A stretch of DNA of 64,000 nucleotides from assembly GCF_000172975.1 (NCBI RefSeq), contig NZ_ABTR02000001.1, forward strand, positions 1,030,501 through 1,094,500. Reading direction: 5' to 3'. This DNA is from Dethiosulfovibrio peptidovorans DSM 11002 (GTDB lineage Bacteria > Synergistota > Synergistia > Synergistales > Dethiosulfovibrionaceae). The position numbers and the translations under genes are program-made. The notes below the pieces were generated by a model, which saw only the letters and a list, made by a program, of their open reading frames with translations, did no database searches and had not been told where the DNA came from. This document shows, one piece after another, positions 1 to 64,000 of the stretch (position 1 is the first letter of the stretch; every line of letters starts with the position of its first letter).

Positions 1-228
1 AAAATTCAGATACTGGGAACAGGCTGTGCAAAGTGCAAAAAGCTGGCGGAAGAGGCCACAAAGGAACTGGGATTGGAGTACTCCATGGAGAAGGTAACCG
101 ATATCGCCGATATCCTGGAGTTCGGGGTGACGGGAACCCCGGGATTGGTCGTCAACGATAAAGTTGTCTCTGTAGGCAAAATTCCCTCCCTTGAGGCGAC
201 AAAGAACCTTATATCCAAAGCCCTGTAA
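1..228 (+). CDS. Thioredoxin-like small redox protein (5' end missing)
   Basis: The reading frame is open from the first base and ends with TAA at 226-228, giving 75 visible residues; the start lies outside the window. A GCAKC motif near the N terminus is a CXXC redox centre, followed by a thioredoxin-like pattern with a TGTPGLVVND stretch carrying the cis-proline. Small thioredoxins of this type (redox-active disulfide protein 2 family) commonly sit beside ArsP-type permeases and arsenate reductases. Here the permease and arsC follow, so it probably supplies reducing power or handles metal(loid)-bound thiols. The family call is firm; the role in arsenic handling is inferred from context. Confidence 0.85.
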   Translation, partial: KIQILGTGCAKCKKLAEEATKELGLEYSMEKVTDIADILEFGVTGTPGLVVNDKVVSVGKIPSLEATKNLISKAL

Positions 229-237
229 CAAAATTCA

Positions 238-258
238 GGCCCCTTTAGGGGCCTTTAT
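238..258 (+). terminator. Rho-independent terminator after the thioredoxin gene
   Basis: GGCCCC and GGGGCC arms separated by TTTA are followed by TTTAT, ten bases after the stop codon. The stem is short, so termination may be partial before the permease gene. Confidence 0.6.
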
Positions 259-323
259 AAGGACAAATAGCGTGGCTTTTTTGTCACATAATCGACTAAA
301 AGTTCTGGAAAGAAGGGTTGTTG

Positions 324-1487
324 TTGAACGATAAAAGCAAATTTACATGGATTTTAGCGGTCTTTGCCCTGGCCTACTGGCTTCCCATAGAATCTCCAGG
401 GGTCCGTTCCGGAGCGGTGGAGGCACTGGCGATGCTCCACGAGTACGCCCAGGAGCATGTGCTGCTTTGCTTGGTGCCAGCGTTTTTCATAGCGGGAGCC
501 ATTTCTGTTTTTGTCAGCCAGCAGGCTGTCATGAAATATCTCGGGGCCCAGGCTAAAAAATGGGTGGCCTACTCGGTTGCGGCGGTATCCGGGACGATAC
601 TGGCGGTGTGTTCCTGCACGGTTCTTCCCCTTTTTGCGGGAATCTACAAAAGAGGGGCAGGACTTGGGCCCGCCACGGCGTTTCTATACTCCGGCCCTGC
701 CATAAACGTACTGTCCATCATCCTCACAGCCAGGGTCTTGGGCTTCAAGCTGGGACTGGCGAGAGCCTTAGGGGCGGTCGTGTTCTCGGTGCTAATCGGA
801 ATATGTATGGCCTTTATATTCCGTGGCGAGGAGGAGGAAAGGCAGAAGGGCTTCGCCCAGCTTCCCGACGACGGGTCCGAGAGGGCTCTGTGGAAGACCG
901 TCTGGCACATGGCGAGCATGGTGGTATTTTTGGTCTTCGCCAACTGGGCCGCTCCCAAGGTTCCAGGAGGGGTATGGGAAAGCATATACTCGGTTAAATG
1001 GTACGTAGCTGCCGCTGCGTTCCTGTCGACACTGGGGTCGACCTTTCTGTGGTTCAAAAAGGACGATAGACAGGAATGGATGGACTCCACCTTCGGCTAC
1101 TCTCTTCAGGTGTTGCCCCTATTGTTTGGGGGAGTGTTGGTGGCGGGGTTCCTGCTTGGACGGCCAGGACACGAGGCACTTATACCGAGCCAGTGGGTCG
1201 CTTCTCTGGTCGGCGGCAACTCCATCGGGGCTAACTTTTTCGCCGCAATATCCGGGGCCTTTATGTACTTCGCCACCCTCACCGAGGTCCCCATACTCCA
1301 GGGACTTCTGGGCTCGGGAATGGGACAGGGCCCCGCTCTCGCCCTTCTCCTGGCAGGACCGGCCCTATCACTGCCGAATATGCTGGTCATAAGAAGCGTC
1401 ATAGGGACAAAAAAGACCGTCGTCTACGTCAGTTTGGTGGTGGTGATGTCCACAGTAATAGGGATCTTATTCGGCTACGTAGCCTAA
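324..1487 (+). CDS. ArsP/DUF318-type membrane permease
   Basis: A polytopic membrane protein of about 387 residues with roughly ten hydrophobic segments. The CSCTVLPLF motif followed by GIYKRGAGLGPATAFL is the hallmark of the PF03773 (ArsP_1/UPF0718) permeases, some of which export organoarsenicals. Three TTG codons occur in a row at 318, 321 and 324; the Shine-Dalgarno AGAAGG at 311-316 gives good spacing only for the third. It lies between a thioredoxin-like gene and arsC, which supports a role in metal(loid) efflux. The exact substrate (trivalent organoarsenical, or another thiol-reactive compound) cannot be read from sequence. Confidence 0.88.
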   Translation: MNDKSKFTWILAVFALAYWLPIESPGVRSGAVEALAMLHEYAQEHVLLCLVPAFFIAGAISVFVSQQAVMKYLGAQAKKWVAYSVAAVSGTILAVCSCTVLPLFAGIYKRGAGLGPATAFLYSGPAINVLSIILTARVLGFKLGLARALGAVVFSVLIGICMAFIFRGEEEERQKGFAQLPDDGSERALWKTVWHMASMVVFLVFANWAAPKVPGGVWESIYSVKWYVAAAAFLSTLGSTFLWFKKDDRQEWMDSTFGYSLQVLPLLFGGVLVAGFLLGRPGHEALIPSQWVASLVGGNSIGANFFAAISGAFMYFATLTEVPILQGLLGSGMGQGPALALLLAGPALSLPNMLVIRSVIGTKKTVVYVSLVVVMSTVIGILFGYVA

Positions 1488-1514
1488 AAACACCGATAAC
1501 GGAGGGATGAAGAG

Positions 1515-1952
1515 ATGAGAGATAAACCGACTATACTTTTCCTCTGTACAGGTAACTCCTGTAGGAGCCAGATGGCCGAGGGCTGGACCGACCACATATG
1601 GGGAAATCGATTCCAGCCCCTATCGGCGGGATCCGCCCCCCACGGTCTGGACCCTAGGGCAATTGCGGTGATGGCCGAGGCTGGGGTGGATATATCGGGA
1701 TACAGATCAAAGAGTGTCACCGAGTTTTTCGACTCCCCGATCGACCTGGTGATAACGGTGTGCGACAAAGCCAAAGGAACCTGTCCGGTGTTTCCGGGGA
1801 ACACAAAGACTATCCACTCTGGCTTTGAGGATCCTCCAACTCTAGCCAGGAAGACCGAGGACGAAGAAGAGGCGTTGGACTTCTACCGAAAGGTCAGAGA
1901 CGAGATAAAGGCCTTCGTTGAAGGGTTACCGGAAATAGCGGATAATATTTAA
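1515..1952 (+). CDS. arsC: Arsenate reductase, thioredoxin-coupled
   Basis: A 145-residue protein of the low-molecular-weight tyrosine phosphatase fold that reduces arsenate to arsenite in the cytoplasm. The P-loop CTGNSCR (C11 to R17) gives the CX5R signature. C83 and C90 (VCDKAKGTC) are the pair that forms the shuttle disulfide in thioredoxin-dependent ArsC enzymes. Length and cysteine spacing match the Staphylococcus/Bacillus-type family. GGAGGGATGAAGAG lies just before the ATG. It is co-directional with the BFD-like gene and acr3, so reduction and export of arsenite are coupled in one operon. Confidence 0.96.
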   Translation: MRDKPTILFLCTGNSCRSQMAEGWTDHIWGNRFQPLSAGSAPHGLDPRAIAVMAEAGVDISGYRSKSVTEFFDSPIDLVITVCDKAKGTCPVFPGNTKTIHSGFEDPPTLARKTEDEEEALDFYRKVRDEIKAFVEGLPEIADNI

Positions 1953-1966
1953 GGAGGGTAAAGAGA

Positions 1967-2209
1967 ATGGAAGACTGGAAAAAAGCACCTCAGGATACGG
2001 TTGTATGCGAGAGCTGCAACATGACGAAAAGGGACGTGGTTAAGGCCTTGGCCTCCGGAGCGGAGACGGTGGAGGACGTCATAGCGGCGGCCTCCGGTCA
2101 GAGCGACCGGTGCGACTGCAAGGAGGACGTTCAGGCCATAATAGACGCCTATCTGCCATCCATCAAATCGATGAAATCAGGTTGTTGCTGTAAAGGAGAC
2201 TGTTGCTAG
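1967..2209 (+). CDS. BFD-like [2Fe-2S] domain protein with Cys-rich tail
   Basis: An 80-residue soluble protein. C14, C17, C49 and C51 are spaced like the BFD-like [2Fe-2S] domain, including the helix segment KRDVVKALASGAETVEDV typical of that fold. The extreme C terminus is GCCCKGDCC, five cysteines in eight residues, which is not part of the usual domain and looks like a soft-metal or As(III) binding tail. It sits 14 bases after arsC and 36 before acr3, so it is translated with both. A metallochaperone handing arsenite to Acr3, in the manner of ArsD, is an attractive inference, but nothing in the sequence proves it. Confidence 0.75.
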   Translation: MEDWKKAPQDTVVCESCNMTKRDVVKALASGAETVEDVIAAASGQSDRCDCKEDVQAIIDAYLPSIKSMKSGCCCKGDCC

Positions 2210-2245
2210 TTTAGCCCCCATCCCGTTGGAGAGAGGAGAGAGAAG

Positions 2246-3403
2246 ATGGCAAAAGGGATATCGATTTTCGAGAGGTACCTAACCCTATGGGTGGGACTGT
2301 GCATCTTGGGAGGGATAGCCTTAGGAAAGGTCGCCCCCAACCTGGCGTCGACCCTAGACGGAATGGCGATCACGGTAAACGGGGCACCGGTGGTGTCCAT
2401 CCCTATAGCCATATGCCTATTCGCCATGATGTACCCTATCATGGTAAAAATAGATTTTAACGAGGTCATAAAGGCCGGAAAGAGCGTCAAACCAGTGGGG
2501 CTGACACTGTTCATAAACTGGGGCATAAAGCCTTTTTCCATGTACGGAATAGCCCTGTTCTTTCTGGGTTTTGCCTTTAAGGGTTTTATCGGTCCCGATG
2601 CCATGGACCTGGTGAAGATGCCCTTCGGACTCGATCTAGCAGTAGGCTCCTCTCACGGGGCGGGGACGGTGGTAATGTCGGAGGGGATAAAGATGCTCCA
2701 GATCCCCCTATGGAGGAGCTACCTGGCGGGGACAATTCTGTTGGGGATAGCCCCATGTACCGCTATGGTGTTGGTATGGGGGTTTCTCTCCAAGGGCAAC
2801 GATGGTCTGACCCTGGTCATGGTGGCCATAAACTCACTGACCATGTTGGTGTTATACGGAGTTTTGGGGGGGGTCCTTCTGGGAGTGGGAAGGCTTCCGG
2901 TTCCCTGGCAGGCGCTGCTCCTCTCTATAGGGATTTACGTCGCCCTGCCCCTTCTGGCGGGATACTTTTCCAGAAAGTGGATATTGACGACCAAAGGCAA
3001 GATGTGGTTTGAGGAAAAATTCCTCCACGTTCTGACGCCGATCACCATCGTGGCCCTGCTTGCGACTCTGGTTTTGCTGTTCTCCTTCAAGGGAAAGGTT
3101 ATCGTACAAAATCCCATGACTATACTGTGGATCGCTATTCCCCTGTTCATCCAGACGATCCTCATCTTCGCCTTGGGATACGCCGCGGCGAAATTTATGG
3201 GGCTGTCCTATAGGGACGCCGCTCCTGCGGCTATGATAGGGGCCTCCAACCACTTTGAGGTAGCAATCGCCACAGCGACTATGCTCTTCGGCCTGTCCTC
3301 CGGGGCGGCTCTGGCTACGGTGGTGGGGGTTCTGATAGAGGTTCCGGTAATGCTCATGCTGGTCCGGTTCTGTCTCAGAACCCAGCACTGGTTTAAAAAG
3401 TAA
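2246..3403 (+). CDS. acr3: Arsenite efflux transporter, Acr3 family
   Basis: A 385-residue membrane protein of the BASS/Acr3 superfamily that extrudes As(III). Ten or so hydrophobic helices are visible. C171 in GIAPCTAMV is the conserved Cys of the fourth helix, and E338 in [10 protein letters not shown] is the conserved Glu. Between about residues 111 and 150, ahead of the C171 helix, there is a longer loop than I expect for typical Acr3, containing a Gly/Ser/His-rich segment; this may be a lineage feature. GGAGAGAGGAGAG precedes the ATG. It is the last gene of the arsenic run before a hairpin at 3417. Confidence 0.95.
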
Positions 3404-3416
3404 AAGCGATATTCCG

Positions 3417-3459
3417 CAAAGAGGGGACGGAGGACAGTTTTTTCTTCGCCCCCTCTTTG
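3417..3459 (+). terminator. Hairpin after acr3, possible terminator
   Basis: CAAAGAGGGG at 3417-3426 pairs perfectly with CCCCTCTTTG at 3450-3459, enclosing a 23-base loop that itself contains a T-run. There is no T-run directly after the stem, so termination is plausible but not certain. Confidence 0.45.
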
Positions 3460-3506
3460 TATGGTTCTCATTATTTTATCGAGCAGCCAAAGACATCAAG
3501 CAAAGG

Positions 3507-3977
3507 ATGATCAAATCGAATGGATCACAACACCAGACTGTATATATCGGACAAAAAACATTGATCAAAGTTATGGCGATAGTCATCATCATGTTGCTGA
3601 TGGGCCTACAGGTCATGGATATTTTTAATTTTCTGCCCTCGACGCACCTACTGTCAAAAAACACGAAGACAGGGTATATCGGGGCCTTTCTGGCAGGAGT
3701 TTTAGGAGGGCTCTTTTCCTCTCCCTGTGCTACGCCTGTTTTGGTTGTCCTGTTGAGTATCGTAGCTGGAAGCGGGGATATCGGACATGGCGTCATGCTT
3801 TTGCTGCTATATTCACTGGGGCACAGTATCTTAGTTCTTGCCGCAGGGACATCGGTAGGATTCGCATCTAAACTCATGGCAAGCAAAAAATACGGTGTAT
3901 TCAGCTCTGCTTTGAAATACTGTCTGGGCATAGGTGCTTTGCTGATATCATTTGCCCTGTTTTACATGGGTTTTTAA
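3507..3977 (+). CDS. CcdA/DsbD-type membrane protein, C-terminal half only
   Basis: The 156-residue product carries the second half of a CcdA-type thiol-disulfide carrier: the motif FSSPCATPVLVVLLS, then two or three membrane helices. A full CcdA has two such Cys-Pro motifs in about 230 residues; the first half is absent here. The frame remains open upstream of the ATG without recognisable CcdA sequence, and AAAGG lies too close to the ATG to be a convincing ribosome site. It is therefore either a shortened partner for the thioredoxin-like protein of the same cluster or a 5'-truncated remnant. Confidence 0.7.
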   Translation: MIKSNGSQHQTVYIGQKTLIKVMAIVIIMLLMGLQVMDIFNFLPSTHLLSKNTKTGYIGAFLAGVLGGLFSSPCATPVLVVLLSIVAGSGDIGHGVMLLLLYSLGHSILVLAAGTSVGFASKLMASKKYGVFSSALKYCLGIGALLISFALFYMGF

Positions 3978-4013
3978 AATCTACATTTCGCCAGTATGTT
4001 GACGTACTTTAAG

Positions 4014-4046
4014 CGAAGGGATCCTAACTCGGGTCCCTTCGTTTAT
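4014..4046 (+). terminator. Rho-independent terminator
   Basis: CGAAGGGA (4014-4021) pairs with TCCCTTCG (4034-4041) and is followed by a T-rich stretch (TTTATTT). It closes the arsenic region before the exopolysaccharide module. Confidence 0.75.
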
Positions 4047-4093
4047 TTCATTCAAGGCTTTATACTTATAAAAAGACTTGATATAAATAGCGG

Positions 4094-6301
4094 ATGGGGG
4101 GGGCTGTCTTGGTTTTTCGTCTGTTGAGCGTTTTTATTTTGGTTTTATGTCTTTTGGTGCAGCCTGGTCCTTCTTTAGCGGCGGAAGGGCTGCCTCTGCC
4201 GAGTCTGGCGGAGTTGGAGACGATGGTTAGCCAGGGTCCAGAGGTCCTTGCCGCCCTGCACTCCCTCGCCAGGGACGAACATCTGGAGAGGTCCGTTCTC
4301 CAGGAGATGGGGCCGAAACTATTCGCCGGGGTCAACTATGGCTACAGCCACGAACCGGCCTCGGAGACGTCGGAGGAGAAGATCTCCTACGGAAAGCTGA
4401 CCTTCAGGGCCGGAGTTACATTTCCCATTCTCGGGACCTGGAACAAGGAGAAGATAGGTCTGCTACAGGCTAAGCTTCGTTCTATGGAGGGTCGTATCTC
4501 CGCCGAGAGGGTCACGGAGGTTAACGTGACGGCCCTTAGAAAGGCCTATATAGTTCTATGGGGCGAGATCGGCAAGAGGAAGCTCATGGATGCCTTTCTG
4601 GCAAATAGGGAGAAAGTAGAGGCTGCCCTGACAGACAGGACCCAGGACGGTCTATTGTTGGAATCGGACAGGTTGGAGTTCTCCTCCGCCTACGATTTGG
4701 TCTTGAGGGATCGTATAGCCTCTCGAAGGACCCAGGCTCAGGCGGTTCAGTTCATAAGGGAGGCCACCGGCCGTTCCTGGACCGTGGGAGACGAGGTCAT
4801 GAAGCCTACCCTGCCGGATTGGGACGGGAATGGTTTCGGAGAGCTTCTGTCGGTGAAGCATCTGGCCGGAGTTCGCTACCAGGAGGAAAGGGAACAACTC
4901 TATCGAAGGATTCTAGGTCTGTCGGAAAGGTTGGGCAGAGAGGGATCGGTCGAGGTAGGGATTACTACCGGACGGGATTTCCCCGGGGCAACCGGAGCGG
5001 GGGCCTATATAGGGGTAAACCTGTTGGAGCCTTTCGGAAGTTTGAGCTCCGAAGAGGACGAGACCTTTCTGGCCGCCAGCGCCGATCTTGAACGCCGCCG
5101 GGCGGAGGACCTTCTGGACCGCATAAGGCTGGACGGAGAGCTTATAGACTCCCAGTATCTTCTGGAGTACGCCCTAGGATCGGTTCGCTTCGGGGTCACT
5201 AGGGCCAGAGGGGCGGCCGAGGCGGTCAGACAGAACGGTCTCAGACACGGCCGTATCGCCGGCGACACCTTGGAGGCCCTCCAGAGAAGCCGTTACGATT
5301 ATCTGAGATCCGCATTGGACCTCATGGACGCCCAGCTTCTGGCGTTGCAGGCACTGGTGGAGATGGGACGGTTCGTTCCCTCCGCCCCGGAGGAGAGGGC
5401 CTATCCCCTGAGGCTGTTCGAGGAAAACAGTTATATTCTGGACCCCTCCTGGCTGGGCGACGGTCCTAAAACGATCGAAAGCAGGCCTGTCCCGAGACCG
5501 GTCGAGATCACCCCGAAGGCCGATGCGGCTAAAAAGCCCTCGGCGTCGGTCTATGTATGGAAGGCCGAACCTCTTTTGAACAGTGGTACCAGAGGCTCCG
5601 AGCTCGATCGTCTGATAGAAGAGGGATTCGACAGGGTGCTTCTTTCCTTCAATTCAGGCGAGGTCAGGGCTTTGAAGAAAAGCGAAAGGGCCAGAGCTTC
5701 CCTCAGAGCCTTGCTCAGGGCTTCCGATAGCAGGGGAGTGAGGATGGACCTTCTGTTGGGGGACCCGAGCTGGATACTTCCGGAGCACAGGGTCGAGCTG
5801 GCAAATCTGGTGAGGTTTTTCGCACCCTTCGAGTTCGACGGACTCCATCTCGACTTGGAGCCCGACTCCATACCGGGAGCGGCGAGCAGACGGATAGAGC
5901 TGGCCGGAGAGCTGATCAGGACCCTGGAGTTGATAGACGGCGTTACCGATCTGCCCATATCCCTGTCGGTACATCCCAGGTATCTCGAGGGAGATCTACG
6001 GTCGTTTTTCGGTCCTAAGTTGGCGAAGCTGAACCCGGAGGAGGTGGCGGTGATGCTCTATTCCACCGATGCCGAACTGGTGGCCCGGAGGTTCGGAGCC
6101 ATATTGAGAGCAAACGGAGATCTCCACATCTCTCTGGCCCAGAGCATAGAGAAGGTTCTCTCGACGAAGGAAAGCTACGGCTCTCTGGGCAGGTCCGCCA
6201 TGTGGAGCCGACTTTCCTACTACGACGAGCGTTTCGATCGCTCGAATTTCCGGGGATTCATCGTCCAGGCGTGGCTGGACTATAAGGAGGCGGTACGATG
6301 A
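4094..6301 (+). CDS. TolC-like outer-membrane protein fused to a GH18-like barrel
   Basis: A 735-residue protein. Residues 1-30 form a signal peptide ending near LAAEG. Residues 35-430 are rich in long amphipathic helices with the layout of TolC/outer-membrane efflux proteins. A proline-rich linker (about 455-490) leads to a C-terminal domain of about 240 residues that reads as a (beta/alpha)8 barrel. FDGLHLDLEPD with D582 and E589 resembles the DGxDxDxE active-site strand of GH18-type glycosidases, with His replacing one Asp. The last codon overlaps the HlyD gene by 4 bases. An export channel carrying its own polysaccharide-trimming domain is the inference. The start is uncertain; TTG at 4109 is an alternative. 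Confidence 0.75.
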   Translation: MGGAVLVFRLLSVFILVLCLLVQPGPSLAAEGLPLPSLAELETMVSQGPEVLAALHSLARDEHLERSVLQEMGPKLFAGVNYGYSHEPASETSEEKISYGKLTFRAGVTFPILGTWNKEKIGLLQAKLRSMEGRISAERVTEVNVTALRKAYIVLWGEIGKRKLMDAFLANREKVEAALTDRTQDGLLLESDRLEFSSAYDLVLRDRIASRRTQAQAVQFIREATGRSWTVGDEVMKPTLPDWDGNGFGELLSVKHLAGVRYQEEREQLYRRILGLSERLGREGSVEVGITTGRDFPGATGAGAYIGVNLLEPFGSLSSEEDETFLAASADLERRRAEDLLDRIRLDGELIDSQYLLEYALGSVRFGVTRARGAAEAVRQNGLRHGRIAGDTLEALQRSRYDYLRSALDLMDAQLLALQALVEMGRFVPSAPEERAYPLRLFEENSYILDPSWLGDGPKTIESRPVPRPVEITPKADAAKKPSASVYVWKAEPLLNSGTRGSELDRLIEEGFDRVLLSFNSGEVRALKKSERARASLRALLRASDSRGVRMDLLLGDPSWILPEHRVELANLVRFFAPFEFDGLHLDLEPDSIPGAASRRIELAGELIRTLELIDGVTDLPISLSVHPRYLEGDLRSFFGPKLAKLNPEEVAVMLYSTDAELVARRFGAILRANGDLHISLAQSIEKVLSTKESYGSLGRSAMWSRLSYYDERFDRSNFRGFIVQAWLDYKEAVR

Positions 6302-7347
6302 AGGTCACCTTTTCTCCCAAGAAGAGCAAGGATCCCAACAGAGAGGGGGATATAAAGGTAGAATACGCTCCGGCCAGAAGGGCCTTTCCCCGCTGGCGTT
6401 GGTACTTCGTGGTTTTGCTGGTGTCCTCTCCGCTTCTGTTTTTCTTCTTCAGGGTCGGGTTGGGCTTTCTCTGGGCCTCCTCTCCGGGAGTCGTCTTCAT
6501 GGAGAAGGTGTCGGTCAACTGCCCCAGACCGGGATTGGTGACGGAGCTGCCGGTTCTGAGAGGGCAGGAGATCTCGTCGGGCGATCTCATCGCCAAAGTT
6601 GTCGAACCGATGTTGGAGGCCCGTAAGGCTCCTCTTATAGCGGAGAGACGGGCCATATTGGCCCAGGTTCCTCAGTTGGCTCAGGAAGGTTCTTTAAAGA
6701 AGAGCCTGGCTCTGGCTGGAAAGGTGCTCGACGGAGAGAGGGATGTTCTGAGACAGGTGCAGTGGCTTTTTGAAAGAGGGGCAGCCACCAGGGCGGAGCT
6801 GAACGAGGCCCGGGGCAAGGTGGTTAGGGCCGAGGGAGATGTCATAAGGGCTCAGGCAGATCTGGAGGTGGCCTCCGCGACGGTCGACATCCCCCAAAAC
6901 GCCGTTAGGCTGGCCCAGATAGAGGCGGAGCTTGGAGCCATGGAGGAGAGCCAGGGCGAACTGACGATCCTGTCTCCTATACCGGGTGTGGTCCTGGATC
7001 TTTACGCCGAGGAAGGGCAGACGGTGGCTCAGGGGGCTCCCGTAGCCACTTTAGGTGATCCCGACTCCGTGTCGGTGGTTGCTTTCGTCGATCCAAGATA
7101 TCTCAGCATGATAGACCTGGAATCTCCGGCGAGGGTAAGGTTTCCCGGAGGTACCGTCATGGAGGCCGATCCCGAAGGCAGACCGGTCATCGCCGGGCCT
7201 CTGCCCTCCGCTTTGGCCGAGCCGTTTTCCGAGGGTAAGCAGACCGTTCAGGTCTATCTTAAGACCGATTCTCCCATACCCTTGAATCTGATGGTGGAGG
7301 GACTCCCGGTGAAGATTCACTGGGGATTCCACTTCCCCTGGAGGTGA
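6298..7347 (+). CDS. HlyD-family periplasmic adaptor
   Basis: A 349-residue protein with a basic cytoplasmic N terminus, one membrane helix at about residues 37-60, a first half of the biotinyl-lipoyl-like domain (VNCPRPGLVTELPVLRGQEI), a helical hairpin at about 100-210, then the second lipoyl half (LSPIPGVVLDLYAEEGQTV) and a beta-barrel domain. This is the architecture of HlyD/EmrA membrane-fusion proteins that bridge an inner-membrane transporter or synthase to TolC. ATGA overlap with the TolC gene implies translational coupling, and the next genes encode a regulator and a polysaccharide synthase. It probably spans the periplasm in an exopolysaccharide export path. Confidence 0.88.
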   Translation: MKVTFSPKKSKDPNREGDIKVEYAPARRAFPRWRWYFVVLLVSSPLLFFFFRVGLGFLWASSPGVVFMEKVSVNCPRPGLVTELPVLRGQEISSGDLIAKVVEPMLEARKAPLIAERRAILAQVPQLAQEGSLKKSLALAGKVLDGERDVLRQVQWLFERGAATRAELNEARGKVVRAEGDVIRAQADLEVASATVDIPQNAVRLAQIEAELGAMEESQGELTILSPIPGVVLDLYAEEGQTVAQGAPVATLGDPDSVSVVAFVDPRYLSMIDLESPARVRFPGGTVMEADPEGRPVIAGPLPSALAEPFSEGKQTVQVYLKTDSPIPLNLMVEGLPVKIHWGFHFPWR

Positions 7348-7352
7348 ACCTT

Positions 7353-8750
7353 ATGGACAGACCTAAATTGATCCGTCTGGTGTCAGATGGGACAGGGGTT
7401 CTGGTCTCGTCTGACCTACTGGTCGAGATATATGATCCCGACAGAGTTTCCTCCGTTCTTTTGGACGGTAACTACGGAGGCCTTATTCTAGATATGGATC
7501 TAGAGGAGTCGGTTCTGGTGTCGATACTGACGGAGGTTCGAAAGGCCCCCTCCATCTGTTGGCTTCCGGTGCTGTGTTCCTCCGCGCTTGACGGAGATCT
7601 GGTCTACCTGACCGACGGGGTAGTTACCTCGACGGAGGAAGCTGCCGTAACCAGTGCAGAGGTTCGGAAGAGAGTCGCCGAGATAGATCTCGACGCCCTG
7701 AGCCAAGGCAGGGAGTACAGATTAATGGGATATCTCTACGGCAGAACCTCCGACATATGGCCGGTTCTTCGACCGACTTCGCACGATCTGTACGTCTATC
7801 CCGCCGCCGATTTCCTCAGCGGAGAGGGAGATTCGGCTCGTTGGCTCAGGAACATGAGGGAGCGAGGACTTGTCGGTAACGGCACATTGGTGGACAGGAT
7901 CAGAAGGTGTCCCAGCTGCGAGGGGCCTCGGCTCAACTACGTCGACGTATGTCCCGGCTGCGGCAGCATCGACATAGCGGCCAAGGAGTTCACCCACTGC
8001 TTTACCTGCGGAAGAGTGGCCCCTACGGAGGAGTTTCTCCGTGGACATACCCTTCAATGTCCCTTTTGCAGCACCATGTTGAGACATCTGGGCTCGGACT
8101 ACGACCACCCTCTGGAGAGCTTCGTCTGCAACGATTGCGGGCTTCGGTTCATAGAGGCCGATGTGGTGGTGGACTGCCTCGACTGTCGAACCAGGTCCAA
8201 GCCGGAGGATCTGCTGATAGACTCCATCCATAGCTATCGTCTGACCGAGAAGGGGCGCTCCGCCGCCAAGGTCGGCTCCATCGACGATGTCTACGCCCTG
8301 TTGGACCGGCTGAACTACGTGGTACCGGCCTACTTCGACCAGTTTCTGGACTGGCTGATAATGCTCAATCGCCGCTACCCTGACGAGGTTTTCTCTTTGC
8401 TGGGAATCCGCTTCTTCAATATAGTGGAGATGTCCGAGATCCTCGGAAGGCAGAGAACGGCTCAGCTCATGGACTCTCTGGCCGGAAGGCTCAGACAGCT
8501 TATAAGGGGGACCGACGTCTCCACCAGGAACGGAACGGGGATACTCTGGCTCCTGCTTCCCAGGACCGACAGAGAGGGAGCCTCGATTTTGGAGGAACGG
8601 ATTTTGGCCTTGGCGAACGAGGTAGTGGTGGAGGGGGTCCCCAAGCCTCGTTTTTGCTCCTCTCTTTTCTCCGTATCGGAGGATCTGCTCGAGAGGGACA
8701 CGGCGGCCCTCGTCCTCGCCAGGTTGTCCGGAGATCTGGAGGGAAGCTGA
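7353..8750 (+). CDS. TackOD1 zinc-ribbon / degenerate GGDEF regulator
   Basis: A 465-residue soluble protein. The N-terminal 180 residues have no domain I can name. Residues 186-278 hold six CXXC pairs (CPSC, CPGC, CFTC, CPFC, CNDC, CLDC) with the YVDVCPGCGS context of the TackOD1 output domain, a predicted metal-binding module. Residues 330-465 resemble a GGDEF fold (helix, then VSTRNGTGILWLLLPRTD), but the GGDEF signature is replaced by NGTGI, so cyclase activity is unlikely. ATG 7353 is preferred because GGAGGTGA lies 5 bases upstream; GTG 7344 would overlap it. Placed between adaptor and synthase, it is probably a regulatory subunit. Confidence 0.75.
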   Translation: MDRPKLIRLVSDGTGVLVSSDLLVEIYDPDRVSSVLLDGNYGGLILDMDLEESVLVSILTEVRKAPSICWLPVLCSSALDGDLVYLTDGVVTSTEEAAVTSAEVRKRVAEIDLDALSQGREYRLMGYLYGRTSDIWPVLRPTSHDLYVYPAADFLSGEGDSARWLRNMRERGLVGNGTLVDRIRRCPSCEGPRLNYVDVCPGCGSIDIAAKEFTHCFTCGRVAPTEEFLRGHTLQCPFCSTMLRHLGSDYDHPLESFVCNDCGLRFIEADVVVDCLDCRTRSKPEDLLIDSIHSYRLTEKGRSAAKVGSIDDVYALLDRLNYVVPAYFDQFLDWLIMLNRRYPDEVFSLLGIRFFNIVEMSEILGRQRTAQLMDSLAGRLRQLIRGTDVSTRNGTGILWLLLPRTDREGASILEERILALANEVVVEGVPKPRFCSSLFSVSEDLLERDTAALVLARLSGDLEGS

Positions 8751-8751
8751 T

Positions 8752-10086
8752 TTGAACGTCCCGGAGCCCCTTTTCAGGGCGGTATCTCTTTTCCTGGACG
8801 CCCCTCTTTCGCCGGAGACATGGCAGGTTCTCCTCAAGTTCATCCCCTTCGTGCTTTTTCTGGAGATGCCGGTCTATATAATGATAATCCTCGGGGTGCT
8901 GAAACATTGTCTCGAACGAATGTACCAGCTTCCCTGGCGGAGCGACTATTATCCGTCGGTGTCCTGTCTCGTGACATGCTACAGCGAGGGAGATGCGGTT
9001 AAACATACCATAAGGTCTCTGGCTCGTCAGATATACCCGGGCAGGATTCAGATAATACCCATAGTGGACGGAGCGGCGTTGAACGGGGAGACGTTCAGGG
9101 CGGCCAAGTCGATGGAGTCGGCTGTGGCTAGGTTGTCCAACCGATCCCTTCAGGTGGTCCCCAAGTGGCAAAGAGGCGGCAGGGTCTCCGCTCTCAACAC
9201 CGGGATGAACTTCGCCGACGGAGAAATCGTAATGGCCCTCGACGGCGATACCTCCTTCGACAACGATATGGTGGAGCGGGCCACCAGACACTTCGAGGAC
9301 CGGTCGGTTGGGTGCGTGTCCGGTTGTCTCAGGGTCCGAAACGCTCGGAGCGGCCTGGTGACGAGGCTTCAGGCAATAGAGTACTTCCTATCGATACAGG
9401 CGGCCAAGACGGGACTGAGCGCTCTCGGCGTGGTGAACAATATCTCCGGCGCCTTCGGAGTGTTTCGCAGATCCGTGTTGGATCTCATAGGTGGCTGGGA
9501 CGCCGGTACCGCCGAGGATCTGGACCTGACTCTCAGGGTGAAGAATTATTTCGGTCGTTACGACGGTTTCAGGATCATATTCGACCCGGAGGCCATGGGT
9601 TTCACCGACGTGCCCGATACTTTCAGGGATTTTTTCAAGCAGAGGTTGAGGTGGGACGGAGACCTGTCGTTTCTGTATTTCAGAAAACACTGGAGGAGCT
9701 TTTCTCCCAAGCTGGTGGGGTGGAAGAACTTTCTCGCCCTTCTCTGGACGGGACTGCTCTTTCAGGTGGTGATGCCCCTTCTGATAGTCTGTTACACAGC
9801 CTATCTTTTCGTGGCTTATCCTCTGTCCTTCGCCGTGTGGATAACCGTTTTGGTATACCTCTTCTACCTGGCTGTGACGGCAGTGATGTTCCTCCTCTTC
9901 GTCCTTCTGCTGTCGGAGAGACCGAAAGAGGATCTGGCGACGATGCCCTGGATAGTGCTAAGCCCCCTTTTCGCCTTCGCCTGTAGGGTATACGGTGCTT
10001 TCGCCACCCTGTGGGAGCTTTTGGGAAGAGGGCACAGGGACACCAACATGGCCCCATGGTGGGTTACCAAAAAGAGCAAATTCTAG
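8752..10086 (+). CDS. Membrane glycosyltransferase family 2, processive synthase type
   Basis: A 444-residue polysaccharide synthase. There is one hydrophobic helix at about 31-50, a GT-A catalytic domain at 65-310, and three or four helices at 320-425. The UDP-sugar motifs are present: VDGAAL, DGD (164-166), the acceptor-side TAED (253-256) and QRLRW (297-301). These mark the cellulose/hyaluronan/PNAG synthase branch with processive activity. No PilZ domain is attached. TTG 8752 has GGAGGG eight bases upstream and follows the previous stop by one base. In this operon it most likely makes the polymer that HlyD and TolC proteins export; sugar identity cannot be read. Confidence 0.88.
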   Translation: MNVPEPLFRAVSLFLDAPLSPETWQVLLKFIPFVLFLEMPVYIMIILGVLKHCLERMYQLPWRSDYYPSVSCLVTCYSEGDAVKHTIRSLARQIYPGRIQIIPIVDGAALNGETFRAAKSMESAVARLSNRSLQVVPKWQRGGRVSALNTGMNFADGEIVMALDGDTSFDNDMVERATRHFEDRSVGCVSGCLRVRNARSGLVTRLQAIEYFLSIQAAKTGLSALGVVNNISGAFGVFRRSVLDLIGGWDAGTAEDLDLTLRVKNYFGRYDGFRIIFDPEAMGFTDVPDTFRDFFKQRLRWDGDLSFLYFRKHWRSFSPKLVGWKNFLALLWTGLLFQVVMPLLIVCYTAYLFVAYPLSFAVWITVLVYLFYLAVTAVMFLLFVLLLSERPKEDLATMPWIVLSPLFAFACRVYGAFATLWELLGRGHRDTNMAPWWVTKKSKF

Positions 10087-10127
10087 AGGATGAACGGCTA
10101 TGCCGTTTCGGAAAGGACATAGTATAA

Positions 10128-10952
10128 ATGAGCGAACTGGACATCATACAACCCAGACTGGCGGTGCTTATAGACGCCGACAACGCCAGGCCGTCGATCA
10201 CCGAGCCTCTGCTGGCGGAGGTAGCCAAGTACGGAGTTGCGAGCGTCAAGCGCATCTACGGCGACTGGACCACCCCTAATCTCGGAGGTTGGAAGACCGT
10301 GCTTCTGGAGCACTCGATCCAGCCGATACAGCAGTTTCGCTACACCGTGGGGAAGAACGCCACCGACAGCGCTATGATAATAGACGCCATGGACCTGCTC
10401 TTCACCAACCGTTTCGACGGATTCTGTCTCGTGTCCAGCGACAGCGACTTCACCAGGCTGGCCGCCAGGATAAGGGAGGCGGGATTGATGGTCTACGGTT
10501 TCGGCGAGAAGAAGACCCCGAAGCCCTTCGTGTCGGCCTGCGACAAGTTTATCTACACCGAGGTCATATCGGTGAACAAGGAGGACTCCCCCTCGGCGAT
10601 AAAGAGAAAGACCACCGACGAACTCAAGGGAGACACCCAGCTGGTCAACCTGTTGAGATCGGCCCTCGAGGCGGCGTCGGACGACACGGGATGGGCCCAG
10701 TTGGGAACGGTGGGTAGCAACATAGCCAAACAGTCTCCCGAGTTCGACCCCAGAAACTACGGCTACGGCAAGCTGGGAGAGCTGGCCTTCGCCATAGGCA
10801 TATTCGACGTGGACGAGAGGGTCCAGAGCGACGGCCATTCTCGGGTGATATACATCAGAAACAAGCCCAAGAGCAGAAAGGTCGCCCGTAGAACCACCAA
10901 CGGAAATGGCAACGGAGGCAACGGTAGAAAGACCAGGAAAAAGACCCAGTAA
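10128..10952 (+). CDS. NYN-domain nuclease with LOTUS/OST-HTH domain
   Basis: A 274-residue protein. Residues 11-150 form a NYN (PIN-like, DUF88/LabA) domain: LAVLIDADNARPS with the first acidic residues, KNATDSAMIIDAMDLLF, and LVSSDSDFTRLA with the last Asp pair. Residues 175-255 fit an OST-HTH/LOTUS domain, and the tail is Lys/Arg/Asn-rich (NGNGNGGNGRKTRKK), likely RNA-binding. Such proteins are predicted RNases. It starts 41 bases after the synthase gene with no clear terminator, so it may be co-transcribed; a functional link to the polysaccharide module is unproven. Confidence 0.88.
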   Translation: MSELDIIQPRLAVLIDADNARPSITEPLLAEVAKYGVASVKRIYGDWTTPNLGGWKTVLLEHSIQPIQQFRYTVGKNATDSAMIIDAMDLLFTNRFDGFCLVSSDSDFTRLAARIREAGLMVYGFGEKKTPKPFVSACDKFIYTEVISVNKEDSPSAIKRKTTDELKGDTQLVNLLRSALEAASDDTGWAQLGTVGSNIAKQSPEFDPRNYGYGKLGELAFAIGIFDVDERVQSDGHSRVIYIRNKPKSRKVARRTTNGNGNGGNGRKTRKKTQ

Positions 10953-10976
10953 AGTTTGAGTGAGGAGGAACCGCAT

Positions 10977-11864
10977 ATGAAGTTCGTCGCGTTCGAATCT
11001 GAAGAAGTTACGGGGATCGGGGTCATGACGGCAGACGAATGTGCCGTTTTGGACATTAGGTCCGCTCTGCCCGATCGGGACTATCGGGACATGCAGGATT
11101 TCATAGAGAGGTCCTCCGAGGGGGATATAGAGGTTCTTAGAAAGGCCATCGAGTCTCCGGAACGTTTCGGGCCTCTATCTCTGGATAAGGTTCGGGTGCT
11201 CCCTCCCATAGCCAGGCCGATCCACGACGTGCTCTGCGTCGGGGTCAACTACAGGGATCACCTGGAGGAGACCAAGGGAGAGATGAAGGACTTCGCCGAA
11301 CCCTCCGCCCCTGTCTTCTTCACCAAGAGGGCGATCCGAATCATAGGGGATGGCGAGCCAATAGAGGCCCGTCTCGACCTGGACGATCAGCTGGACTACG
11401 AGGTCGAGCTGGCCGTCATAATAGGCAAGGCCGGTGTGGATATACCGGCGGAGAAGGTCGAGGAGCACGTCTTCGGTTATTCCGTGCTCGACGACCTCTC
11501 CTCCCGCAGGCTTCAGAAAAGACACGTCCAGTGGTTCCGGGGCAAGAGCCTGGATACCTACACCGCCATGGGGCCGGTCATTCTTCATAAATCGGCCCTG
11601 CCCTTTCCCGTGAAGGTGGACGTCAGAAGCTACGTCAACGACGAGCTTCGCCAGAGCTCCAACACCGCCATGTTCATCCACGACATACCGACCCTGGTTT
11701 CGGAGATCTCCGCCGGGATGACCCTGGAGCCGGGGGACATAATAGCCACAGGCACCCCGGCGGGGGTAGGAATGGGTTTCTCCCCTCAGAGGTTCATGAA
11801 GAGAGGGGATACGGTGGTCTGCGAGATCCCTCCAATAGGACGGCTGGTCAACAGGGTAGAGTGA
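10977..11864 (+). CDS. Fumarylacetoacetate hydrolase-family protein
   Basis: A 295-residue enzyme of the FAH superfamily. IHDVLCVGVNYRDHLEE, DDQLDYEVELAVIIGK (E-x-E metal ligands) and GDIIATGTPAGVGMG are the diagnostic segments. Members hydrolyse or decarboxylate acylpyruvates or 2-hydroxy-diene-dioates in aromatic and amino-acid catabolism. The start is ATG 10977 because GAGGAGG at 10962-10968 is correctly spaced; the longer frame from 10956 reads through that ribosome site. It follows the NYN gene by 24 bases. The precise substrate is not evident. Confidence 0.9.
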   Translation: MKFVAFESEEVTGIGVMTADECAVLDIRSALPDRDYRDMQDFIERSSEGDIEVLRKAIESPERFGPLSLDKVRVLPPIARPIHDVLCVGVNYRDHLEETKGEMKDFAEPSAPVFFTKRAIRIIGDGEPIEARLDLDDQLDYEVELAVIIGKAGVDIPAEKVEEHVFGYSVLDDLSSRRLQKRHVQWFRGKSLDTYTAMGPVILHKSALPFPVKVDVRSYVNDELRQSSNTAMFIHDIPTLVSEISAGMTLEPGDIIATGTPAGVGMGFSPQRFMKRGDTVVCEIPPIGRLVNRVE

Positions 11865-11877
11865 CCTGAAGGCCCTT

Positions 11878-12190
11878 CAGATGGTCCATCCCTTTATCAG
11901 GGTGTCGATGGCCTTCTGTATGTCCAGCTCGTTCTCCGGGTCCAGAGATGCCGTAGCCTCGTCCAGCACCAGAATCGGCGAGTTCTTCAATATGGCCCTG
12001 CCAGAACTGGGGGATCAGATTGGCCGCGGTGGATTTTCCCGACCTGGACGGTCCTACCAGAGCCGTGACCGCTCTCTCTGGCAGAGAAGGACAGCTCGCT
12101 CAGGGCATCTACCCTGGTGGATTCGTACTCCGCGATCCGTAGGAGAAGGATACGTTCTCAAATGCTACGTCGTGTCCCTCATGTATCCGT
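11878..12190 (-). pseudogene. ABC transporter ATP-binding domain remnant
   Basis: On the minus strand the pieces can be read in order, but in different frames: VAFENVSFSYG, VDALSELSFSA, VTALVGPSRSGKSTAANLI (Walker A, with Arg in place of Gly), then ILVLDEATASLDPENE (Walker B with D-loop) and a short C-terminal stretch. At least two frameshifts and the loss of the segment between Walker A and Walker B make it non-functional. The membrane domain that should precede it is gone. The neighbouring TetR remnant suggests a former regulator-plus-exporter operon. Confidence 0.7.
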
Positions 12191-12499
12191 GAAACTCCCA
12201 CCATACGTGAACCGTTCCGCACACCATCGCCGTGATCGAGAGGGGCGACACGTCGTCCCTCTCCAGCCTTCCCCAGTTGGCCATGCGGACCATCCTGGGG
12301 TTGTCCCTGTAGAAGGAGAAGGCTACCTCTATCATGTCCGAGATGAACTCCGGCCCCGCCCCGACGGGAACCGGCTTGGGTTGAAGCTTATCCCTCCATT
12401 GATCGACTATCCCGTCTTTGACAGCCTCGTACAGTCCCTCCTTGTTCTGAAAGTAAAACAGTATCAACGGCCCGGAGGCCCCGCTTTTTCCTCTCTCAT
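12165..12499 (-). pseudogene. TetR-family regulator remnant
   Basis: The minus strand begins with ATG at 12497-12499 and a short basic segment, MREEKAGPPGR, then jumps frame into LFYFQNKEGLYEAVKDG, the end of the TetR HTH and start of its ligand domain. About 40 residues of the helix-turn-helix are missing. The ligand-domain part stays open for about 80 residues, then the sequence passes directly into the ABC remnant in another frame. Two deletions are therefore needed to explain it. It cannot bind DNA as a TetR protein. Confidence 0.7.
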
Positions 12500-12700
12500 A
12501 GTTAGAAAGACCTCACTTGCTTGTCGATCGGTAAGTTAGTTAATATAAACAAAAATGTCAAGGGGCAAAGAGGGCCGTTCCCGCTCAAATGGCTGTACGA
12601 GATCTCTCGTTGAGGATATAATCTCTATTCGGTTGTGTAATTTTATCGGGGTCAGAATAAGATGGGCTATTGGATAGGGTGTATCGGAAGAAATAAAAAA

Positions 12701-13447
12701 ATGAATTTTTCGAGGTGGTTGTCTGTGAGAAGGTTTCTTAGCAGGTCGTTTCTTTTAAGGGTCTTTCTGCCGGTGGTCCTGATAGCCGGGGTCGTGGCTT
12801 TCAAGCCGTCCAGAGATTGGATAAAACAGGTATTCTTGATGTTTCAGCTTCTGGACGTGAACCTTATTCGGGGATATATACTGTCGTTCGGCATTTGGGC
12901 TCCTGTTATGTCCTTTTTTCTCATGGTGTTTCAGTCGGTTATAGCTCCGCTTCCGGCGTTTCTGATAACCTTCGCCAACGCCGGGCTTTTCGGTTGGTGG
13001 AAGGGAGCTATCCTGTCCTGGTCGAGCGCCATGGCCGGTGCGGCTCTATGTTTCTTCATAGCCAGATGGTATGGCAGAGGCCCGGTTGAGCGTCTCACCT
13101 CCAAGGCGGGACTCGAAGGGGTAGACCGCTTCTTCGAACGCTACGGCAACTACGCCGTTTTCGTGGCGAGGCTCCTTCCCTTCGTGTCCTTCGATATCGT
13201 AAGCTACGGGGCCGGACTGACCTCCATGAAGTTCTGGCCGTTTTTCCTGGCCACCGGGTTAGGGCAGCTGCCGGCCACCGTAGTCTACTCTTATGTGGGA
13301 GGGATGTTGACCGAGGGGACGAGACGTTTCGTCCTGGCCCTTTCCCTGCTTTTCGTCTTGACCGCTTTGGCCTCTCTGTGGAAAAAAATCTATAGGGATC
13401 GCAGGGACTCGGAAGGTTGCGTCGATCTACCCTCAGGGGATCGATAG
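12701..13447 (+). CDS. TVP38/TMEM64 (VTT domain) membrane protein
   Basis: A membrane protein of up to 248 residues with five or six helices and the VTT-domain pattern: a FANAGLFGWWKGA glycine-rich turn, a polar ARWYGRGPVERL linker, and VFVARLLPFVSFDIVSYGAGLTSM followed by GLGQLPATVVYSYVGG. These are the conserved G-x-x-F and R-x-(I/L)P-x-x-x-x-D/N motifs. The start is uncertain among ATG 12701, TTG 12719 and GTG 12725; GAGG at 12712 fits the last best. It ends 3 bases from the convergent rhodanese gene. TVP38 proteins commonly accompany rhodaneses and selenodomain transferases. Confidence 0.85.
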   Translation: MNFSRWLSVRRFLSRSFLLRVFLPVVLIAGVVAFKPSRDWIKQVFLMFQLLDVNLIRGYILSFGIWAPVMSFFLMVFQSVIAPLPAFLITFANAGLFGWWKGAILSWSSAMAGAALCFFIARWYGRGPVERLTSKAGLEGVDRFFERYGNYAVFVARLLPFVSFDIVSYGAGLTSMKFWPFFLATGLGQLPATVVYSYVGGMLTEGTRRFVLALSLLFVLTALASLWKKIYRDRRDSEGCVDLPSGDR

Positions 13448-13450
13448 ACG

Positions 13451-14377
13451 TTATTTCTCTATCGGCATGTCCTCGTTTCCGCCCCACTCGTAGATGGATC
13501 CCTCGTAGTTTCTCACCCGCTCAAAGCCGACGGCTCTGAGAACCGAGGTAACGTACCCCGATCTTATGCCCATCGTTCAGTAAACGGTGAAGGAATCCTG
13601 CGGAGTCAGTCCGAATCTATCTTTCATGATGGATTTTATTTCCTCCGCCGATTTGGGGCTGCCGTCTTTGTTCAGTATGTCCAGCCACAGCATCCACTCG
13701 GATCCGGCTATGTGGCCGCCTCTTGGTTCTCCGGCGTTGGTGCTGCCGTCGAACTCCTTTTTGGTTCTAGTATCGATGATGAGTTCCTTTCCCAAGGAGC
13801 TATACACCTGATCCATAGTGGTGTACCAGGATGGATCGTATTCGTGAAGGGTGAGTGCCCCTTCGTTCGAGGGGGAAGGTTTCGCCACCTTTCTCGTCAG
13901 GTCGTATCCCAGCGAACGATAGAGGGGCAGTCCACCGTAGAGTAGTTTCACGTTCTTCATTCCGGCCATCTTCAATTGCCAGAAGTTGCGTCCGTCCGCT
14001 CCGGGGCCCTTGAACATGTCGGAATACAAAACCACTATGGAATCGTCGTTCACTCCCAGTTCTCTCAGTTTTTTCTCTAGACGATCTATTGGAAGGGAGG
14101 TTCCCCAACCGGGGTCGCCAGGTCTTCCTACCGTTTTTGAGAGGAAGTGAAAACCGATGTTTACCGCTCCCGGAATGTGTCCCTTCCGGTAGACCTTGGG
14201 ATTGTTTCCGTCCAACAGGACCAGCCTGGGGTCGCCTAACATCGAATGGAGCTTCTGCGGCGTGATGAAGTACTCGGGGTGGACGAATCCGGAAAGATCC
14301 GGCTCTCCGCCCCAAGCGGTCGCCGAGATGGTCAGCATGCATAACGCGAACCACACTCGGAGAAGAGTTTGCTTCAT
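13451..14377 (-). CDS. Secreted two-domain rhodanese, probable selenoprotein (in-frame TGA)
   Basis: ATG 14377 (AAAGGAG eight bases upstream) opens a signal peptide ending near ATAWG, then two rhodanese domains of about 308 residues in total. The frame meets TGA at codon 267 (13577-13579), exactly where the catalytic Cys of CXXGXR belongs. Reading on gives T-M-G-I-R-S-G-Y and 41 conserved residues to TAA at 13451-13453, including NYEGSIYEWGG, the usual rhodanese C terminus. The N-terminal domain has Ser in its loop (LYSDMFKG), so this TGA is the only candidate catalytic site. A 10-bp hairpin follows the TGA. Selenocysteine insertion explains all of this; a fresh nonsense mutation is the alternative. 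Automatic callers would truncate it to 266 residues. Confidence 0.85.
13541..13563 (-). promoter_or_regulatory. Candidate bacterial SECIS hairpin
   Basis: In the mRNA, bases 14-36 after the UGA fold into a 10-bp stem (three G-U wobbles) closed by a 3-base loop CGU; the loop lies 24-26 bases after the UGA and has G as its second base. This agrees with the general bacterial SECIS model (short stem, small loop with an early G, loop about 16-37 bases from UGA). It was found by hand folding, not by a program. Confidence 0.6.
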
Positions 14378-14494
14378 TTAAGTAACTCCTTTCATATGAA
14401 GGTGCTATCATCATGCGATCCCTACGAAAAGGGATTATACACATTATAACCTGCGGTGACCAGGGTTGCCGTGTGGATAGAAGGAGGTCGAGAG

Positions 14495-15592
14495 TTGAAA
14501 TTGAACGAGGCCGCTTGCCCGGAATTACGGGTTTTCGCCGATAAATGTGTCGATTGCGGAATGTGTCTGAAGGGATGTATTATGTCCGACCAGCTGGAGG
14601 AGGGACCGGGGAAAGTAGTCTCCCATTTTCTTAAAAACGGCGTGATCGAGGACGACTGGCCCTTCCGTTGTTCCCTTTGCGGCTACTGTTCCAGTGTCTG
14701 TCCCGTAGGAGCGGATCTCAGGTCCGTCATGACCGCCCTCAGAAAAAAGGCCTGCGTAAAGCCGTCCTTAAAAATGAAAAAACTTTTTTTCGGAGTACTC
14801 GTGTTCCAGTTTATGGCGGCCTGGAAACATATGGGGACCCCTCCGGTCTTTCCGAAGGGTAAGGGAAATAGGTTGTTTTTCCCGGGGTGTGCCTTGGCGT
14901 CCTCCGATCCGGAGCTGGTGCTGATGACCTGGAGAGAGCTCCGTTCCCTGGATTCCGACATGGGAGTTATGGTCGGTTGCTGTGGAACTCCCGCCGCGTC
15001 TCTCGGGCGAGACGACGTTGCCGGAAGGATAAGGGATGGGCTGGCTAAAACCCTTAGATCCTGTGGGGTCGAGGAGATCGTGGTGGCCTGTCCGAACTGT
15101 CTGAAGGCCCTGTCGAGCCTTCCCGTGAAGGTGTCGTCCATATGGGGTTACCTGGGGGGTAACGCCTCTCTGTCCGGATCTCTACATGCCGAGTTAGAGG
15201 AGGCCATGTTCCACTCTCCCTGTCCTCTCAGGGACGACGAAAGGGAGTTGACCGAGGTCGAGAGGCTGGCGGAAGCGGTATGCCCGTCGATACGCACCGA
15301 TCCCTACGGTTCGGAAGGCGGACTTTGCTGTGGGGCGGGGGGAATGGTTCCCATCGTTCATCCCGAGGTCTTATCGTCCTGGTCCGAGAGGATTTCCCGC
15401 TACAGACGTAACGGGGAGACGGTGGTCTGCTGCTGTCAGAGCTGCGTGGACTCTTTAGGGGGAGGAAGCTCCGGCGTAGTGCATCTCCTGAGGTTGCTGC
15501 TGGGAGGTGCTTCGCCGCCTCCTCCTACGGGATTGGCTAGATGGGCCAACCGCAGGAAACTGAGAAGGGCGATATTCGACGACGCAAAATGA
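14495..15592 (+). CDS. Fe-S protein with ferredoxin and CCG (heterodisulfide-reductase-like) domains
   Basis: A 365-residue protein. The N terminus has two 4Fe-4S motifs, CVDCGMCLKGC and CSLCGYCSSVCPVG. Two cysteine-rich CCG-type modules follow: PGCALAS with GCCGTPAA and CPNC, then SPCPLRDD with LCCGAGGM and CCQSC. This is the HdrD/GlpC/LutA-type layout used for electron transfer to or from thiol-disulfide or quinone partners. TTG 14495 is chosen because AAGGAGG sits 7 bases upstream; the frame from 14456 has no ribosome site. Divergent from the rhodanese and followed by the radical SAM gene, it is a plausible redox partner for sulfur chemistry. Confidence 0.85.
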   Translation: MKLNEAACPELRVFADKCVDCGMCLKGCIMSDQLEEGPGKVVSHFLKNGVIEDDWPFRCSLCGYCSSVCPVGADLRSVMTALRKKACVKPSLKMKKLFFGVLVFQFMAAWKHMGTPPVFPKGKGNRLFFPGCALASSDPELVLMTWRELRSLDSDMGVMVGCCGTPAASLGRDDVAGRIRDGLAKTLRSCGVEEIVVACPNCLKALSSLPVKVSSIWGYLGGNASLSGSLHAELEEAMFHSPCPLRDDERELTEVERLAEAVCPSIRTDPYGSEGGLCCGAGGMVPIVHPEVLSSWSERISRYRRNGETVVCCCQSCVDSLGGGSSGVVHLLRLLLGGASPPPPTGLARWANRRKLRRAIFDDAK

Positions 15593-15635
15593 TTTTTTAA
15601 TTTTCATGGATTATTTTTTATCGGAGGGGTTCTGA

Positions 15636-16637
15636 ATGACTTGGAAAATAGCGTCTAAAACAGGGGAAATACTGAAAAAGGGCTCGGACGGCTCGGGAAT
15701 CGATAGGGACGAGGCTCTTTATCTGATGGCTCTTCCCTTGAGATCCAAGGATACCTATGCCTTGATGGAAGCGGCCGATACCCTTTCCAGGGATACCTTC
15801 GGCAACAAGGGGGAGAATCACTTTCACATAGGTCTGAACGTGGCTCCCTGTCCTCTCAATTGCAGTTTCTGCTCTCTGACCGTGAAGGCCGGAATCTTCA
15901 AGGAATCTATAGATTTCTCCGACGATCAGATTCTTGAGTGGGCGAGACACGGTGAATCCCGCAAAGCCGATTCATTGAATCTCATGACCACCGGGAGCTT
16001 TCCCATGGAACGGCTCCTCCACGTAGGCAGGCTCCTTCGGGACAACGTCGACGTTCCCCTGGTGGCCAACACCAGAGACATAACCCACGAGGAGGGAGAG
16101 GCCCTTCTGGAGGCCGGTTTCGTAGGGGCGTATCACGCGGTGCGGCTAGGTGAGGGCAGAGATACCCCTCTAAAAAGGGATAAGAGAATCGAGACTATCA
16201 AGGTCCTCAAAGACGTGGGGCTGAGATGGATGAACTGCGTAGAGCCTGTGGGACCGGAGCACGAGGCGGAGGAGATAGTCGATCTTATGTTTCTGGCGAG
16301 AAAATACGAGGCCACCTACAGCGGAGTAATGAGGAGGGTCAACTTCCCCGGTTCTCCCATGGAAAAATACGGCATGATAACCGAGAGGGAGATGTCCAGG
16401 ATGGTGGCGGTGTCCCGTCTGGTGATGGGAACCGTGCCGAAGGCCCACTGCACCCACGAGCCCAACTCCCTTTCTCTGATAGCAGGGGGCAATCTCCTCT
16501 TTCCCGAGGTGGGGTCCAGCCCCAGAGACGGGGAGGCCGACACGGGCAAGGGAAGGGGAAACACCGTCGAGAACTGCGCTCGTATCCACATGGAGACCGG
16601 ATGGGATCCGACCAGAAAATCGAACTGTTTCGCCTAA
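15636..16637 (+). CDS. Radical SAM enzyme, biotin-synthase-like
   Basis: A 333-residue protein with the radical SAM cluster motif C72-x3-C76-x2-C79 (CPLNCSFC) followed by a BioB-like barrel: NLMTTGSFPMERLL, VPLVANTRDITHEEGEALLEAGF and GAYHAVRLGEGRDTPL. A C-terminal AHCTHEPN segment and a final SNCFA tail carry further Cys and His residues. The sequence lacks several features of true biotin synthase, and no other biotin genes are nearby. Members of this BioB-like branch include methyltransferase-like and sulfur-inserting enzymes, so the reaction is open. It lies 43 bases after the Fe-S gene and before a structured intergenic element. Confidence 0.85.
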   Translation: MTWKIASKTGEILKKGSDGSGIDRDEALYLMALPLRSKDTYALMEAADTLSRDTFGNKGENHFHIGLNVAPCPLNCSFCSLTVKAGIFKESIDFSDDQILEWARHGESRKADSLNLMTTGSFPMERLLHVGRLLRDNVDVPLVANTRDITHEEGEALLEAGFVGAYHAVRLGEGRDTPLKRDKRIETIKVLKDVGLRWMNCVEPVGPEHEAEEIVDLMFLARKYEATYSGVMRRVNFPGSPMEKYGMITEREMSRMVAVSRLVMGTVPKAHCTHEPNSLSLIAGGNLLFPEVGSSPRDGEADTGKGRGNTVENCARIHMETGWDPTRKSNCFA

Positions 16638-16645
16638 AGAGCATA

Positions 16646-16880
16646 TCTAAAAACGCTACTCCTCGGAGAGGCCGTTTCGTCGTAGCCCGTTCGAGCTCGT
16701 ATTTCCGAATCTGCCGTCGTGTAGTACCGATGGGGCGACAGGACGTCGCCCCAAGCCGAGGGGGCACAGGACGTGCCCTCCGAGGCGGTCGGTGCGAAAC
16801 AGGCAGATCGGAAATACGTTTGGGCGAGACAGGGCGGAGACGAAACGGCCTCTCCGAGGAAACTCGGACGTGAGTTTTTG
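16646..16880. repeat. Large nested palindrome with two GGA-loop hairpins
   Basis: The gap between the radical SAM and importer genes is almost entirely self-complementary. A perfect 22-bp outer stem (16660-16681 with 16839-16860) encloses a 17-bp stem with one bulge (16698-16715 with 16802-16818). Inside lie two tandem hairpins, 16732-16752 (GGGGCGA/TCGCCCC) and 16758-16780 (GAGGG-GCAC/GTGCCCTC). Both loops display AGGA(C). Flanking TCTAAAAAC and GTTTTTGAGA extend the outer pairing. Either a structured RNA or a palindromic intergenic repeat family would give this picture; it is not a simple terminator. Confidence 0.8.
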
Positions 16881-16903
16881 AGATACCGAAAGGACGTGTC
16901 GAG

Positions 16904-17839
16904 ATGAGGAAGCTAGTTTTTTCGATTCTTCTGTTTCTCTGTTTCGCGGCTGCCTCTTCCGCGAAGGAGGCCGTAAGGGTCGGGACCTGGAAAACCGCTC
17001 AGACCATACAGCCTTTTTTCTACGGCGATTACGCCTCCGAAGACGTGGAGGTCCTCTCCTTCACCAATCCGGCCGATCAGAAGACGGCTCTTCTGGCGGG
17101 AAGTCTCGGCATGTGCGGCACCACCATCGCTCACGCCATACACTCCGCCTCCATGGGGCAGCCGGTCGTTTTGGTAGCATCTCTCTGCAACAGGTGCTCC
17201 GCCCTGGTTGTAGGAAAGGACGGCCCCATAGAGAAGATCTCCCAGCTCAGAGGTAAAAGGATAGGTTACGTCCCCGGGACGATGCACGAGATACTGTTGC
17301 GAGAGGCCCTGACCCGTAACGGCCTGTCCCCGGAGAAGGACGTCAGCCTGGTCAGGATAGACTTCTTCGACATGGGAACCGCCCTAGCCCGAGGAAGTAT
17401 AGACGCTTTTCTGTCCGGAGAGCCCTTCCCCACCCTCGCCGTGGCCGATGGATACGGCCGTGTACTGTCCTATCCCTATTACGACGACAGCGTGGGGACC
17501 ATAAACGCCGGGATGTTGGTCACGGAGAGGCTCATAGAGGAAGATCCCGACATGGTGATGGACCTGGTGAGGGCTCATGTCAGGGCCACCGAGTTTTTAA
17601 GGTCCAATCCCGACGTATGGCTGAAAAAAACGGTCTCCTTCGGAACGAAAAAGGAGATACTGGAGAAGGCTTCGGCCAACATAGAACTTGCCTGGGACAT
17701 GGACGACGCCTTCGTGAAGAGGGTCAAGGCACTCGGCGCCAGGATGGAGGAGCTTCACGTAATAGACCGCCAGCCCGACTACGAAAGGCTTTTCGACCTC
17801 TCCTTCGTTCGCAGGGTCAAGGAGGAGATGGGGTTTTGA
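16904..17839 (+). CDS. ABC importer substrate-binding protein, NMT1/SsuA type
   Basis: A 311-residue protein. The signal peptide (about residues 1-20, FAAASSAKEA) and VRVGTWKTAQTIQPFFYGD lead into a type-II periplasmic binding fold. LLAGSLGMCGTTIAHAI and LRGKRIGYVPGTMHEILLREAL are the NMT1/THI5-like and SsuA/TauA segments. Three unusual cysteines occur at GMCG and LCNRC. The permease and ATPase genes overlap it, making a complete importer. The family carries sulfonates, pyrimidines or nitrate; here the sulfur neighbourhood favours a sulfur or metalloid compound, but that is inference. Confidence 0.85.
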   Translation: MRKLVFSILLFLCFAAASSAKEAVRVGTWKTAQTIQPFFYGDYASEDVEVLSFTNPADQKTALLAGSLGMCGTTIAHAIHSASMGQPVVLVASLCNRCSALVVGKDGPIEKISQLRGKRIGYVPGTMHEILLREALTRNGLSPEKDVSLVRIDFFDMGTALARGSIDAFLSGEPFPTLAVADGYGRVLSYPYYDDSVGTINAGMLVTERLIEEDPDMVMDLVRAHVRATEFLRSNPDVWLKKTVSFGTKKEILEKASANIELAWDMDDAFVKRVKALGARMEELHVIDRQPDYERLFDLSFVRRVKEEMGF

Positions 17840-18627
17840 CCAAAAGATCCCGGGCCTCTGCTTTTCTGCCCTGGATCGTTCCGACGTGCCTTCTGGGTGC
17901 CTGGTTCTGGGTATGCCGCACCGGAATAGTCCCGACTTATCTGCTGCCCGACCCGATGGACATAGGAAGATCCGCTTGGGTCTACCTGTTCGGCGAGGTC
18001 GGATCCGCCCCATACGCCGGGAGATTCGTAGCCGATCTATCGGCCAGCACCGGGAGGGTCGCCATGGGATTCGTCGCCGCGGTCGTCTTCGGTATACCTA
18101 TGGGTGTGGTCTCCGGCAGGGTCCCGATCGTCAGGAGCCTGTTGGGAACCACCGTAAACGGACTCCGCTCCGTGCCGGGAATAAGCTGGCTGCCTCTGGC
18201 CATGGTGTGGTTCGGCGTGGGCATGAAGACCACCGTCTTCCTGGTGGCCTTGGCTTCGTTTTTCCCCGTGTACGTCAACACCGCCATAGGGGCAGGAAAT
18301 GTCGATTTCATACTTTATCAGGTCGGTGCCACCATGGGGGTCGGCAGGATAAGGGGCGTTTTCGACATACTGCTGCCCGCCGCCATGCCCCAGATAATGA
18401 GCGGCCTCAGGTTGGGGCTTGGAACCTCCTGGGCGTATCTGGTTTTGGGGGAGCTGACCGGAGTTCCCTTCGGTCTGGGTGCCCTCATAATGGACGCCAG
18501 GATGATGGGAAGGATAGACATGATAATAGTCGGCATAGTGGTCATAGCCGCTATGGGAAGGCTGAGCGATCTGTTGCTGTCGTCGGCCATGAGATTTTTC
18601 TTTCGCTCGGCCCGGAGGATGGCGTGA
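17836..18627 (+). CDS. ABC importer permease, SsuC/TauC type
   Basis: A 263-residue inner-membrane protein with about six helices and the EAA-loop region GATMGVGRIRGVFDILLPAAMPQIMSG that docks with the ATPase, as in the BPD_transp_1 family. TTG 17836 overlaps the TGA of the binding-protein gene, and AAGGAGG at 17819-17825 lies 10 bases upstream. Longer frame extensions upstream are only the out-of-frame end of the previous gene. GIVPTYLLPDPMDI near the N terminus is typical of the aliphatic-sulfonate/taurine branch. Confidence 0.88.
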   Translation: MTKRSRASAFLPWIVPTCLLGAWFWVCRTGIVPTYLLPDPMDIGRSAWVYLFGEVGSAPYAGRFVADLSASTGRVAMGFVAAVVFGIPMGVVSGRVPIVRSLLGTTVNGLRSVPGISWLPLAMVWFGVGMKTTVFLVALASFFPVYVNTAIGAGNVDFILYQVGATMGVGRIRGVFDILLPAAMPQIMSGLRLGLGTSWAYLVLGELTGVPFGLGALIMDARMMGRIDMIIVGIVVIAAMGRLSDLLLSSAMRFFFRSARRMA

Positions 18628-19367
18628 GCCGTCTGAAAGGGACGGGGCCGGCCGCTCTGTCGGTTCGAGGGATCTCCAAGACCTTTCTGGAAAAGGACGG
18701 CGAACTAGAGGTTCTCTCGGACGTGTCGTTCGATATAGAAAAAGGCGAGCTGGTCTGCGTTTTGGGGCCGAGCGGTTGCGGAAAGAGTACTTTGCTGAAG
18801 ATAGTGGCGGGTCTTGAATCCCCCGACCGGGGAGACGTGTCTGTGGAGGGCCGGACTGTCTCGGGGCCGGGACGGGACAGATGCGTGGTCTTTCAGGAAG
18901 ACGCCCTCTTTCCCTGGCTTACAGTGGCGGAGAACGTGGCCTTCGGGGCGAAGGGAAGGATGGCCAAGTCGGAGCTGAGGTCCGAGGTGAAGCGGCATCT
19001 CGAGATGACCGGACTGTCTCGTTTCGCCGACTATCTTCCGAGAGAGATATCCGGTGGCATGAAGCAGAGGGTCGCTCTGGCCAGGGTCCTGATACTGAAG
19101 CCCAAGGTCCTGCTGATGGACGAGCCCTTCGGTGCCTTGGACGCCCAGACCAGGGAGGCCATGCAGGATTTGCTTCTCTCTCTTATAGAGGACCATTCCT
19201 ACACCGTGATGTTCATAACCCACGACGTGGGCGAGGCTGCCGCCATAGCCGATCGGGTGATCGTGATGGATAGATCTCCGGGCAGGATCAAGGCATTCTT
19301 GTCCACCGATGGTCTCGATCCCACGGAGGTTCGAGCCGAGTTGAGGTCGATCATGAAGGCTCGATGA
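18624..19367 (+). CDS. ABC importer ATP-binding protein, SsuB/TauB type
   Basis: A 247-residue ATPase with all motifs: Walker A GPSGCGKST, Q-loop FQEDALFPWLT, signature SGGMKQRVALARV, Walker B VLLMDEPFGALD and H-loop THDVGEAA. GTG 18624 overlaps the permease stop (GTGA), with GGAGGA five bases upstream. The SGGM variant and the overall sequence match the nitrate/sulfonate/taurine family. It completes the importer with the two preceding genes and is followed by the transferase fusion after 49 bases. Confidence 0.9.
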   Translation: MSRLKGTGPAALSVRGISKTFLEKDGELEVLSDVSFDIEKGELVCVLGPSGCGKSTLLKIVAGLESPDRGDVSVEGRTVSGPGRDRCVVFQEDALFPWLTVAENVAFGAKGRMAKSELRSEVKRHLEMTGLSRFADYLPREISGGMKQRVALARVLILKPKVLLMDEPFGALDAQTREAMQDLLLSLIEDHSYTVMFITHDVGEAAAIADRVIVMDRSPGRIKAFLSTDGLDPTEVRAELRSIMKAR

Positions 19368-19416
19368 CGGTGGGAACGCCGATGTATCACGAGTCGATTT
19401 CGCAGAGGTGATTTCG

Positions 19417-20754
19417 TTGGACCGAGTTATAGCTTTCGTCAAATGGCCCGAGCCGGGAAAGGCCAAGACCAGGTTGATACCTGCTTTAGGAGCCAATGGC
19501 GCGTCGGATCTTCACCGTCGGATGGCGGAGAGGACCCTGTCTTCCATAAGGCGTGGAGCGAGGATGGCCAGATGTTCCTCGGAAATCAGGTCCACCGGTT
19601 CGGATCCCGAACGCTTTCGCAGGTGGCTAGGCGAAGATCTTTCCGTCAGAGACCAGGGGGGCGGCGATCTGGGAATCAGGATGGAACTTTCGCTCCTGGA
19701 CGCCCTCGAGGAAGGCGTGAAAAAGGTGCTGATCGTGGGAACCGACTGTCCCGACATGGATCCGTCTTTTATACCCAGGGTCATGAGGCTGCTCGACGAT
19801 TATCCCGTAGTGATGGGGCCAGCTTCCGACGGGGGATATTACTGTCTCGGCATAGACCTCGGATCTACCGGAAAGAGGGCTTGTGCCCTGTTTCGTGGGA
19901 TTCCCTGGAGTTCCGAAAGGACGGGCCGAGCTACGTTGTCGAAGGCCCGTTCCCTGGGGCTCGAGGTTGCCAGTCTTCCGATCTTGAGCGACGTCGACAG
20001 GCCGGAGGACCTGGCTGTGTGGAGGCGGGCCCGTAGAAAGATCTCGGTGGTAATACCGACTCTGAACGAAAAAGGCTCTGTCTCCCGTGCGATACGTTCC
20101 GCCCTGGGAGCTATGGACGTGGAGGTCATAGTCTCCGACGGAGGCAGCACCGACGGCACGGTGGAAGCGGCCGAGCTGTGTGGCGCGAGGGTGGTTCGGT
20201 CTTCCCGGGGCAGGGCTGCTCAGATGAATGTTGGAGCTGAAGCCGCCTCGGGAGATATCCTGTTGTTTCTTCATGGCGACAGCGTTCTGCCCTGGGGATA
20301 CGGCGGATCGGTCCGTAAGGTTTTGAGCGACGAAAAAGTGTCTTTAGGCGCCTTTTCTCTTCGTATAGGTCTGGGCGGCGAGTTGAAAGATCCCGAGTTC
20401 CGCTCCTCGATGGCGACTATTTCCTTCTGGGCCAACGTCAGGTCCCGGTGGCTGTCTCTGCCCTATGGAGACCAGGGCTTTTTTCTATGCAGATCGGTCT
20501 TTTTCGACCTGGGGGGCTTTCCCGAGATGCCCCTGTTGGAGGATGTATCGCTGGTGAGGTCCGCCTCGAGGGTCGGGAAGGTGACGACCCTTCCGGCAGT
20601 GGTCCTTACCTCCGCCCGCCGCTGGAAAAGGCTGGGTGCGGCCAGGACCTCCTTGCGCAATTTCATGATAATGCTTGCTTGGGGAATGGGAATCTCTCCG
20701 TCAAGGTTGGCGGCCTGGTATAGGGCCGGAAGTTCCATAAAAGGGGGTTCGTAA
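19417..20754 (+). CDS. Fused rSAM/selenodomain-associated transferases 1 and 2
   Basis: A 445-residue fusion. Residues 1-205 match the DUF2064/TIGR04282 glycosyltransferase-like family (FVKWPEPGKAKTRL, VGTDCPDMD, GPASDGGYYCLG). Residues 206-445 match the TIGR04283 GT2 family (SVVIPTLNEKGSVSRAI, VSDGGSTDGT, SRGRAAQMNVGA, FLHGDS). These two families are normally separate neighbours and often occur near radical SAM, rhodanese and TVP38 genes, including arsenosugar-type loci. TTG 19417 is preferred over GTG 19408 because AGAGGTGA lies correctly before it. The downstream TVP38 gene begins 2 bases after the stop. The product sugar-conjugate is unknown. Confidence 0.88.
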   Translation: MDRVIAFVKWPEPGKAKTRLIPALGANGASDLHRRMAERTLSSIRRGARMARCSSEIRSTGSDPERFRRWLGEDLSVRDQGGGDLGIRMELSLLDALEEGVKKVLIVGTDCPDMDPSFIPRVMRLLDDYPVVMGPASDGGYYCLGIDLGSTGKRACALFRGIPWSSERTGRATLSKARSLGLEVASLPILSDVDRPEDLAVWRRARRKISVVIPTLNEKGSVSRAIRSALGAMDVEVIVSDGGSTDGTVEAAELCGARVVRSSRGRAAQMNVGAEAASGDILLFLHGDSVLPWGYGGSVRKVLSDEKVSLGAFSLRIGLGGELKDPEFRSSMATISFWANVRSRWLSLPYGDQGFFLCRSVFFDLGGFPEMPLLEDVSLVRSASRVGKVTTLPAVVLTSARRWKRLGAARTSLRNFMIMLAWGMGISPSRLAAWYRAGSSIKGGS

Positions 20755-20756
20755 CG

Positions 20757-21425
20757 ATGAAGGGTAACTCCAAGGTGAGGCTTGCTATCGTAATCGGAGG
20801 GCTGTTGACCCTGTTCGTGGTCTTTCGGATGTGCGGCATAGACAAAAGCTGGTTTACCGAGGAACACCTTCGTTCGTTCGGGCCGATGGCTCCGGCGGTG
20901 TTCACCGCCATGTTCGCCGTGGCGGTGATTCTGGCCGTTCCCGGTGGCCCTATAACGATCCTGGCTGGTAGCCTTTTCGGCGTGTTTCACGGAACCGTCG
21001 TGGTCTCCGCAGGGTCTACACTGGGAGCGGCGGCAGCCTTTCTGATAGCCCGATACGCGGCCAGGGATCAGGTCTCCCGATGGCTGGCCCGAAATCCTAG
21101 ATTCGTGAAGCTGGACGATATGATTCGAGAGAAGGGTTTTTTCGTCATTGCGATAGTGAGGCTCATCCCTCTCTTTCCCTTCAACCTGGTGAACTACGGG
21201 ATGGGGCTGACCTCGGTCTCTTTCGGATATTACGTGCTGATGTCGTGGCTGTGCATGCTCCCTGGGACGGTCCTCTACGTGGCCGGAGGGGACGTCTTCA
21301 AGAAGGCTCTGATGGAGGGGTGCGTACCCTGGCGAACCGTCAGCCTCTGCGTGGTGATACTGATATGCCTGACTGTGGGTTATCTAGGCCTCAGAGGTTC
21401 GCTGAGCGAAAAGAGGGGAGAATAA
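20757..21425 (+). CDS. TVP38/TMEM64 membrane protein (second copy)
   Basis: A 222-residue protein of the VTT family with five or six helices: PGGPITILAGSLFGVFHGTVVV, then STLGAAAAFLIARYAARDQV, and IVRLIPLFPFNLVNYGMGLTSV. This is the same domain as the protein encoded at 12701, but a different subgroup (the LFPFNLVNY motif against LPFVSFDIVSY). It is spaced 2 bases from the transferase fusion, so the two are coupled, a pairing repeatedly seen for selenodomain transferases. Role unknown; lipid or metalloid-conjugate transport is speculative. Confidence 0.88.
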   Translation: MKGNSKVRLAIVIGGLLTLFVVFRMCGIDKSWFTEEHLRSFGPMAPAVFTAMFAVAVILAVPGGPITILAGSLFGVFHGTVVVSAGSTLGAAAAFLIARYAARDQVSRWLARNPRFVKLDDMIREKGFFVIAIVRLIPLFPFNLVNYGMGLTSVSFGYYVLMSWLCMLPGTVLYVAGGDVFKKALMEGCVPWRTVSLCVVILICLTVGYLGLRGSLSEKRGE

Positions 21426-21430
21426 CGGAA

Positions 21431-21464
21431 GAAGGCGGCCGGATCTCCCGGCCGCCTTCTTGGC
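21431..21464. terminator. Bidirectional terminator
   Basis: GAAGGCGGCCGG pairs with CCGGCCGCCTTC (21431-21442 and 21448-21459) between convergent TVP38 and chemoreceptor genes. Confidence 0.8.
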
Positions 21465-21471
21465 ATGTGTC

Positions 21472-23508
21472 TTATTTTTTCAGAGTGGCTATTTCCGAGC
21501 TTCCCGTCTTGAATCTCTTCAGCTCTTCATCTATGGACCGAGCCAGTCTTGCCAGTCTCTCCGCCTCATGGGCCACTCCGTCGGATGCCTTAGCGGTCTC
21601 GACGGTGGAGGACTTGATGGATTCCACCTTCTGGGCCATCTCCACGGTGGATTTGGACGCCTGATCGACGGCTCCGGCCATCTCGTTGGACGATGCCGCC
21701 TGTTCCTCCGAGGTGGCGGCGATGTTCTGCATGGCCACGTTTACCCTCTTTATGCTCTCCAGAGTCTCGTCCAGTCCCTTTCTGGCCTCGGAGGCTTTTG
21801 CGACGGTGTCCTTCATCACCTCGGCTGTCTCCTTGGTCACCGATATTGACTCGCCGGTCTGTTTCTGAAGATCACCTATAAGGATGTCTATCTTTCCAGC
21901 GGCTTTGGCCGATTCCTCCGCCAGCTTTCGGACCTCCTCTGCCACCACGGCGAAACCCCTTCCTGCCTCTCCCGCTCTGGCTGCCTCTATGGCGGCGTTC
22001 AGGGCCAGGAGGTTGGTCTGATCCGCTATGGAGTTTATGGTCTCTATGAAGCTCGTTATCTGATGGACCGACTCGCCCAGGGCGTTCATTCTGGCTATGG
22101 TGTCGTCGGACTTACGTCCAACAGACTCGACTCCCTCTATGACTACCTCTACCAGCCCAGCCGCCTTCTCCGACGTCTCAGTGGCCGACTCGGTCGCCTC
22201 GGTTCCCTCCGTTGCCGATTCCGCCGCCAAATGGGCGCTTGAGGATACCTCCTCGACTCCTGCGTTGGTCTCCTCAAGCGAGGCGGCGTTCGTCTCGGCC
22301 AGAACGGCTATCTCCTCTACAGCCCGCTTCGCCTCGTCCATGGAGGCGTTGGCCTGTTCGCTTATGGCGGCCAGTCCGGAGGAGCTTTGGTTTATGCTGT
22401 CCGCCTCGGAGGTTATGTTGCCTATGGTCTCCCGGATGTTCTCCACCATGTCCGCCAGGGCCGCTATCATGTTCCCCAGCTCGTCCCTGGCGTCGTAGCC
22501 TATGGATCGGAGGTCCACCGTGAGATCCCGTTCCTTCATCAGTCCAGCCATGTCGGACACCTTCTTGAGAGGCGAGGCTATGCCCCTGTAGGTGAAGATC
22601 ACCACGGCCAAGGTCAGTATCAGGGCTATCACGGATATTACGCTCAAAGGCAGGGTCAGAGAGTGTACCAAAGCCGCTATGGCGCTGACCGGGTAGAGTA
22701 TCGCCAGAGACACCCCCCATTTCGTCGGGGTGTAGAACGCAGTGTGGCTTCCGTTCAGGTTTACCTCCATGAAGCCCGATTTGCCGTCAGTCATCCTTTT
22801 GCCCAGTTCCGCCATGTCCGCCTCGGTTTTTTCCGAGAGCTTTCTGGTCATGACGTCCTCCTCGATCGGTCCCGCTATGACCATCCCTTCGGTGCTGAGC
22901 AGGATTCCCTTGCCCTGTCCCAGTATGGTCAGTTTTTTGGTGAACTCGACCAGGTGACCTATGCCGACGTCGGCTCCGACGCAACCTACCAGCTTTCCGT
23001 CAGAGTCGTAAACCAGCTTGCTGAGCGATATGACCGGTTTCTTGGTGGTAACGTCGATGTAGGGCTCGGTCAGGGCCACCTTGCCTTTGCCGAGCTCGGC
23101 CGCCGCTACGTACCAGCTTCTCTTTCTGGCGTCGAAGCCCTCCGGTGGCACCAGCCTGTGACTAGTGGCGAAGTCTCCGTTGCTTGCAAAGCCGAAGTAG
23201 ATGTCCTGGAAGCCCCATTTCTTGTTGACCTGAAGGGACTCGACCATCAGATCCTGCATCTGGACGAACTCCCTCTTGTTCTCTCTCCAGGCCTGATCGA
23301 CGGCCAACACTGTGTTGTCGATTATACCGGCCAGCATGTCGAAGTGCTGGCTCACGGTCTCGGCCGCCCCCTTTACCGTCTCCGTCCCGGTCTCCATGAC
23401 CTGGTTTTCCAGAATATCGTTGCCTTTCAAGAAGGTGGCGATCCCTATCCCCGACAGGGTCAGTACGAGAATCGTAAGCAACACGGCGAATCTGCGACCT
23501 ATAGTCAT
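21472..23508 (-). CDS. Methyl-accepting chemotaxis protein with dCache sensor
   Basis: A 678-residue chemoreceptor. There is a membrane helix at about 8-28, a periplasmic dCache-type sensor at 35-275 ([32 protein letters not shown], a motif common in amino-acid-binding Cache domains), a second helix at about 280-305, a HAMP domain, and a long cytoplasmic coiled coil with the signalling tip [20 protein letters not shown] and [21 protein letters not shown] 23508 is preceded by CAGGAGG. It ends [13 protein letters not shown] without a CheR-tethering pentapeptide. No other chemotaxis genes are nearby, so it is an orphan receptor. Confidence 0.95.
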
Positions 23509-23571
23509 ATAAACGGACCTCCTGGGAAAAGATATCGTAACTTTCCCTTATTATACCCCTATGGCATCGAG

Positions 23572-24066
23572 TTAGTGCCCCCGATAACTAGGATGGCCTA
23601 TCTTGATCTCCGAGGAGGTCACCCTGCGGAGGAAGTCCGGTTCGTGAGAGGCTACCAGATAACCTGATAACCTCCGGTTGGCCTGTGGCTCCGTGGCTGT
23701 CGATTGCTCCGGAGCTCCCTCTCGGGCGATTTCCTCGTGGGCCACGTGTTCCATGCCTGCGTTTATGGTAACTTTTGCGGACAGGACTCCCTTCGGTATG
23801 GTTATTGAAAAGGCTCCGTTCTCGTCTGTCTTGCCCTGTCCGATCTCCTCGCCGTTCAGTGTCAGCACTCCCACCGTCATGAGGGCCGTCAGAATAACCC
23901 CTCCTGCGCTGCACAGAAACCCCCTCAGCAGCAGAGCCCATTTTTCTCTGGATACGAAGAGTACCCTGATCAGCCCTGGAAAGGCCATGTCCATAACGTT
24001 GACTCCCAACACCGCCGGGTGGCTTTTTGCAACGGTTTGGTGAAAACGTGCCACAGCTATGGACAA
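23572..24066 (-). pseudogene. Probable remnant of a nickel/cobalt ECF transporter (NikM/NikL-like)
   Basis: A 164-residue frame. Residues about 15-70 (AVLGVNVMDMAFPGLIRVL, then a hydrophobic helix FLCSAGGVILTALMTV) resemble the C-terminal part of CbiM/NikM membrane subunits. Residues 70-115 (LTLNGEEIGQGKTDENGAFS, AKVTINAGMEHVAHEE) look like the small periplasmic NikL-type accessory protein. The remainder is unrecognised. In intact systems these are separate or full-length, and no ATPase or NikQ is nearby. I read it as a deletion fusion left from a lost metal transporter; a genuine small membrane protein is the alternative. Confidence 0.4.
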
Positions 24067-24087
24067 AGAAAATAAAGAGATTATACT
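24060..24087 (+). promoter_or_regulatory. Promoter of the thi4 riboswitch transcript
   Basis: TGGACA (24060-24065) and TATACT (24082-24087) with a 16-base spacer lie just before the riboswitch aptamer, fitting a sigma-70-type promoter. Confidence 0.55.
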
Positions 24088-24100
24088 GTTTCGTAAGAGA

Positions 24101-24221
24101 AACAGGGGAGCTCCTGAGTCTGGGGCTGAGAGTACGGGGGAACCCGTAGACCCTTCGAACCTGAGCGTGTGATCACGCTGTCGTCTCGTTCGACGATACC
24201 GGATAATGCCGGCGCAGGAAG
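24101..24221 (+). ncRNA. TPP riboswitch (THI element)
   Basis: The conserved TPP aptamer elements appear in order: AGGGGAGCTC near the 5' end, GGGGCTGAGAGT, ACCCTTCGAACCTGA, and CCGGATAATGCCGGCGCAGG-type 3' element. A variable arm (GCGTGTGATCACGC region) lies between. It precedes thi4 by about 110 bases and is followed by a strong terminator, so thiamine pyrophosphate should cause premature termination. Confidence 0.97.
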
Positions 24222-24253
24222 AAGAGTAATAGGATATCTCATCTCAGACGTCC

Positions 24254-24292
24254 ACGTCGCCTCCCCTAGCTTGGGAGGCGACGTCTTTTTTC
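24254..24292 (+). terminator. Riboswitch-controlled terminator
   Basis: ACGTCGCCTCCC pairs with GGGAGGCGACGT (12 bp, 24254-24265 with 24273-24284), followed by seven T. Lying between the aptamer and the thi4 start codon, it is the expression platform. Confidence 0.9.
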
Positions 24293-24332
24293 CCTGTCTT
24301 TCCGAAAAAATCACTAAAAAGGAGAGGGTATC

Positions 24333-25124
24333 ATGGAATTGGACGAGAGGGTTATTTCCAAGGCCATCGTAAGCCGTTTTTTCGAGAGGCTTACAGATCA
24401 TCTGGAAAACGACGTGGTCATAGTGGGAGGTGGCCCGGCCGGATTGGTGGCGGGGTACGTCTTGGCTGACGCGGGGGTAAAGGTATCCCTCTTCGACAGG
24501 CGGTTAAGCCTGGGGGGAGGCATGTGGGGCGGCGGCATGCTTTTCAACGAGATAGTAGTGCAGTCCGAAGGTGCGAGGATACTGGACGATCTGGGGGTCT
24601 CCCTCAGGGAGTTCGAACCGGGATACTACACCGCCGGGTCTGTGGAGGCCGTCTCCACCCTGATCTCCTCGGCCGTCAGGGCCGGGGTCACAGTGTTCAA
24701 CGGTATGGTTGCGGAGGACGTGGTGATGAGAGAGGATCGGGTTATAGGGTTGGTGATCAACTGGTCCACCGTCGAGACATCCGGCCTTCTGGTCGATCCA
24801 TTGGCTGTTAGAAGCGATTTCATCATAGACGCCACGGGACACGACTCCAACGTGACCTCTACCGTGGAGAAAAAGGTGCCGGGAAGGCTACTGACGGAAA
24901 CCGGCAAGGTGGAGGGAGAGAAGTCTCTTTGGTGCGAGAGGGCGGAAAAACTGACCGTGGATAACACAAAAGAGGTCTACCCTGGTCTGTTCGTCGCGGG
25001 AATGAGCGCCAACGCCGTTTTTGGAGGTCCCCGAATGGGACCGATCTTCGGGGGAATGCTTCTTTCCGGCGAAAAGGCTGCTAAGGAGATCCTCCTCAGA
25101 TTGAACGGTAAAAGGGTCTCCTGA
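24333..25124 (+). CDS. thi4: Thiamine thiazole synthase, bacterial/archaeal sulfide-using type
   Basis: A 263-residue flavin-fold protein of the Thi4 family that makes the thiazole precursor of thiamine from NAD and glycine. VVIVGGGPAGLVAGYVLA is the dinucleotide motif; RRLSLGGGMWGGGMLFNE and IDATGHDSNV are Thi4 signatures, and AVFGGPRMGPIFGGMLLSG closes the domain. The protein has a single Cys (LWCERAE), outside the region of the yeast sacrificial Cys, so a catalytic sulfide-dependent enzyme is more likely than the suicide type. That suits a sulfidogenic anaerobe. AAGGAGA precedes ATG 24333, and a TPP riboswitch controls it. Confidence 0.93.
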   Translation: MELDERVISKAIVSRFFERLTDHLENDVVIVGGGPAGLVAGYVLADAGVKVSLFDRRLSLGGGMWGGGMLFNEIVVQSEGARILDDLGVSLREFEPGYYTAGSVEAVSTLISSAVRAGVTVFNGMVAEDVVMREDRVIGLVINWSTVETSGLLVDPLAVRSDFIIDATGHDSNVTSTVEKKVPGRLLTETGKVEGEKSLWCERAEKLTVDNTKEVYPGLFVAGMSANAVFGGPRMGPIFGGMLLSGEKAAKEILLRLNGKRVS

Positions 25125-25136
25125 TTCCAAATTCGA

Positions 25137-25176
25137 ACGGCCTTTCTCGGATTCTCCCGGGGAGGCCGTTTTTTCG
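25137..25176 (+). terminator. Terminator after thi4
   Basis: ACGGCCT (25137-25143) pairs with AGGCCGT (25163-25169) around an inner CTCGG/CCCGGG region and is followed by TTTTTT. Confidence 0.75.
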
Positions 25177-25292
25177 TCGTTCCTGTGGTATTATCCCTTG
25201 GGTGATCGATTTAGCGAAACGTCCCTTGACCTCGTCGTCGATTTAGCGCGAAAAAGGGGTCGGGTCTCGAATAAACTCAAGGAGGTAGTGAT

Positions 25293-26711
25293 ATGTCGTC
25301 TCAAAGCAACAACGCCGCAAGTAATCCGAAGAAAAGGAAGCTGTCGGTACCACACGTCTACGTGCTGCTGGTCTCTCTGACCATATTGGCGGCGGTGGGT
25401 AGCTGGATCCTTCCGGCTGGGGAGTTCACCAGGGAGATGAACGAGACCATCAACAGGACCGTCGTCGTTCCCGGGTCGTTCAAGGAGATAGCCTCCACCC
25501 CGGTAGGTCCTTTTCAGACCTTCATAGCCATACAGAAAGGGCTGGTCGACGCCGCCGAGGTGTTCTTCTTCGTCTTTCTGGCCTATGCTTCTTGGTTCGT
25601 CGTTCTGGAGACCAAGGCTCTAAACGCCTTCATCGGGTGGATGCTTCGTCTATTCAAGGGCAAAAGCGACTGTATACTAGTGGCTTTCGTCTACATATTC
25701 GGCATGGCGGCCTCCGTGTTCGGCATGTTCGAGGAGACCTTCGGCTTTCTTCCCCTTTTCGTAGGAATGTCCATAGCCATGGGATACGACGCCATCGTCG
25801 GATTGGCCACCATCGGCATGGCGGTGGGGATAGGCTACACAGCGGCGGTGATGAACCCCTTTACAGTCATTTTGGCACAGAACTTCGCAGGTATACCTCT
25901 GCTGTCCGGATGGGCCTTCCGTCTGGTCACATGGTTCGTCATGGAGACCTTGGCCTGCTGGTGGATACTCCGTTACGCCAGGAGGATCAAGAAAGACCCC
26001 GCTAAAAGCTACATGGTCGGCATAGATATGGGGGATCTACAGCTGGATCACGACGAACTGGTAAACACCCCCTTCACCGCCAGGACCAGGGCCGTCTGCG
26101 GCGTCGTGGTCGCGTCGATCGTCGCATTGGTCTGGGGGGTGACCCAGAAGGGGTGGTACTTCAACGAGCTGGCCGGACTCTTCATAGTTATGGGGATCCT
26201 TTCCGGCCTCATAGGCGGCTTCAACCCGAACAGGCTGGCCGACGTCTACGTCAAGGGACTCAGGGACATAGTTTTCGGATGTATGATAATCGGCCTGTCA
26301 AGGGGAGTGCTGGTGGTCATGAGAGAGGGACACATCGTGGACACGGTGGTTTACTATCTCTCCCTTCCCCTTCAGGATCTGCCTCGCTGGCTGGCCGCCG
26401 AGGGGATGCTGGCGGTTCAGAACGTTATAAACTTCCTGATCCCATCCGGAAGCGGCCAGGCTGTGGTCACCATGCCAATAATGGCTCCCCTCTCGGACGT
26501 CCTGGGGATCAGCCGTCAGGTGGCGGTTCTGGCCTTCCAGTTCGGCGACGGGCTTTCCAATCTGCTCTGGCCGACGGCGCTTATCCCGATTATGTGCGCT
26601 ATAGCCCACGTTCCGCTGGAGAAGTGGTATCGCTTTTTCCTGCCCTTCTTCCTGATAGCCGTGGTCTTTCAGGGCTTTTTCATAGCCGCCGCCGTGGCTC
26701 TGGGGGTATGA
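25293..26711 (+). CDS. YfcC/DcuC-like carrier
   Basis: A 472-residue membrane protein with about twelve helices, of the C4-dicarboxylate anaerobic carrier superfamily (PF03606, YfcC type). SVPHVYVLLVSLTILAAVGSWILPAGE opens it; MAASVFGMFEETFGFLPLF and FLIPSGSGQAVVTMPIMAPLSD are characteristic. AAGGAGG precedes ATG 25293. It sits 4 bases before an M20 amidohydrolase gene, so its cargo is probably a peptide-like or acylated amino-acid compound that the enzyme then cleaves. A paralogue lies at 30023-31543. Confidence 0.9.
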   Translation: MSSQSNNAASNPKKRKLSVPHVYVLLVSLTILAAVGSWILPAGEFTREMNETINRTVVVPGSFKEIASTPVGPFQTFIAIQKGLVDAAEVFFFVFLAYASWFVVLETKALNAFIGWMLRLFKGKSDCILVAFVYIFGMAASVFGMFEETFGFLPLFVGMSIAMGYDAIVGLATIGMAVGIGYTAAVMNPFTVILAQNFAGIPLLSGWAFRLVTWFVMETLACWWILRYARRIKKDPAKSYMVGIDMGDLQLDHDELVNTPFTARTRAVCGVVVASIVALVWGVTQKGWYFNELAGLFIVMGILSGLIGGFNPNRLADVYVKGLRDIVFGCMIIGLSRGVLVVMREGHIVDTVVYYLSLPLQDLPRWLAAEGMLAVQNVINFLIPSGSGQAVVTMPIMAPLSDVLGISRQVAVLAFQFGDGLSNLLWPTALIPIMCAIAHVPLEKWYRFFLPFFLIAVVFQGFFIAAAVALGV

Positions 26712-26715
26712 TGCT

Positions 26716-27900
26716 GTGTCTTTAATGGACTATGGGCAGGTCTGCTCGAGGCTGGACGAAGGAGTAGAGAGGTTTCTAGGCGAAGCCGTGGCTCTATCGG
26801 ACTGGATGGCAGCCAATCCGGAGCTTTCCGGAGAGGAGTTCGAGGCTACCGATAGGATAGTTGCCCTTCTGTCTCGAGAGGGCTTCTCGGTGGAGCGACC
26901 TTACGGCGGGTTGCCCACGGCGTTCAAGGCCTCCAGAGGAGACGAGGACGGTCCGAAGGTGGCGATAATGGTCGAGTGCGATGCCCTTCCCAGTCTGGGG
27001 CACGGCTGTGGCCACTGCGTCCACGGATCCATGTCGGTCCTGGCCGGTCTGGCTCTGTCGGAGATCGTGGAATCTCTGGGAGGAGCGGTGCACGTTGTGG
27101 GAACCCCGGCGGAGGAGACCGACGGTGCCAAGTGCTCCATGTCCGAGGCCGGATTGTTCGACGGCTACGATCTGGCTCTCATGATCCACTCCTCCGGAGG
27201 GATGAACACCACCGCCTTTCGTTCACTGGCGATGGACGGATACCGTTTCACCTTTACGGGAAAAGCCTCTCACGCCGCAGGGGCTCCCTGGGAGGGTAAA
27301 AACGCCCTCAACGGGGTTCAGCTCATGTTCCACGCGGTGGATATGCTCAGGCAACACACCATACCGGAAGCCAGAATACACGGAGTGGTCGACGACGGAG
27401 GAAAGGCGCCGAACATAGTTCCGGACAGGGCCGTCTGTCGTTTCGAGTTCAGGGCTCCGGAGCGGGGTTATCTCGACGGTTTGACCTCCCGTTGTATGGA
27501 TTGCGCCAGAGGGGCCGCTCTGGCCACGGGAACGGAGGTTTCCTGGGAAACGTTCGAGTCCAGCTTCGACGACATGATTCCCAATCCTCCGGGAGAGGCC
27601 ATGATAGGAGAGATATACGACGAGCTTGGCGTTTCCTTCGATCCTCCTGCGGCTCCTACCGGATCCACCGACGTCGGCAACGTTTCCCGCAGGTGTCCTA
27701 CACTCCAACCTTTGCTCGCCATAACGCCGGAGCGGTATGCCCTCCATACGGTGGATTTCGCCGACTCGGTGACAAAGCCCGAGGCACACCAAGCTCTAGC
27801 CCTGGGAGCCAGAGTAATAGGAAGAGCGGTTGTGAAAACCCTTCTGGACAGAGATCTAGCGAGCGCCATGAAGGGTATCGTTCCTGGAAGATGCGTATAG
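26716..27900 (+). CDS. M20-family amidohydrolase (AbgB/PM20D2-like)
   Basis: A 394-residue metallohydrolase. VECDALPSLGHGCGHCVHGSM holds the first metal ligands and the HGCGH motif characteristic of aminoacyl/p-aminobenzoyl-glutamate hydrolases. GTPAEETDGAK supplies the catalytic Glu pair and LMIHSSGGM the next ligand; GSTDVGNVSRRCPTLQP carries the final region. The dimerisation lid lies between about 175 and 300. GTG 26716 or ATG 26725 could start it; neither has a strong ribosome site, implying coupling to the upstream carrier. It probably removes an amino acid from an imported dipeptide or N-acyl compound. Confidence 0.88.
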   Translation: MSLMDYGQVCSRLDEGVERFLGEAVALSDWMAANPELSGEEFEATDRIVALLSREGFSVERPYGGLPTAFKASRGDEDGPKVAIMVECDALPSLGHGCGHCVHGSMSVLAGLALSEIVESLGGAVHVVGTPAEETDGAKCSMSEAGLFDGYDLALMIHSSGGMNTTAFRSLAMDGYRFTFTGKASHAAGAPWEGKNALNGVQLMFHAVDMLRQHTIPEARIHGVVDDGGKAPNIVPDRAVCRFEFRAPERGYLDGLTSRCMDCARGAALATGTEVSWETFESSFDDMIPNPPGEAMIGEIYDELGVSFDPPAAPTGSTDVGNVSRRCPTLQPLLAITPERYALHTVDFADSVTKPEAHQALALGARVIGRAVVKTLLDRDLASAMKGIVPGRCV

Positions 27901-27904
27901 AAAA

Positions 27905-27943
27905 ACAGAGACCCCGACCATGAACGGTCGGGGTCTCTGTTTC
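27905..27943 (+). terminator. Strong terminator after the M20 gene
   Basis: A perfect 15-bp stem (27905-27919 with 27926-27940, ACAGAGACCCCGACC and its complement) with a 6-base loop and TTT after it. Confidence 0.8.
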
Positions 27944-28168
27944 AGAATTTTTTCAGACGGAGACCATCTCGAAGAGCTCATCTACGTAGATTGTGGGCTC
28001 TTATCAGCAGTCGTGGCCTGGGATCCAGGAAGATATTTCGCCCGTTAGATTTTTTTCCTCGGTCGTCGGCTTTATATTACGTTGCTGGTCATCCTGAGGC
28101 ACTAGGCCGGCAGTTCTTTCTCTGATATCCTTTCATAAAGCCGATCGATGAATTCGGAGGATGATGTA

Positions 28169-29197
28169 ATGAATACGAAAAAAATAAATCTCAAGAAGTG
28201 GCCCTTGTTGGTCCTTTCGAGTCTGGTTCTGCTGCTGACCGTAGGGGCCGCGGATGCAAAGGTCTCCAGGACGGCGATGGAGAGGGCCTGGGCTAGGCTG
28301 TCCAAGACCACCGGTTTCGAGGCCTCTCTCCAGCTTGAGGACAAGGACGAGACCAACGCCTATATAACCATTGAGGACGGCAAGTACAAAATAGTGGTGT
28401 TCCAGGGGTTGTTGGATGTCATGGATACGGAGGATCAGATCGCCGGAATTATCGCCCACGAGATCGGTCACGGAATGCACGGTCACCTGGAATCCGCTCA
28501 GAAACGAAACGCCGGTATAGGTCTGCTGTCCGTTCTATTGAGCGAGCTTCTGGACAGCGACACGGGAGACATTGCCATAGGCATCGGAGCCACTCTGGCG
28601 GTTCAGGGGTACAGCAGAGAGCAGGAGGTGGAGGCCGACGACGCCGGAGTGGAATACTCGTACAAGGCGGGATACTCGGCCTGGTCACTTTACAATGCCA
28701 TAAAAAGGATGGCCGACGATGGATTGGTGACCTCTCCCAGCGGTTTCAACTCCCATCCTCCTACGGAGCGAAGGATGGCCAGACTTGCCGCTCAGGCCAG
28801 ACGCTGGGAGGAAAGCGGCATCGTAAAAAAGGAAGTCAACCTGCCGGAGGTCTCGATTCCCCGTCCGAAATCCATTCCGGTGGAGGGAGTCGATCCCGAT
28901 CGATCCGATCAGAGCGACGTTATCTCGACCTATCCTATAGACGGGGGAAAGAAAGATGTGTTGGGGATAATACACAGAGAAGGGTATGCAAAGTATTCCT
29001 CCGGTAAATATGAAGAAGCGTTTAGCACCTTTGCAAAAGGGTTGGATTTTTATAGCGGAAATTATCTGGCCGCCCTATGGGCAGCTAGATCGGCCTATAA
29101 AGCGGGAGACGGAGCGGAGGCCAGACGATGGATAGAGAGGGCTCTTTCCATAAACGGGAGATACGAACCGGCATTGAAGCTTCGGGACGAACTTTAA
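28169..29197 (+). CDS. Secreted M48 zinc metalloprotease with C-terminal TPR
   Basis: A 342-residue protein. A signal sequence (to about residue 31, VGAADA) is followed by an M48 peptidase domain with the zinc motif H97-E98-I-G-H101 and, downstream, SREQEVEADDAGV, the third-ligand Glu. SHPPTERRMARL is the usual M48 substrate-pocket segment. A linker with Pro residues leads to a TPR-like tail (YAKYSSGKYEEAFSTFAKGL and ALSINGRYEPAL). This is the BepA/LoiP-like layout for periplasmic protein quality control. ATG 28169 follows GGAGGA by 7 bases; the upstream ATG 28148 precedes that ribosome site. Confidence 0.9.
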   Translation: MNTKKINLKKWPLLVLSSLVLLLTVGAADAKVSRTAMERAWARLSKTTGFEASLQLEDKDETNAYITIEDGKYKIVVFQGLLDVMDTEDQIAGIIAHEIGHGMHGHLESAQKRNAGIGLLSVLLSELLDSDTGDIAIGIGATLAVQGYSREQEVEADDAGVEYSYKAGYSAWSLYNAIKRMADDGLVTSPSGFNSHPPTERRMARLAAQARRWEESGIVKKEVNLPEVSIPRPKSIPVEGVDPDRSDQSDVISTYPIDGGKKDVLGIIHREGYAKYSSGKYEEAFSTFAKGLDFYSGNYLAALWAARSAYKAGDGAEARRWIERALSINGRYEPALKLRDEL

Positions 29198-29242
29198 AAA
29201 TGATTTTTTAGCCCTTGATAAGGGCAGAAAGGTAGTGTGTTC

Positions 29243-29689
29243 ATGAAGAAGTTTGTATGTCTGTTAGCTGTGGTTATCCTGTGTGTGTCGGCCTGTTCCG
29301 TCGCTTTTGCCGATTCGACGACTTTGGTGGAGAAGATGTCGCTGCAAGACCTCAACGGGTTCTTGTCCGAGGAGGGATTTCGTCCGGAGATCAAAAACAA
29401 CGGAAATTGTGAGTTCAAGCTGAAGGGCCTTATCGTTCAGATGTTTCTCTACGACGATGGAACCTCCGTGCAATTTCACTGTGGCTGGAGCAACACGAAC
29501 GTAACCATGGAGGATGTCAATAAATGGAATATGGAGTGGCGTCTGGCCAAGGCATATCTGGACGTCGATGGAGATCCCCATCTGGAGCTGGACATGGACC
29601 TGGACGGAGGAATCACGGTGCAGCGACTCAGAAACTTCATGCAGAACTGCTCGTTTTTTCTCGATAAATTCGTGTCAAGGATGAACTGA
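29243..29689 (+). CDS. Secreted YbjN-like protein
   Basis: A 148-residue protein with an N-terminal signal peptide (KKFVCLLAVVILCVSACSVAFA) and a domain resembling YbjN/type III chaperone-like folds: MSLQDLNGFLSEEGF, then alternating beta strands (CEFKLKGLIVQMFLYDDG) and a final helix. VNKWNMEWRLAKAYLDVDGDPHLELDMD is the typical YbjN middle. Two in-frame starts exist, GTG 29237 and ATG 29243. Four Cys remain in the mature part or at the signal cleavage zone. Function unknown; it may be co-transcribed with the M48 gene 45 bases upstream. Confidence 0.75.
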   Translation: MKKFVCLLAVVILCVSACSVAFADSTTLVEKMSLQDLNGFLSEEGFRPEIKNNGNCEFKLKGLIVQMFLYDDGTSVQFHCGWSNTNVTMEDVNKWNMEWRLAKAYLDVDGDPHLELDMDLDGGITVQRLRNFMQNCSFFLDKFVSRMN

Positions 29690-29719
29690 ACCAAGACGGG
29701 GCGGGGGTGAACACCCCCG

Positions 29720-29959
29720 CAGAACCTGGTCAACGAGCTGCTCAAGAAGGAAATGGTTCGACAGGAGGACAATCCGAGACACGGCACATCCTATCTTATA
29801 ACGTGCACCGAGGCGGGGAAATTAGCCTTCGACAAAGCCAGATACGAGGAGGACCGCCTCATAGATGAGGTCCTGGGCCTTGCCGACGAGGATCGTGTTG
29901 AAAAATCCATGGAATTGTTGAAAGAGGTTCGAACGGCGTTGGAGGGGAATAAACGCTAG
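29720..29959 (+). pseudogene. MarR-family regulator, C-terminal remnant
   Basis: From 29720 the frame reads NLVNELLKKEMVRQEDN, then YLITCTEAGKLAFDKARY and a terminal helix, which is the wing and C-terminal dimerisation helix of a MarR-type regulator. The N-terminal helix and most of the winged-helix DNA-binding domain are missing. A perfect hairpin GCGGGGGTG/ACACCCCCGC lies immediately upstream at 29701-29720, at the presumed deletion point. The ATG at 29753 could still start a 68-residue peptide, but it would not be a regulator. Confidence 0.6.
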
Positions 29960-29963
29960 CCCT

Positions 29964-30003
29964 AAAAGCGCGGTTGCCCCGTCTAGGGGGCTACCGCGCT
30001 TTT
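29964..30003. terminator. Bidirectional terminator
   Basis: AAAAGCGCGGT pairs with ACCGCGCTTTT around a GCCCCGTCTAGGGGGCT inner stem, between the MarR remnant and the convergent YfcC gene. Confidence 0.85.
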
Positions 30004-30022
30004 CATCTTTATTCGAGTTGTC

Positions 30023-31543
30023 CTAATTTAAACCGGTCAAGACGGCCCCTACAACTACCAGAGAGGCCAGGACGAACAAAATAGCCTGGAACTTGATCTG
30101 AAACCTGGCCCAGGTTCCCCAATCGATCCTGGCGGCACCTAAGCAGGCTATGAGACAGCCCGAGGTTGGAACTATCAGGTTGGTGAAGCCGTCGCCGAGC
30201 TGGAAGGCCAACACCGCAACCTGTCTGGTGACTCCGGCCAGATCCGCCAGAGGGGCCATGAGAGGCATGGTCAAGGCTGCCTGGCCCGAACCGGAGACGA
30301 CGAAAAAGTTGAATACGGATTGGAAAAGATACATAAGCCATCCCGATACCGCCGTGTTGAACGAGCTTATGGCGTTTCCGGCCGAGTTCAGTATGGTGTT
30401 TAGAACCGTCGGATCCGTCGGTGTATCTCCTCCCAGAACTAGGACTATCCCCTTTGCCATGCCCACGACCATGGCGGCCCCCAGAAGGTCCTTGGCTCCC
30501 TCTCTGAAGCTGACCGCGATATCGTTGACCCCCATGTCGTTAAGTTTGAACAGAACCCCTATAATCCCCGAGACCAGTCCGACCACGAAAAACTGTGTGG
30601 CTATCTCCGGAATATAGTAGCCGTTGGTCATGACTCCCCATATCACCCAGGCTATTCCGGCGAAAAGAGCCAGCACCACCAGCATATGTCCCAGGCCGAA
30701 ATGGCTCTCGACCTCCTTGCCTTTTTCCACGTTTTCCCGGAAATACGAGTCTGTCTCGTAGCAGAGAGACGACGTCGGATCTGCCTTGACCTTCTCTGCG
30801 TACCTCATGGTGTAGAATATTCCCACCAGGGTGAAGCCTGCCCACATGGCCATGCGGAACCCCGCTCCGGAGAGCACCGGAATACCGGAGATTCCCTGGG
30901 CTATGGCGACGCTGAAGGGATTCATCCAGGAGGTGGCAAAGCCTATCTGGGTGGCAACGTAGGTTATCATCACAGCGGTAATGGCGTCGTATCCAAGAGC
31001 CACGCAGACGGGAGCCAGTATCAGGACGAAAGGAATCGCTTCTTCTCCCATACCGAAGATGGCTCCTCCCAGAGAGAAAAGGACGAACATGACCGGGATG
31101 ATCGCCCTCTCCATGCCCTTGAACTTGCTCAAGACATGGAGAATTCCGGCCTCGACCGCTCCGGTCCTTATTATTATTCCGAAAGCTCCACCTATGACCA
31201 GGATAAAGGCCATCACACCGACGGCAGATCCCCACTTGCTTCCGGAGACGAACCCCTCGAACACGTAGTTGAGAAGGCCTACCTCTCCGTAGGGCTCGAA
31301 AACGGCCACCCCTTTCTTTACCGGGTTACCCTGTTCGTCTCTCTGAAGCTCGAAGCTGTCGGCGACCAGAACCTCTCTCGTTTTGGTCGCTCCGTCCATC
31401 TCGTAGGTTATCTCCTGGGTCTTGTAGGTTCCCACCGGGACGGTGTAGGTAAGAACCGCGGCGAGAAGGACTACGAAAAAGATGATGACATAAGTATCCG
31501 GCAACCTCATGGTCTTGCATGAAGGGTCTTTCTTGGACGACAT
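30023..31543 (-). CDS. YfcC-family carrier (second copy)
   Basis: About 506 residues from ATG 31543 (ATG 31564 would add 7). A twelve-helix PF03606 carrier: LPDTYVIIFFVVLLAAVLTYTVPVG opens it, GGAIFGMGEEAIPFVLILAP and FNFFVVSGSGQAALTMPLMAPLADLAG are the family motifs. It is larger in the N-terminal periplasmic loop than the copy at 25293. It is divergent from a GntR regulator and the iadA gene across a palindromic operator, which suggests induction by a peptide-derived ligand. It probably imports an isopeptide or amino-acid derivative cleaved by IadA. Confidence 0.92.
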   Translation of the reverse strand: MSSKKDPSCKTMRLPDTYVIIFFVVLLAAVLTYTVPVGTYKTQEITYEMDGATKTREVLVADSFELQRDEQGNPVKKGVAVFEPYGEVGLLNYVFEGFVSGSKWGSAVGVMAFILVIGGAFGIIIRTGAVEAGILHVLSKFKGMERAIIPVMFVLFSLGGAIFGMGEEAIPFVLILAPVCVALGYDAITAVMITYVATQIGFATSWMNPFSVAIAQGISGIPVLSGAGFRMAMWAGFTLVGIFYTMRYAEKVKADPTSSLCYETDSYFRENVEKGKEVESHFGLGHMLVVLALFAGIAWVIWGVMTNGYYIPEIATQFFVVGLVSGIIGVLFKLNDMGVNDIAVSFREGAKDLLGAAMVVGMAKGIVLVLGGDTPTDPTVLNTILNSAGNAISSFNTAVSGWLMYLFQSVFNFFVVSGSGQAALTMPLMAPLADLAGVTRQVAVLAFQLGDGFTNLIVPTSGCLIACLGAARIDWGTWARFQIKFQAILFVLASLVVVGAVLTGLN

Positions 31544-31621
31544 ATACTGCTCAACTCCTGTCATTTAAAGATGCCCCTTTTGAATGCGGGGCTTGTCTCT
31601 TTGAACATTGATACGATATTG

Positions 31622-31641
31622 ACATTATGTCGACATAATGT
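31622..31641. promoter_or_regulatory. Palindromic operator between yfcC-type and gntR genes
   Basis: ACATTATGTCGACATAATGT is a perfect 20-bp palindrome in the divergent intergenic region, beside the GntR gene start. FadR-subfamily GntR proteins bind such sites, so it is the likely autoregulatory and carrier operator. Confidence 0.7.
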
Positions 31642-31712
31642 ACCATATGGGTACAACATATCACAGTAGCCGTCTCGTTGTCCACCCCAAGGACGAGGAA
31701 GGAGTGAAATGT

Positions 31713-32450
31713 ATGATTTGGCCATCCGCCAGCGACGGGGAATTCTCTCCGTCTTCCCAGGCAGTGTTGGACTATATCTTGGATCGGATAGAGGACCTGA
31801 GGCTCATGCCGGGAGAACCGATTTACGAAACCGCCCTGGCGTCGGAACTGAAAATGGGGCGAACCGGGATCAGGCAAGCCCTGACCTTCCTGGTGGGAAC
31901 CGGTTTTCTGGAGAGCGAATCGGGGAAGAGAGGATATCGTATTCCCGCTCTTTCCGCCCAGGATATGGAGGACGTCTTCTTCATGAGAGCATTGCTGGAG
32001 GGAGAGGCGGCGTCTCTGGCGGCCCGTAAAGCCACCCTGGACGACGTGGCCTATCTGAGGGGACTCAACGAAAAGGAGGAGTCCTTCGCTCTGTCGGACC
32101 TCCCGAGAGAGTATCGAACGATAAACCTGGAATTTCACTGTTCAATAGTGAAGATAGCCGGCAACAGCTATCTCGAGAGGGCCTTCCACCCTATATTCTG
32201 GCGCTCTCGTCTCTACATAATGTATGTAGGCAGCTTTCAGCCTCTCAAGGCTCCGGCAGACAGCGGACAGACAAACACCCCGATGGAACACAGGAAAATA
32301 ATCGAGGCCATAGAGAACAGGGATCAGGAAAAAGCCAGATCCTCCGCCCTCGATCATATCAGGGATACCAGGGCTTTCAGGCTTTCCCTGGACGGTGACA
32401 GGGCGGCCAGGGTTCTCTCAGGCAGGATACGAGCAGAGGAGATCGATTAG
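31713..32450 (+). CDS. GntR/FadR-family transcriptional regulator
   Basis: A 245-residue regulator. The N-terminal winged helix includes LMPGEPIYETALASELKMGRTGIRQALTFLVGTGFL, followed by an all-helical FCD ligand-binding domain (MEDVFFMRALLEGEAASLAA, NLEFHCSIVKIAGNSYLERAF, EHRKIIEAIENRDQEKARSSALDHI) with the His and Asp/Asn residues that often bind metal and an organic acid. ATG 31713 is chosen because GAAGGAGTG lies 8 bases upstream; earlier in-frame starts overlap the operator. It abuts iadA (stop at 32450, TTG at 32451), so it likely controls that gene and the divergent carrier. Confidence 0.9.
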   Translation: MIWPSASDGEFSPSSQAVLDYILDRIEDLRLMPGEPIYETALASELKMGRTGIRQALTFLVGTGFLESESGKRGYRIPALSAQDMEDVFFMRALLEGEAASLAARKATLDDVAYLRGLNEKEESFALSDLPREYRTINLEFHCSIVKIAGNSYLERAFHPIFWRSRLYIMYVGSFQPLKAPADSGQTNTPMEHRKIIEAIENRDQEKARSSALDHIRDTRAFRLSLDGDRAARVLSGRIRAEEID

Positions 32451-33623
32451 TTGTTTATTCTCATAAAAAACGTTGAACTGTATTGCCCCAACAGGCTGGG
32501 CGTAGGCGACATTCTGATGGCTGGAGGCAAGGTCGTCTGGGTGGGAAACTCCTTTCCCGGAAGAGATCTGCCCAATATGGACGTGATCGACGGAACCGGC
32601 AAGATAGCGGTTCCCGGATTCGTGGACGGTCACGTTCATATAGCCGGAGGGGGTGGAGAAGGGGGGTTCTCATCCAGAACTCCCGAGGCGGCTCTTTCTG
32701 ATCTGACAGAGGCCGGGGTGACCTCGGTCATAGGGGTTTTGGGAACCGACTCCACCTGTAGATATCCCGGAGAGCTTCTCGCCAAGGCCAGATCCCTGAG
32801 GGAAGAGGGAATCTCCGCCTGGGCTCTGACCGGATCCTACGAGATTCCGGTAAAAACTCTCATGGGCTCGGTTAAGGACGATCTGATATTGGTAGACCTG
32901 TTCGTAGGGGTAGGGGAGGTAGCCATCTCTGATCACCGTTCGTCTCAGCCTACCTTCGAGGAGCTCTCCAAATTGGCTGCCTCGGCCCATGTGGGCGAAA
33001 TGATAGGAGGCAAGTCGGGGGTCATAAACGTCCATATGGGAGACGGTCCGGCATTGCTATCCCCCATAAGGAAGGTGGTGGAGACCACCGAGCTGGGGCT
33101 GGGGCAGTTCCTTCCGACCCACGTCAACAGAAACCCCGAGCTTTTCGAGGACGCCATAGACTACGGACTTTCCGGAGGTCAGGTGGACCTCACGACCAGC
33201 ACCACTCCCCGATTTCTTGAGGAGGGCGAGGTCAAGTGCAGCCAAGGGCTCAAGAGGCTGCTGGATTCGGGGGTTCCGGCGGAGCGGATAAGCTTCAGTT
33301 CCGACGGTCAGGGAAGCCTTCCCTTTTTCGACTCCGACGGGACATTCACTGGCCTGTCCATCGGGACGTCAAGATCGCTCCTGCCCGAGGTCAGGGACTC
33401 GGTGCTACAGGAGGGCATACCTCTCGAGACAGCCGTTCAGGTGATAACCTCCAGTCCCGCCTCGATCTACCGACTGCCCGGCAAGGGAAGAATAGCCGAG
33501 GGGAACGACGGAGACATCGTCCTGTTGAACCGGGAGGATCTCTCGGTGGACTCGGTGTTCGCCATGGGACGGAAGATGGTCCAGGCCGGAAAGGCCGTAG
33601 TCAAGGGGAAGTTCGAGAGGTAA
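32451..33623 (+). CDS. iadA: Beta-aspartyl (isoaspartyl) dipeptidase
   Basis: A 390-residue amidohydrolase-superfamily enzyme that splits beta-aspartyl dipeptides formed from damaged proteins. GFVDGHVHIAGGGGEGGF contains the metal ligands H61 and H63 and the glycine-rich IadA signature; THVNRNPELF carries a later His ligand and FSSDGQGSLPFF the catalytic Asp. Length matches E. coli IadA. TTG 32451 follows directly on the regulator stop, with GCAGAGGAG upstream. With the YfcC-type carrier and GntR regulator it forms a compact isopeptide-use module. Confidence 0.94.
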   Translation: MFILIKNVELYCPNRLGVGDILMAGGKVVWVGNSFPGRDLPNMDVIDGTGKIAVPGFVDGHVHIAGGGGEGGFSSRTPEAALSDLTEAGVTSVIGVLGTDSTCRYPGELLAKARSLREEGISAWALTGSYEIPVKTLMGSVKDDLILVDLFVGVGEVAISDHRSSQPTFEELSKLAASAHVGEMIGGKSGVINVHMGDGPALLSPIRKVVETTELGLGQFLPTHVNRNPELFEDAIDYGLSGGQVDLTTSTTPRFLEEGEVKCSQGLKRLLDSGVPAERISFSSDGQGSLPFFDSDGTFTGLSIGTSRSLLPEVRDSVLQEGIPLETAVQVITSSPASIYRLPGKGRIAEGNDGDIVLLNREDLSVDSVFAMGRKMVQAGKAVVKGKFER

Positions 33624-33626
33624 TTC

Positions 33627-33681
33627 GATAAGAAAGCGAATAAAACGAGGATCGCTCTTTATGGCGATCCTCGTTTTGTTT
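33627..33681. terminator. Terminator, first copy of a duplicated element
   Basis: AAAACGAGGATCGC (33642-33655) pairs with GCGATCCTCGTTTT (33664-33677) after iadA. A near-identical 55-base copy sits at 35355-35409, on the far side of the broken ATPase pair; see findings. Confidence 0.85.
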
Positions 33682-33776
33682 GGAATGAGGCCAGCTAGGC
33701 CTCTCTATCGATTTTTTGCTGTAGAATGAAATAAGCACGATTGCAGGTGATGTCTCATAGAAACGAGGTTCTTTAG

Positions 33777-34797
33777 ATGATAAAAAGTATATCGATAAAG
33801 AAATTTAAGAGTCTAGTCGATATGGAGCTTGAGTTGAGCGACTTTACATGTCTGATTGGTGTGAATGGATCGGGAAAATCCACGGTGCTTCAGGCCATCG
33901 ATTTTATCGGCCAGATGATGAGGGGCAAACTCTCCGATTGGGCGGAATCACGACGTTGGAAGTGGAAAGACGTTCCTTCGCTGTACTAAAGAGTCGGTGA
34001 AGAGCGATAGCGGTGACGTTCTCATGGAGGTTAAGGACGGTCATTATCGAATAGGGGCTGGCTCACTTCGCCGCATCGAATTTGATTATCAGGGGTCGAT
34101 CCTCTCTCAGCTAAAAGACTCCTCCTTGGATGAACAGCCCGACCTCTTGGAGCTTAAAAGACTTATAGGATCGATCAAGTCCATGGACCTGCTTTCGCCT
34201 CCTCAGATGCGCGAAAGGGCCCGATCTGTGGAGGAGGTCGGGCCTGGAGGAGAGGGCCTATCGGCCTTTATCGACGGTATGACCGATAAAGAGAGAAGGG
34301 AGCTCATTGACTCCCTGCGGGAGGTCAATCCTCATCTACGGGATATAGAGACAAAATCCCTGCGTAGCGGCTGGAAGGAGTTGAAGTTTAAGGAGAAGTA
34401 CGAGGAAGAGCTAGTTACAGAGGCCCATCACATGAACGATGGAACCCTTCGTTTAGCCACTATCTTCGCCCTTTTAGCCCGAGGTGACAGGATACTTCTG
34501 TTCGACGAGATTGAAAACGGTATAAACCCAGAGGTGATGGAAAGGCTAGTGCAGCGGATGGTAGAGTCTCATCGTCAGGTTATAGTGACAACCCACAGCC
34601 CGATGATATTGAATTATCTGAGCGATGAGGTTGCCGAACGCTCGGTGATACTGCTTTATAAAAATCGTGATGGATACACCAAATCGACCCGCTTTTTCGA
34701 TCTTCCCGATGTGAAGAAAAAGCTCACCTTGCTCGGTCCTGGCGAGGTCTTTCTGGATTCGGACTTAAGAGAGCCGATGGAAATTCAGGAGAGCTAG
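33777..34797 (+). pseudogene. OLD/AAA-type ATPase, frameshifted
   Basis: ATG 33777 begins MIKSISIKKFKSLVDMELEL with Walker A GVNGSGKST, typical of AAA_15/AAA_21 and SMC-like ATPases paired with TOPRIM nucleases. The frame stops at 33987-33989 (TAA, so not a recoding site) and resumes in another frame as LRCTKESVKSDSGDVLMEV, with some sequence apparently missing at the joint. The C-terminal part keeps the signature HHMNDGTLRLATIFALL, Walker B ILLFDEIENGI and the H-switch TTHSPMI. A start at 33997 could give a 266-residue fragment without Walker A. The gene is inactive as an ATPase. Confidence 0.75.
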
Positions 34798-34801
34798 GTG
34801 G

Positions 34802-35246
34802 ATGTTATTCCTTCTGAGCGGGGAGGGACCAAGCGATATGGGAAGCTGTTCCTCCGGCGAGAATTTTTGTAACCTGGAAAACGGAGATTTTAGGCCGGGG
34901 CCTATGGCTTTCTTTGTGGATAAACTGGCTGATATTATCCTGAATTACTCTCCCGTAGAGACCTATATTATGGCCTACGTCTCCGTGCTGGTTACTCTGT
35001 GCTGTCCAGGAGGGACAGCGCTATCGTGATTGTGCTAGATTTGAGGAGCTTTCGGGCAACGATTCGAGCGAGAAGGGAGCGCCTAAAAAGGTTTTGCGGG
35101 AAGCTTTAGGTGAAGAGGGCACGTCGGAACTTTTGAATGATCTGATCCGAAACGGGACGATAGACCCCATTCGAATAGACATGCCGAGTTTCAACGCCTT
35201 CAAGGAAGATCTTGAGGAAGCGATCAGGATTGCGATGAAAGAGTAA
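34802..35246 (+). pseudogene. TOPRIM/DUF4276-like partner protein, broken
   Basis: The 5' part reads MLFLLSGEGPSDMGSC and GPMAFFVDKLADIILNYSPVE, in the style of the small acidic TOPRIM-like proteins that accompany OLD-type ATPases (EGPSD resembles the Gly-Glu start of that fold). The first frame ends at about 35029. The C-terminal part continues in another frame (FEELSGNDSSEKGAPKK, then IDPIRIDMPSFNAFKEDLEE) to TAA at 35244-35246. The middle, which should hold the DxD acidic motif, is deleted. It begins 4 bases after the ATPase stop, confirming a former two-gene unit. Confidence 0.6.
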
Positions 35247-35354
35247 CTTACTATCACAACGTCTACAGTGCCGTTCCGAAATAGAAGGCAAGGGAAGTGA
35301 TCCTGATGCTCAAGGCAAAGTCTATCTTGGCACATAGTGGTTGTGAAGAAACCT

Positions 35355-35409
35355 GATAAAAAAGCGGATAAAACGAGGATCGCCTTTTTAAGGCGATCCT
35401 CGTTGTGTT
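35355..35409. terminator. Terminator, second copy of the duplicated element
   Basis: AAACGAGGATCGCC pairs with GGCGATCCTCGTT. Over about 55 bases it matches 33627-33681 with only scattered substitutions. It lies convergent to the DAACS gene and can serve both strands. Confidence 0.85.
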
Positions 35410-35432
35410 TGTGGCCGCTCTATCGAGGGAGA

Positions 35433-36647
35433 CTATGCCGAGGGAGCCAGTTTCTCGTTTTTCATCTTCTTTTTCTTTGCGTTGCCGTCGGAATCGTAAA
35501 ACAGTCCGCGTAGCATCAAAGCCAAGGCGCCGTCTCCCATGATGTTGCAGGCCGTGCCGAAGCTGTCCTGCAAGGCGAAAATCCCCAGCAACAGGCCGAC
35601 TCCGTCGGCGTCGAATCCCAGCACCGATTGGACTATGGCCAGCGACGCCATGACCGTTCCGCCCGGAACTCCGGGGGCGCCTACGGCGAAGATGCCGAAA
35701 AGCAATATAAACAGGGTCAATGTCTCGGGAGTCGGCATTGTCCCGTACAGCATCTTGGATATGGTCATGCAGAAAAAAGTCTCGGTGAGCACGGATCCGC
35801 AAAGATGGACGGTGCTTCCCAGAGGAATGGCGAAGTCCGTCACCTCCTGGGGCAGAACCTTGGATTTCCTGGCGCAGGACAAAGTCACGGGCAGGGTCGC
35901 AGCGCTGGACATGGTCCCTACGGCGGTCAGATATACCGGCCCGTAATGTTTGATGACCTCCCAGGGGTTTTTGCGAGAGACCATTCCCGACAAGGCGTAG
36001 AGAAAGAACAGCCATATGAAATGTCCGAGAAGGACTATGAGTATAACCTTGAAAAAGACGGGGAATTGCTGGGTAAGCCTTCCGGTATAGGCCATCTGGG
36101 CGAAAGTGGCGGCGACGAAAAAGGGAAGCAGCGGTATTACGATTTTCTTGACGATGGATAGAACCATCGATTGAAATTCGTAGAGAATCTTTTCGATGTT
36201 TTTAGCGTCGCCCCATATTGTAGCCACTCCGGTAAGTATGGCAAGGACAAGTGCGGTCATTACTGGCATTATGGGGGGTATGTCTATCGAGAAAATAGCC
36301 TTGGGCAGAACCTTGAGCCCCTCTATCTGGGTGGGGATGTCCAGATGGGGAATTATGGAATATCCGGCTATGGCCGCGAAAGTCGCCGCTCCCACGGCGG
36401 ATAGATACGCCATGGTCAACATGGTGCCCAACATGGCGCTGGCTTTTTCCTTAAGGGAGGTTATGGCGGGAGCTATGAATCCGAAGATGACCAGAGGGAT
36501 GGTAAAGAAGATTATCTGTGCCAACAGCCCTCTGATTGCTACCACGGTTCTCATCGTTTTTTCTCCCGCATGTAGGCCGAAAAAAGCCCCAATACCTATA
36601 GCGGCCATAAGGACCACTATGAGAGTTACACCGCCGTTTTTCTTCAC
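35433..36647 (-). CDS. Dicarboxylate/amino acid:cation symporter (DAACS)
   Basis: About 404 residues from GTG 36647, which has AAAGGAG ten bases upstream; the longer frame from 36710 has no ribosome site. The glutamate-transporter fold is clear: eight helices and two hairpins, with LPQEVTDFAIPLGSTVHLCGSV (HP1/TM7 region), GVPGGTVMASLAIVQSVLG (HP2) and DSFGTACNIMGDGALALM (TM8, Asp and Asn ligands). It imports glutamate, aspartate, serine or similar with Na+ or H+, in line with an amino-acid-fermenting lifestyle. Confidence 0.92.
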   Translation of the reverse strand: MKKNGGVTLIVVLMAAIGIGAFFGLHAGEKTMRTVVAIRGLLAQIIFFTIPLVIFGFIAPAITSLKEKASAMLGTMLTMAYLSAVGAATFAAIAGYSIIPHLDIPTQIEGLKVLPKAIFSIDIPPIMPVMTALVLAILTGVATIWGDAKNIEKILYEFQSMVLSIVKKIVIPLLPFFVAATFAQMAYTGRLTQQFPVFFKVILIVLLGHFIWLFFLYALSGMVSRKNPWEVIKHYGPVYLTAVGTMSSAATLPVTLSCARKSKVLPQEVTDFAIPLGSTVHLCGSVLTETFFCMTISKMLYGTMPTPETLTLFILLFGIFAVGAPGVPGGTVMASLAIVQSVLGFDADGVGLLLGIFALQDSFGTACNIMGDGALALMLRGLFYDSDGNAKKKKMKNEKLAPSA

Positions 36648-36775
36648 CTGTCGCACGCTCCTTTTGGAGAAATATATGTGTCGATTTTTTATAAGACACA
36701 TGGTTTGCAATCAATAATTATAATGTTTATTTTTTTATGGTCAAGGTCTGATTGCTATGGACTTGTTCCCTAATC

Positions 36776-36826
36776 GAAAAACAGGTCGTCAGAGGGCGAT
36801 CGATGTCCCCTGGCGGCCTGTTTTTA
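36776..36826. terminator. Hairpin between two minus-strand carriers
   Basis: AAAAACAGGTCG and CGGCCTGTTTTT (one G-T pair) enclose a GGGCGAT...TCCCC region. The T-run on the plus side and the A-run on the other allow it to end the NhaC transcript on the minus strand. Confidence 0.7.
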
Positions 36827-36827
36827 G

Positions 36828-38183
36828 TTAGTCGAGTCGGAATTTAGAGATTTCTCGAGAGCCTCGTTTGGCTCCGGTGGATTTTCTATTTTTTATTAAC
36901 GTCCTTCCGCCGATCAGTCCCCAAAGCGGTACCAAATACAGATAGCAGGCAGCCAGAATGCTCGTCGTCGGTGCGGATATGTACACCAGAGGCACCGCCG
37001 CCGCAGTGGTCCAGGGAATCAGAGGGGCGGTCAGGACCGCTGTGTCCTCCAGGTTCAGGGCGAATTGCTCTCGGTCGATGTTCAGGCCCCGGCATATCTG
37101 ATGTGTAAGCATTATGGTCAAGGTCTGATTGCAGGCTATGACTCCGCAGACGACCGAGCCCAGAAGCATGGCGCCGAAGGGAGATGTCCTGTCGGCCAGG
37201 TCGTTGACCTGTCTCTTCAGCGAGTTCAACAGGCCGGTTTTCTCGAAGATTCCGGCGTAGGAGGAGGAGATGGAGACTATGGCCACCACTCTGACCATCG
37301 ACAAAATCCCTCCACCGTCCATGAGAGCGGCAAGCTGAGTATCGGTCGCCCTATAGCCGTAGACCACGAGCCCGGGAAGGGATGAAAATTCCCGGGCTTG
37401 ATACATAACGTAGATCGCGGCGGCGCAGAGGACGCTGGCTCCGATGGTGTATCTGACGTTGATCCGAAAAAACGACATTATCAGTATGATTACGGCAGGA
37501 AGCAGCGGTATCCAGCCGAGTTTGAAGCTTTTCTCGAAGACGGTCTGTATGGCTTTATCCGTAACAGGCTGGTGGGGCAGGAGGAAACCTGCTACGGCAT
37601 AGATCAGACAGGTTATCAGGAAGGGAACCGCCGCCGATCTCATCATGACGCCGATGTTTCTGTACAGGTTCGTCGAGGTGATACCTGCGACGAGCAAGGC
37701 GCTCGTGGATACCGGCGAGCATCTGTCGCCGAAGTAGATTCCCGATAAAATCGCTCCTCCGGCGATCGCAGGGCTTATCCCCATGGAAAGGGCCATGGTC
37801 ATGCATATGACTCCCATGGTTGCGGCTGCTCCGAAGGCGGTTCCGGTCAGAAACGATACCAGGCAGTTGAGCAGAAAGGTCATCAGTACCATAAGAGAGG
37901 GCTTCACCAGTCTGGAGGAGTAGCTGACTATGGCCGGGATGGTGCCGGAAGCTCGCCACAGGGCCGTCAGTACCCCGATCAGGAGAAGGATCATGACGAC
38001 GTTTCTGACGGTATAGAGCCCCTCGAGGGACATCTTAAGGATAGATCTCGTCGAATAACCTCTGAGCCGTGCGTGAACGAAGAATATGCAGTATCCCGCC
38101 GAAAGAGCCAGTAGAATGGATATGTCCAGTGCGATGCAGGTCGTAAGGGCTATAATGAAGAGCAACAGGGTTATAATGTCCAT
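36828..38183 (-). CDS. NhaC-family Na+/H+ antiporter
   Basis: A 451-residue membrane protein with about twelve helices. FLTGTAFGAAATMGVICMTMA, GAILSGIYFGDRCSPVSTSALLVA and IACNQTLTIMLTHQIC are the NhaC/YqkI family segments, including the GDR-C-S-P-x-S turn. Relatives exchange Na+ for H+ or malate for lactate. It may energise the neighbouring Na+-coupled symporter. It is divergent from the fRMsr gene. ATG 38183 is the only strong candidate start. Confidence 0.88.
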   Translation of the reverse strand: MDIITLLLFIIALTTCIALDISILLALSAGYCIFFVHARLRGYSTRSILKMSLEGLYTVRNVVMILLLIGVLTALWRASGTIPAIVSYSSRLVKPSLMVLMTFLLNCLVSFLTGTAFGAAATMGVICMTMALSMGISPAIAGGAILSGIYFGDRCSPVSTSALLVAGITSTNLYRNIGVMMRSAAVPFLITCLIYAVAGFLLPHQPVTDKAIQTVFEKSFKLGWIPLLPAVIILIMSFFRINVRYTIGASVLCAAAIYVMYQAREFSSLPGLVVYGYRATDTQLAALMDGGGILSMVRVVAIVSISSSYAGIFEKTGLLNSLKRQVNDLADRTSPFGAMLLGSVVCGVIACNQTLTIMLTHQICRGLNIDREQFALNLEDTAVLTAPLIPWTTAAAVPLVYISAPTTSILAACYLYLVPLWGLIGGRTLIKNRKSTGAKRGSREISKFRLD

Positions 38184-38260
38184 GTTAAGACCGCCGATTC
38201 TGTAGGGTTTGTCCGTTGAGCTTCAGCTAGCTTAGCACAGTAAAAGAGGAGTGTTTGTCT

Positions 38261-38770
38261 ATGTCCAAGGAAATCCTGAAAATAGAGACGGAAACGTCGG
38301 AGCAGCTCTACAACTACGTAAACGCCAAACTTCTCGGCTTGATCTGCGAGGAGCCCGATCCCCTGGCAAATCTGGCCAACGCCGCGGCGTTGCTCTATCT
38401 GCTTCTGGACGATCTGAACTGGGCGGGGTTTTATCTGATGAGAGAAAAGGAAAACGCCCTGGTCCTGGGGCCATTTCAGGGCAAACCGGCCTGTACCCGC
38501 ATTCCTTTGGACAAAGGCGTCTGCGGTGCGGCAGCCCGAACCGGAGAAATTCATATCGTGCCGGACGTGGAGCTTTTTCCCGGGCATATCGCCTGCGACG
38601 GGGCATCCGCCTCGGAGATCGTCCTTCCTCTGATGAGGGAAGGCCGGGTATTGGGGGTTCTGGATTTGGACAGTCCTCTCCGGAAACGTTTTTCATCGGA
38701 GGACGGTGAAGGGCTTTTAAAATTCGTGGAGACTCTGCATAAGTACGTGGCCTGGGACGATCTTTTTTGA
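38261..38770 (+). CDS. msrC: Free methionine-(R)-sulfoxide reductase (GAF type)
   Basis: A 169-residue single GAF-domain enzyme that reduces free methionine-R-sulfoxide. NWAGFYLMREKENALVLGPFQG is the family signature, and three cysteines lie in GKPACTRIP, GVCGAAART and HIACDGASASEI, matching the three redox Cys of the YebR/fRMsr enzymes. ATG 38261 is preceded by GAGGAG; TTG 38255 is in frame but less well placed. In an anaerobe it suggests protection during oxygen exposure. Confidence 0.93.
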   Translation: MSKEILKIETETSEQLYNYVNAKLLGLICEEPDPLANLANAAALLYLLLDDLNWAGFYLMREKENALVLGPFQGKPACTRIPLDKGVCGAAARTGEIHIVPDVELFPGHIACDGASASEIVLPLMREGRVLGVLDLDSPLRKRFSSEDGEGLLKFVETLHKYVAWDDLF

Positions 38771-38815
38771 TGTGAGGGCTACCGATGTTCGTGTAAAGAG
38801 AGGAGCGGTGGATAT

Positions 38816-39301
38816 ATGGGGTTTTTGTCACTGTGGCAGTTTTGGGCCGTTCTGGCGATCGTGCTTCTCATAGGAGAGATAGCCTCTCCCGGGTTCGTGC
38901 TAGGATGCTTCGCTCTGGCCTGTCTTCCTTCTTTGGCGTTGGGGCTGATATGGCCGTCCCTAACGGGGGCGTCTCTTGACGGTCGTCTGGCGTTGGCGGT
39001 CTTTGCTCTGTCATCTTTGGCCGGACTGTGGCTGATCCGTCCGTCGGTGGTGCGCCATCTCTACGGGGTCAAGGAACGAAAGTCGGATGTGGACGGCATG
39101 GTCGGCTCTCTGGGGGTGGTAGTCAAGGCCATCCCGTCCGGAGAGACCGGCGGAGGATACGTAAAGCTCAGAGGATCCCAGTGGTGGGCCTTCCACGTGG
39201 ACGGACGTTCCGTTCCCGAGGGGACGGAGGTGGAGGTCGTCCAGGTTTCCGGGGCCAAGGTGATGGTGCGGGAGTCCGGTAGGGCTTCCGGAGGAGACTA
39301 A
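38816..39301 (+). CDS. NfeD-family membrane protein (short form)
   Basis: A 161-residue protein with three or four helices (about 8-75) and a C-terminal OB-fold domain (DGMVGSLGVVVKAIPSGETG, GSQWWAFHVDGRSVPEGTEVEVV), the short NfeD1b form lacking the serine protease domain. GAGAGGAGCGG precedes ATG 38816. It sits 17 bases before an SPFH-family gene, the standard NfeD-stomatin pairing. Confidence 0.93.
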   Translation: MGFLSLWQFWAVLAIVLLIGEIASPGFVLGCFALACLPSLALGLIWPSLTGASLDGRLALAVFALSSLAGLWLIRPSVVRHLYGVKERKSDVDGMVGSLGVVVKAIPSGETGGGYVKLRGSQWWAFHVDGRSVPEGTEVEVVQVSGAKVMVRESGRASGGD

Positions 39302-39318
39302 CGGAGGTGACCTTTGGT

Positions 39319-40278
39319 ATGCAGGAGATAATATGGATGATTCAGGATTCCATGGACTTTGCGGTTTTGGTTTTCTTCGCCTTTTTCGCGGTGGTGATCC
39401 TCCTATCGGGGATAAAGATAGTTCCTCAGGCCCACAGGGTCGTGGTGGAGCGTCTCGGTAAGTTTCATCGTGTCCTTTCGCCGGGGGTCAACTTCATCTT
39501 TCCCGTGCTGGATCGTCCCAAGGCGACGGAGTGGGTTTTCAGAAAGGGCTTACGCAAGACCTCCAGTCTGGACATGAGGGAGCAGATTCTGGACTTTCCA
39601 AAGCAGAACATAATCTCTCGGGACAACGTGGTAATGGAGATCAACGCCATGCTTTACTTTCAGATCAGCGACCCCTTCAAGGCCATCTACGAGATAGCTA
39701 ACCTGCCTATGGCCCTGGAGAAGCTTACCCAGACCTCTCTCAGAAGCGTAATGGGCGAGATGGAGCTGGACGAGATTTTCAGTAAAAGGTCCGAGATAAA
39801 CGAGAGCCTTAGGAGCACTCTTGACGAGGCCAGCGATGTCTGGGGAGTGAAGGTTACCAGGGTTGAGATCCAGGATGTAAATCCTCCCGAGTCGGTACAG
39901 ACAGCCATGCAGCGCCAGATGGAGGCGGAGAGAACCAGGCGGGCCGTGGTAACCGAGGCCAACGGACAGAGGGACGCCGAGGTGAACCGTGCTGAGGGAA
40001 AGAAACGGGCTATCGAGCTTGAGGCCGAGGGCATGGCCAACGCCAGGATAAGACTTGCCGAGGCCGAGGCCGAGGCCCTGTCCAAGATCTCCGAGGCCCT
40101 GACTGCCCATGCCAGAAGCAAGGATCCGACATCCTATCTGGTTGCTCTGAAATATCTGGAGTCCCTGAAGGAGATGTCCGCCGGAGACAAGACCAAAATG
40201 GTCTACCTGCCTTACGAGGCGTCGTCCATACTGAGCTCCGTGGGGGCTATGAAGGAGCTGTTCAAGGAGCGCCCTTAA
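39319..40278 (+). CDS. SPFH/stomatin-like membrane scaffold protein
   Basis: About 319 residues: an N-terminal hydrophobic anchor (about 12-32), the SPFH domain (IVPQAHRVVVERLGKFHRVL, GVNFIFPVLDRP, FPKQNIISRDNVVMEINAML) and a coiled-coil rich in Ala-Glu (EANGQRDAEVNRAEGKKRAI) that drives oligomerisation. It belongs to the QmcA/slipin branch. GGAGGT at 39303 points to ATG 39319; GTG 39307 overlaps that site. With NfeD it probably organises membrane microdomains. Confidence 0.92.
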   Translation: MQEIIWMIQDSMDFAVLVFFAFFAVVILLSGIKIVPQAHRVVVERLGKFHRVLSPGVNFIFPVLDRPKATEWVFRKGLRKTSSLDMREQILDFPKQNIISRDNVVMEINAMLYFQISDPFKAIYEIANLPMALEKLTQTSLRSVMGEMELDEIFSKRSEINESLRSTLDEASDVWGVKVTRVEIQDVNPPESVQTAMQRQMEAERTRRAVVTEANGQRDAEVNRAEGKKRAIELEAEGMANARIRLAEAEAEALSKISEALTAHARSKDPTSYLVALKYLESLKEMSAGDKTKMVYLPYEASSILSSVGAMKELFKERP

Positions 40279-40300
40279 TACGTCGTTCAAAAGATTCCCC

Positions 40301-40329
40301 TTGACACCCTCTCGTTCGGAGTATAAACT
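40301..40329 (+). promoter_or_regulatory. trp operon promoter
   Basis: TTGACA (40301-40306) and TAAACT (40324-40329) with a 17-base spacer; TATAAA at 40322 is the alternative -10. It lies 35 bases before the leader peptide. Confidence 0.7.
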
Positions 40330-40363
40330 ACCCAACAATCACGAATCGACTGGAGCGGTTATT

Positions 40364-40411
40364 ATGAAACGAATTCTCTCAGGACAAAACTGGTGGTGGC
40401 AGACCTACTAG
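40364..40411 (+). CDS. trpL: trp leader peptide
   Basis: A 15-codon ORF with the peptide MKRILSGQNWWWQTY, containing three consecutive Trp codons, then TAG. GGAGCGG lies about nine bases before the ATG. The Trp codons sit at the base of the first hairpin, so ribosome stalling there under Trp starvation would free the pairing partner and prevent termination. It is too short for routine gene callers. Confidence 0.92.
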   Translation: MKRILSGQNWWWQTY

Positions 40412-40556
40412 TCTGCCGCCATTGCCCATAGATAGCATCACTTTTTAACGAGAGGCATTGGAGGCGGATCCCCTAAGGGGATTCACTTTTGATGCCTCTC
40501 GCCGTCTTTTCAGCCAGAAGAAGGGGAGAGGCCCGCAGGGGACCTCTCCCCTTTTT
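40395..40556 (+). promoter_or_regulatory. trp attenuator region
   Basis: Three hairpins follow the leader codons: GGTGGCAGAC with GTCTGCCGCC (40395-40404 and 40411-40420); CGAGAGGCAT with ATGCCTCTCG (40449-40458 and 40492-40501) enclosing an ATCCCCTAAGGGGAT stem; and GGGGAGAGG with CCTCTCCCC (40523-40531 and 40543-40551) followed by five T, a Rho-independent terminator. The GAGAGGC/GCCTCTC-like repeats let segments pair alternatively, as attenuation requires. Confidence 0.85.
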
Positions 40557-40588
40557 ATGTTTTTTCATCGAAACGAAGGAGGTAGGGT

Positions 40589-42061
40589 ATGAGCGCTTTT
40601 ACGGAAGTCCCGAGTAGAGACGTCACGTCTGTCGACCTTTTCAGGTCCATGGCTAAAGAACACGACATGGTGCCGGTGATCTGGCGAGGTTCCGCCGACG
40701 GAGTCGATCCGGCCGACCTTTTTCAGGGGCTGAATCGGTCGGACCTTGGGGCTTTTCTGCTTGAGAGCGGCGGTTCCGGGCGTTACTCCTTCGTGGGGGT
40801 CGAGCCCGAGAGGGTCTTCTCCGTTGCCGACGGCGGCGAGTCCCTCCGGGCCGAGCTTGATTCCTACCTCCACGTAAGAAGGCCGAAGCTGGAGGGGCTT
40901 CCACCCTTCACCGGAGGGGTGGCGGGGTATTTCGGCTACGGCATGGCCGAGGCCTGGGAGCCCCTGTTTCACGGAACGGACCGCCGCCTGAGGAAAGAGG
41001 ACACGGCGAGGGCCGTTCTCATGGGTTTTACCTCGGTTGTGGCAGTGGACCACGAGACCGACGAACTCTTTCTGATCCGAAACGTACGCATCCCTTCCGG
41101 GGCCTCGGAAAAAGAGGTCGAAGATCTGTACCGGTCGGCGGTCGAGTTTCTGGAAGATCTTGCGAAGACGATCGATACCGTCGTTCCGGCGGAACTCCCG
41201 ACCGGTCCGGCAAAGGTGGGCCCGATAGAGGCCGAGATGGACCGTAAAAACTTTCTGGAGATGGTGGAGAAAGGCAAGGAGCACATAGTGGCCGGAGACG
41301 TCTGTCAGGTGGTGCTGTCGCAGGCCTTCTCCGCCGAGACGGACCTCTCCTCCGACGAAATATATCGGGCGCTCCGTGAGGGAAATCCGTCGCCCTATCT
41401 TTTCAGGATGGAGTTTCCCGGACTGGAGCTGATAGGTTCCTCTCCGGAGGTACACGTGAAGCTGGAGAGGGGAAGGGCCCTTATCCGACCTCTGGCCGGG
41501 ACCAGAAAGAGGGGCTCCTCGGAGGAACGGGACCTTGAGCTGGAAAAGGAACTTCGCACCGACGAGAAGGAGAGGGCCGAACACGTCATGTTGGTGGACC
41601 TTGCTAGAAACGATCTGGGGCGGACCTGCTCCTTCGACTCCGTGGAGGTTACCGAGCTTCTGGGGGTGGAGCGGTATTCCCAGGTGATGCACCTGGTATC
41701 GCAGGTGGAGGGTCGTATAAGACACGACGAGAGCGCCCTGGATCTGCTGGAGACGTCCTTTCCCGCCGGTACCGTTTCCGGCGCCCCGAAGATAAGGGCC
41801 ATGGAGATCATAGAGGATCTCGAGCCATCCCCAAGGGGGCCCTACGCCGGAGCGGTGGGATACGTCGGTTTCGACGGCGACATGGATACCTGCATAGCCA
41901 TAAGGACGATGAGCAGACGGGGCAACAGGATAACGGTCCAGGCCGGGGCGGGAATAGTCTACGACTCGGTTCCCGAGATGGAGTACATGGAGACGGAGAA
42001 CAAGGCCAGGGCCCTGTTCAAGGCGCTGGAGAGAGCGGCGGAAAAGAGGTCGAAGAGATGA
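40589..42061 (+). CDS. trpE: Anthranilate synthase component I
   Basis: A 490-residue enzyme that turns chorismate into anthranilate with TrpG. FLLESGGSGRYSFVG contains the LLES element involved in tryptophan feedback binding. The catalytic half has SPEVHVKLERG, RPLAGTRKRGSS, DEKERAEHVMLVDLARNDLGR and FPAGTVSGAPKIRAMEII, the standard chorismate-binding signature. AAGGAGGTAGGG precedes ATG 40589. It overlaps trpG by 4 bases. Expression is set by the attenuator upstream, activity by Trp inhibition. Confidence 0.97.
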   Translation: MSAFTEVPSRDVTSVDLFRSMAKEHDMVPVIWRGSADGVDPADLFQGLNRSDLGAFLLESGGSGRYSFVGVEPERVFSVADGGESLRAELDSYLHVRRPKLEGLPPFTGGVAGYFGYGMAEAWEPLFHGTDRRLRKEDTARAVLMGFTSVVAVDHETDELFLIRNVRIPSGASEKEVEDLYRSAVEFLEDLAKTIDTVVPAELPTGPAKVGPIEAEMDRKNFLEMVEKGKEHIVAGDVCQVVLSQAFSAETDLSSDEIYRALREGNPSPYLFRMEFPGLELIGSSPEVHVKLERGRALIRPLAGTRKRGSSEERDLELEKELRTDEKERAEHVMLVDLARNDLGRTCSFDSVEVTELLGVERYSQVMHLVSQVEGRIRHDESALDLLETSFPAGTVSGAPKIRAMEIIEDLEPSPRGPYAGAVGYVGFDGDMDTCIAIRTMSRRGNRITVQAGAGIVYDSVPEMEYMETENKARALFKALERAAEKRSKR

Positions 42062-42669
42062 TCTTGATGATAGACAACTACGATTCCTTTACCTGGAACC
42101 TGGTCCAGATGCTTTCGTCCTTCGACCGGGTGGAGGTGGTCCGAAACTACGGGCCAACCGTGAATGACCTGAAGGCCATGGCGCCGGACCGGCTAGTGAT
42201 CTCTCCCGGTCCCGGAACGCCTTCGGAGGCGGGGATATCCAAGGACGCCATAGCGGCCTTTGCCGGAAAGATCCCGGTTCTGGGCGTATGTCTGGGCCAT
42301 CAGGCCATGGCCGAGGTATTCGGAGGATCGGTGGTCCGGGCGGACGTTCCCTGTCACGGAAAGGTGTCGCCGGTGTTTCACCGGGGGGAGGGGATCTTCG
42401 AGCAGCTTCCGTCGCCCTTCGGCGCCACCAGATACCACTCTCTGGTCGTCGAGGAGATTTCTCTTCCGCCGGAGATGCGGGTAACCGCCAGGACCGCGGA
42501 CGGCATGATCATGGCGATGGAACACGAGAGGCACTTGCTTTACGGAGTCCAGTTCCATCCCGAGGCGGTGCTTACCGAGGCGGGAAGGCTGTTGTTGAAG
42601 AATTTCTGCGGACTGACGTCCGGCAAAAACGAGAGGAGATGCGACCGCTATGTTGAGAACTGCGCTTGA
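42058..42669 (+). CDS. trpG: Anthranilate synthase glutamine amidotransferase
   Basis: A 203-residue class-I glutamine amidotransferase that supplies ammonia to TrpE. MIDNYDSFTWNLVQ, SPGPGTPSEAG, the nucleophile segment GVCLGHQAM and VQFHPEAVLTEAG (His-Glu of the triad) are present. In other bacteria the same subunit can also serve PabB. The ATG overlaps the trpE stop (ATGA), and the 3' end runs 20 bases into trpD, a longer overlap than elsewhere in the operon. Confidence 0.96.
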   Translation: MILMIDNYDSFTWNLVQMLSSFDRVEVVRNYGPTVNDLKAMAPDRLVISPGPGTPSEAGISKDAIAAFAGKIPVLGVCLGHQAMAEVFGGSVVRADVPCHGKVSPVFHRGEGIFEQLPSPFGATRYHSLVVEEISLPPEMRVTARTADGMIMAMEHERHLLYGVQFHPEAVLTEAGRLLLKNFCGLTSGKNERRCDRYVENCA

Positions 42670-43675
42670 GACCTTGCTTCGCAGGGAGAACCTGACGAAA
42701 GAGGCTATGGAAGAAGCCATGGACGGCATCATGGACGGCAGGGCGCCGGAGGCTCAGGTCGCCGCCTTTCTCACCGGGCTGAGGGCCAAGGGCGAGACGG
42801 TGGAGGAGATCTCCGCCGCCGCCAAGGTCATGAGGGGCAAGGCCAGGGCGGTTTCCGTTTCGAGGGCGCCACTTCTGGACATAGTGGGAACCGGTGGGGA
42901 CTGCACCGGAACCTTCAACATATCCACAGCCGCCGCCATAGTGGCCGCCTCCGCCGGTGTGGCCGTGGCAAAACACGGCAACAGGTCCGTGTCCAGCAGA
43001 TGCGGCAGCGCCGACGTCCTGGAGGCCTTGGGAGTTCCCTTTTTATCCTCTCCCGGCTCGGTGGCGGACTGCATCGACAGGACCGGTTTCGGCTTTTTAT
43101 TCGCTCCGAACTTCCACAGCGCCATGAAAAACGTGGCCCCTATCAGAAAGGCCATGGGGGTGAGGACCATATTCAACGTCCTCGGTCCCCTCACCAATCC
43201 GGCCATGCCAGACCGGGAGGTCATGGGGGTCTTCTCGCCGGAGCTGGTGACTCCCATGGCGGAGGTCCTGGGCTCCTTGGGGATGAAGAGGGCCATGGTG
43301 GTCCACGGCCACGGCGGAATGGACGAGCTGTCCCTCTCCGGATCAAACAGGGCCTGTCTTTTCGACGACGGCGAGCTTATCGAGATGGAGATAACCCCCG
43401 AGTCGGTGGGGCTCTCCTCCGCCCCGATCGGTTTCGCCGTCGGAGGAGACGCCCAGGTCAACCGGGAAATAGTCCTCTCGATACTGAAGGGAAAGGAGGG
43501 GCCGAAAAAAGACGTCGTCCTCCTGAACTCCGGAGCGGCCCTTTTCGTGGCAGGTCGGGTGGAGTCGATCGCCGCGGGGGTCTCCATGGCGAAAGAGGTG
43601 ATCGACTCGGGCCTGGCGGGGAAAAAGCTCGAGGAGATCGCCGAGACCGCCCGCTCTCTGGAGGGAGCGGCGTGA
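42650..43675 (+). CDS. trpD: Anthranilate phosphoribosyltransferase
   Basis: A 341-residue enzyme adding phosphoribose from PRPP to anthranilate. VGTGGDCTGTFNIST is the PRPP-binding glycine loop; KHGNRSVSSRCGSADVLEALG and NVLGPLTNPA are family signatures, and GHGGMDELSLSG completes the active site. It overlaps trpG by 20 bases, and its TGA overlaps the trpC GTG. Confidence 0.96.
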   Translation: MLRTALETLLRRENLTKEAMEEAMDGIMDGRAPEAQVAAFLTGLRAKGETVEEISAAAKVMRGKARAVSVSRAPLLDIVGTGGDCTGTFNISTAAAIVAASAGVAVAKHGNRSVSSRCGSADVLEALGVPFLSSPGSVADCIDRTGFGFLFAPNFHSAMKNVAPIRKAMGVRTIFNVLGPLTNPAMPDREVMGVFSPELVTPMAEVLGSLGMKRAMVVHGHGGMDELSLSGSNRACLFDDGELIEMEITPESVGLSSAPIGFAVGGDAQVNREIVLSILKGKEGPKKDVVLLNSGAALFVAGRVESIAAGVSMAKEVIDSGLAGKKLEEIAETARSLEGAA

Positions 43676-44418
43676 TACTGGACCGCATAGTCGCCAGGAA
43701 GGCGGAGGAGGTGGCGGCCCTGACCGCTCCCAGAAAATCCCTCTTCGAGGCCCTGACGGTTTCGGGAATGTCCGTTATAGGGGAGATAAAAAGAGGATCC
43801 CCCAGCAAGGGGGCCTTCGCCCCGGACGCCGATCTTCCGGCAAAGGTGGAGGCCTACGAGAGGGGCGGAGTCGCCGCACTGTCCATACTGACCGACAGGG
43901 ACTTCTTTCTGGGAGGCGAGGATGTGCTGTGCTCCCTCCGCTCCGGGACGGAGCTGCCCATACTTCGGAAGGATTTTCTTATCCATCCGGTTCAACTGGA
44001 ACAGAGCCGCCTCATAGGGGCCGACGCCGTGCTGCTCATAGCGGCCATACTTCCCGGAGACGGGCTGAAGAATATGATATCCCATACGGCGAAACTCGGC
44101 ATGGAGCCTCTGGTGGAGGTCCACGACGAAAAAGAACTGCATAGAGCACTGGAGGCCGACGCGAAAATAGTGGGCATCAACAACAGGGATCTGAGGGACT
44201 TCTCCGTGGACCTCTCCGTCTCGGAGCGGCTTATCGGAGAGATGACCCGCCTCGGTGCCAGAGACGGCCGTGTAGTCGTTGCCGAGAGCGGCATAGGCTC
44301 CGGCGAGGATACGAAAAGGCTGAAGGCCGCCGGGGTGGACGCCGTTCTGGTGGGAGAGGCGCTTATGCGGTCCGACGATCCGGCCTCGATTGTCGCCGAG
44401 CTGAGGGGAGCGCCGTGA
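43672..44418 (+). CDS. trpC: Indole-3-glycerol phosphate synthase
   Basis: A 248-residue TIM barrel. EIKRGSPSKGAF gives the catalytic Lys and phosphate-binding start; LSILTDRDFFLGG, LRKDFLIHPVQLEQSRLIGADAVLLI (cut here to its parts: LRKDFLI and the Glu-containing strand), GINNRDLRDF and VAESGIGSGEDTKRL follow in order. GTG 43672 overlaps the trpD stop (GTGA). It is not fused to TrpF, which follows as a separate gene. Confidence 0.95.
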   Translation: MILDRIVARKAEEVAALTAPRKSLFEALTVSGMSVIGEIKRGSPSKGAFAPDADLPAKVEAYERGGVAALSILTDRDFFLGGEDVLCSLRSGTELPILRKDFLIHPVQLEQSRLIGADAVLLIAAILPGDGLKNMISHTAKLGMEPLVEVHDEKELHRALEADAKIVGINNRDLRDFSVDLSVSERLIGEMTRLGARDGRVVVAESGIGSGEDTKRLKAAGVDAVLVGEALMRSDDPASIVAELRGAP

Positions 44419-45038
44419 AGATCAAGATATGCGGCCTGACCCGCAGGGAAGACGTGGAGACGGCCCTTTCCCTGGGGGTGGATGCCCTGGGATTCATACT
44501 GGCGGACAGCCCTAGAAAAGTTTCCCTGGAGGACGTGTCGAGTCTCGTCGAAGGGCTGCCTCCCTTTTCGTCTACCGTCGCGGTGGTGGCGAACCCGTCC
44601 GATTCGGATCTGAGAGAGATAGTCTCCAGCCGCCTTTTCGACTGCGTTCAGTTTCACGGTTCCGAGAGCCCCGAGATCGTGGCTTCGGTGCCGATCAGGA
44701 CGATCAAGGCCTTCGGCATAGCCTCGAAAGAGGACCTGGACGAGGCCCTGTCCTACGGCGGGGGGGACTGGCTTCTGCTGGACGGCAGGGTCGGCCGGGC
44801 CACCGGAGGAACAGGCCGTCCCTTCGACTGGAAGATACTTCGAGGCAGGCAAATAGGCCGACCATGGATACTGGCGGGAGGACTCGGGCCGGACAATCTG
44901 GAAAAGGCGGTCTGGACGACAACACCTCCGGCGGTGGATCTGAACAGCGCCCTGGAGACTGCCCCGGGAATAAAGGACGGAAATAGGATGGCTCGGGCGG
45001 TCGAGATCGTCAGGGGCCTTGAGGGAGAGGAGCTGTAA
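44415..45038 (+). CDS. trpF: Phosphoribosylanthranilate isomerase
   Basis: A 207-residue TIM barrel with the N-terminal [15 protein letters not shown] (catalytic Cys), [35 protein letters not shown] (catalytic Asp) and [16 protein letters not shown]. The usual VDVSSGVE near the C terminus reads [16 protein letters not shown], a modest deviation. GTG 44415 overlaps the trpC stop. Confidence 0.95.
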
Positions 45039-45040
45039 TC

Positions 45041-46228
45041 ATGAATAAAAAAGGATATTTCGGCCCATACGGCGGTCGCTACGTGCCGGAGACGCTTTTT
45101 CCGGCCCTGGAGGAACTGGACCGAGCCTATCAGGAGGTGCGGACCGACGGCGATTTTCAGGAGGAGCTTAAGTTACTGCTGAACAAATACAGCGGTCGCC
45201 CCACGCCTCTGTACTACGCCGAGAGGCTTTCCGACGCCCTGGGCGCAAAAATCTACCTCAAGAGGGAGGACCTGAACCACACGGGAGCCCACAAGATAAA
45301 CAACGCCCTGGGCCAGGCACTCATAGCCCGCCGCCTGGGCAAGAAGCGGATAATAGCCGAGACCGGAGCGGGACAGCACGGTGTCGCCAGCGCCACCGCC
45401 GCCGCCAGATTCGGCATGGAATGCACCGTCTTCATGGGCGAGCTGGACATAGAGAGACAGAGGATGAACGTTGACCGAATGAGGCTACTCGGCGCCGAGG
45501 TGGTCCCGGTATCCTCGGGAAACAAGACCCTGAAGGACGCCACCAACGAGGCCATACGCCATTGGGTCGCCCACGTGGAGGACTGCCACTACATCATAGG
45601 CTCGGTCGTCGGCCCCCATCCTTATCCGTCCATGGTCCGAGATTTCCAGAGGATCATAGGCGACGAGACCAAAGAGCAGATCATGGCCGACGAGGGACGT
45701 CTGCCCGACGTCGTCGTGGCCTGCGTGGGCGGGGGAAGCAACGCCATGGGAATCTTCTATCCCTTCGTGGAGGACGATTCGGTCCGCATGATAGGGGTCG
45801 AGGCGGCGGGACACGGGGTAGAGACTGGAGAGCACGCCGTCACACTGTCGGAGGGCCGGGTCGGCGTCCTCCACGGCAGCAGATCCTATCTGCTCCAGAC
45901 CGACGACGGACAGGTCATAGAGCCCTACTCCCTATCGGCGGGGCTGGACTACCCCGGAGTGGGGCCCCAGCACAGCTTCTTCAAGGACAGCGGTAGGGTG
46001 GAGTACGTCTCCGTCACCGACGACCAGGCCGTGGCGGCATACGGCGAACTCTGTTCCCTGGAGGGGATAATACCGGCCCTGGAGAGCTCCCACGCTCTGG
46101 CCCAGGTCTCGGTTATGGCTCCGGAGCTGGACGAGGACACCATAGTGGTGGTGAACCTGTCCGGCCGGGGCGACAAGGACATGGACTCGGTGAGGCCGTT
46201 TCTTCTGAAGGAGGACGATCGGATATGA
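45041..46228 (+). CDS. trpB: Tryptophan synthase beta subunit
   Basis: A 395-residue PLP enzyme of the TrpB1 class joining indole and serine. [20 protein letters not shown] opens it; [18 protein letters not shown] holds the PLP Lys, [19 protein letters not shown] the catalytic Glu, and [15 protein letters not shown] the phosphate cup. [15 protein letters not shown] is the usual closing region. It begins 2 bases after trpF and overlaps trpA by 4. Confidence 0.98.
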
Positions 46229-47001
46229 GAGACCTTAAGGTGATTTTCGACGGGGGAACCGCTCTGATTCCCTTCGTGATGGCGGGAGACCCGGACCTGG
46301 AGACCACCGTCAGCCTGGTGGAGGCCATGGTTGAAGCCGGTGCCGACGCGGTTGAACTGGGCATGCCCTTTTCCGATCCGCTGGCGGACGGCCCGGTGAT
46401 ACAGGAGGCGGGGCAGAGGGCTTTGGCCTGTGGCACCACCCTGGAATCGGTGGTGAAAACCGCCGGAGAGATAGCCGGAAAGGTAGCTGTTCCGATCATA
46501 CTGATGGGATACTTCAATCCGATCATGTCCTACGGAGTGGACCGTTTCGCCTCAGACCTGGCAGACGCCGGTGTGGCGGCGGTGATAGTTCCCGACCTGC
46601 CATTCGACGAGGGAGACGAACTTCACCAGGCCCTTAAAAGTCGCGGCGTGACCCCTATACTCATGGTCTCCCCCAACATAGCCGACGACAGGTTGGCCGA
46701 GATAGGCAACAGGGCCGAGGGGTTCGTCTACTGCGTGTCCCTATTGGGGGTGACGGGTCAGGGAAGCCTTCACGAGGGAATGGAGGGCTATATCGAAAGG
46801 GTGAGGCGTAACGTATCGGTGCCTCTGGCGCTGGGGTTCGGAATAGACGGTCCGGAGAGGGCCGCACAGGTAGCCCCTCTGGTGGACGGCGTTGTGGTAG
46901 GAAGCGCCGTGGTGAAGGCGGTTCACCGCTCCGGCGGAGGCCCAAAGGGAGTGGCCTGCGGAGCGAAACTGATAGGTGAGATAGCCTCGGCTATTGGGTA
47001 G
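46225..47001 (+). CDS. trpA: Tryptophan synthase alpha subunit
   Basis: A 258-residue barrel that cleaves indole-3-glycerol phosphate. [21 protein letters not shown] contains the first catalytic acid (Glu) and [18 protein letters not shown] the second (Asp). [12 protein letters not shown] and [16 protein letters not shown] complete the phosphate site. It is the last gene of the trp operon; no convincing terminator follows, only weak T-rich hairpins between 47015 and 47080. Confidence 0.97.
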
Positions 47002-47290
47002 ACCTTTGTTCAACAAGAGCATAATTAAGCTCGATATTTTTAACTGATTCTGGCACAAAAAACGACTTTTTGTCGATAGAATTGCTGATATCGATTAAAT
47101 AAACGACGCTATATTTTTTTGAGATGTGTTTGACGTGCAAGAGGTGGGGACTATGCTAAATGGCAGAAGCCCTACCTCTTGGTTTGTTTTGTGCAACAGT
47201 GATATCATCATAATCGGTTAAGCGGACAGCTATCTATAATCGTGTCTGATCGACGGCGTGGGGCTAATAAAACGGGAAAGAGGTGGGATT
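47002..47290. other. AT-rich intergenic region before the restriction island
   Basis: About 290 bases, noticeably more AT-rich than the trp operon. Small inverted repeats such as CGACTTTTTGTCG occur, but I see no gene, tRNA or clear attachment site. The change in base composition marks the edge of the acquired segment. Confidence 0.5.
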
Positions 47291-47766
47291 ATGAATGACG
47301 ATATAATCCTCTATAATACCCCGGAAGGAAATAAGAAAATCGGCGTTTTGTTTCACGACGAAAATTTCTGGCTGACACAGAAAGCGTTGGCTGAACTGTT
47401 CAATGTAAAGATACCGGCTATCAGCAAGCATCTAAAAAATATCTTTGTCTCCGGTGAACTGAACGAGGAAGCAGTTGTTTCCATTTTGGAAACAACTGCC
47501 GCCGACGGTAAGAACTACAGCACAAAATATTATAATCTTGACGCCATTATCGCCGTAGGATACCGGGTCAGCAGCTATGAGGCCACCCAGTTTCGTATCT
47601 GGGCGACCAAAACCCTGAAGGAATTCACCATCAAGGGCACTCAAGGTTGAAGGCCGAGCAGGAATACGACGTATATAGAGAGAGACAGGACCGGGAGTTC
47701 GTATCGGACTTCGATCGGGAAATAAAGCGCATTCGAGATGCACAAGAAAGAGACGACAACCTATAG
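47291..47766 (+). pseudogene. RhuM-family protein with internal deletion
   Basis: ATG 47291 (GAGGTGGG upstream) starts NDDIILYNTPEGNKKIGVLF, then WLTQKALAELFNVKIPAISKHL, YNLDAIIAVGYRVSS and FRIWATKTLKEFTIKG, the DNA-binding N domain of RhuM/virulence proteins found beside type I restriction genes. The frame ends at 47650, but the +1 frame continues as [20 protein letters not shown] to TAG 47766, which is the RhuM C terminus. About half of the expected 330 residues is missing between the two parts. Confidence 0.75.
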
Positions 47767-47792
47767 CTAATAGATGGGAAAGAGGGAGAAAT

Positions 47793-48506
47793 ATGGCGGA
47801 AAAAAAGACGAACGGCGCCAACCTTGGCTTTGAGAATCAGTTGTGGGCCGCTGCCGACAAGCTTCGGGGACATATGGACGCTTCGGAGTATAAACACGTG
47901 GTTCTGGGTTTGATCTTTCTCAAATACATCTCCGATGCCTTCCAGAGCAAGTACGCCGAGTTGGAGGCCATGAAGGAAACCGACTACACTGACCCGGAGG
48001 ACCGGGACGAATACGCGGCGGCCAACATCTTCTGGGTTCCCCAAGAGGCCCGCTGGAAAAGGCTACAGAACAGCGCTAAGCAACCGACCATAGGAAAGGT
48101 AGTAGACGACGCTATGGTGGCTATAGAGAAGGAAAACCCGACCCTCAAGGGAGTTCTTCCCAAAGACTACTCACGTCCTTCGCTGGATAAATACCGTCTA
48201 GGGGAGCTAATCGACATAATCGGCAAGATAGGGCTTGGAGACGATGAATCCCGATCAAAAGACGTTCTCGGCAGAGTATACGAGTATTTCCTCGGTCGTT
48301 TCGCCGCAGCCGAGGGCAAAGGTGGCGGGGAATTTTACACCCCTCGATGTGTGGTTAAACTGCTTGTCGGGATGATAGAGCCCTACAAGGGAAGGGTGTA
48401 CGACCCGTGCTGTGGCTCCGGCGGCATGTTCGTTCAAAGCGAGCGTTTCGTCGAAGAGCGAGGCGGTCGCCTGGGCGACATCGCCATATACGGTCAGGAA
48501 TCGTAA
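47793..48506 (+). pseudogene. hsdM: Type I restriction methylase subunit, N-terminal part
   Basis: A 237-residue fragment of a protein normally around 500 residues. The N-terminal helical bundle ([32 protein letters not shown]) and SAM-binding motif I ([15 protein letters not shown]) are intact. The frame stops at GQES just before the expected catalytic NPPF motif, exactly where the 61-bp hairpin at 48503 begins, so target adenine methylation cannot occur. GGGAGAA precedes the ATG. Confidence 0.88.
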
Positions 48507-48563
48507 CTATTCAGTCCCCCTGCTGATTTAGGAGCTAAATCCGCAGGGGGACTGAATAGTTAC
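48503..48563. repeat. 61-bp near-perfect hairpin at the hsdM/hsdS junction
   Basis: Twenty-nine-base arms (48503-48531 and 48535-48563) with one mismatch and a GAG loop; the arms include TTCAGTCCCCCTGC and GATTTAG. It supplies the TAA that ends hsdM and takes the place of about 250 codons of hsdM plus the front of hsdS. It has no coding capacity. Confidence 0.9.
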
Positions 48564-48592
48564 CTTTTATCTGGTGTGGGGGTCCCGCTTGG

Positions 48593-48946
48593 TTGAATCA
48601 ACATATCTTTCGTGTTCTTCCTCATAAAAAAATCGAAAAGCACTTTATCTTTTACCTTCTAAAATCTATGCGCTCCTTGCTTGCTGAAATTGCGAGAAAT
48701 AAACAGACTACGGGGCTCGGGCACTTTACTGGACGAGATATGAAGCAAATCTTGGTTGTACAGCCACCTGAAGACATTCTTGCTATGTTTAATAATTCTG
48801 TGGGGTCTATTTTTGATCGATGGTATGAAAATTTTTTTGAGTCAAAATATCTCGCCTCCCTTCGAGATACCCTGCTTCCCAAGCTTATCTCCGGAGAACT
48901 GCGAGTCCCCGATGCGGAGAGGTTTGTCGAAGAGGCCGGGTTATGA
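48593..48946 (+). pseudogene. hsdS: Type I restriction specificity subunit, C-terminal part
   Basis: About 117 residues from a possible TTG start: NQHIFRVLPHKKIEKHFIFYLL, then KQTTGLGHFTGRDMKQILVVQPP and the C-terminal conserved helix LASLRDTLLPKLISGEL. This is the end of the second target-recognition domain and the distal helix of HsdS. The first recognition domain and central helix are lost. Base composition is more AT-rich than flanking genes, usual for hsdS. Confidence 0.82.
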
Positions 48947-48973
48947 CCATCGACGTCGTAAGGGGGAAAGACG

Positions 48974-51900
48974 ATGAATAAAACCTCGGAAAACGCCTTA
49001 GAGCAGACCACACTGGAATGGTTTTCCTCGTTAGGTTGGAAAACCGCATTCGGGCCGGACATCGGTCCCGATGGTCCAGCCTGTGAGCGCCGGGGTTACG
49101 ATCAGGTCGTCCTTGTCGGAAGGCTTCAGGCCGCCCTTGAGAACATCAACCCTCACCTCTCCGCCGACGCCGTCGAGGAGGCGGTCAGGAAAATCACTCT
49201 AACCGAATCTCCCAGCCTGATCGAGAATAACCGTCGTTTCCATCGTATGCTCACCGATGGGGTGGACGTGTCCTATATGCAGGACGGTATCGAGGTTCAC
49301 GATAAGGTATGGCTTCTCGATCTCGAGGATCTGGAGGACAACGACTGGCTAGCGGTCGACCAGTTTACCGTCGTCGAGGATCGCAGAAACCGACGGCCCG
49401 ATGTGGTTATTTTCGTGAATGGCTTGCCTCTTAGCGTCATCGAGCTCAAAAACCCTGCGGACGAGAAGGCCACCATCCGTCATGCCTTCAACCAGCTCCA
49501 GACCTATAAAAAGGATATCCCGAGCCTGTTTATCTACAACGAAATGCTTATCATATCCGATGGGTTGGAGGCCCGAAGCGGAACTCTCTCCAGCGGGTGG
49601 GACCGGTTCACTCCGTGGCGCACCGTAGACGGCGAAGATGTCGCTCCTCGAGGTTCTCTGGAGCTTCTATCGTCAAAAAAACGGCGGCCTATCACCAGTT
49701 TCATGCGGTGAATAAAGCGGTCAAATGCACTCTGTCAGCCTGCGGTATCGATGGTAATCCCAACCTGCTGTACGCTCGCTTCCCGGAACACGACGCCAAT
49801 AACCCTTTTAAACTGCGTGGGCTCAGGGTATCCTCCGGTTCTGGATCCGCTCATTTCGGCGGTCGCCGTATCGGGGTGATCTGGCATACCCAGGGAAGCG
49901 GCAAGAGCCTTTTGATGGCCTTTTTCGCCGGTAAAATCATTCGCCACCCTGACATGGAAAACCCCACGTTGCTGGTGATAACCGACCGGAACGACCTGGA
50001 CGATCAGCTCTTCGGCACCTTTTCGTCCTGCCGTGACCTTTTGCGGCAGACACCGGCTCAGGCCGAGAGTCGGGAGCATCTTCAGGAGCTTCTTCAGGTT
50101 TCCTCCGGTGGGGTTGTCTTTGCCACGATCCAGAAGTTTTTGCCCGGAGGAAAGGGGCAGCGATACCCTGAGCTATCCAGTCGCCGGAATATCGTGGTTA
50201 TCGCCGACGAGGCTCATCGCAGTCAGTACGACTTCATCGATGGATTTGCACGGCACATGCATGACGCTCTACCTAACGCTTCTTTCATCGGGTTTACCGG
50301 CACCCCTATCGAACGAGGTGACCGTAGCACTCCGGCGGTCTTCGGCGACTACATCGATAAATACGACATTTTGAGGGCGGTGGAGGATGGCGCAACCGTA
50401 CCTATCTTCTATGAGAGCAGGCTCGCGAAGATAGAACTGAGAGAAGAGGAAAAACCGACTATAGATCCGGAGTTTGAGGAGATCACCGAGGGAGAGGAAG
50501 AGTCCTACAAACAAAAGCTCCGCACCAAGTGGGCCGCCCTCGAGGCGATGGTAGGGACGGAAAAGCGAATCGCACTTGTCGCTGAGGATTTGGTAGGCCA
50601 TTTTGATGCCAGGCTTCAGGTTTTGGACGGCAAGGCTATGGTGGTCTGTATGAGTCGCCGAATTTGTGTGGAGATGTACGATGCTATCGTAAAGCTTCGC
50701 CCCGATTGGCACAGCGAGGACGACGATAAAGGCGTAGTCAAGATCGTCATGTCCGGTTCCGCATCGGATTGCGCCGAATGGCAGCCCCATATTCGGAGTA
50801 AAATTCAGCGCGAGGCTCTGGCAAAGAGATTCAAGGATCCGTGCGATCCTATGAAAGTGGCTATAGTTCGGGATATGTGGCTGACGGGCTTTGACTGCCC
50901 CTCCCTGCATACCATGTACGTCGACAAGCCGATGCGAGGGCACGGCCTTATGCAGGCCATAGCACGGGTCAACCGGGTGTTCAAGGATAAACCCGGTGGT
51001 CTGATCGTCGACTATATCGGTTTTGTGGAGCAGTTGAAACAAGCCCTGGTCGACTACACCGAAGCGGGCGGGCGAGGTAAGGCGGCCATCGATCAGGAAG
51101 AAGCCGTCCGAGTGATGTTGGAGAAATTCGATGTCGTTTCGTCCATGTATTACGGCTTCGACTACACCTCTTTCCTCGGGGCGGAACCGGCAAGGCGTAT
51201 CGCCGGTATCGCCGCCGCCATGGAGCACGTCCTTCAGCTGGATGACGGCAAAAAACGTTATCTGGCGGAGGTTAGCGCTCTCTCCAAGGCTTTTGCTCTC
51301 GCCGTGCCCCATGATGAAGCCCTTAAAATTCGTGACGACGTCGGGTTTTTCCAGGAGGTCCGATCCGGGCTGGCGAAAGCGACGGTGGAGGGCGAAGGAA
51401 AGAGCCCGGAGGAGATGGACACCGCTATTCGCCAGTTGATATCTAGGGCTGTTACGTCTAACGAGGTTATCGATATTTTCGATTCCGTCGGGCTGAAAAA
51501 ACCGGATATCTCGATTCTCTCCGATGATTTCCTTCAGGAGGTTCGGGAACTTCCTCACCGGAATCTGGCTGTGGAGCTGCTTAGAAAACTCCTGAACGAC
51601 GAGATAAGGGCAAGGTCCCGTAAAAACGTCGTCCAGGGGCGGTCCTTTGCGGAGATGTTGGAGAAGGCCATTCGAAAATATCAGAATCGAGCTATCGAGG
51701 CCGCACAGGTGATAGAGGAACTCATCAATTTGGCCAAGGATATGAGAGAGGCCCTGCGTCGTGGCGAAAGTCTGAACATGACCGACGATGAAGTCGCCTT
51801 CTACGATGCCCTTGAGGTAAACGACAGTGCAGTGAAGGTTATGGGGGATGACACGTTGAAGGCTATCGCCCATGAGTTGGTCGAGGCGGTTAGACGAAGC

Positions 51901-52065
51901 GTAAGCATAGACTGGGCTGTCAGAGAAAATGCCCGTGCCCAGATACGGGTTATCGTAAAAAGGATCCTGCGGAAATATAAATATCCGCCGGACAAACAGG
52001 AAAAAGCGACCCAGACCGTTCTAGAACAGGCGGAAGTCCTCTGCAAAGAGTGGGCTACTGCATAA
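48974..52065 (+). pseudogene. hsdR: Type I restriction endonuclease subunit, frameshifted
   Basis: Reading starts at ATG 48974 with EQTTLEWFSSLGWKTAFGPD and the nuclease core PDVVIFVNGLPLSVIELKNPAD (the D...ExK motif). Near 49665 the frame breaks after APRGSLEL and resumes in another frame at [12 protein letters not shown], with about 30 residues missing. The rest keeps the translocase motifs [31 protein letters not shown], and [17 protein letters not shown], and the C-terminal helical domain ending [14 protein letters not shown], to TAA at 52063-52065. The split separates nuclease from motor, so restriction should be dead. Confidence 0.88.
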
Positions 52066-52474
52066 GATAGAACTTATGAAGAGCCTTAAGGTGATCTTCC
52101 ACCGAGCTCTCACGGCGACGGTAACGTTCGATGATCGCAGTCTCGAAGGGCAGTTTACGGAGCTTCGGAACCTTCAGCTGCACCTCACCGGCTTTGGTCT
52201 GAAGCTTCCTGCTGTAATAGCCGGCACGGGTGTCCAGACGGTCCGGGGTACGTTCGTAACGACCGGCCTGGCAGATTGCGTCCGCCTCGGCATCCAGCAA
52301 CGAGTTCAGGGTATCCTCTACGGTTCCCTTTACTATCCGATCCAGATGGGAGCGAATCTCCTGTTCGTCGATCCTTATGATCTTGGAATCACCCTTTGTC
52401 TTCCCGGTGTTATCTGTGGTATCGTACATTTGCGGTAGCCCTCCCTCGGGACAATATGTTTTTGGCTTTGTCAC
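52055..52474 (-). pseudogene. IS256-family transposase, N-terminal fragment
   Basis: The 139-residue frame includes IRSHLDRIVKGTVEDTLNSL, then AGRYERTPDRLDTRAGYYSR, LQTKAGEVQLKVPKLR and AIIERYRRRESSVE, the conserved N-terminal region of IS256-type transposases. After SSVE the family sequence stops and a dozen unrelated residues follow to the end at HsdR. The DDE catalytic domain is absent (normal length about 400). The 5' end leads through AT-rich sequence to about 52540, where the helicase relic is cut. Confidence 0.85.
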
Positions 52475-52510
52475 CTAAAACATAACCCTTGTGGGGGCTA
52501 CTGCCAAGTT

Positions 52511-53230
52511 TTACCTCAAGTAAATGTGCGAAAGATATTGTACGTTATCCAACCATACATCGTGAAGGCTAGGCAGCGCTTTTTTGGGCCCTTTTGAAAG
52601 TCTAAGCCGGATCAGGCCGTCCAGCACCGTTGAGATCATTTCTCTGGTATGGTCCATGGCCGGGATCTCCGGCGGCTTTTCCCCCAAGGCCATAGAGCGA
52701 AGCACCCCGGGCAGGCTCTCCGCCAGATGTTCCATGGCCCTCTCCCCTTCCTCCGACAGGACGGGGATCCAGATCGCTTCCCAGGTCGAGTCACGCTGGA
52801 TCAGCGACGGAAGGTAGCTTTCCTGGGCTATGAGGTTTCCCACCAGCCGAAAGAGCCTGAGTCCCCAGTGAAGGGACCGGCCCAGGATGAGCCCAGTTCC
52901 CGGAGGAACCTCCAGCGAGTCCCGTTGGAAAAGGTCCTGGAGGTCCTGGGTTTTCAGGGGCAGTACGGAGAGGGAAAATGGAGCCAGAATGGTCTTCTTT
53001 CGCCGGTCCGGCTCGTCCCCCAGAAGTGGCGACGATGGAACAGGGACTGACCCTCTTGCTGGAAGCCATAAGGTCCGTTTTACGGCGGTCATTCGTCTAG
53101 AGGGCTGAAACAGCTCCCCCTGGACGAGGTGTTTCCGTAGGGTTGGGTCGGGGGATTGAGGTTTTTCCCTGGGTTCCTCTCTCCATAGATAGAAGGTCCG
53201 TTCACCGAAAGAAAGGTGGATTGCCCTCAT
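52511..53230 (-). pseudogene. SNF2-type helicase, N-terminal fragment
   Basis: Minus-strand frame from ATG 53230 (MRAIHLSFGERTFYLW). GTGLILGRSLHWGLRLFRLV, then QESYLPSLIQRDSTWEAIW and a helix ending in LPSLHDVWLDNV match, from memory, the N-terminal accessory domain (DUF3670-like) that precedes the motor of bacterial SNF2 helicases. After DVWLDNV, about 52540, the sequence becomes IS256-end DNA, and the helicase motor (Walker A/B) is missing. It is likely part of the same defence-gene island as the restriction genes. Confidence 0.55.
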
Positions 53231-53333
53231 AGAGATCAGCTCCGAACGTCTGGGATGTGGATCAGAGACATTGTAGCATCGGGGCCCAGTGTGAGGGAAA
53301 GGTGCGTTGCCAAGGGTCTCGTAGTAGTTACCT

Positions 53334-53366
53334 GCCCCGGAGTCATAGCACTCCGGGGCCTTTTTC
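53334..53366 (+). terminator. Terminator overlapping the 3' end of the GGDEF/HD-GYP gene
   Basis: GCCCCGGAGT pairs with ACTCCGGGGC (53334-53343 with 53350-53359) followed by CTTTTTC on the plus strand. The stem includes the stop codon region of the minus-strand gene. No plus-strand gene lies directly upstream, so it may guard against read-through. Confidence 0.65.
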
Positions 53367-55439
53367 TTTCAGAAACGCCAGGAAACGATCGGCCCATTCG
53401 GGGTCGTACTGGGTTCCGGAACAGCGGCGTATCTCCTCAATTGCCTCCTCGTGGGTCATGGACTTTCCGTAGTATTTGTGGGTCATGGCCTCGTAGGAGT
53501 CCACCAGGTTCATGATTCTGCTTTCCAGAGGAATACCCTTTCCCGACACGGGGTCTTTCCTGAAGGGATAGCCGGTTCCGTCCCATCTCTGGTGGTGGTG
53601 CAGTATGGCGTCGGCCAGGTCCGAGAGGGTGGGGGCGGCTATTGCGATCCGGTAGCCTATCTCAGGGTGGCTTCGAACCTCTTTCCTCTCCTCATCGGTT
53701 AGAGGGCCTTTCTTGCCAAGTATCTTCGGGTCCACCCCTACCAGGCCGATATCGTGTATTTCGGCAAGACGGATCATCCTCTTGCGGAAGATCTCGTCCA
53801 CCTCGTCTATGGTGGGAACGAAGGCCGCCATTATTGAGCGGCACCTTTTCATGTGTCCCACCTTGCGACCCTCTCTGGAGGAAATCATCCTCAGGAAGAA
53901 GGTCAGTATGGCGTCCCTGGCGTCGTCCCTCTGGGTTTCCTTCCGTGCGTACATTCTCTCGTCGGCGTCCTTGATTATCTCCTCTATCGATCTTCTCGAT
54001 GCCTCTCCTGTAGCTATGCCCCAGGCCATTTGAAGAGGAATGTCTCCGTTCGAGTCGGCCTGTTCCAGCCTTGCTTTCAGTTCTGCTCCGATGTCCCTCT
54101 TTTCCGAGCTGTTAGGCACAAGCAGGGCAAATTCGTCTCCTCCCAGCCTGGCTACGGTGTCTCCCGGTTGGGATACGTCCTTTAACACCGTTGCGGCCTT
54201 GTTTATAAGCTTGTCTCCCCACTCGTGTCCCAGGGCGTCGTTAACCAGCTTTAGTCCGTTGACGTCGCACATCGCCACTGTTATCGGGTCTTGATCTCCA
54301 CGCCCCAGTCGGGAGACTTCCTCCTCGAAGTACCGTCTGTTGTGGAGCCCCGTCAGTGAATCCCTTACGCTCATCTCCCTGACTTCTTGGATGGATTTGC
54401 AAACCTTTTCTTTGAGGTCTTCCACGCTTTTCCAGATTCGCTTTATTTCCAGTGGCATGCCCGATGGGGGGGTGGGGGTCGGAGCGTAGTCTGCCTCCGA
54501 GGCCGAGAAGAGTTGCTTTTGCAGTTCGTCTATGGCTTTTGTGATGCTGTGAGACAGAAGCAGGAAGAAAAATATTCCTACTATTGTTGAGGAGATCAGT
54601 ATCTTGAGGTGTGTTTTAACTATGCGACTTGATCCGGCCTTGATCTCGTCCATGTTTAATGCTGCCCCTATGAAAAGATTCCCGTAGGCAAGGGGCGCTA
54701 TTTTTAGCATTTGTTTTTTACCGTTTTCCGAGATGTTATCGATCAACAGCCCCTCTTCGTTTTTTACCTCATCTGGGGAAAAACAAGGGGTTGCCTCCGA
54801 AAAATTCTCTCCTAAGGGTATTCCGTTATGGTCGAAGAGCCGGAAATACCCTCCTTTTCCGAAGCTGTGATTTTGTATCAAATTTATAAGATTGGAGAGT
54901 CTTACGGAGCCCAGTATGACTCCTTCGAATGCTCCGTCTATGATTAGGGGAACGGAGAATCCGATGAATTGAACCGCTTTTTTGTCTTTGGCCTGGATGA
55001 CCGAGGTTATATGGGGAACTCCTTCCTTTCCCAGAGTGAAGTATTTCCGGTCCAATACGTTGAATTGTCTCTCGGAGATATCTCCGACCTCGCTGTCCAA
55101 GACGGGGTTGCCGTTTCTATCGATATAGAGCAGTCTGGCCAGATCAGTTCTGCCGTGTGCCATGGCATGGAGATCTTGCGCCATGGCATGGAGGTCGAGA
55201 GATTGGACGGAGTGGAGTTTCGATACGGCCTTTATGTCCTCCATTATGCTCAGGTCGAACCAGCGGGCGATATAGTTCGTCTGGAGGTCCAGAGCGTTGT
55301 CCAAAGTCGTTAGGGCCAGGTCGGTCTCTCTGTCGCTTTCGTTTCTTACGAAGATTAAAATCGGCAAGGCAGTCACCAATATGAGGATGGCCAATATCGC
55401 TACGAAGGTGCTTCTTGCGCTTTTGGATGCGATGAACAT
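53343..55439 (-). CDS. Membrane sensor with GGDEF and HD-GYP domains
   Basis: A 698-residue c-di-GMP enzyme. A membrane helix at about 12-30, a dCache sensor domain at 35-280, a second helix at about 285-305, a short linker with Pro residues, a GGDEF domain with intact LGGDEFALL, then an HD-GYP phosphodiesterase domain with IHDIG, HPEIGYRIA and HHQRWDGTGYP. Both making and degrading domains look catalytically complete. GGAGGGATCC precedes ATG 55439. A seven-residue tandem repeat (DLHAMAQ DLHAMAH) in the sensor reflects a 21-base duplication at about 55157-55198. A link with the polysaccharide module is possible. Confidence 0.94.
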   Translation of the reverse strand: MFIASKSARSTFVAILAILILVTALPILIFVRNESDRETDLALTTLDNALDLQTNYIARWFDLSIMEDIKAVSKLHSVQSLDLHAMAQDLHAMAHGRTDLARLLYIDRNGNPVLDSEVGDISERQFNVLDRKYFTLGKEGVPHITSVIQAKDKKAVQFIGFSVPLIIDGAFEGVILGSVRLSNLINLIQNHSFGKGGYFRLFDHNGIPLGENFSEATPCFSPDEVKNEEGLLIDNISENGKKQMLKIAPLAYGNLFIGAALNMDEIKAGSSRIVKTHLKILISSTIVGIFFFLLLSHSITKAIDELQKQLFSASEADYAPTPTPPSGMPLEIKRIWKSVEDLKEKVCKSIQEVREMSVRDSLTGLHNRRYFEEEVSRLGRGDQDPITVAMCDVNGLKLVNDALGHEWGDKLINKAATVLKDVSQPGDTVARLGGDEFALLVPNSSEKRDIGAELKARLEQADSNGDIPLQMAWGIATGEASRRSIEEIIKDADERMYARKETQRDDARDAILTFFLRMISSREGRKVGHMKRCRSIMAAFVPTIDEVDEIFRKRMIRLAEIHDIGLVGVDPKILGKKGPLTDEERKEVRSHPEIGYRIAIAAPTLSDLADAILHHHQRWDGTGYPFRKDPVSGKGIPLESRIMNLVDSYEAMTHKYYGKSMTHEEAIEEIRRCSGTQYDPEWADRFLAFLKEKGPGVL

Positions 55440-55504
55440 AGGATCCCTCCTGAGAGCTCCTTTTTTCTCTGAAAATAGATTTTTCTCAGTTTATTTTATA
55501 CCTA

Positions 55505-56593
55505 TTACTCTCTTGGAACCACGATGTCGGAGGGATAGGAACCCAGCACCCTCATGGATAAACAGGATTTTCTCATGGCTTCCAGGGCGTCGGATATCTC
55601 CGGATCGGAGGAGTTGCCCATCATGTCCAGAAAGAACAGGTATTCGAAGGGGTTGCCCTGCATGGGGCGGGACTGTATGGCAGTCAGGTTAACCCCTGCC
55701 GTACGGAGAGGGTCCAGCGCTCCCAGGAGGGATCCCGGTCTGTGAGGTACGGAGAAGAGTATGGAGGTTTTATCCCCCTCGGATCTGGTTGAACCCTTGG
55801 GGCCTACTACCCAGAACCTGGTCCTGTTGTGGGATCTGTCCTGTATGTCCCTGGCAAGTATATTTATTCGGTTTGCCTCCGCCGCCTTGGCGCTGCACAC
55901 CGCTGCCGTTCCCGGTTCGGAAGAGGCTATGGCGGCTCCGTGGCTGGTGGTACCCACCGGTTCCTTTTTCGCTCCCGGTAGCTTTTCCTCCAGCCAGAGT
56001 CTGCACTGGGCCAGGGCCTGGGGGTGGGAGACCACCCGTTTTATCTCCGAGAGAGGCGAGGTCGAGGCAAGGACGTGTCTTATAGGAAGGCTAACCTCCT
56101 GTATCACAGTCATTTCCGGTCCTGTCTCGGAGAATCCGTCCAGGGTCGCGTAGACGGTCCCCTCCACGGTGTTCTCCACCGGCACGAGCCCGAGAGAGGC
56201 CCTGCTGGTCTCGACGGCCCTGAACACCTCTCTGGGACCGGTCACGAACAGGGGGTCGATCGAGGATCCCAGGGCTCTTTCCATGGCCTGTTGGGAATAG
56301 GACCCCTCGGGGCCCATACAGGCCACGGTAGGTCTGACCTGGACCGATCGACAGAGGGATATTATCTCTTTGTGTATGGTGGACAGGGATTCTCGATCCA
56401 GGTCGGGGTTCATCTCGCTGAAACGGCGTATGATCCGTTCCTCCCTGACCGGGTCGTAGATAGGGCCGTCTCCCTTGGCTCTACCTATCTCTTTTGCAGT
56501 CTCCACCCGTCTCGCCAGCAGCTTTGCGATGTCTTTGTCCAGCTCGTCTATGGTCGTTCTGAGTTCTTTCAGTCTGTCGTTCAACTCGATCAC
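55505..56593 (-). CDS. pheA: Bifunctional chorismate mutase/prephenate dehydratase
   Basis: A 362-residue P-protein for phenylalanine synthesis. Residues 1-85 are an AroQ-type chorismate mutase (LRTTIDELDKDIAKLLARRV, the usual Arg and Glu residues). The dehydratase domain runs from about 90 (VACMGPEGSYSQQA) through VPVENTVEGTVYATLDGF to RTRFWVVG. A C-terminal ACT domain (TSILFSVPHRPGSLLGAL, then LTAIQSRPMQGNPFEYLFF) gives feedback control by phenylalanine; its motif is QSRP rather than ESRP. It stands alone, away from the trp operon. Confidence 0.95.
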   Translation of the reverse strand: MIELNDRLKELRTTIDELDKDIAKLLARRVETAKEIGRAKGDGPIYDPVREERIIRRFSEMNPDLDRESLSTIHKEIISLCRSVQVRPTVACMGPEGSYSQQAMERALGSSIDPLFVTGPREVFRAVETSRASLGLVPVENTVEGTVYATLDGFSETGPEMTVIQEVSLPIRHVLASTSPLSEIKRVVSHPQALAQCRLWLEEKLPGAKKEPVGTTSHGAAIASSEPGTAAVCSAKAAEANRINILARDIQDRSHNRTRFWVVGPKGSTRSEGDKTSILFSVPHRPGSLLGALDPLRTAGVNLTAIQSRPMQGNPFEYLFFLDMMGNSSDPEISDALEAMRKSCLSMRVLGSYPSDIVVPRE

Positions 56594-56627
56594 CTGTTCT
56601 TTCCGGAGTTTTCAGCACCTACGAGAT

Positions 56628-57869
56628 CTACTTATCGATCTCGCCGGAGCTCTTCAAAGCCCATCGGGCCGTCATAGGGCCTATGAATTCGTGTATTACC
56701 GTGCAGCCTATGATGACGTTTATCAGAGTGTCCGCGAAGGGGGCCATCTCGGGGATCCTCTTGAGGGTCAACGCCAGACCGATCACTATGCCGCCCAGGG
56801 GGATTAGCCCTCCTATCACGTATCGGCAGGTTCTACCGTCCACCCCTGTGAGGTCGCCCCCTCCGTAGATTCCCGCCGCCTTGCCCAGCACCCTTAAGAG
56901 CACGACCGCCGGAATGAAGGCCAGGGAAGACAGAAGCGACGGCATGTCGAGGGTCATTCCGCTCACGCAGAAGAAGATGAGGAACACCGGCTCCTCCAGA
57001 GTGGACTGTACGAAGTCGAAGATCTCGTCGGAGCGATCGTTGGCGTTAACCACCCAGATTCCCATGACCATGGTGGCCAGAAGCTCGTCGGCCTTCAGCG
57101 CCTCCGCGACGCCGAAGCAGGCCATAAGCCCTCCTACGAGCACTATGGTGAGCCCTCCGCCTCCCTCGCCGTCCAGGGCCTTGGAGCTCATTCGATCGAC
57201 CATTATGCCGAAGACGCATCCCACGGCAGCGGAGAGGACGATCGTCCAGACCGGAGAGAGCAGCACCGAGAAGAGGGAAAGTTCTCCTCCTCCCATTATC
57301 GTTCTGGCCAGAGCCAGAGCCAGACCGAAGTTTATTATGCCGAAACCGTCGTCGAAGGCGGATACGCCCAATATGGTCGAGGTAACAGGTCCCTTCGCTC
57401 CATACTGGTGGGCTACCGCTATCGTCGCCGCCGGGTCGGTAGGGGAGACCAATCCTCCCATCAAAATGGAGAAGGCCAGCACCGCCGGGGTTCCGGAGAT
57501 GCCGAAATGGGATCCTAAGAGCACGCAAAAGGGGATCATACCGAGTATCACCGCCAGAAAGGCCCCTTCGGCCTCCAGAATCGTCATTGCCACGATGCTT
57601 TTGCCGAGGGAGCGTATTTTATCTATAGCCAGGGATCCCCCGATCTCGAAGGTTATGACGCACAGTAGCACGTTTACCATCGTGTTCGTTCCCGCTATGG
57701 CACTTTGGGGAACCAGGCCGAAGACGGTGGGGTTCAGTATCAATCCTGCGGCGAGATAGCCAGTTATCTTGGGAAGCCCGGCCTTCACCGCCAGGTGTCC
57801 CAGAAAATAGCCGAAGAAGATCACCAGTCCCATGCCGAGCAAGGGATCCTGCATAAAGGGAAAGTTCAT
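56628..57869 (-). CDS. Cation:proton antiporter, CPA2-like
   Basis: About 413 residues from ATG 57869, with GGAGG eight bases upstream; the longer frame from 57905 precedes this site. Twelve or so helices with KITGYLAAGLILNPTVFGLVP, MGGLVSPTDPAATIAVAHQYG (a variant of the D-D transport region), SAFDDGFGIINFGLAL and DEIFDFVQSTLEEPVFLIFF. This is the Na+(K+)/H+ exchanger fold; no regulatory TrkA domain is attached. It is divergent from the EFR1-type gene. Confidence 0.85.
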   Translation of the reverse strand: MNFPFMQDPLLGMGLVIFFGYFLGHLAVKAGLPKITGYLAAGLILNPTVFGLVPQSAIAGTNTMVNVLLCVITFEIGGSLAIDKIRSLGKSIVAMTILEAEGAFLAVILGMIPFCVLLGSHFGISGTPAVLAFSILMGGLVSPTDPAATIAVAHQYGAKGPVTSTILGVSAFDDGFGIINFGLALALARTIMGGGELSLFSVLLSPVWTIVLSAAVGCVFGIMVDRMSSKALDGEGGGGLTIVLVGGLMACFGVAEALKADELLATMVMGIWVVNANDRSDEIFDFVQSTLEEPVFLIFFCVSGMTLDMPSLLSSLAFIPAVVLLRVLGKAAGIYGGGDLTGVDGRTCRYVIGGLIPLGGIVIGLALTLKRIPEMAPFADTLINVIIGCTVIHEFIGPMTARWALKSSGEIDK

Positions 57870-57994
57870 ATAGCCATCCTCCGTTTTAGTGGTTTTGCCG
57901 ACCATTCTACATCATGGAAGGACGATGGTGACGATCGGACCTTCAGGGTGTAGGATATCGGAGTATCTTTATCAACAAGAGAGGGGTCTTTATC

Positions 57995-58813
57995 TTGAAG
58001 TTCGATACAGCGGCTGTCGTAAGCTATTCTCCCACCGGGACGACCACAAGAGTTATGAAGGAGATCGTGGAGGGTATGGGATCGAAGCTTTCCTTTTTGG
58101 ATGCTACATTGCCGGAGGCGAGAGAGACGGCCATCCTTCCCGAGGGAGACGTTCTGTTGGTAGGGATGCCTGTCTATTCCGGCAGGATCGCCAAAGAGGG
58201 ACGGGCTTTGCTGGAGAAACTCCGGGGAGACGGACGGCCCGCCGTAGCCGTGGTGGTCTACGGCAATAGGCACTACGACGATGCGCTGTTGGAGCTTGGG
58301 GATCTCCTGAAGGAGAAGGAGTTCAAGGTGGTTGTCGGAGCGGCCTTCATCGGCGAGCATTCCTTCGCCGACGAAAAGTATCCTACAGCCATAGGCAGGC
58401 CGGACGGCTACGACATGCCTGTGATACGGTCTTTCGGGGCCAAGATGGCCAAGATGCTTGGCGCTGTCGATTCGGTCTCCGAGCTGCCCGAGGCGGATCT
58501 GCCTGGGAAGAGGCCCTACAAAGTTCCCTCCACCATGCCGGAGGGGTCTCCCGTAACCGATGTAGAGATGTGCGTTCACTGTGGAAAATGCGCCGCGGTA
58601 TGTCCCGTAGGGGCGGTGGATTCGAAGGATCCCAACGTAACCGACGGCGTGGCCTGCACTTTCTGCTGCGCCTGCGTGAAGGCCTGTCCTACCGGTGCTA
58701 GGGTGCTGAAGCTGGAGCCCGTGGCCTCTTTGGGAAAGAAGATGTGGGACAACTTCTCCTCCCGTCGGGAGCCCGAGTTTTTTCTGCCGATGTCCCTGGA
58801 TGCAAAGCGGTGA
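57995..58813 (+). CDS. EFR1-type flavodoxin/ferredoxin protein
   Basis: A 272-residue fusion of a flavodoxin-like domain (YSPTGTTTRVMKEIVEGMG phosphate loop, VLLVGMPVYSGRIAKEGRA, VVVYGNRHYDDALLE) with a C-terminal two-cluster ferredoxin (CVHCGKCAAVCPVG and CTFCCACVKACPTG). Such EFR1 proteins shuttle electrons in anaerobes. TTG 57995 follows GAGAGGGG. It lies 11 bases ahead of the TauE gene, suggesting one transcript for a sulfur-compound redox and export pair. Confidence 0.9.
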   Translation: MKFDTAAVVSYSPTGTTTRVMKEIVEGMGSKLSFLDATLPEARETAILPEGDVLLVGMPVYSGRIAKEGRALLEKLRGDGRPAVAVVVYGNRHYDDALLELGDLLKEKEFKVVVGAAFIGEHSFADEKYPTAIGRPDGYDMPVIRSFGAKMAKMLGAVDSVSELPEADLPGKRPYKVPSTMPEGSPVTDVEMCVHCGKCAAVCPVGAVDSKDPNVTDGVACTFCCACVKACPTGARVLKLEPVASLGKKMWDNFSSRREPEFFLPMSLDAKR

Positions 58814-58943
58814 GGGATTCTTGAATGACGAGTTTAACCGTCGTAGCCTTTCTTATTTTAATCGTGGCTATCACCATGACTATGGTAGGCAAGGGTGGAG
58901 GTAATTTTTATGTCGTGATTTTGGCTATCGCAGGTATCCATAT

Positions 58944-60241
58944 GGGCATCTCTAAAAACTCCCCTAACTGGCAGGGAGAAAAACCCCTGTTTAGGCTGGG
59001 ATGTTAAAATACCGGTTGTAACCAAAAATTCTCGAGAAGGGATGGGATCCCCTTGAAACAGCGGAGCCTCTTTGCGGAAGAAATAGCCTACGATAGCCTT
59101 GAAAAGGTGAACGATCCACTGGTACGAATAGAGAAAGCGGTGGACTGGTCCATCTTCGAGCAGCCGTTGAAGGACTTCCGCGAAGGGCTCAGACAGAAGG
59201 ATTCTCTGGGAGGAAGAAAGCCCTTCCCTCCTCTTCTCATGTTCAAGATCCTGGTGCTTCAGGCACTGTACAACCTGTCGGACGACGCAATGGAGTTTCA
59301 GGTAAGGGACAGGCTTTCCTTCAGACGTTTTCTCGGCCTCTCCCTGGAAGCCAAAGTCCCTGATGCCAAGACTATATGGCTTTTTCGGGAGCAGCTGACC
59401 AAGGCGGAACTGATGAAGCCTCTGTTCGATCTTTTTGACGGTCACATCCGTAAAAGCGGCTTCGAGGCAAAAAAAGGGCAGATAGTGGATGCCTCCATAG
59501 TGAAGGTCCCGATCCAGAGGAACAAACGGGATGAAAACCGCAAGATCAAGGATGGAGAACCACCGGAAGACTGGCCCGACAACAAGAGATCTCAAAAAGA
59601 CACCGATGCCAGGTGGACGAAGAAAAACGGCAAAAGCTCCTTCGGCTACAAGAACCACATAGAGATCGACTCTCAGAACAAGATCATCCGTAAATACAGC
59701 GTAACCGAGGCATCGGTCCACGACAGCAATGTATTCGAGGAACTCATCGATCCCAGTAACAGCAGCAAAGACGTCTATGCCGACTCAGCTTATAGAAGCC
59801 ATGAGAAAATCTCTTGGCTTGAGGAACAAGGCTACAGACCGAAGATCCAACGAAAAGGATACAGAGGCAAACCCATCACGTGGTGGGAAAAACAGGGTAA
59901 CAGAACAAGATCCAAAGTCCGAAGCCGAGTGGAGCACGTCTTTGGAGCCCAAACCATGAAGGCCGGCAACCTGATAGTTCGAACTATCGGGAAAGCCAGA
60001 GCTTCAACCGCTATAGGACTGAGAAACCTGGCCTATAACATCGTTCGATTCTCGTTCCTGATGATGAAGTCAGGGGCGATATCTGCCGTGCCCAAATGAC
60101 GGTAAAAGCCGAGTTGTTCAGGTCACCGGAGCGACAATAGAGAATCATCTTAACGCTGATTTAGCCTAATTTGTCGCTGTTTCTGGTCTGTGGCTTTTTT
60201 GTCTGCTCAGACCGCTAAATATGGGGTTGCTAGAGGTGCCC
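58944..60241 (+). mobile_element. IS5-family insertion sequence, complete
   Basis: A 1298-bp element. The left end begins GGGCATCTCTAAAAAC and the right end, read inwards, GGGCACCTCTAGCAAC: imperfect terminal inverted repeats of about 18 bases. ATAT is present on both sides (58940-58943 and 60242-60245), a 4-bp target duplication. The transposase gene occupies most of the length. All parts needed for transposition appear intact. Confidence 0.92.
59053..60099 (+). CDS. IS5-family transposase
   Basis: A 348-residue DDE transposase. LLMFKILVLQALYNLSDDAME and RDRLSFRRFLGLSLE are the family N-terminal domain; QIVDASIVKVPIQ carries the first Asp, DVYADSAYRS the second and SRVEHVFG the Glu within the Y-(2)-R-(3)-E type region. 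TTG 59053 starts it with GAAGGGATGGG upstream. The frame is undamaged, so the element may still be mobile. Confidence 0.93.
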   Translation: MKQRSLFAEEIAYDSLEKVNDPLVRIEKAVDWSIFEQPLKDFREGLRQKDSLGGRKPFPPLLMFKILVLQALYNLSDDAMEFQVRDRLSFRRFLGLSLEAKVPDAKTIWLFREQLTKAELMKPLFDLFDGHIRKSGFEAKKGQIVDASIVKVPIQRNKRDENRKIKDGEPPEDWPDNKRSQKDTDARWTKKNGKSSFGYKNHIEIDSQNKIIRKYSVTEASVHDSNVFEELIDPSNSSKDVYADSAYRSHEKISWLEEQGYRPKIQRKGYRGKPITWWEKQGNRTRSKVRSRVEHVFGAQTMKAGNLIVRTIGKARASTAIGLRNLAYNIVRFSFLMMKSGAISAVPK

Positions 60242-60941
60242 ATATGCATGAAGCTGCGACGACGGCCCAGTTTATCCTATTTTTCGCGTCGATGGCTGCG
60301 ATGATCGTGTTCCAAAAAAATAAATCGGTCTCGTGGGTGTTAGCCGTTTTAGTAGGTGTCGTTACCGCACTTTCCGCTCTTGGAGGAGGATACTTTTCAC
60401 ATCTATTCAGCGGTTTTACATTGAAAATAGTGTTTTCTTTGCTGTTGATGATCGCCGGAATCGTCATGCTTCTCCCCGTTGCCGAGCGTCGAGCCTCCAC
60501 CGAGGTCAGACGTTTGGGGGTTATTCGTATTCGATCTGGGGCGGGGTTGGAAACGTATAACGTGAATATGTGGATCGCACTGCCTGTAGCCATTTTGACC
60601 GGTTTCGGATCCGGAATGGTCGGTGTGTCAGGTGGCTCTTTTCTGGTCCCTCTGATGGTTTTTGCCTGTGGGGTCCCTATGCACACAGCGGTAGGGACTG
60701 CGTCTATCTTAATAGCGATAACTGCTTTTATGGGTTTTGCCGGCCATGCTGCTCAAGGTGATTTTAACGCATCTTGGGCCATCCCTCTGGCGGTAGTCAC
60801 CGCTTTTGGGGGGATTCTTGGCGGAAGAATGGCATTGAGTGCGAAGCCTAAACATCTTAAAAAGCTTTTTGCCTACACGAATTGGCTTGCCGCTTTGTTC
60901 ATGATCGTCAATGCGCTTCACACGAGAGGATTTATATAGTT

Positions 60942-60969
60942 TTGATCGAACCAGCAGAGGGTGTATAAT
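60942..60969 (+). promoter_or_regulatory. Promoter upstream of the choloylglycine-hydrolase-like gene
   Basis: TTGATC (60942-60947) and a perfect TATAAT (60964-60969) are separated by 16 bases, and transcription would start about 25 bases before the ribosome site AAGGGGGAGG. Confidence 0.7.
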
Positions 60970-61001
60970 TTACGTAATATTCTAAGGGGGAGGCGATACG
61001 T

Positions 61002-62054
61002 TTGCAGTTAAAACCGTTGTCGTTTATCGCTGTTTTTCTCACGTTCCTGCTGGTTTTGGTCGGTTCGGCTTTCGGCTGTACCAGGGTGACCTACGTCGGT
61101 CCGGAGGACACGATCATAACCGGTCGTACTATGGATTGGGGGAGCGATATAGGGAGTAACCTTTGGGTTTTTCCTCGCGGTATGGAGAGAGACGGCGCTG
61201 CCGGACCGAACTCAGTCAAGTGGAGTTCTCTCTACGGCAGCGTGGTGGCCTCCGCCTTCGACGCCGCTACTGTTGATGGAATGAACGAAAAAGGCTTGGT
61301 GGTTAATTTGCTTTATCTGGTGGAGTCGCAGTATCCCAAGCCGAAAAAGGGCGACCCCAGGTCTCCTATCTCGATAGCCGCCTGGGCTCAGTATGTTCTG
61401 GATAGGTTCGCCACGGTGAAAGAGGCGGTGAAGGCTCTGAGCCAGGAACCTTTTTACGTGGTTCCCACCATGACCCCGGACGGACATACCGGACACGCCC
61501 ATCTTGCCATATCGGATCTTTCCGGCGACTCGGCCATTTTCGAGTATCTGGAGGGGAAGCTCGTGATCCACCACGGCAAAGAGTATCAGGTCATGACCAA
61601 CTCGCCTTCCTTCGATAAACAGTTGGCACTCTGCGCCTACTGGCAGGAGATCGGCGGCTTGACCATGCTTCCCGGGACCAATCGCGCATCCGATCGATTC
61701 GTCAGGGCCGCCTTCTACATCGATGCCATACCCAAAACGTCAGACATAAGGACCGCTTTGGCGGGGGTGCTCGGGGTTATCAGAAACGCGTCGGTACCTT
61801 TGGGAATATCCACCCCCGACAAGCCCAACATCTCCTCGACTTTGTGGCGTACTCTGGCGGATCATAAAAACAGAAGGTACTACTTCGACGGGGTGCTCAG
61901 CCCGAGCCTGTTCTGGGTTGACCTGGATAAGTTGGACTTGGCGGAGGGGGCTCCGGTCCTTCATCTGCCCCTGAAGGACGTCGCACTGGGAGGCGAGGCC
62001 TCCGGTAATTTTGAAACTTCGACGCCCTTCGAGTTTTTAGAAGCGCAGCCATGA
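61002..62054 (+). CDS. Secreted choloylglycine-hydrolase/penicillin V acylase-type enzyme
   Basis: A 350-residue Ntn hydrolase. The signal peptide ends at SAFG, directly before C26 (FGCTRVTYVG), so cleavage exposes the catalytic N-terminal Cys. TGRTMDWGSDIGSNLWVFPRG contains the conserved Arg and Asp; DGMNEKGLVVNLLYL and YQVMTNSPSFDKQLAL (Asn) follow in family order. Relatives hydrolyse bile-salt amides, penicillin V or N-acyl homoserine lactones. The export signal points to activity outside the cytoplasm. TTG 61002 follows AAGGGGGAGG. No transporter or regulator adjoins it. Confidence 0.9.
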   Translation: MQLKPLSFIAVFLTFLLVLVGSAFGCTRVTYVGPEDTIITGRTMDWGSDIGSNLWVFPRGMERDGAAGPNSVKWSSLYGSVVASAFDAATVDGMNEKGLVVNLLYLVESQYPKPKKGDPRSPISIAAWAQYVLDRFATVKEAVKALSQEPFYVVPTMTPDGHTGHAHLAISDLSGDSAIFEYLEGKLVIHHGKEYQVMTNSPSFDKQLALCAYWQEIGGLTMLPGTNRASDRFVRAAFYIDAIPKTSDIRTALAGVLGVIRNASVPLGISTPDKPNISSTLWRTLADHKNRRYYFDGVLSPSLFWVDLDKLDLAEGAPVLHLPLKDVALGGEASGNFETSTPFEFLEAQP

Positions 62055-62063
62055 TAAATATGC

Positions 62064-62099
62064 GGGAATCTCGATCTTATGTCGAGATTCCCGTTTTTT
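62064..62099 (+). terminator. Terminator after the acylase-type gene
   Basis: GGGAATCTCGA pairs with TCGAGATTCCC around TCTTATG and is followed by GTTTTTTTC. Confidence 0.9.
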
Positions 62100-62172
62100 T
62101 CTTGAAATACTTAAGCTCCGATCTTTTCCTCTGACGTTCCTCTTGTTCCGTTTACTTCGAGTTCTCTGTCGT

Positions 62173-62967
62173 CTAAATCCCGATCATGTTTTTTACGTCC
62201 TGTGCCGGAGGGGTTCCGAAAAGTCGTTTGTACTCCCGGCTGAACTGTGAGGGACTTTCGTATCCCACCTGAAACGCCGCCGTCGCTGCGTCCAGACGTT
62301 CGGTAAGCATCAACCGTCTCGCCTCGTTCAGCCGGAGCCTCTTCTGGAACTGGAGAGGGCTCATGGCCGTTACGGATCGAAAATGGTGATGAAAGGTGGA
62401 TTGGCTCATGCCCGATCGAGAGGCCAGTTCGTCCATCTTGATCTGATCCGCGAAGTTTCTCCTTAGCCACTCTATCGTGCTGGCTATGCTGTGGCTGTGG
62501 TTTCCCGCCGTGACTATCCGTCTCAATTTGGGGCCCTGTTCACCGACAAGAAGCCGGTAGAATATCTCCCGTTTGATCATCAGGCCCAGCACCGGTAGAT
62601 CCTCCGGTGATTTAAGCAAGTTCACCAATCGAAGAAAAGCCTCCAGCATGTTCGGAGTTGCCTCGCTGGCCTCAAGTACCTGGGCTACTACCGGAAGATC
62701 CACCGAGGTTATCAAAAAATATCTGTCGTCGTATATATAGCTTTCCTCTCCCAGAAAGATCCGCTTTCTCCCCTGGGCTATCAGGCATATGCTGGAGTCC
62801 ATCGTATAGCTCAACGGCTCGGTAGGGGAGTTCCCCCTTATGAGAACCAGTCCTGCGATCTCCGTTTCCAGTCGAGGCCGTGTCCTGGTTCGCCTGTCGA
62901 TCTCCATGGCTAAAGCCCTCTGTATAGTATCTATCCGATCATCGCAAGATCTCGCCGTATCGCTCAT
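62173..62967 (-). CDS. AraC-family regulator with shortened N-terminal domain
   Basis: A 264-residue regulator. The N-terminal AraC_N domain (SICLIAQGRKRIFLGEESY, YFLITSVDLPVVAQVLEA) is followed by LVNLLKSPEDLPVLGLMIKRE and two helix-turn-helix motifs (MDELASRSGMSQSTFHHHFR and AAFQVGYESPSQFSREYKRLFG). Relatives are about 300-310 residues; here some 40-45 residues seem missing between LEASEATP and NMLEAFLRL, but the frame is kept. It diverges from the cupin/CMD genes and probably regulates them. Whether the shortened sensor part still works is unknown. Confidence 0.85.
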   Translation of the reverse strand: MSDTARSCDDRIDTIQRALAMEIDRRTRTRPRLETEIAGLVLIRGNSPTEPLSYTMDSSICLIAQGRKRIFLGEESYIYDDRYFLITSVDLPVVAQVLEASEATPNMLEAFLRLVNLLKSPEDLPVLGLMIKREIFYRLLVGEQGPKLRRIVTAGNHSHSIASTIEWLRRNFADQIKMDELASRSGMSQSTFHHHFRSVTAMSPLQFQKRLRLNEARRLMLTERLDAATAAFQVGYESPSQFSREYKRLFGTPPAQDVKNMIGI

Positions 62968-63235
62968 CCTTATTTTGTCCTCCCGTTTTCCCGAGTTCTT
63001 TCCGTCAAGATGGAACGCTCCGACCGAGAAATCAAGCTTTTCTCCGCCTTATCGCAGGATCAGGCAAGGAACGGACAGTATCTGTATATCGCCTATCTTT
63101 ACCCCGGGTGTATAAATCCTTTTTAGAGATGAGACGGATATCACGACGGATCGCCGTTTTGGGCATGGCATATCGTGAGACAGTAGAGGCTTTTAATAGT
63201 AAATGGAGGTAGACGCAGATAAGGAGGGCCTGAAT

Positions 63236-63643
63236 ATGAACGAGATAGAGGATCTGTTTCCCAGAGGCGGGGAGAACGCCGCTTACGCCAAGTATTTTCT
63301 CGGAAAGAGTTATCTGAACATGCTTTCACTGGAGGGCGTGGTCATAGGGAACGTAACCTTCGAGCCCGGTTGCCGCAATAACTGGCACGTCCATCACGCC
63401 AAGTCCGGTGGAGGACAGATACTGCTGTGTACCGCCGGTTATGGCTGGTATCAGGAGTGGGGAAAGCCCGCCAGAAAGCTGGCGCCCGGCGACGTGGTGA
63501 ACATACCGGCAGGCGTCAAGCACTGGCACGGAGCAGCCAAGGACAGCTGGTTCGCCCATGTAGCGGTCGAGGTGCCGGGGGAGGACTGTTCCAACGAATG
63601 GCTGGAGATCGTGGACGACGAGCAGTACGAAAAACTGGCCTAA
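63236..63643 (+). CDS. Small cupin-domain protein
   Basis: A 135-residue single cupin. [20 protein letters not shown] holds the first metal-binding motif (His-x-His), and [20 protein letters not shown] the second. Such proteins sit beside carboxymuconolactone-decarboxylase-like and flavodoxin genes under AraC control in many anaerobes. ATG 63236 follows AAGGAGGG by 9 bases. The next gene begins 17 bases later. Enzyme activity is unknown. Confidence 0.9.
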
Positions 63644-63660
63644 AGGGAGGTACGGCAATA

Positions 63661-64000
63661 TGGGCAAGGTGACCGCGGGAAAAGAAATGCTGGGGGATTT
63701 CGCCCCTCAGTTTGCGGGATTCAACGACGACGTGCTTTTCGGAGAGGTGTGGTCCAGGGAGGACAAGCTGGCCCCCAGGGAGAGGAGCATCGTCACCGTG
63801 TCGGCTCTTCTGTCCAGCGGAATTTTGGACAGTTCCCTCAAGTTTCACATCCAGAAGGCGAAGGACAATGGTGTGACGAAAGAGGAGATGGTTAAGGATA
63901 TGGGCCGATACGATGTTGTCCTTATAGGGTTCCCTATCTGGTGGTATGTAGCGCCGAGGATAATACAGACCTTTTTGGAGAGCTACGATTTTTCCGGTAA
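63661..64000 (+). CDS. Chimeric CMD-domain/flavodoxin-like protein (3' end cut by window)
   Basis: ATG 63661 follows GGAGGT. The first about 78 residues are a carboxymuconolactone-decarboxylase-type start ([20 protein letters not shown], then [19 protein letters not shown] and [17 protein letters not shown]). At about residue 80 the sequence passes without a stop into [20 protein letters not shown], a flavodoxin core strand and loop, and [10 protein letters not shown], still open at base 64000. The CMD part lacks its catalytic Cys/His second half. An in-frame deletion that joined two neighbouring genes is the simplest explanation. Confidence 0.75.

Follow-up and report, generated by a model that had tools for sequence, protein, structure and literature searches.

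Four adjacent genes in the window, by which we mean the whole 64,000-nucleotide stretch of Dethiosulfovibrio peptidovorans DSM 11002 DNA that was analyzed, probably encode a complete, minimal exopolysaccharide machine. As predicted from protein families, motifs and modeled structures, this cassette would be synthase-dependent, gated by c-di-GMP, and would export its product from a family-2 glycosyltransferase (GT2) via a HlyD-family adaptor and a TolC-like channel. All four genes lie on the forward strand. Gene 1 (4094-6301; 735 amino acids) encodes a TolC~glycosidase fusion with a signal peptide and a variable linker between its two halves; gene 2 (6298-7347; 349 amino acids) encodes an inner-membrane-anchored periplasmic adaptor of the HlyD family. 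Gene 3 (7344-8750; 468 amino acids, GTG start) specifies a cytosolic REC-like/TackOD1/degenerate-GGDEF protein, and gene 4 (8752-10086; 444 amino acids, TTG start) a processive GT2, the predicted polysaccharide synthase. Working from the ORF coordinates, the successive junctions are a 4-nt overlap, a second 4-nt overlap, and a 1-nt gap, and the four tightly packed ORFs that an initial annotation had placed at 4094-10086 are thus located exactly. That annotation had also remarked on a lack of BcsB/C, PgaA/B, and Wza; none of these was found among the four cassette genes or ten flanking ORFs, nor were ABC genes or a beta-barrel porin with a TPR scaffold of the AlgE/AlgK, PgaA, or BcsC type. The upstream flank comprises an ArsP-type permease, a low-molecular-weight phosphatase, an SBF-family transporter, and a DsbD-like protein, and the downstream flank an NYN-LOTUS protein and an FAA hydrolase; all of these are unrelated to the cassette.

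The channel half of gene 1 (4094-5443; residues 1-450, including the signal peptide) resembles TolC/OEP outer-membrane channels and has a single hydrophobic segment, at residues 4-22. Its own match to Pfam OEP is weak (14.1 bits, under the cut-off of 22), but 17 of the 19 members of the TolC-half alignment match that family, the best at 1.5e-18. The C-terminal half (5501-6298; residues 470-735) is predicted by AlphaFold2 to be a glycosidase-like (beta/alpha)8, or TIM, barrel with a pLDDT of 95.8, and the TolC-glycosidase fusion proposed in the initial annotation therefore stands. TolC C-termini face the periplasm, so the glycosidase domain should hang in that compartment. Sequence searches of the PDB with profiles of the TolC half and of the glycosidase domain returned nothing meaningful for either one. 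The adaptor encoded by gene 2 matches HlyD_3 (4.3e-13) and HlyD_D23 (1.6e-10) in Pfam and has one N-terminal transmembrane (TM) segment, at about residues 37-55; the HlyD assignment made earlier is thereby borne out.

Over an alignment of 51 sequences, residues D587, E589, H627, R629, E686, and Q725 of the glycosidase domain are invariant. In the predicted barrel, D587 and E589 fall at the end of strand beta4, H627 and R629 at beta5, E686 at beta7, and Q725 and W727 at beta8, with Y656 following beta6; nearly all of these residues, D587 through W727 and including Y656, are invariant. This placement of acids, on strands 4 and 7, is the one found in retaining glycosidases of clan A. The DxE ending strand 4, a GH18-type feature of a (beta/alpha)8 barrel, and the M-x-Y on strand 6 recall GH18, which we take as a resemblance and not as a test of membership. 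No Pfam family matches the glycosidase half in the window; the GH18 profile weakly matches 2 of the 51 domain members (best 0.012) and does not recognize the window's own domain. Structural comparison placed Cwp19 first, followed by GH18 chitinases, PslG, and PgaB, and the hydrolase domain of PelA was also among the Foldseek matches. GH18 chains, which appear among other GH barrels in this comparison, aligned over about 220-231 residues with Z scores of 16-17.6 and an rmsd of 3.4-3.9. Because Cwp19 and many GH barrels lie within a few Z units, we have left the domain without a family assignment. PslG and PgaB are, as it happens, both matrix hydrolases.

The gene 4 product matches PF13641 (Glyco_tranf_2_3; 1.5e-22), as expected from the GT2 named in the initial annotation, and has TM segments. 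Its GT2 motifs, D106, D164-x-D166, E255-D256, and Q297RLRW301, are conserved across 79 sequences; DxD, ED, and QxxRW together with TM segments are the features that mark the processive membrane GT2 of synthase-dependent systems. The best curated model is PgaC_IcaA (TIGR03937), at 152 bits and under its cut-off of 422, and the second best is NodC, at 89 bits and far under its cut-off; cellulose synthase is remote, the CelA/BcsA model TIGR03030 giving 34.8 bits against a cut-off of 699. The rank of NodC would suit a NodC-like enzyme whose product is a short oligosaccharide or the head group of a glycolipid, which HlyD and TolC would export and whose length the glycosidase would set; moreover, the usual cargo of HlyD/TolC pumps is small molecules or proteins. 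We consider such a product unlikely, if worth bearing in mind, because the best model is that of a polymer synthase, PgaC/IcaA, because QxxRW is invariant in the GT2, and because control through a c-di-GMP I-site is typical of matrix polymers (PMC2170427, PMC8461298). If the product is indeed a polymer, a GlcNAc-type beta-glycan is a candidate, but this is a weak guess based on the PgaC/NodC/chitin-synthase-like character of the GT2 and the GH18-like barrel. PilZ is absent from the cassette, and the sole PilZ match in the genome is far away, at C1:273719.

Gene 3 contains a TackOD1 domain (PF18551; 3.3e-66, 222.9 bits against a cut-off of 32) and a weak Pfam match to GGDEF (2e-5); its N-terminus is REC-like and it has no TM segments. 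The AlphaFold2 model has a pLDDT of 91 and is matched by PleD and WspR in Foldseek, and a profile search against solved structures likewise found diguanylate cyclases for the GGDEF part. In that part, an I-site RxxD (R388-G-T-D391; 8505-8516) lies five residues upstream of GTGIL, which replaces the GGDEF motif in the window. The I-site arginine and aspartate are present in all 81 aligned homologues, whereas none of the 81 has GG or [DE]EF at the active motif; a third I-site arginine, R419, lies 31 residues downstream, and its position is occupied by arginine in 77 sequences and by lysine in the remaining 4. The spacing of RxxD and R419 is presumably that of the PleD I-site (R359, D362, R390). 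The invariant I-site points to a potential to bind c-di-GMP, and loss of the GGDEF motif with retention of RxxD is likely the signature of a c-di-GMP receptor such as PelD. With 18 GGDEF and 4 EAL matches in the genome, c-di-GMP should be present. The initial annotation had correctly called the GGDEF domain degenerate, but the zinc-ribbon part that it described is TackOD1, and the intact I-site had been missed.

The TackOD1 zinc-ribbon domain itself (7695-8243; residues 118-300) is built of invariant cysteine pairs and an HC motif, the invariant residues being C189, C192, C203, C206, H218, C219, C222, C239, C242, C262, C265, C278, and C281. In its published description (Galperin et al. 2018, PMC5847659), TackOD1 is an output domain of archaea, present in some bacteria as well, whose function is obscure. 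Both the invariance of its cysteines and that obscurity leave room for gene 3 being a zinc- or redox-sensing scaffold that works by protein contacts, in which RxxD would be structural and c-di-GMP not a ligand, the rest of the machine being as proposed; the REC-like domain also suggests another input. It is, however, improbable that the arginine and aspartate of an I-site would be retained in every homologue, and its third arginine be replaced only by lysine, for structural reasons while the adjacent GGDEF motif was free to vary. We accordingly give the scaffold a low probability and prefer gene 3 as a putative c-di-GMP receptor.

The four genes are one real unit. Among 101 relatives, the loci read were those around strong matches to the TackOD1 protein, and the order TolC~glycosidase, HlyD, TackOD1, GT2 was kept in 25 Synergistota loci besides the window (L033-L057). 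There are three exceptions within these: a contig end cuts off gene 1 in L036, the TackOD1 gene is broken in L048, and the TolC and glycosidase halves of L041 are in overlapping frames and not in one protein. Of 185 Synergistota genomes, 31 had both TackOD1 and the glycosidase domain; one genome (G002) has TackOD1 alone, gene 1 being off the contig end, and another (G018) only a remnant of the glycosidase domain. The association has a Fisher p of about 6e-33, a value that ignores kinship among the genomes. Two species of the window's own genus (G001 and G006) do not have the cassette, which is therefore an accessory system.

When 84,980 species genomes (GTDB) were scanned with an alignment of the TackOD1 protein, 128 relatives were recovered and the loci of 80 were retained for reading; TolC~glycosidase was a single ORF beside the other cassette genes in 63 of the 80 loci. 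Full sets were found outside Synergistota in Nitrosomonas, Pseudomonas, Burkholderiaceae, Desulfobacterota, Planctomycetota, and Acidobacteriota. The cassette thus reaches far beyond Synergistota, a point that the initial annotation had missed. One acidobacterial MAG and two 'Bacillota' soil MAGs share the Synergistota gene order, as opposed to the cyclically permuted order TackOD1, GT2, TolC~glycosidase, HlyD that is present in Nitrosomonas, Pseudomonas/Stutzerimonas, Burkholderia, Ralstonia, Marinobacter, Vreelandella, Desulfocapsaceae, and a planctomycete MAG. Gene order tracks clades on the GT2 tree, requiring 10 changes versus 29 when labels were shuffled. Assignments of MAGs to Methanomethylovorans and Oscillospiraceae probably reflect contamination. 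In a 398-genome sample of the phylum of a Pseudomonas locus (L114), six matches to the glycosidase domain were detected, the centre genome included; the weakest is in a very diverged Pseudomonadota locus that has the four genes in the window's order and an intact RxxD.

Reduced forms also exist. The glycosidase domain is a separate protein with no TolC half at six loci (four Pseudomonas and two Synechococcus MAGs), and only TackOD1, GT2, and HlyD are found in two Legionellales, one gammaproteobacterial MAG, a Plesiomonas plasmid, and a Photobacterium replicon. Because some relatives lack the TolC half, or both TolC and the glycosidase, the fused channel is not indispensable; each of the seven genomes of the reduced types that were checked contains between 4 and 30 further matches to the TolC family, and these proteins could serve in trans.

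Clustering of conserved neighbors revealed no further conserved partner gene, the largest cluster consisting of unrelated ATP-binding proteins. No conserved ABC exporter lies beside the relatives: ABC-type ATPases within about 5 kb are scattered, unrelated, and often on the opposite strand, and the single one in Nitrosomonas is soluble-looking, more than 400 bp downstream, and by inspection resembles ABC-F. The hallmark of type I secretion, an ABC exporter paired with a HlyD adaptor and a TolC channel of its own, was found neither in the cassette nor in the tested flanks, and none is conserved beside the relatives. The initial annotation had regarded a dedicated ABC exporter using the same HlyD and TolC as one finding that would count against its proposal, and none is conserved nearby; the other was a four-gene order that is not conserved, and this too did not come true, since the order is conserved. 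The HlyD and TolC families are of course common to efflux systems, but that these two proteins form a conventional pump for efflux or type I secretion, with the GT2 a neighbor by chance, is largely refuted by conservation and very improbable, as the linkage is found again in several phyla and persists through the cyclic change in gene order, and conserved partners of the ABC, RND, or MFS type were not seen. Recurrence of the same contents across phyla means that the architecture of the cassette is not due to chance.

We thus favor a machine in which the GT2 in the inner membrane would polymerize a nucleotide sugar on its cytosolic face and thread the chain across the membrane, as its DxD, ED, and QxxRW motifs and TM helices suggest. 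The synthase would be switched on when c-di-GMP binds to the RxxD I-site of the catalytically dead gene 3 protein. Judging by protein families and gene order, the single-TM HlyD adaptor would then take the chain and dock onto a TolC-like trimer, giving a closed duct to the outside. The periplasmic glycosidase domain may trim or clear polymer that strays from the duct or becomes jammed, since periplasmic hydrolases do so in other synthase-dependent systems. Somewhat less firmly, we also think that the cassettes constitute a widespread c-di-GMP-gated family, in which TolC-type tunnel subunits would each bear a periplasmic glycosidase of a new family and TackOD1 would be part of a c-di-GMP receptor.

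Several published systems share parts of this arrangement. PgaC is the closest curated model of the GT2 and the hydrolase barrel of PgaB is a structural neighbor of the glycosidase domain; however, the GT2 is far under the PgaC cut-off, and neither the PgaA porin nor the PgaB deacetylase-hydrolase was matched in the cassette genes or tested flanks. Alg8/Alg44 likewise combines a GT2 and a periplasmic membrane-fusion-type partner with a c-di-GMP input, but Alg44 carries PilZ and alginate exits through AlgK/AlgE, where the cassette has a TolC-type channel instead (PMC8461298). The cassette therefore differs from Bcs, Pga, and Alg in their defining features, having no PilZ, no dedicated porin, and a GT2 that is under the cut-offs. 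PelD senses c-di-GMP through a dead GGDEF domain with a live I-site (PMC2170427) and a degenerate domain of this kind also occurs in BcsE (PMC8461298); gene 3 resembles both in keeping RxxD within a polysaccharide system, although the partner domains are GAF and TM in PelD and TackOD1 and REC-like in gene 3, and the likeness to Pel is in the receptor only. The TackOD1 proteins of PMC5847659 have the same domain in REC-type architectures, but with no function or polysaccharide context; in the cassette TackOD1 is joined to the degenerate GGDEF and tied to a polysaccharide synthase, which gives the domain a functional setting.

The Peb system of Pseudomonas putida was considered and rejected, as its genes (two GT2s, an acylneuraminate cytidylyltransferase, an aldolase, a HAD hydrolase, and hypotheticals) do not match; published systems of Janthinobacterium, Rubrivivax, and Cupriavidus looked possible but are not the cassette. 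No description of a GT2/HlyD/TolC/GGDEF polysaccharide operon was found in the open-access literature, and subscription journals could hold one.

The closest parallel is XcsA-XcsB-TolC, a GT2-HlyD-TolC export model for cyanobacterial cellulose (Maeda et al. 2018, as presented in the review PMC12430437), which that 2025 review calls unvalidated. Because of this proposal the GT2-HlyD-TolC route is not wholly new, and the initial annotation, although right about a four-gene unit, went too far in suggesting a categorically distinct one. In the review's account, Xcs also has a GT2 synthase, a HlyD-like adaptor, a TolC-type channel, and an associated glucanase, and no BcsB/BcsC; but its genes are scattered in T. 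vulcanus, with TolC neither operonic nor fused, whereas the cassette is one unit with the hydrolase fused to the channel. Similarly, XcsA is there a PilZ-bearing cellulose synthase, whereas the cassette has no PilZ and would be controlled by the separate TackOD1 and degenerate-GGDEF protein. The idea of polymer export by HlyD-TolC has so far rested on that cyanobacterial model with its scattered genes (PMC12430437); a compact cassette in culturable Pseudomonas, Stutzerimonas, Nitrosomonas, and Vreelandella makes the route directly testable, and suggests that a matrix polymer has been overlooked in well-studied bacteria. Relative to Xcs and the other systems, the new elements are the operon itself, the fusion of TolC to a glycosidase, and the putative regulator with TackOD1.

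Reduced versions of the cassette, consisting of TackOD1, GT2, and HlyD genes, are carried by the Plesiomonas shigelloides plasmid NZ_CP062197.1 (locus L141, 8749-12449) and by Photobacterium pDA100 (locus L143, 8881-12636); the TolC and glycosidase are absent from both. The small, mobilizable Aeromonas caviae plasmid pKAM345_3 contains a TackOD1-GGDEF gene (L142, 8812-10194) located where the linearised record ends, and its partner genes may be found across the record start. In one relative (L048, genome G084, contig C22), the TackOD1 gene is interrupted (about 8102-9373), with two TGA within the match, whereas the remaining three cassette genes are open; the interruption is possibly either a pseudogene or an assembly error. 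An isolated remnant of the glycosidase domain lies in a Synergistota genome, G018 (L165, 5312-5902, minus strand; contig C2, about 1035665), with no TackOD1, GT2, or HlyD gene nearby. The full cassette is present in G035, of the same genus, and the remnant was apparently left by decay of the system in G018.

Two cassette contigs are filed under Methanomethylovorans, an archaeon (L077), and under Oscillospiraceae (L074). In the GT2 tree, the former is placed within Synergistota and the latter with two MAGs labelled Bacillota; both contigs were probably mis-binned. No neighbouring gene was conserved alongside the cassette among the relatives; in the window, a plus-strand gene (10128-10952), 41 bp 3' of the cassette, encodes an NYN and OST-HTH/LOTUS domain protein, a predicted ribonuclease. 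The Plesiomonas TackOD1 protein is annotated as a diguanylate cyclase, despite the degeneracy of the GGDEF motif throughout the aligned cassette sequences (81/81).

Follow-up and report, generated by a model that had tools for sequence, protein, structure and literature searches.

A predicted selenocysteine-containing tandem rhodanese at a VTT-linked locus of Dethiosulfovibrio peptidovorans

Results

A rhodanese gene interrupted by TGA

We analysed a 64,000-nucleotide stretch of the genome of Dethiosulfovibrio peptidovorans DSM 11002 (the window; all positions refer to it). Its minus strand carries a rhodanese gene with an in-frame TGA, flanked by genes for a membrane protein and an iron-sulfur protein:

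12662..13447, plus strand: VTT-domain (DedA/TVP38-like) membrane protein, convergent with the rhodanese gene, tail to tail
13451..14377, minus strand: candidate selenocysteine (Sec) rhodanese gene, Pfam Rhodanese; 308 aa with UGA as Sec, 266 aa with UGA as stop
13451..13453, minus strand: true stop TAA (TAG in relatives), from translation and comparison of relatives
13541..13563, minus strand: putative SECIS hairpin with a 10-bp stem, CGU loop at 13551-13553 and UGA-to-loop spacing of 23 nt, from folding
13577..13579, minus strand: in-frame TGA, predicted Sec267, at the catalytic Cys position, from translation, relatives and alignments
13478..13825, minus strand: rhodanese domain 2, approximately residues 185-300, loop U267-TMGIRSG, from Pfam and structure-sequence alignment
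13922..14263, minus strand: rhodanese domain 1, residues 39-152, non-catalytic, loop Ser119, from Pfam and sequence
14309..14377, minus strand: predicted N-terminal export signal, about 23 residues, cleavage near AWG/GEPD, by eye
14386..14392, minus strand: Shine-Dalgarno-like AAAGGAG preceding the ATG at 14377, read from the sequence
14456..15592, plus strand: 4Fe-4S/CCG oxidoreductase, divergent neighbour, related to NF045663 below its cut-off
16904..19367, plus strand: sulfonate/nitrate-type ABC transporter genes (SBP, permease, ATPase), syntenic in the genus

Read from 14377 to 13451, the frame translates as MKQTLLRV...FTVY*TMGIRSGYV...MPIEK* with one internal TGA, at 13579-13577, after which 41 codons lead to the TAA at 13453-13451. 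The protein starts with MKQTLLRVWFALCMLTISATAWGGEPD..., an apparent export signal to the eye, and continues into two rhodanese domains. A profile search matched Pfam Rhodanese over two stretches (E 2.6e-28). As in tandem rhodaneses of the TST/MST type, there are two PF00581 domains with a CxxGxR-type loop in the second, here with U replacing C. The protein is thus an apparent exported tandem rhodanese, the export signal being predicted by eye.

An earlier note on this DNA had placed the TGA exactly at the active-site Cys of the second rhodanese domain, and this placement is correct: the codon falls in VY-U-TMGIRSG and aligns to Cys. The note had also reasoned that a Ser in the loop of the other domain leaves catalysis to this residue. 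Ser119 does occupy the equivalent position in domain 1, and dependence on a single domain is normal, a non-catalytic first domain being usual in tandem rhodaneses. A plain gene call ends at Tyr266 and so deletes the active site, as the note had warned. The mature protein lacks Cys in 5/5 species, the sole Cys, residue 13, lying in the signal region of three. Sec267 is therefore its only predicted chalcogen nucleophile, and an intramolecular Se-S bond would be impossible.

The TGA and the frame beyond it are conserved

Among 14 family genomes, the gene occurs in five Dethiosulfovibrio genomes, the window's included (85-97% identity), and all five copies have one TGA in the same place. Two other Dethiosulfovibrio genomes in this set are without the gene, and thus it is not essential to the genus. 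Comparison of the window with its more distant relative G004 gave 117 synonymous and 74 non-synonymous differences in the codons ahead of the TGA, and 10 and 1 in the 40 codons compared beyond it. The latter proportion, 10/11, compares with 22% expected from random changes (binomial p = 3e-6). Across the five genomes, all 15 variable sites after the TGA are third codon positions (15/15), and the gene call placed no plus-strand gene over 13451-13576.

These comparisons show strong purifying selection on the frame beyond the TGA. Because the tail varies only at third positions, its 41 codons must be translated. The earlier note had both the codon count and the conservation right, and the close relatives keep TGA and a constrained tail instead of TGC or TGT followed by decay. 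It is the conservation across species of both the TGA and the following frame that places the feature beyond chance.

Selenocysteine machinery and a SECIS-like hairpin

The D. peptidovorans genome (2,576,359 bp, three contigs) encodes a tRNA-Sec scoring 68.8 bits, above cut-off, on which ARAGORN agrees (anticodon TCA). It also holds selA (E 1e-167), selB (E 2e-108, at coordinates adjacent to selA) and selD, whose match itself contains one in-frame TGA. There are two grdA genes, each with one in-frame TGA. Control genomes often give weak matches to tRNA-Sec and SelB; the matches used here exceed curated cut-offs. All four components that the earlier note proposed to look for are therefore present, and absence of Sec machinery, one of its grounds for doubt, was not what we found. 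Given machinery above cut-offs and the TGA codons of selD and grdA, UGA is very probably read as Sec in other genes of the cell too.

Downstream of the UGA lies the hairpin GAUCGGGGUA-CGU-UACCUCGGUU, whose 10-bp stem and CGU loop together occupy bases 14 to 36 after the codon. For the sequence following the UGA as a whole, the folding energy is -20.8 kcal/mol (z -2.0); the hairpin alone folds at -10.6 kcal/mol. The published bSECIS model asks for a loop of 3-9 nt, a stem of 4-16 bp, G in the first two loop positions, a spacing of 16-37 nt and an MFE of -7.5 or lower (PMC13188914); the hairpin, with a loop of 3 nt, G second and a spacing of 23 nt, lies inside these limits. The hairpins of relatives G001 and G003 are identical to it, so that three species fit the model. 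In G004 and G005 the stem is retained and closes a loop of five bases (ACGUA or AUGUA) in which G is third; these two miss the G-position or energy limit and are slightly off the strict model.

The window has 1609 TGAs, of which 90 fit the model and 33 (~2%) have an equally strong hairpin; shuffled sequences reach that strength in 1.6%. The hairpin is consistent with a SECIS, weak evidence by itself and not decisive. Since about 2% of window TGAs do as well, we do not rely on an argument from the SECIS alone. What the earlier note said of the stem, the loop and the 14-36 position is exact; the match to a bacterial SECIS, taken by itself, is modest, and in two relatives it is slightly off-model.

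Homologues carry Cys or Asp at the TGA position

Whole-length alignments to three solved rhodaneses, 1e0c (E 6e-29), 3p3a and 1uar, place their catalytic Cys opposite the TGA. When 188 Synergistota genomes were scanned, TGA turned up in only five genes, all from Dethiosulfovibrio. Of 25 loci from other genera inspected from that scan, 2/25 have Cys and 23/25 have Asp. The nearest Cys homologues, L041 and L043 (~34-35% identity), read CTIGIRSG, and their Cys aligns to the TGA. This answers the note's question about homologues at this codon: TGA in close relatives and Cys in the nearest Cys forms. A homologue on an Enterococcus gilvus plasmid (CTAGIRSA) likewise has Cys there. Relatives in plasmid and phage records are all below 60% identity, and two plasmid matches were read in detail.

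A tree groups the five Sec proteins together and, separately, the 23 Asp proteins (96/93). The Cys proteins fall outside the Asp group, and because of long branches the point at which the Sec clade attaches is tentative. The Asp-form family (L042, L044-L065), common in Synergistota, has Asp for the catalytic Cys of domain 2, with YDTAGVRSA at the catalytic loop. In some of its members the loop of domain 1 holds a Cys (YCDAGGWGQ) and the N terminus is extended by long stretches of low complexity. Asp-form tandem rhodaneses are possibly non-catalytic or differently catalytic.

Gene neighbourhood

The tail-to-tail pairing of the VTT and rhodanese genes recurs in the four other Dethiosulfovibrio genomes with the gene. 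A VTT-type gene also adjoins the Cys forms L041 and L043 and that of E. gilvus (TVP38/TMEM64 family, 51% identity), where the pair follows arsB-arsC. In Ilyobacter, a rhodanese and a VTT-type domain are fused in one protein. Pairs or fusions of Cys or Sec rhodaneses with VTT proteins lie at L078 2912-4551, L079 4001-5548, L076, L077 and window 12662-14377. In contrast, a VTT protein match was found near 0/23 Asp-form Synergistota paralogues, in flanks of at most 1.5 kb. This association of VTT genes with the Cys and Sec forms is what our analysis adds.

The product of 14456-15592 has diclust_near_Sec (NF045663) as its best NCBIfam match (E 2e-46, below cut-off), and a longer relative of this Fe-S/CCG protein lies beside the Ilyobacter fusion gene (L079 1366-3960). 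A radical SAM gene at 15636-16637, syntenic in the genus and adjoining the sulfonate-type ABC transporter, encodes a protein with remote similarity to BioB (E 1.5e-13, well short of the cut-off). Whether the ABC transporter genes are linked to the Sec-rhodanese enzyme is uncertain. Prompted by these neighbours, we also compared them with the SAO (Sec-assisted organometallic) operon, and this assignment was rejected (SaoX 51/300, SaoP 125/295 and SaoA 241/360 bits vs cut-offs). Relative G001 has another multi-domain rhodanese of 456 aa upstream of the VTT gene (L073 3772-5142), for which the search of the window's genome listed no comparable match.

Discussion

Our results make it very likely that the locus encodes an exported tandem thiosulfate/polysulfide sulfurtransferase with Sec in place of the catalytic Cys, its UGA decoded through SelB and the hairpin. 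The marks of a bacterial selenoprotein come together here: UGA at a Cys position, full Sec machinery, a conserved UGA with coding selection, and a bSECIS-like hairpin. From this combination, the single catalytic residue is almost certainly selenocysteine.

How else might the TGA be explained? It could be a real stop that leaves a truncated protein of 266 aa and a decaying downstream frame, and the standard gene call does end there. However, the same TGA persists in five genomes down to 85% identity, the tail varies at third positions only with no plus-strand gene to impose that pattern, and truncation would remove the active site; a true stop is thus very improbable. Misreading of a TGC or TGT codon by sequencing or assembly has only its general possibility in its favour and is more improbable still, given the same TGA in independent assemblies of five species. 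Translation of the tail excludes a simple stop, decay and sequencing error together. A frame by itself cannot tell which residue is inserted, and the UGA might be read as Trp or by some other suppression. Against such read-through stand the full Sec machinery, the other Sec genes and the SECIS-like hairpin, and homologues align Cys, not Trp, at this position; we give it as little credence as a real stop.

Sec-rhodaneses are not new. They were predicted in 2005 in COG2897 (PMC1088965) and listed in later surveys (PMC2398784; PMC9312934), and a recent list holds five forms of rhodanese-like selenoproteins, of which forms 2 and 4 are UxxG (PMC13188914). Synergistetes have already been named a selenoprotein-rich phylum (PMC5029168). 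Form 4 (COG2897/SseA, first predicted in the Sargasso Sea set) is a COG2897-type rhodanese with Sec in a UxxG motif. The Dethiosulfovibrio protein has two rhodanese domains and UTMG, and is from Synergistota, predicted to be exported and without other Cys, a comparison made by description only. Form 2 (COG0607, PspE-type) shares the UxxG motif, and the Dethiosulfovibrio protein differs from it in having two domains. TsoB (NF045694) and form 3 (NF041203) are rhodanese selenoproteins with different motifs, UxxxxU and CxU. TsoB, considered because of the neighbouring genes, was rejected: NF045694 is absent among matches at E up to 1 and the protein has one Sec only. NF041203, with a cut-off of 115, gives a score of 14. 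The Cys-type thiosulfate sulfurtransferases 1e0c, 3p3a and 1uar share its two-domain layout over the whole length (E ~1e-28) with the catalytic loop aligned; they have Cys in place of Sec, and the Dethiosulfovibrio protein adds a predicted N-terminal export signal. We found no naming of this gene in the open literature, supplementary tables aside, and it may figure in a 2016 survey of sequenced Sec users. The class with this motif is already catalogued, and that the Dethiosulfovibrio gene adds to it is well supported.

How would such an enzyme be made and work? SelB and Sec-tRNA(Sec) would decode the UGA at 13577-13579, aided by the hairpin 14-36 nt downstream. By established rhodanese chemistry, sulfane sulfur is accepted by the catalytic residue and then transferred onward. 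In the periplasm, the Sec267 selenolate may take sulfane sulfur from thiosulfate or polysulfide, form a persulfide-like Se-S intermediate and hand the sulfur to an external thiol or reductase. Thiosulfate or polysulfide is the most likely donor because of the metabolism of the host: D. peptidovorans SEBR 4207 is a peptide-fermenting anaerobe that makes H2S, with thiosulfate and elemental sulfur serving as electron acceptors (PMC3035263).

What the protein does for the cell is a separate question. From gene neighbourhood alone, the VTT-domain membrane protein probably acts in the pathway of the rhodanese. A dedicated extracytoplasmic Sec sulfurtransferase, working with a DedA/TVP38-type partner and the Fe-S oxidoreductase to carry sulfane sulfur in dissimilatory thiosulfate/sulfur reduction, is conceivable though rather unlikely. 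If true, it would give Sec a role in energy-linked sulfur metabolism of which we found no description. A selenoprotein with another role, in stress, in arsenic or other metalloid defence, or in a lipid-carrier process with the DedA-like neighbour, is a serious prospect, held at a little under even; it bears on the role alone and leaves the Sec reading untouched. The arsB/arsC genes beside the E. gilvus Cys homologue and its TVP38 gene point this way, as do DedA-rhodanese fusions already on record and unexplained (PMC10127716). The host's reduction of thiosulfate and sulfur and the thiosulfate sulfurtransferase fold speak against it, neither decisively.

Since no NCBIfam model reaches its own cut-off on the protein, automatic annotation will likely end it immediately ahead of its active site. 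The DedA literature treats the pairing with rhodaneses as unclear, and the link of Cys or Sec rhodaneses to VTT proteins offers a starting point for explaining it. Moreover, in D. peptidovorans, a cultured reducer of thiosulfate and sulfur from a selenoprotein-rich phylum, an exported rhodanese whose only chalcogen nucleophile is predicted to be Sec would provide a clean and testable case.

Follow-up and report, generated by a model that had tools for sequence, protein, structure and literature searches.

The palindrome that lies between a radical SAM-like gene and an importer gene in the 64,000-nucleotide stretch of Dethiosulfovibrio peptidovorans DSM 11002 analysed here (the window) is one copy of a non-autonomous MITE of about 250 bp, and the twin-hairpin centre of this MITE is kept almost unchanged while the remainder of the element diverges. 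Judged from its sequence, the RNA of this centre would probably bind CsrA at paired sites. The explanation that we favour, and hold to be moderately probable, is that the MITE carries a CsrA-binding cargo and that its dispersed copies serve as decoys which lower free CsrA. MITEs, the TwoAYGGAY RNA and CsrA sponges are each already known separately; no report of their combination, MITEs carrying CsrA sites, was found in the literature searched (open-licence papers only).

The palindrome is present at 16646-16880, the extent of about 235 bases given in an earlier description made without database searches (the sequence-only reading), and terminal inverted repeats widen the unit beyond these limits to about 16639-16888 (Table 1). 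Its minimum free energy of -151.2 kcal/mol compares with -97.8 +/- 5.3 kcal/mol for shuffled sequences (z = -10.1, with 0 of 200 shuffles as low), and sequence and fold agree with the perfect 22-bp outer stem and the two inner hairpins with AGGAC loops that had been described; the 17-bp middle stem is likewise present, with one bulged A. The unit begins 1 base past the stop codon (TAA) with which the radical SAM gene ends, and the importer reading frame starts at 16904, at the distance of 24 bases past 16880 that had been noted.

Table 1. Coordinates of the MITE copy, its parts, its neighbours and related features. Positions are those of the window except in the last row.
Feature	Position	Strand	Remarks
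Whole MITE copy	16639..16888	+ (strand with GGA in the hairpin loops)	about 250 bp
Left terminal inverted repeat	16639..16655	+	GAGCATATCTAAAAACG in the window copy; family form GGGCAYCTCTAAAAAC
Right terminal inverted repeat	16872..16888	-	degenerate in the window copy
Outer stem, left arm	16660..16681	+	22 bp, perfect
Outer stem, right arm	16839..16860	+	22 bp, perfect; covariation support
Middle stem, left arm	16698..16715	+	17 bp, one bulged A; covariation support
Middle stem, right arm	16802..16818	+	17 bp; covariation support
Hairpin 1	16732..16752	+	loop AGGAC 16740-16744, motif CAGGACG; fold and conservation
Hairpin 2	16760..16781 (about)	+	loop AGGAC 16768-16772, motif CAGGACG; fold and conservation
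Rfam RF01731 TwoAYGGAY match	16683..16832	+	49.9 bits, cut-off 43
Radical SAM-like gene	15636..16637	+	upstream context, outside the element
NMT1/SsuA-like substrate-binding protein of importer	16904..17839	+	context
IS5-family insertion sequence	58944..60241	+	1298 bp; shares one MITE end; 4-bp target duplication ATAT
IS5-family transposase	59053..60099	+	348 aa, TTG start (from ORF list); NF033581, 281 bits, cut-off 140
Core-less units, contig G000:C1	591155-591204, 660086-660165, 1440813-1440929, 1705683-1705740, 2551840-2551889

A nucleotide search of the same genome with 16640-16905 as the query returned about 23 near-full copies at 74-100% identity, the window copy included, together with end fragments, and the genome holds 10 matches to RF01731, 9 of them over the cut-off. 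The element occurs in 7/7 genomes of the genus, with tens of matches in each, and none of the 118 copies that we located in five sets lies inside a called gene. The sequence-only reading had offered a repeat family as one possibility, to be recognised by many intergenic copies; such copies were found, so that the repeat reading was right and a single-copy regulator of the importer is ruled out. One or both GGA hairpins are missing from 5 of the 23 copies in the own genome, and four copies read in genome G107 are decayed, one loop being reversed, with GGA retained in about 3/4 of the first and 3/4 of the second hairpins. Also seen in the own genome are tiny core-less units (about 50-120 bp) that consist of the two MITE ends. 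Six of the own-genome copies (L017, L018, L021, L025, L027 and L032) have the core in the opposite orientation with respect to their two ends, which are unequal, as though the inner palindrome were inverting within the element.

Copies are bounded by GGGCAYCTCTAAAAAC and its complement, an end pattern with 78 genome matches at up to 3 mismatches as compared with 8 for a reversed control. Both ends are present in 96 of the 118 located copies, and the 4-bp flanks of these are identical in 42/96 (2/96 in a control comparison) and agree at 3 or 4 of 4 bases in 77/96 (control, 5/96); in the window copy, by eye, 3 of 4 bases of the target duplication agree. The window also contains an IS5-family insertion sequence of 1298 bp (1300 in one copy) that has the GGGCATCTCTAAAAACT end in common with the MITE, and 8 of 8 examined insertion sequence copies with this end have 4-bp duplications. 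From the shared end and the equal length of the duplications we infer that this IS5-family element is probably the mobiliser of the MITE in trans. In being short and non-coding, with terminal inverted repeats, 4-bp duplications, many intergenic copies and a partner insertion sequence in the genome, the MITE resembles known IS5-derived MITEs; what sets it apart is an interior that carries two CsrA-like hairpins and is more strongly conserved than the ends.

Insertion takes place at A+T-rich 4-bp targets, most commonly TAAA and TTAA, and often at stop codons. Within 10 bp of gene 3' ends there are 50 element ends, and no element end comes that close to a gene 5' end; this distribution, along with a T-run in the terminal repeat and one terminator-like site, would suit a MITE-borne bidirectional transcription terminator or stabiliser of 3' ends. 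We consider such a function improbable: TAAA and TTAA targets can overlap stop codons, which may account for the position of the ends, the single terminator-like site compares with 0.5 expected in shuffles, convergent contexts (29) are not clearly commoner than divergent ones (24), and the conserved loops would be left unexplained.

Specific control of the importer operon, another proposal of the sequence-only reading, would be in keeping with the position of the element just upstream of the importer start, and the element is or was in the radical SAM-importer gap in 5/5 genomes compared, all of which have a close importer homologue. The gap in genome G108 holds the element as in the window, but in G106 there is only a scar of about 48 bp made of two MITE ends, and the differing flanks of the element in G111 and G109 suggest that this clade acquired it by a second insertion; in G109 it is also inverted, placing the GGA strand antisense to the operon. 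The same element moreover stands beside many unrelated genes. A cis-acting controller of the importer operon is thus very improbable, an importer-specific regulator is rejected on account of the scar and the inversion at the orthologous loci, and the window copy has no demonstrated special role for the operon. As a separate matter, the leader at 16888-16903, CCGAAAGGA(C/T)GTG, which comes just ahead of the importer start, hardly differs among the five genomes, unlike the remainder of the gap, and the GGA at its ribosome site could be a CsrA target itself.

Strand relative to genes was counted over the 118 copies, using gene calls from a hexamer model trained on the window, of which single calls may be wrong, and including orthologous sites in related genomes, which are not independent, and no significant bias was found. 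The upstream gene runs in the GGA sense in 64 of 110 cases and the downstream gene in 53 of 105, while tandem contexts divide into 27 sense and 18 antisense (p = 0.23); a strand-biased RNA element is therefore rejected. Within the small G106/G108 set alone, upstream genes are in the GGA sense in 7/7 cases (p = 0.016, uncorrected).

Conservation and covariation were assessed on 112 of the 118 located copies, the 6 that run off a contig being dropped. Because the G111 and G109 sets were drawn from the better-scoring of the listed places (40 and 20 of these), intact cores may be over-represented in the figures. In the covariation check, which the sequence-only reading had proposed, 92.8% of alignment cells pair and 39 pairs are changed on both sides (298 cells), as compared with 36-46% paired, 21-31 pairs and 55-80 cells when, as a control, the partners are offset by 1 to 3 columns. 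The pair 16671-16849 is A-T in 72 copies and G-C in 30, and the pair 16703-16813 is A-T in 62 and T-A in 42. In the same alignment, mean identity to the consensus reaches 0.99 across hairpin 1, the spacer and hairpin 2, and falls to 0.88-0.93 in the outer and middle stems and to 0.81-0.83 in the terminal repeats. When the own-genome and G111 consensus sequences are compared, differences fall at 0/50 positions of the core, 4/34 of the terminal repeats and 25/166 of the rest (core against rest, p = 0.0016), and core differences are 0 in all ten pairs of sets while those elsewhere reach 29/166.

Constraint on the core after insertion, as measured by private changes, is found in the G109 set (p = 0.01, under the selection of places described above) and in the 9-copy G106/G108 set (p = 0.03), and is non-significant in the own genome (p = 0.30) and in G111 (p = 0.08); the p value of the STD2_11 set is disregarded, as its copies were retrieved by a core pattern and the set is biased. 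Within single genomes the core is not clearly poorer in private changes, and so it seems to be the lineages which go on transposing, more than the individual insertions, that are under constraint. This pattern, the lack of strand bias and the covariation, which can arise from RNA function or from hairpin-templated DNA repair, would all suit the main rival to a CsrA cargo, namely a DNA-level role in which the transposase or a host DNA protein reads the hairpins in an extruded form (cruciform or single-stranded DNA), or hairpin-templated repair keeps them, their CsrA likeness being accidental. We judge this rival to be unlikely, though far from negligible. Against it stand the loops, which repair does not template and which are among the most conserved bases of the element, and the behaviour of a second repeat family that is described below.

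The likeness of the core to CsrA-binding RNA begins with RF01731 (TwoAYGGAY), a family of clan CL00106 that Rfam classes as Cis-reg. The window copy exceeds the gathering cut-off across the whole model and shares the outer stem and two GGA-loop hairpins of that family, but here the match forms the interior of a MITE present in many copies, and the AGGAC loops are one base short of AYGGAY. AYGGAY hexaloops are absent from both hairpins, the RF01731 alignment being gapped at the Y position in each, so that we have a scoring match with a variant loop and not a textbook TwoAYGGAY member. According to excerpts from one survey, TwoAYGGAY and Bacillaceae-1 were predicted to bind CsrA from motifs alone (PMC4333381), and no test of that prediction was found in the literature searched.

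Both loops, read as CAGGACG, agree with the CsrB repeat CAGGA(U/A/C)G, and the two GGAs are 28 nt apart, within the range of 10-63 nt (best above 18) over which CsrA bridges sites, as both are given in excerpts from PMC7652899. In the same excerpts RsmE binds ANGGAN hexaloops, and most CsrA SELEX hairpins have four or fewer pairs and mostly 6-nt loops, in comparison with which the core hairpins, with stems of 8-9 bp and 5-nt loops, are more stable than most (PMC7652899). CsrA-sequestering sRNAs such as CsrB and RsmZ likewise present CAGGA(U/A/C)G in hairpin loops as paired sites (excerpts from PMC7652899); unlike them, the MITE has two clear sites per copy, copies that are dispersed, and no own promoter seen, as a search of 16500-17000 for a sigma-70-like promoter found none. 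A stand-alone CsrB-like sRNA gene, which would account for the RF01731 match and the CAGGACG loops, is scarcely credible given this promoter result, the multi-copy unit with its terminal repeats and target duplications, and a start 1 base after a stop codon.

The check for csrA suggested in the sequence-only reading found one csrA in the genome (PF02599, 75.7 bits, cut-off 27). At L009 994-1749 this gene comes directly after a fliW-like ORF, which we take to be fliW from its sequence and place. The resemblance to CsrA/Rsm-binding hairpins that had been pointed out therefore holds as a resemblance of sequence, in the RF01731 match within CL00106, the exact CAGGACG loops, the presence of csrA and the conservation of the core. 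Among 185 genomes, csrA is present in 11/11 that are RF01731-positive as compared with 116/185 overall (hypergeometric p = 0.005), a co-occurrence that we count as weak because only four genera are involved. A laxer search of 19 genomes added G110, which is csrA-positive and has 24 matches; in that search the element was found in 0/10 genomes without a csrA match over the cut-off (G027, G028, G030, G112-G118) and was also missing from five csrA-positive genomes (G107, G019, G020, G031 and G032).

In the mechanism that we propose, the IS5-family transposase would move the MITE in trans, the transcript of a neighbouring gene would run through a copy that lies in the right orientation, one CsrA dimer would bridge the two GGA loops of the transcribed core, and the dispersed copies would titrate CsrA as decoys. 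We count against a CsrA cargo that no sigma-70-like promoter was found near the window copy, the non-significant core constraint in the own genome and in G111, stems and loops unlike those of most SELEX hairpins, and a co-occurrence resting on four genera. The lack of strand bias also speaks against it, since in about half of the copies transcription would cover the wrong strand.

Repeats with GGA hairpins are found elsewhere. A different element occurs in genus g10 of the same order, where genomes G025, G026 and G029 have 46, 29 and 59 nucleotide matches to it; it has ends CCTAAATCCGCAG and, by eye, apparent 5-bp target duplications in several copies; G027 and G028 of this genus are without a csrA match and without the element. 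Variation in the g10 hairpins is almost confined to two positions of ANGGAY, the N, where all four bases occur, and the Y, and GGA is intact in 44/44 GGA-strand rows of hairpin 1, whose 87 rows hold both strands because it is nearly self-complementary, and in 47/48 of hairpin 2; the scan tolerated 5 or 6 mismatches, so that copies in a more advanced state of decay would escape it. Some g10 elements have the two hairpins apart or carry extra arms, and a few are without both and retain their ends. This modular loss of hairpins and the variation nearly confined to N and Y stand against a DNA-level role and point to recognition of GGA by a protein, a role that CsrA would fit, though this is no proof. 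A further g10 element (L269, G025:C1:179200-180000) has a head-to-tail array of a hairpin module of about 46 nt in place of the GGA hairpins.

A third repeat family occurs in G154, where long terminal repeats (ATGACTATCCAATTGTCTC...) surround a GACATGGATGTC / AUGGAU hairpin (L286, L292 and L302), with 48 pattern matches as compared with 1 in a control. Across 185 genomes the single-hairpin pattern GACANGGAYGTC distinguished genomes with csrA from those without it only in the strongest multi-copy cases, G025, G026, G029 and G154, all of which are csrA-positive; the pattern also matches coding-like sequence (G153 loci). The twin-hairpin pattern was found in 36 stretches, 22 of them in Dethiosulfovibrio sp. 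STD2_11 and the other 14 in Bacillaceae, Paenibacillus and one gammaproteobacterial MAG. All 12 of the firmicute loci match RF01690 (Bacillaceae-1), often in several copies, but their sequence is other than that of the MITE, and where RF01690 matches overlap the pattern they lie on the strand opposite to GGA, so that the Rfam strand may be the wrong one. Multi-copy opposite-strand RF01690 matches are seen at L074, L082, L084, L101, L105 and other firmicute loci, and in the gammaproteobacterial MAG the twin hairpin lies inside longer low-order repeats (L072 and L100).

A broader reading, which we put forward tentatively and at somewhat short of an even chance, is that several unrelated non-autonomous repeat families have independently taken up paired CsrA-binding hairpins and keep them under selection as a mobile CsrA sponge, and that part of TwoAYGGAY and Bacillaceae-1 in Rfam consists of such elements and not of ordinary sRNA genes or leaders. 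Its basis is at least two Synergistota families with clear ends and target duplications, the third family in G154, and the similar repeats in Bacillaceae and the gammaproteobacterial MAG.

If the cargo binds CsrA, transposition would spread the binding sites of a global RNA regulator around the genome, and a CsrA sponge would exist in bacteria where the protein FliW would be the expected antagonist. Part of two orphan Rfam families would then be recast as mobile elements, and the positions at which CsrA CLIP signal should appear would be predicted. Even without CsrA, it needs explaining why the interior of a MITE should be more conserved than the ends that the transposase recognises.
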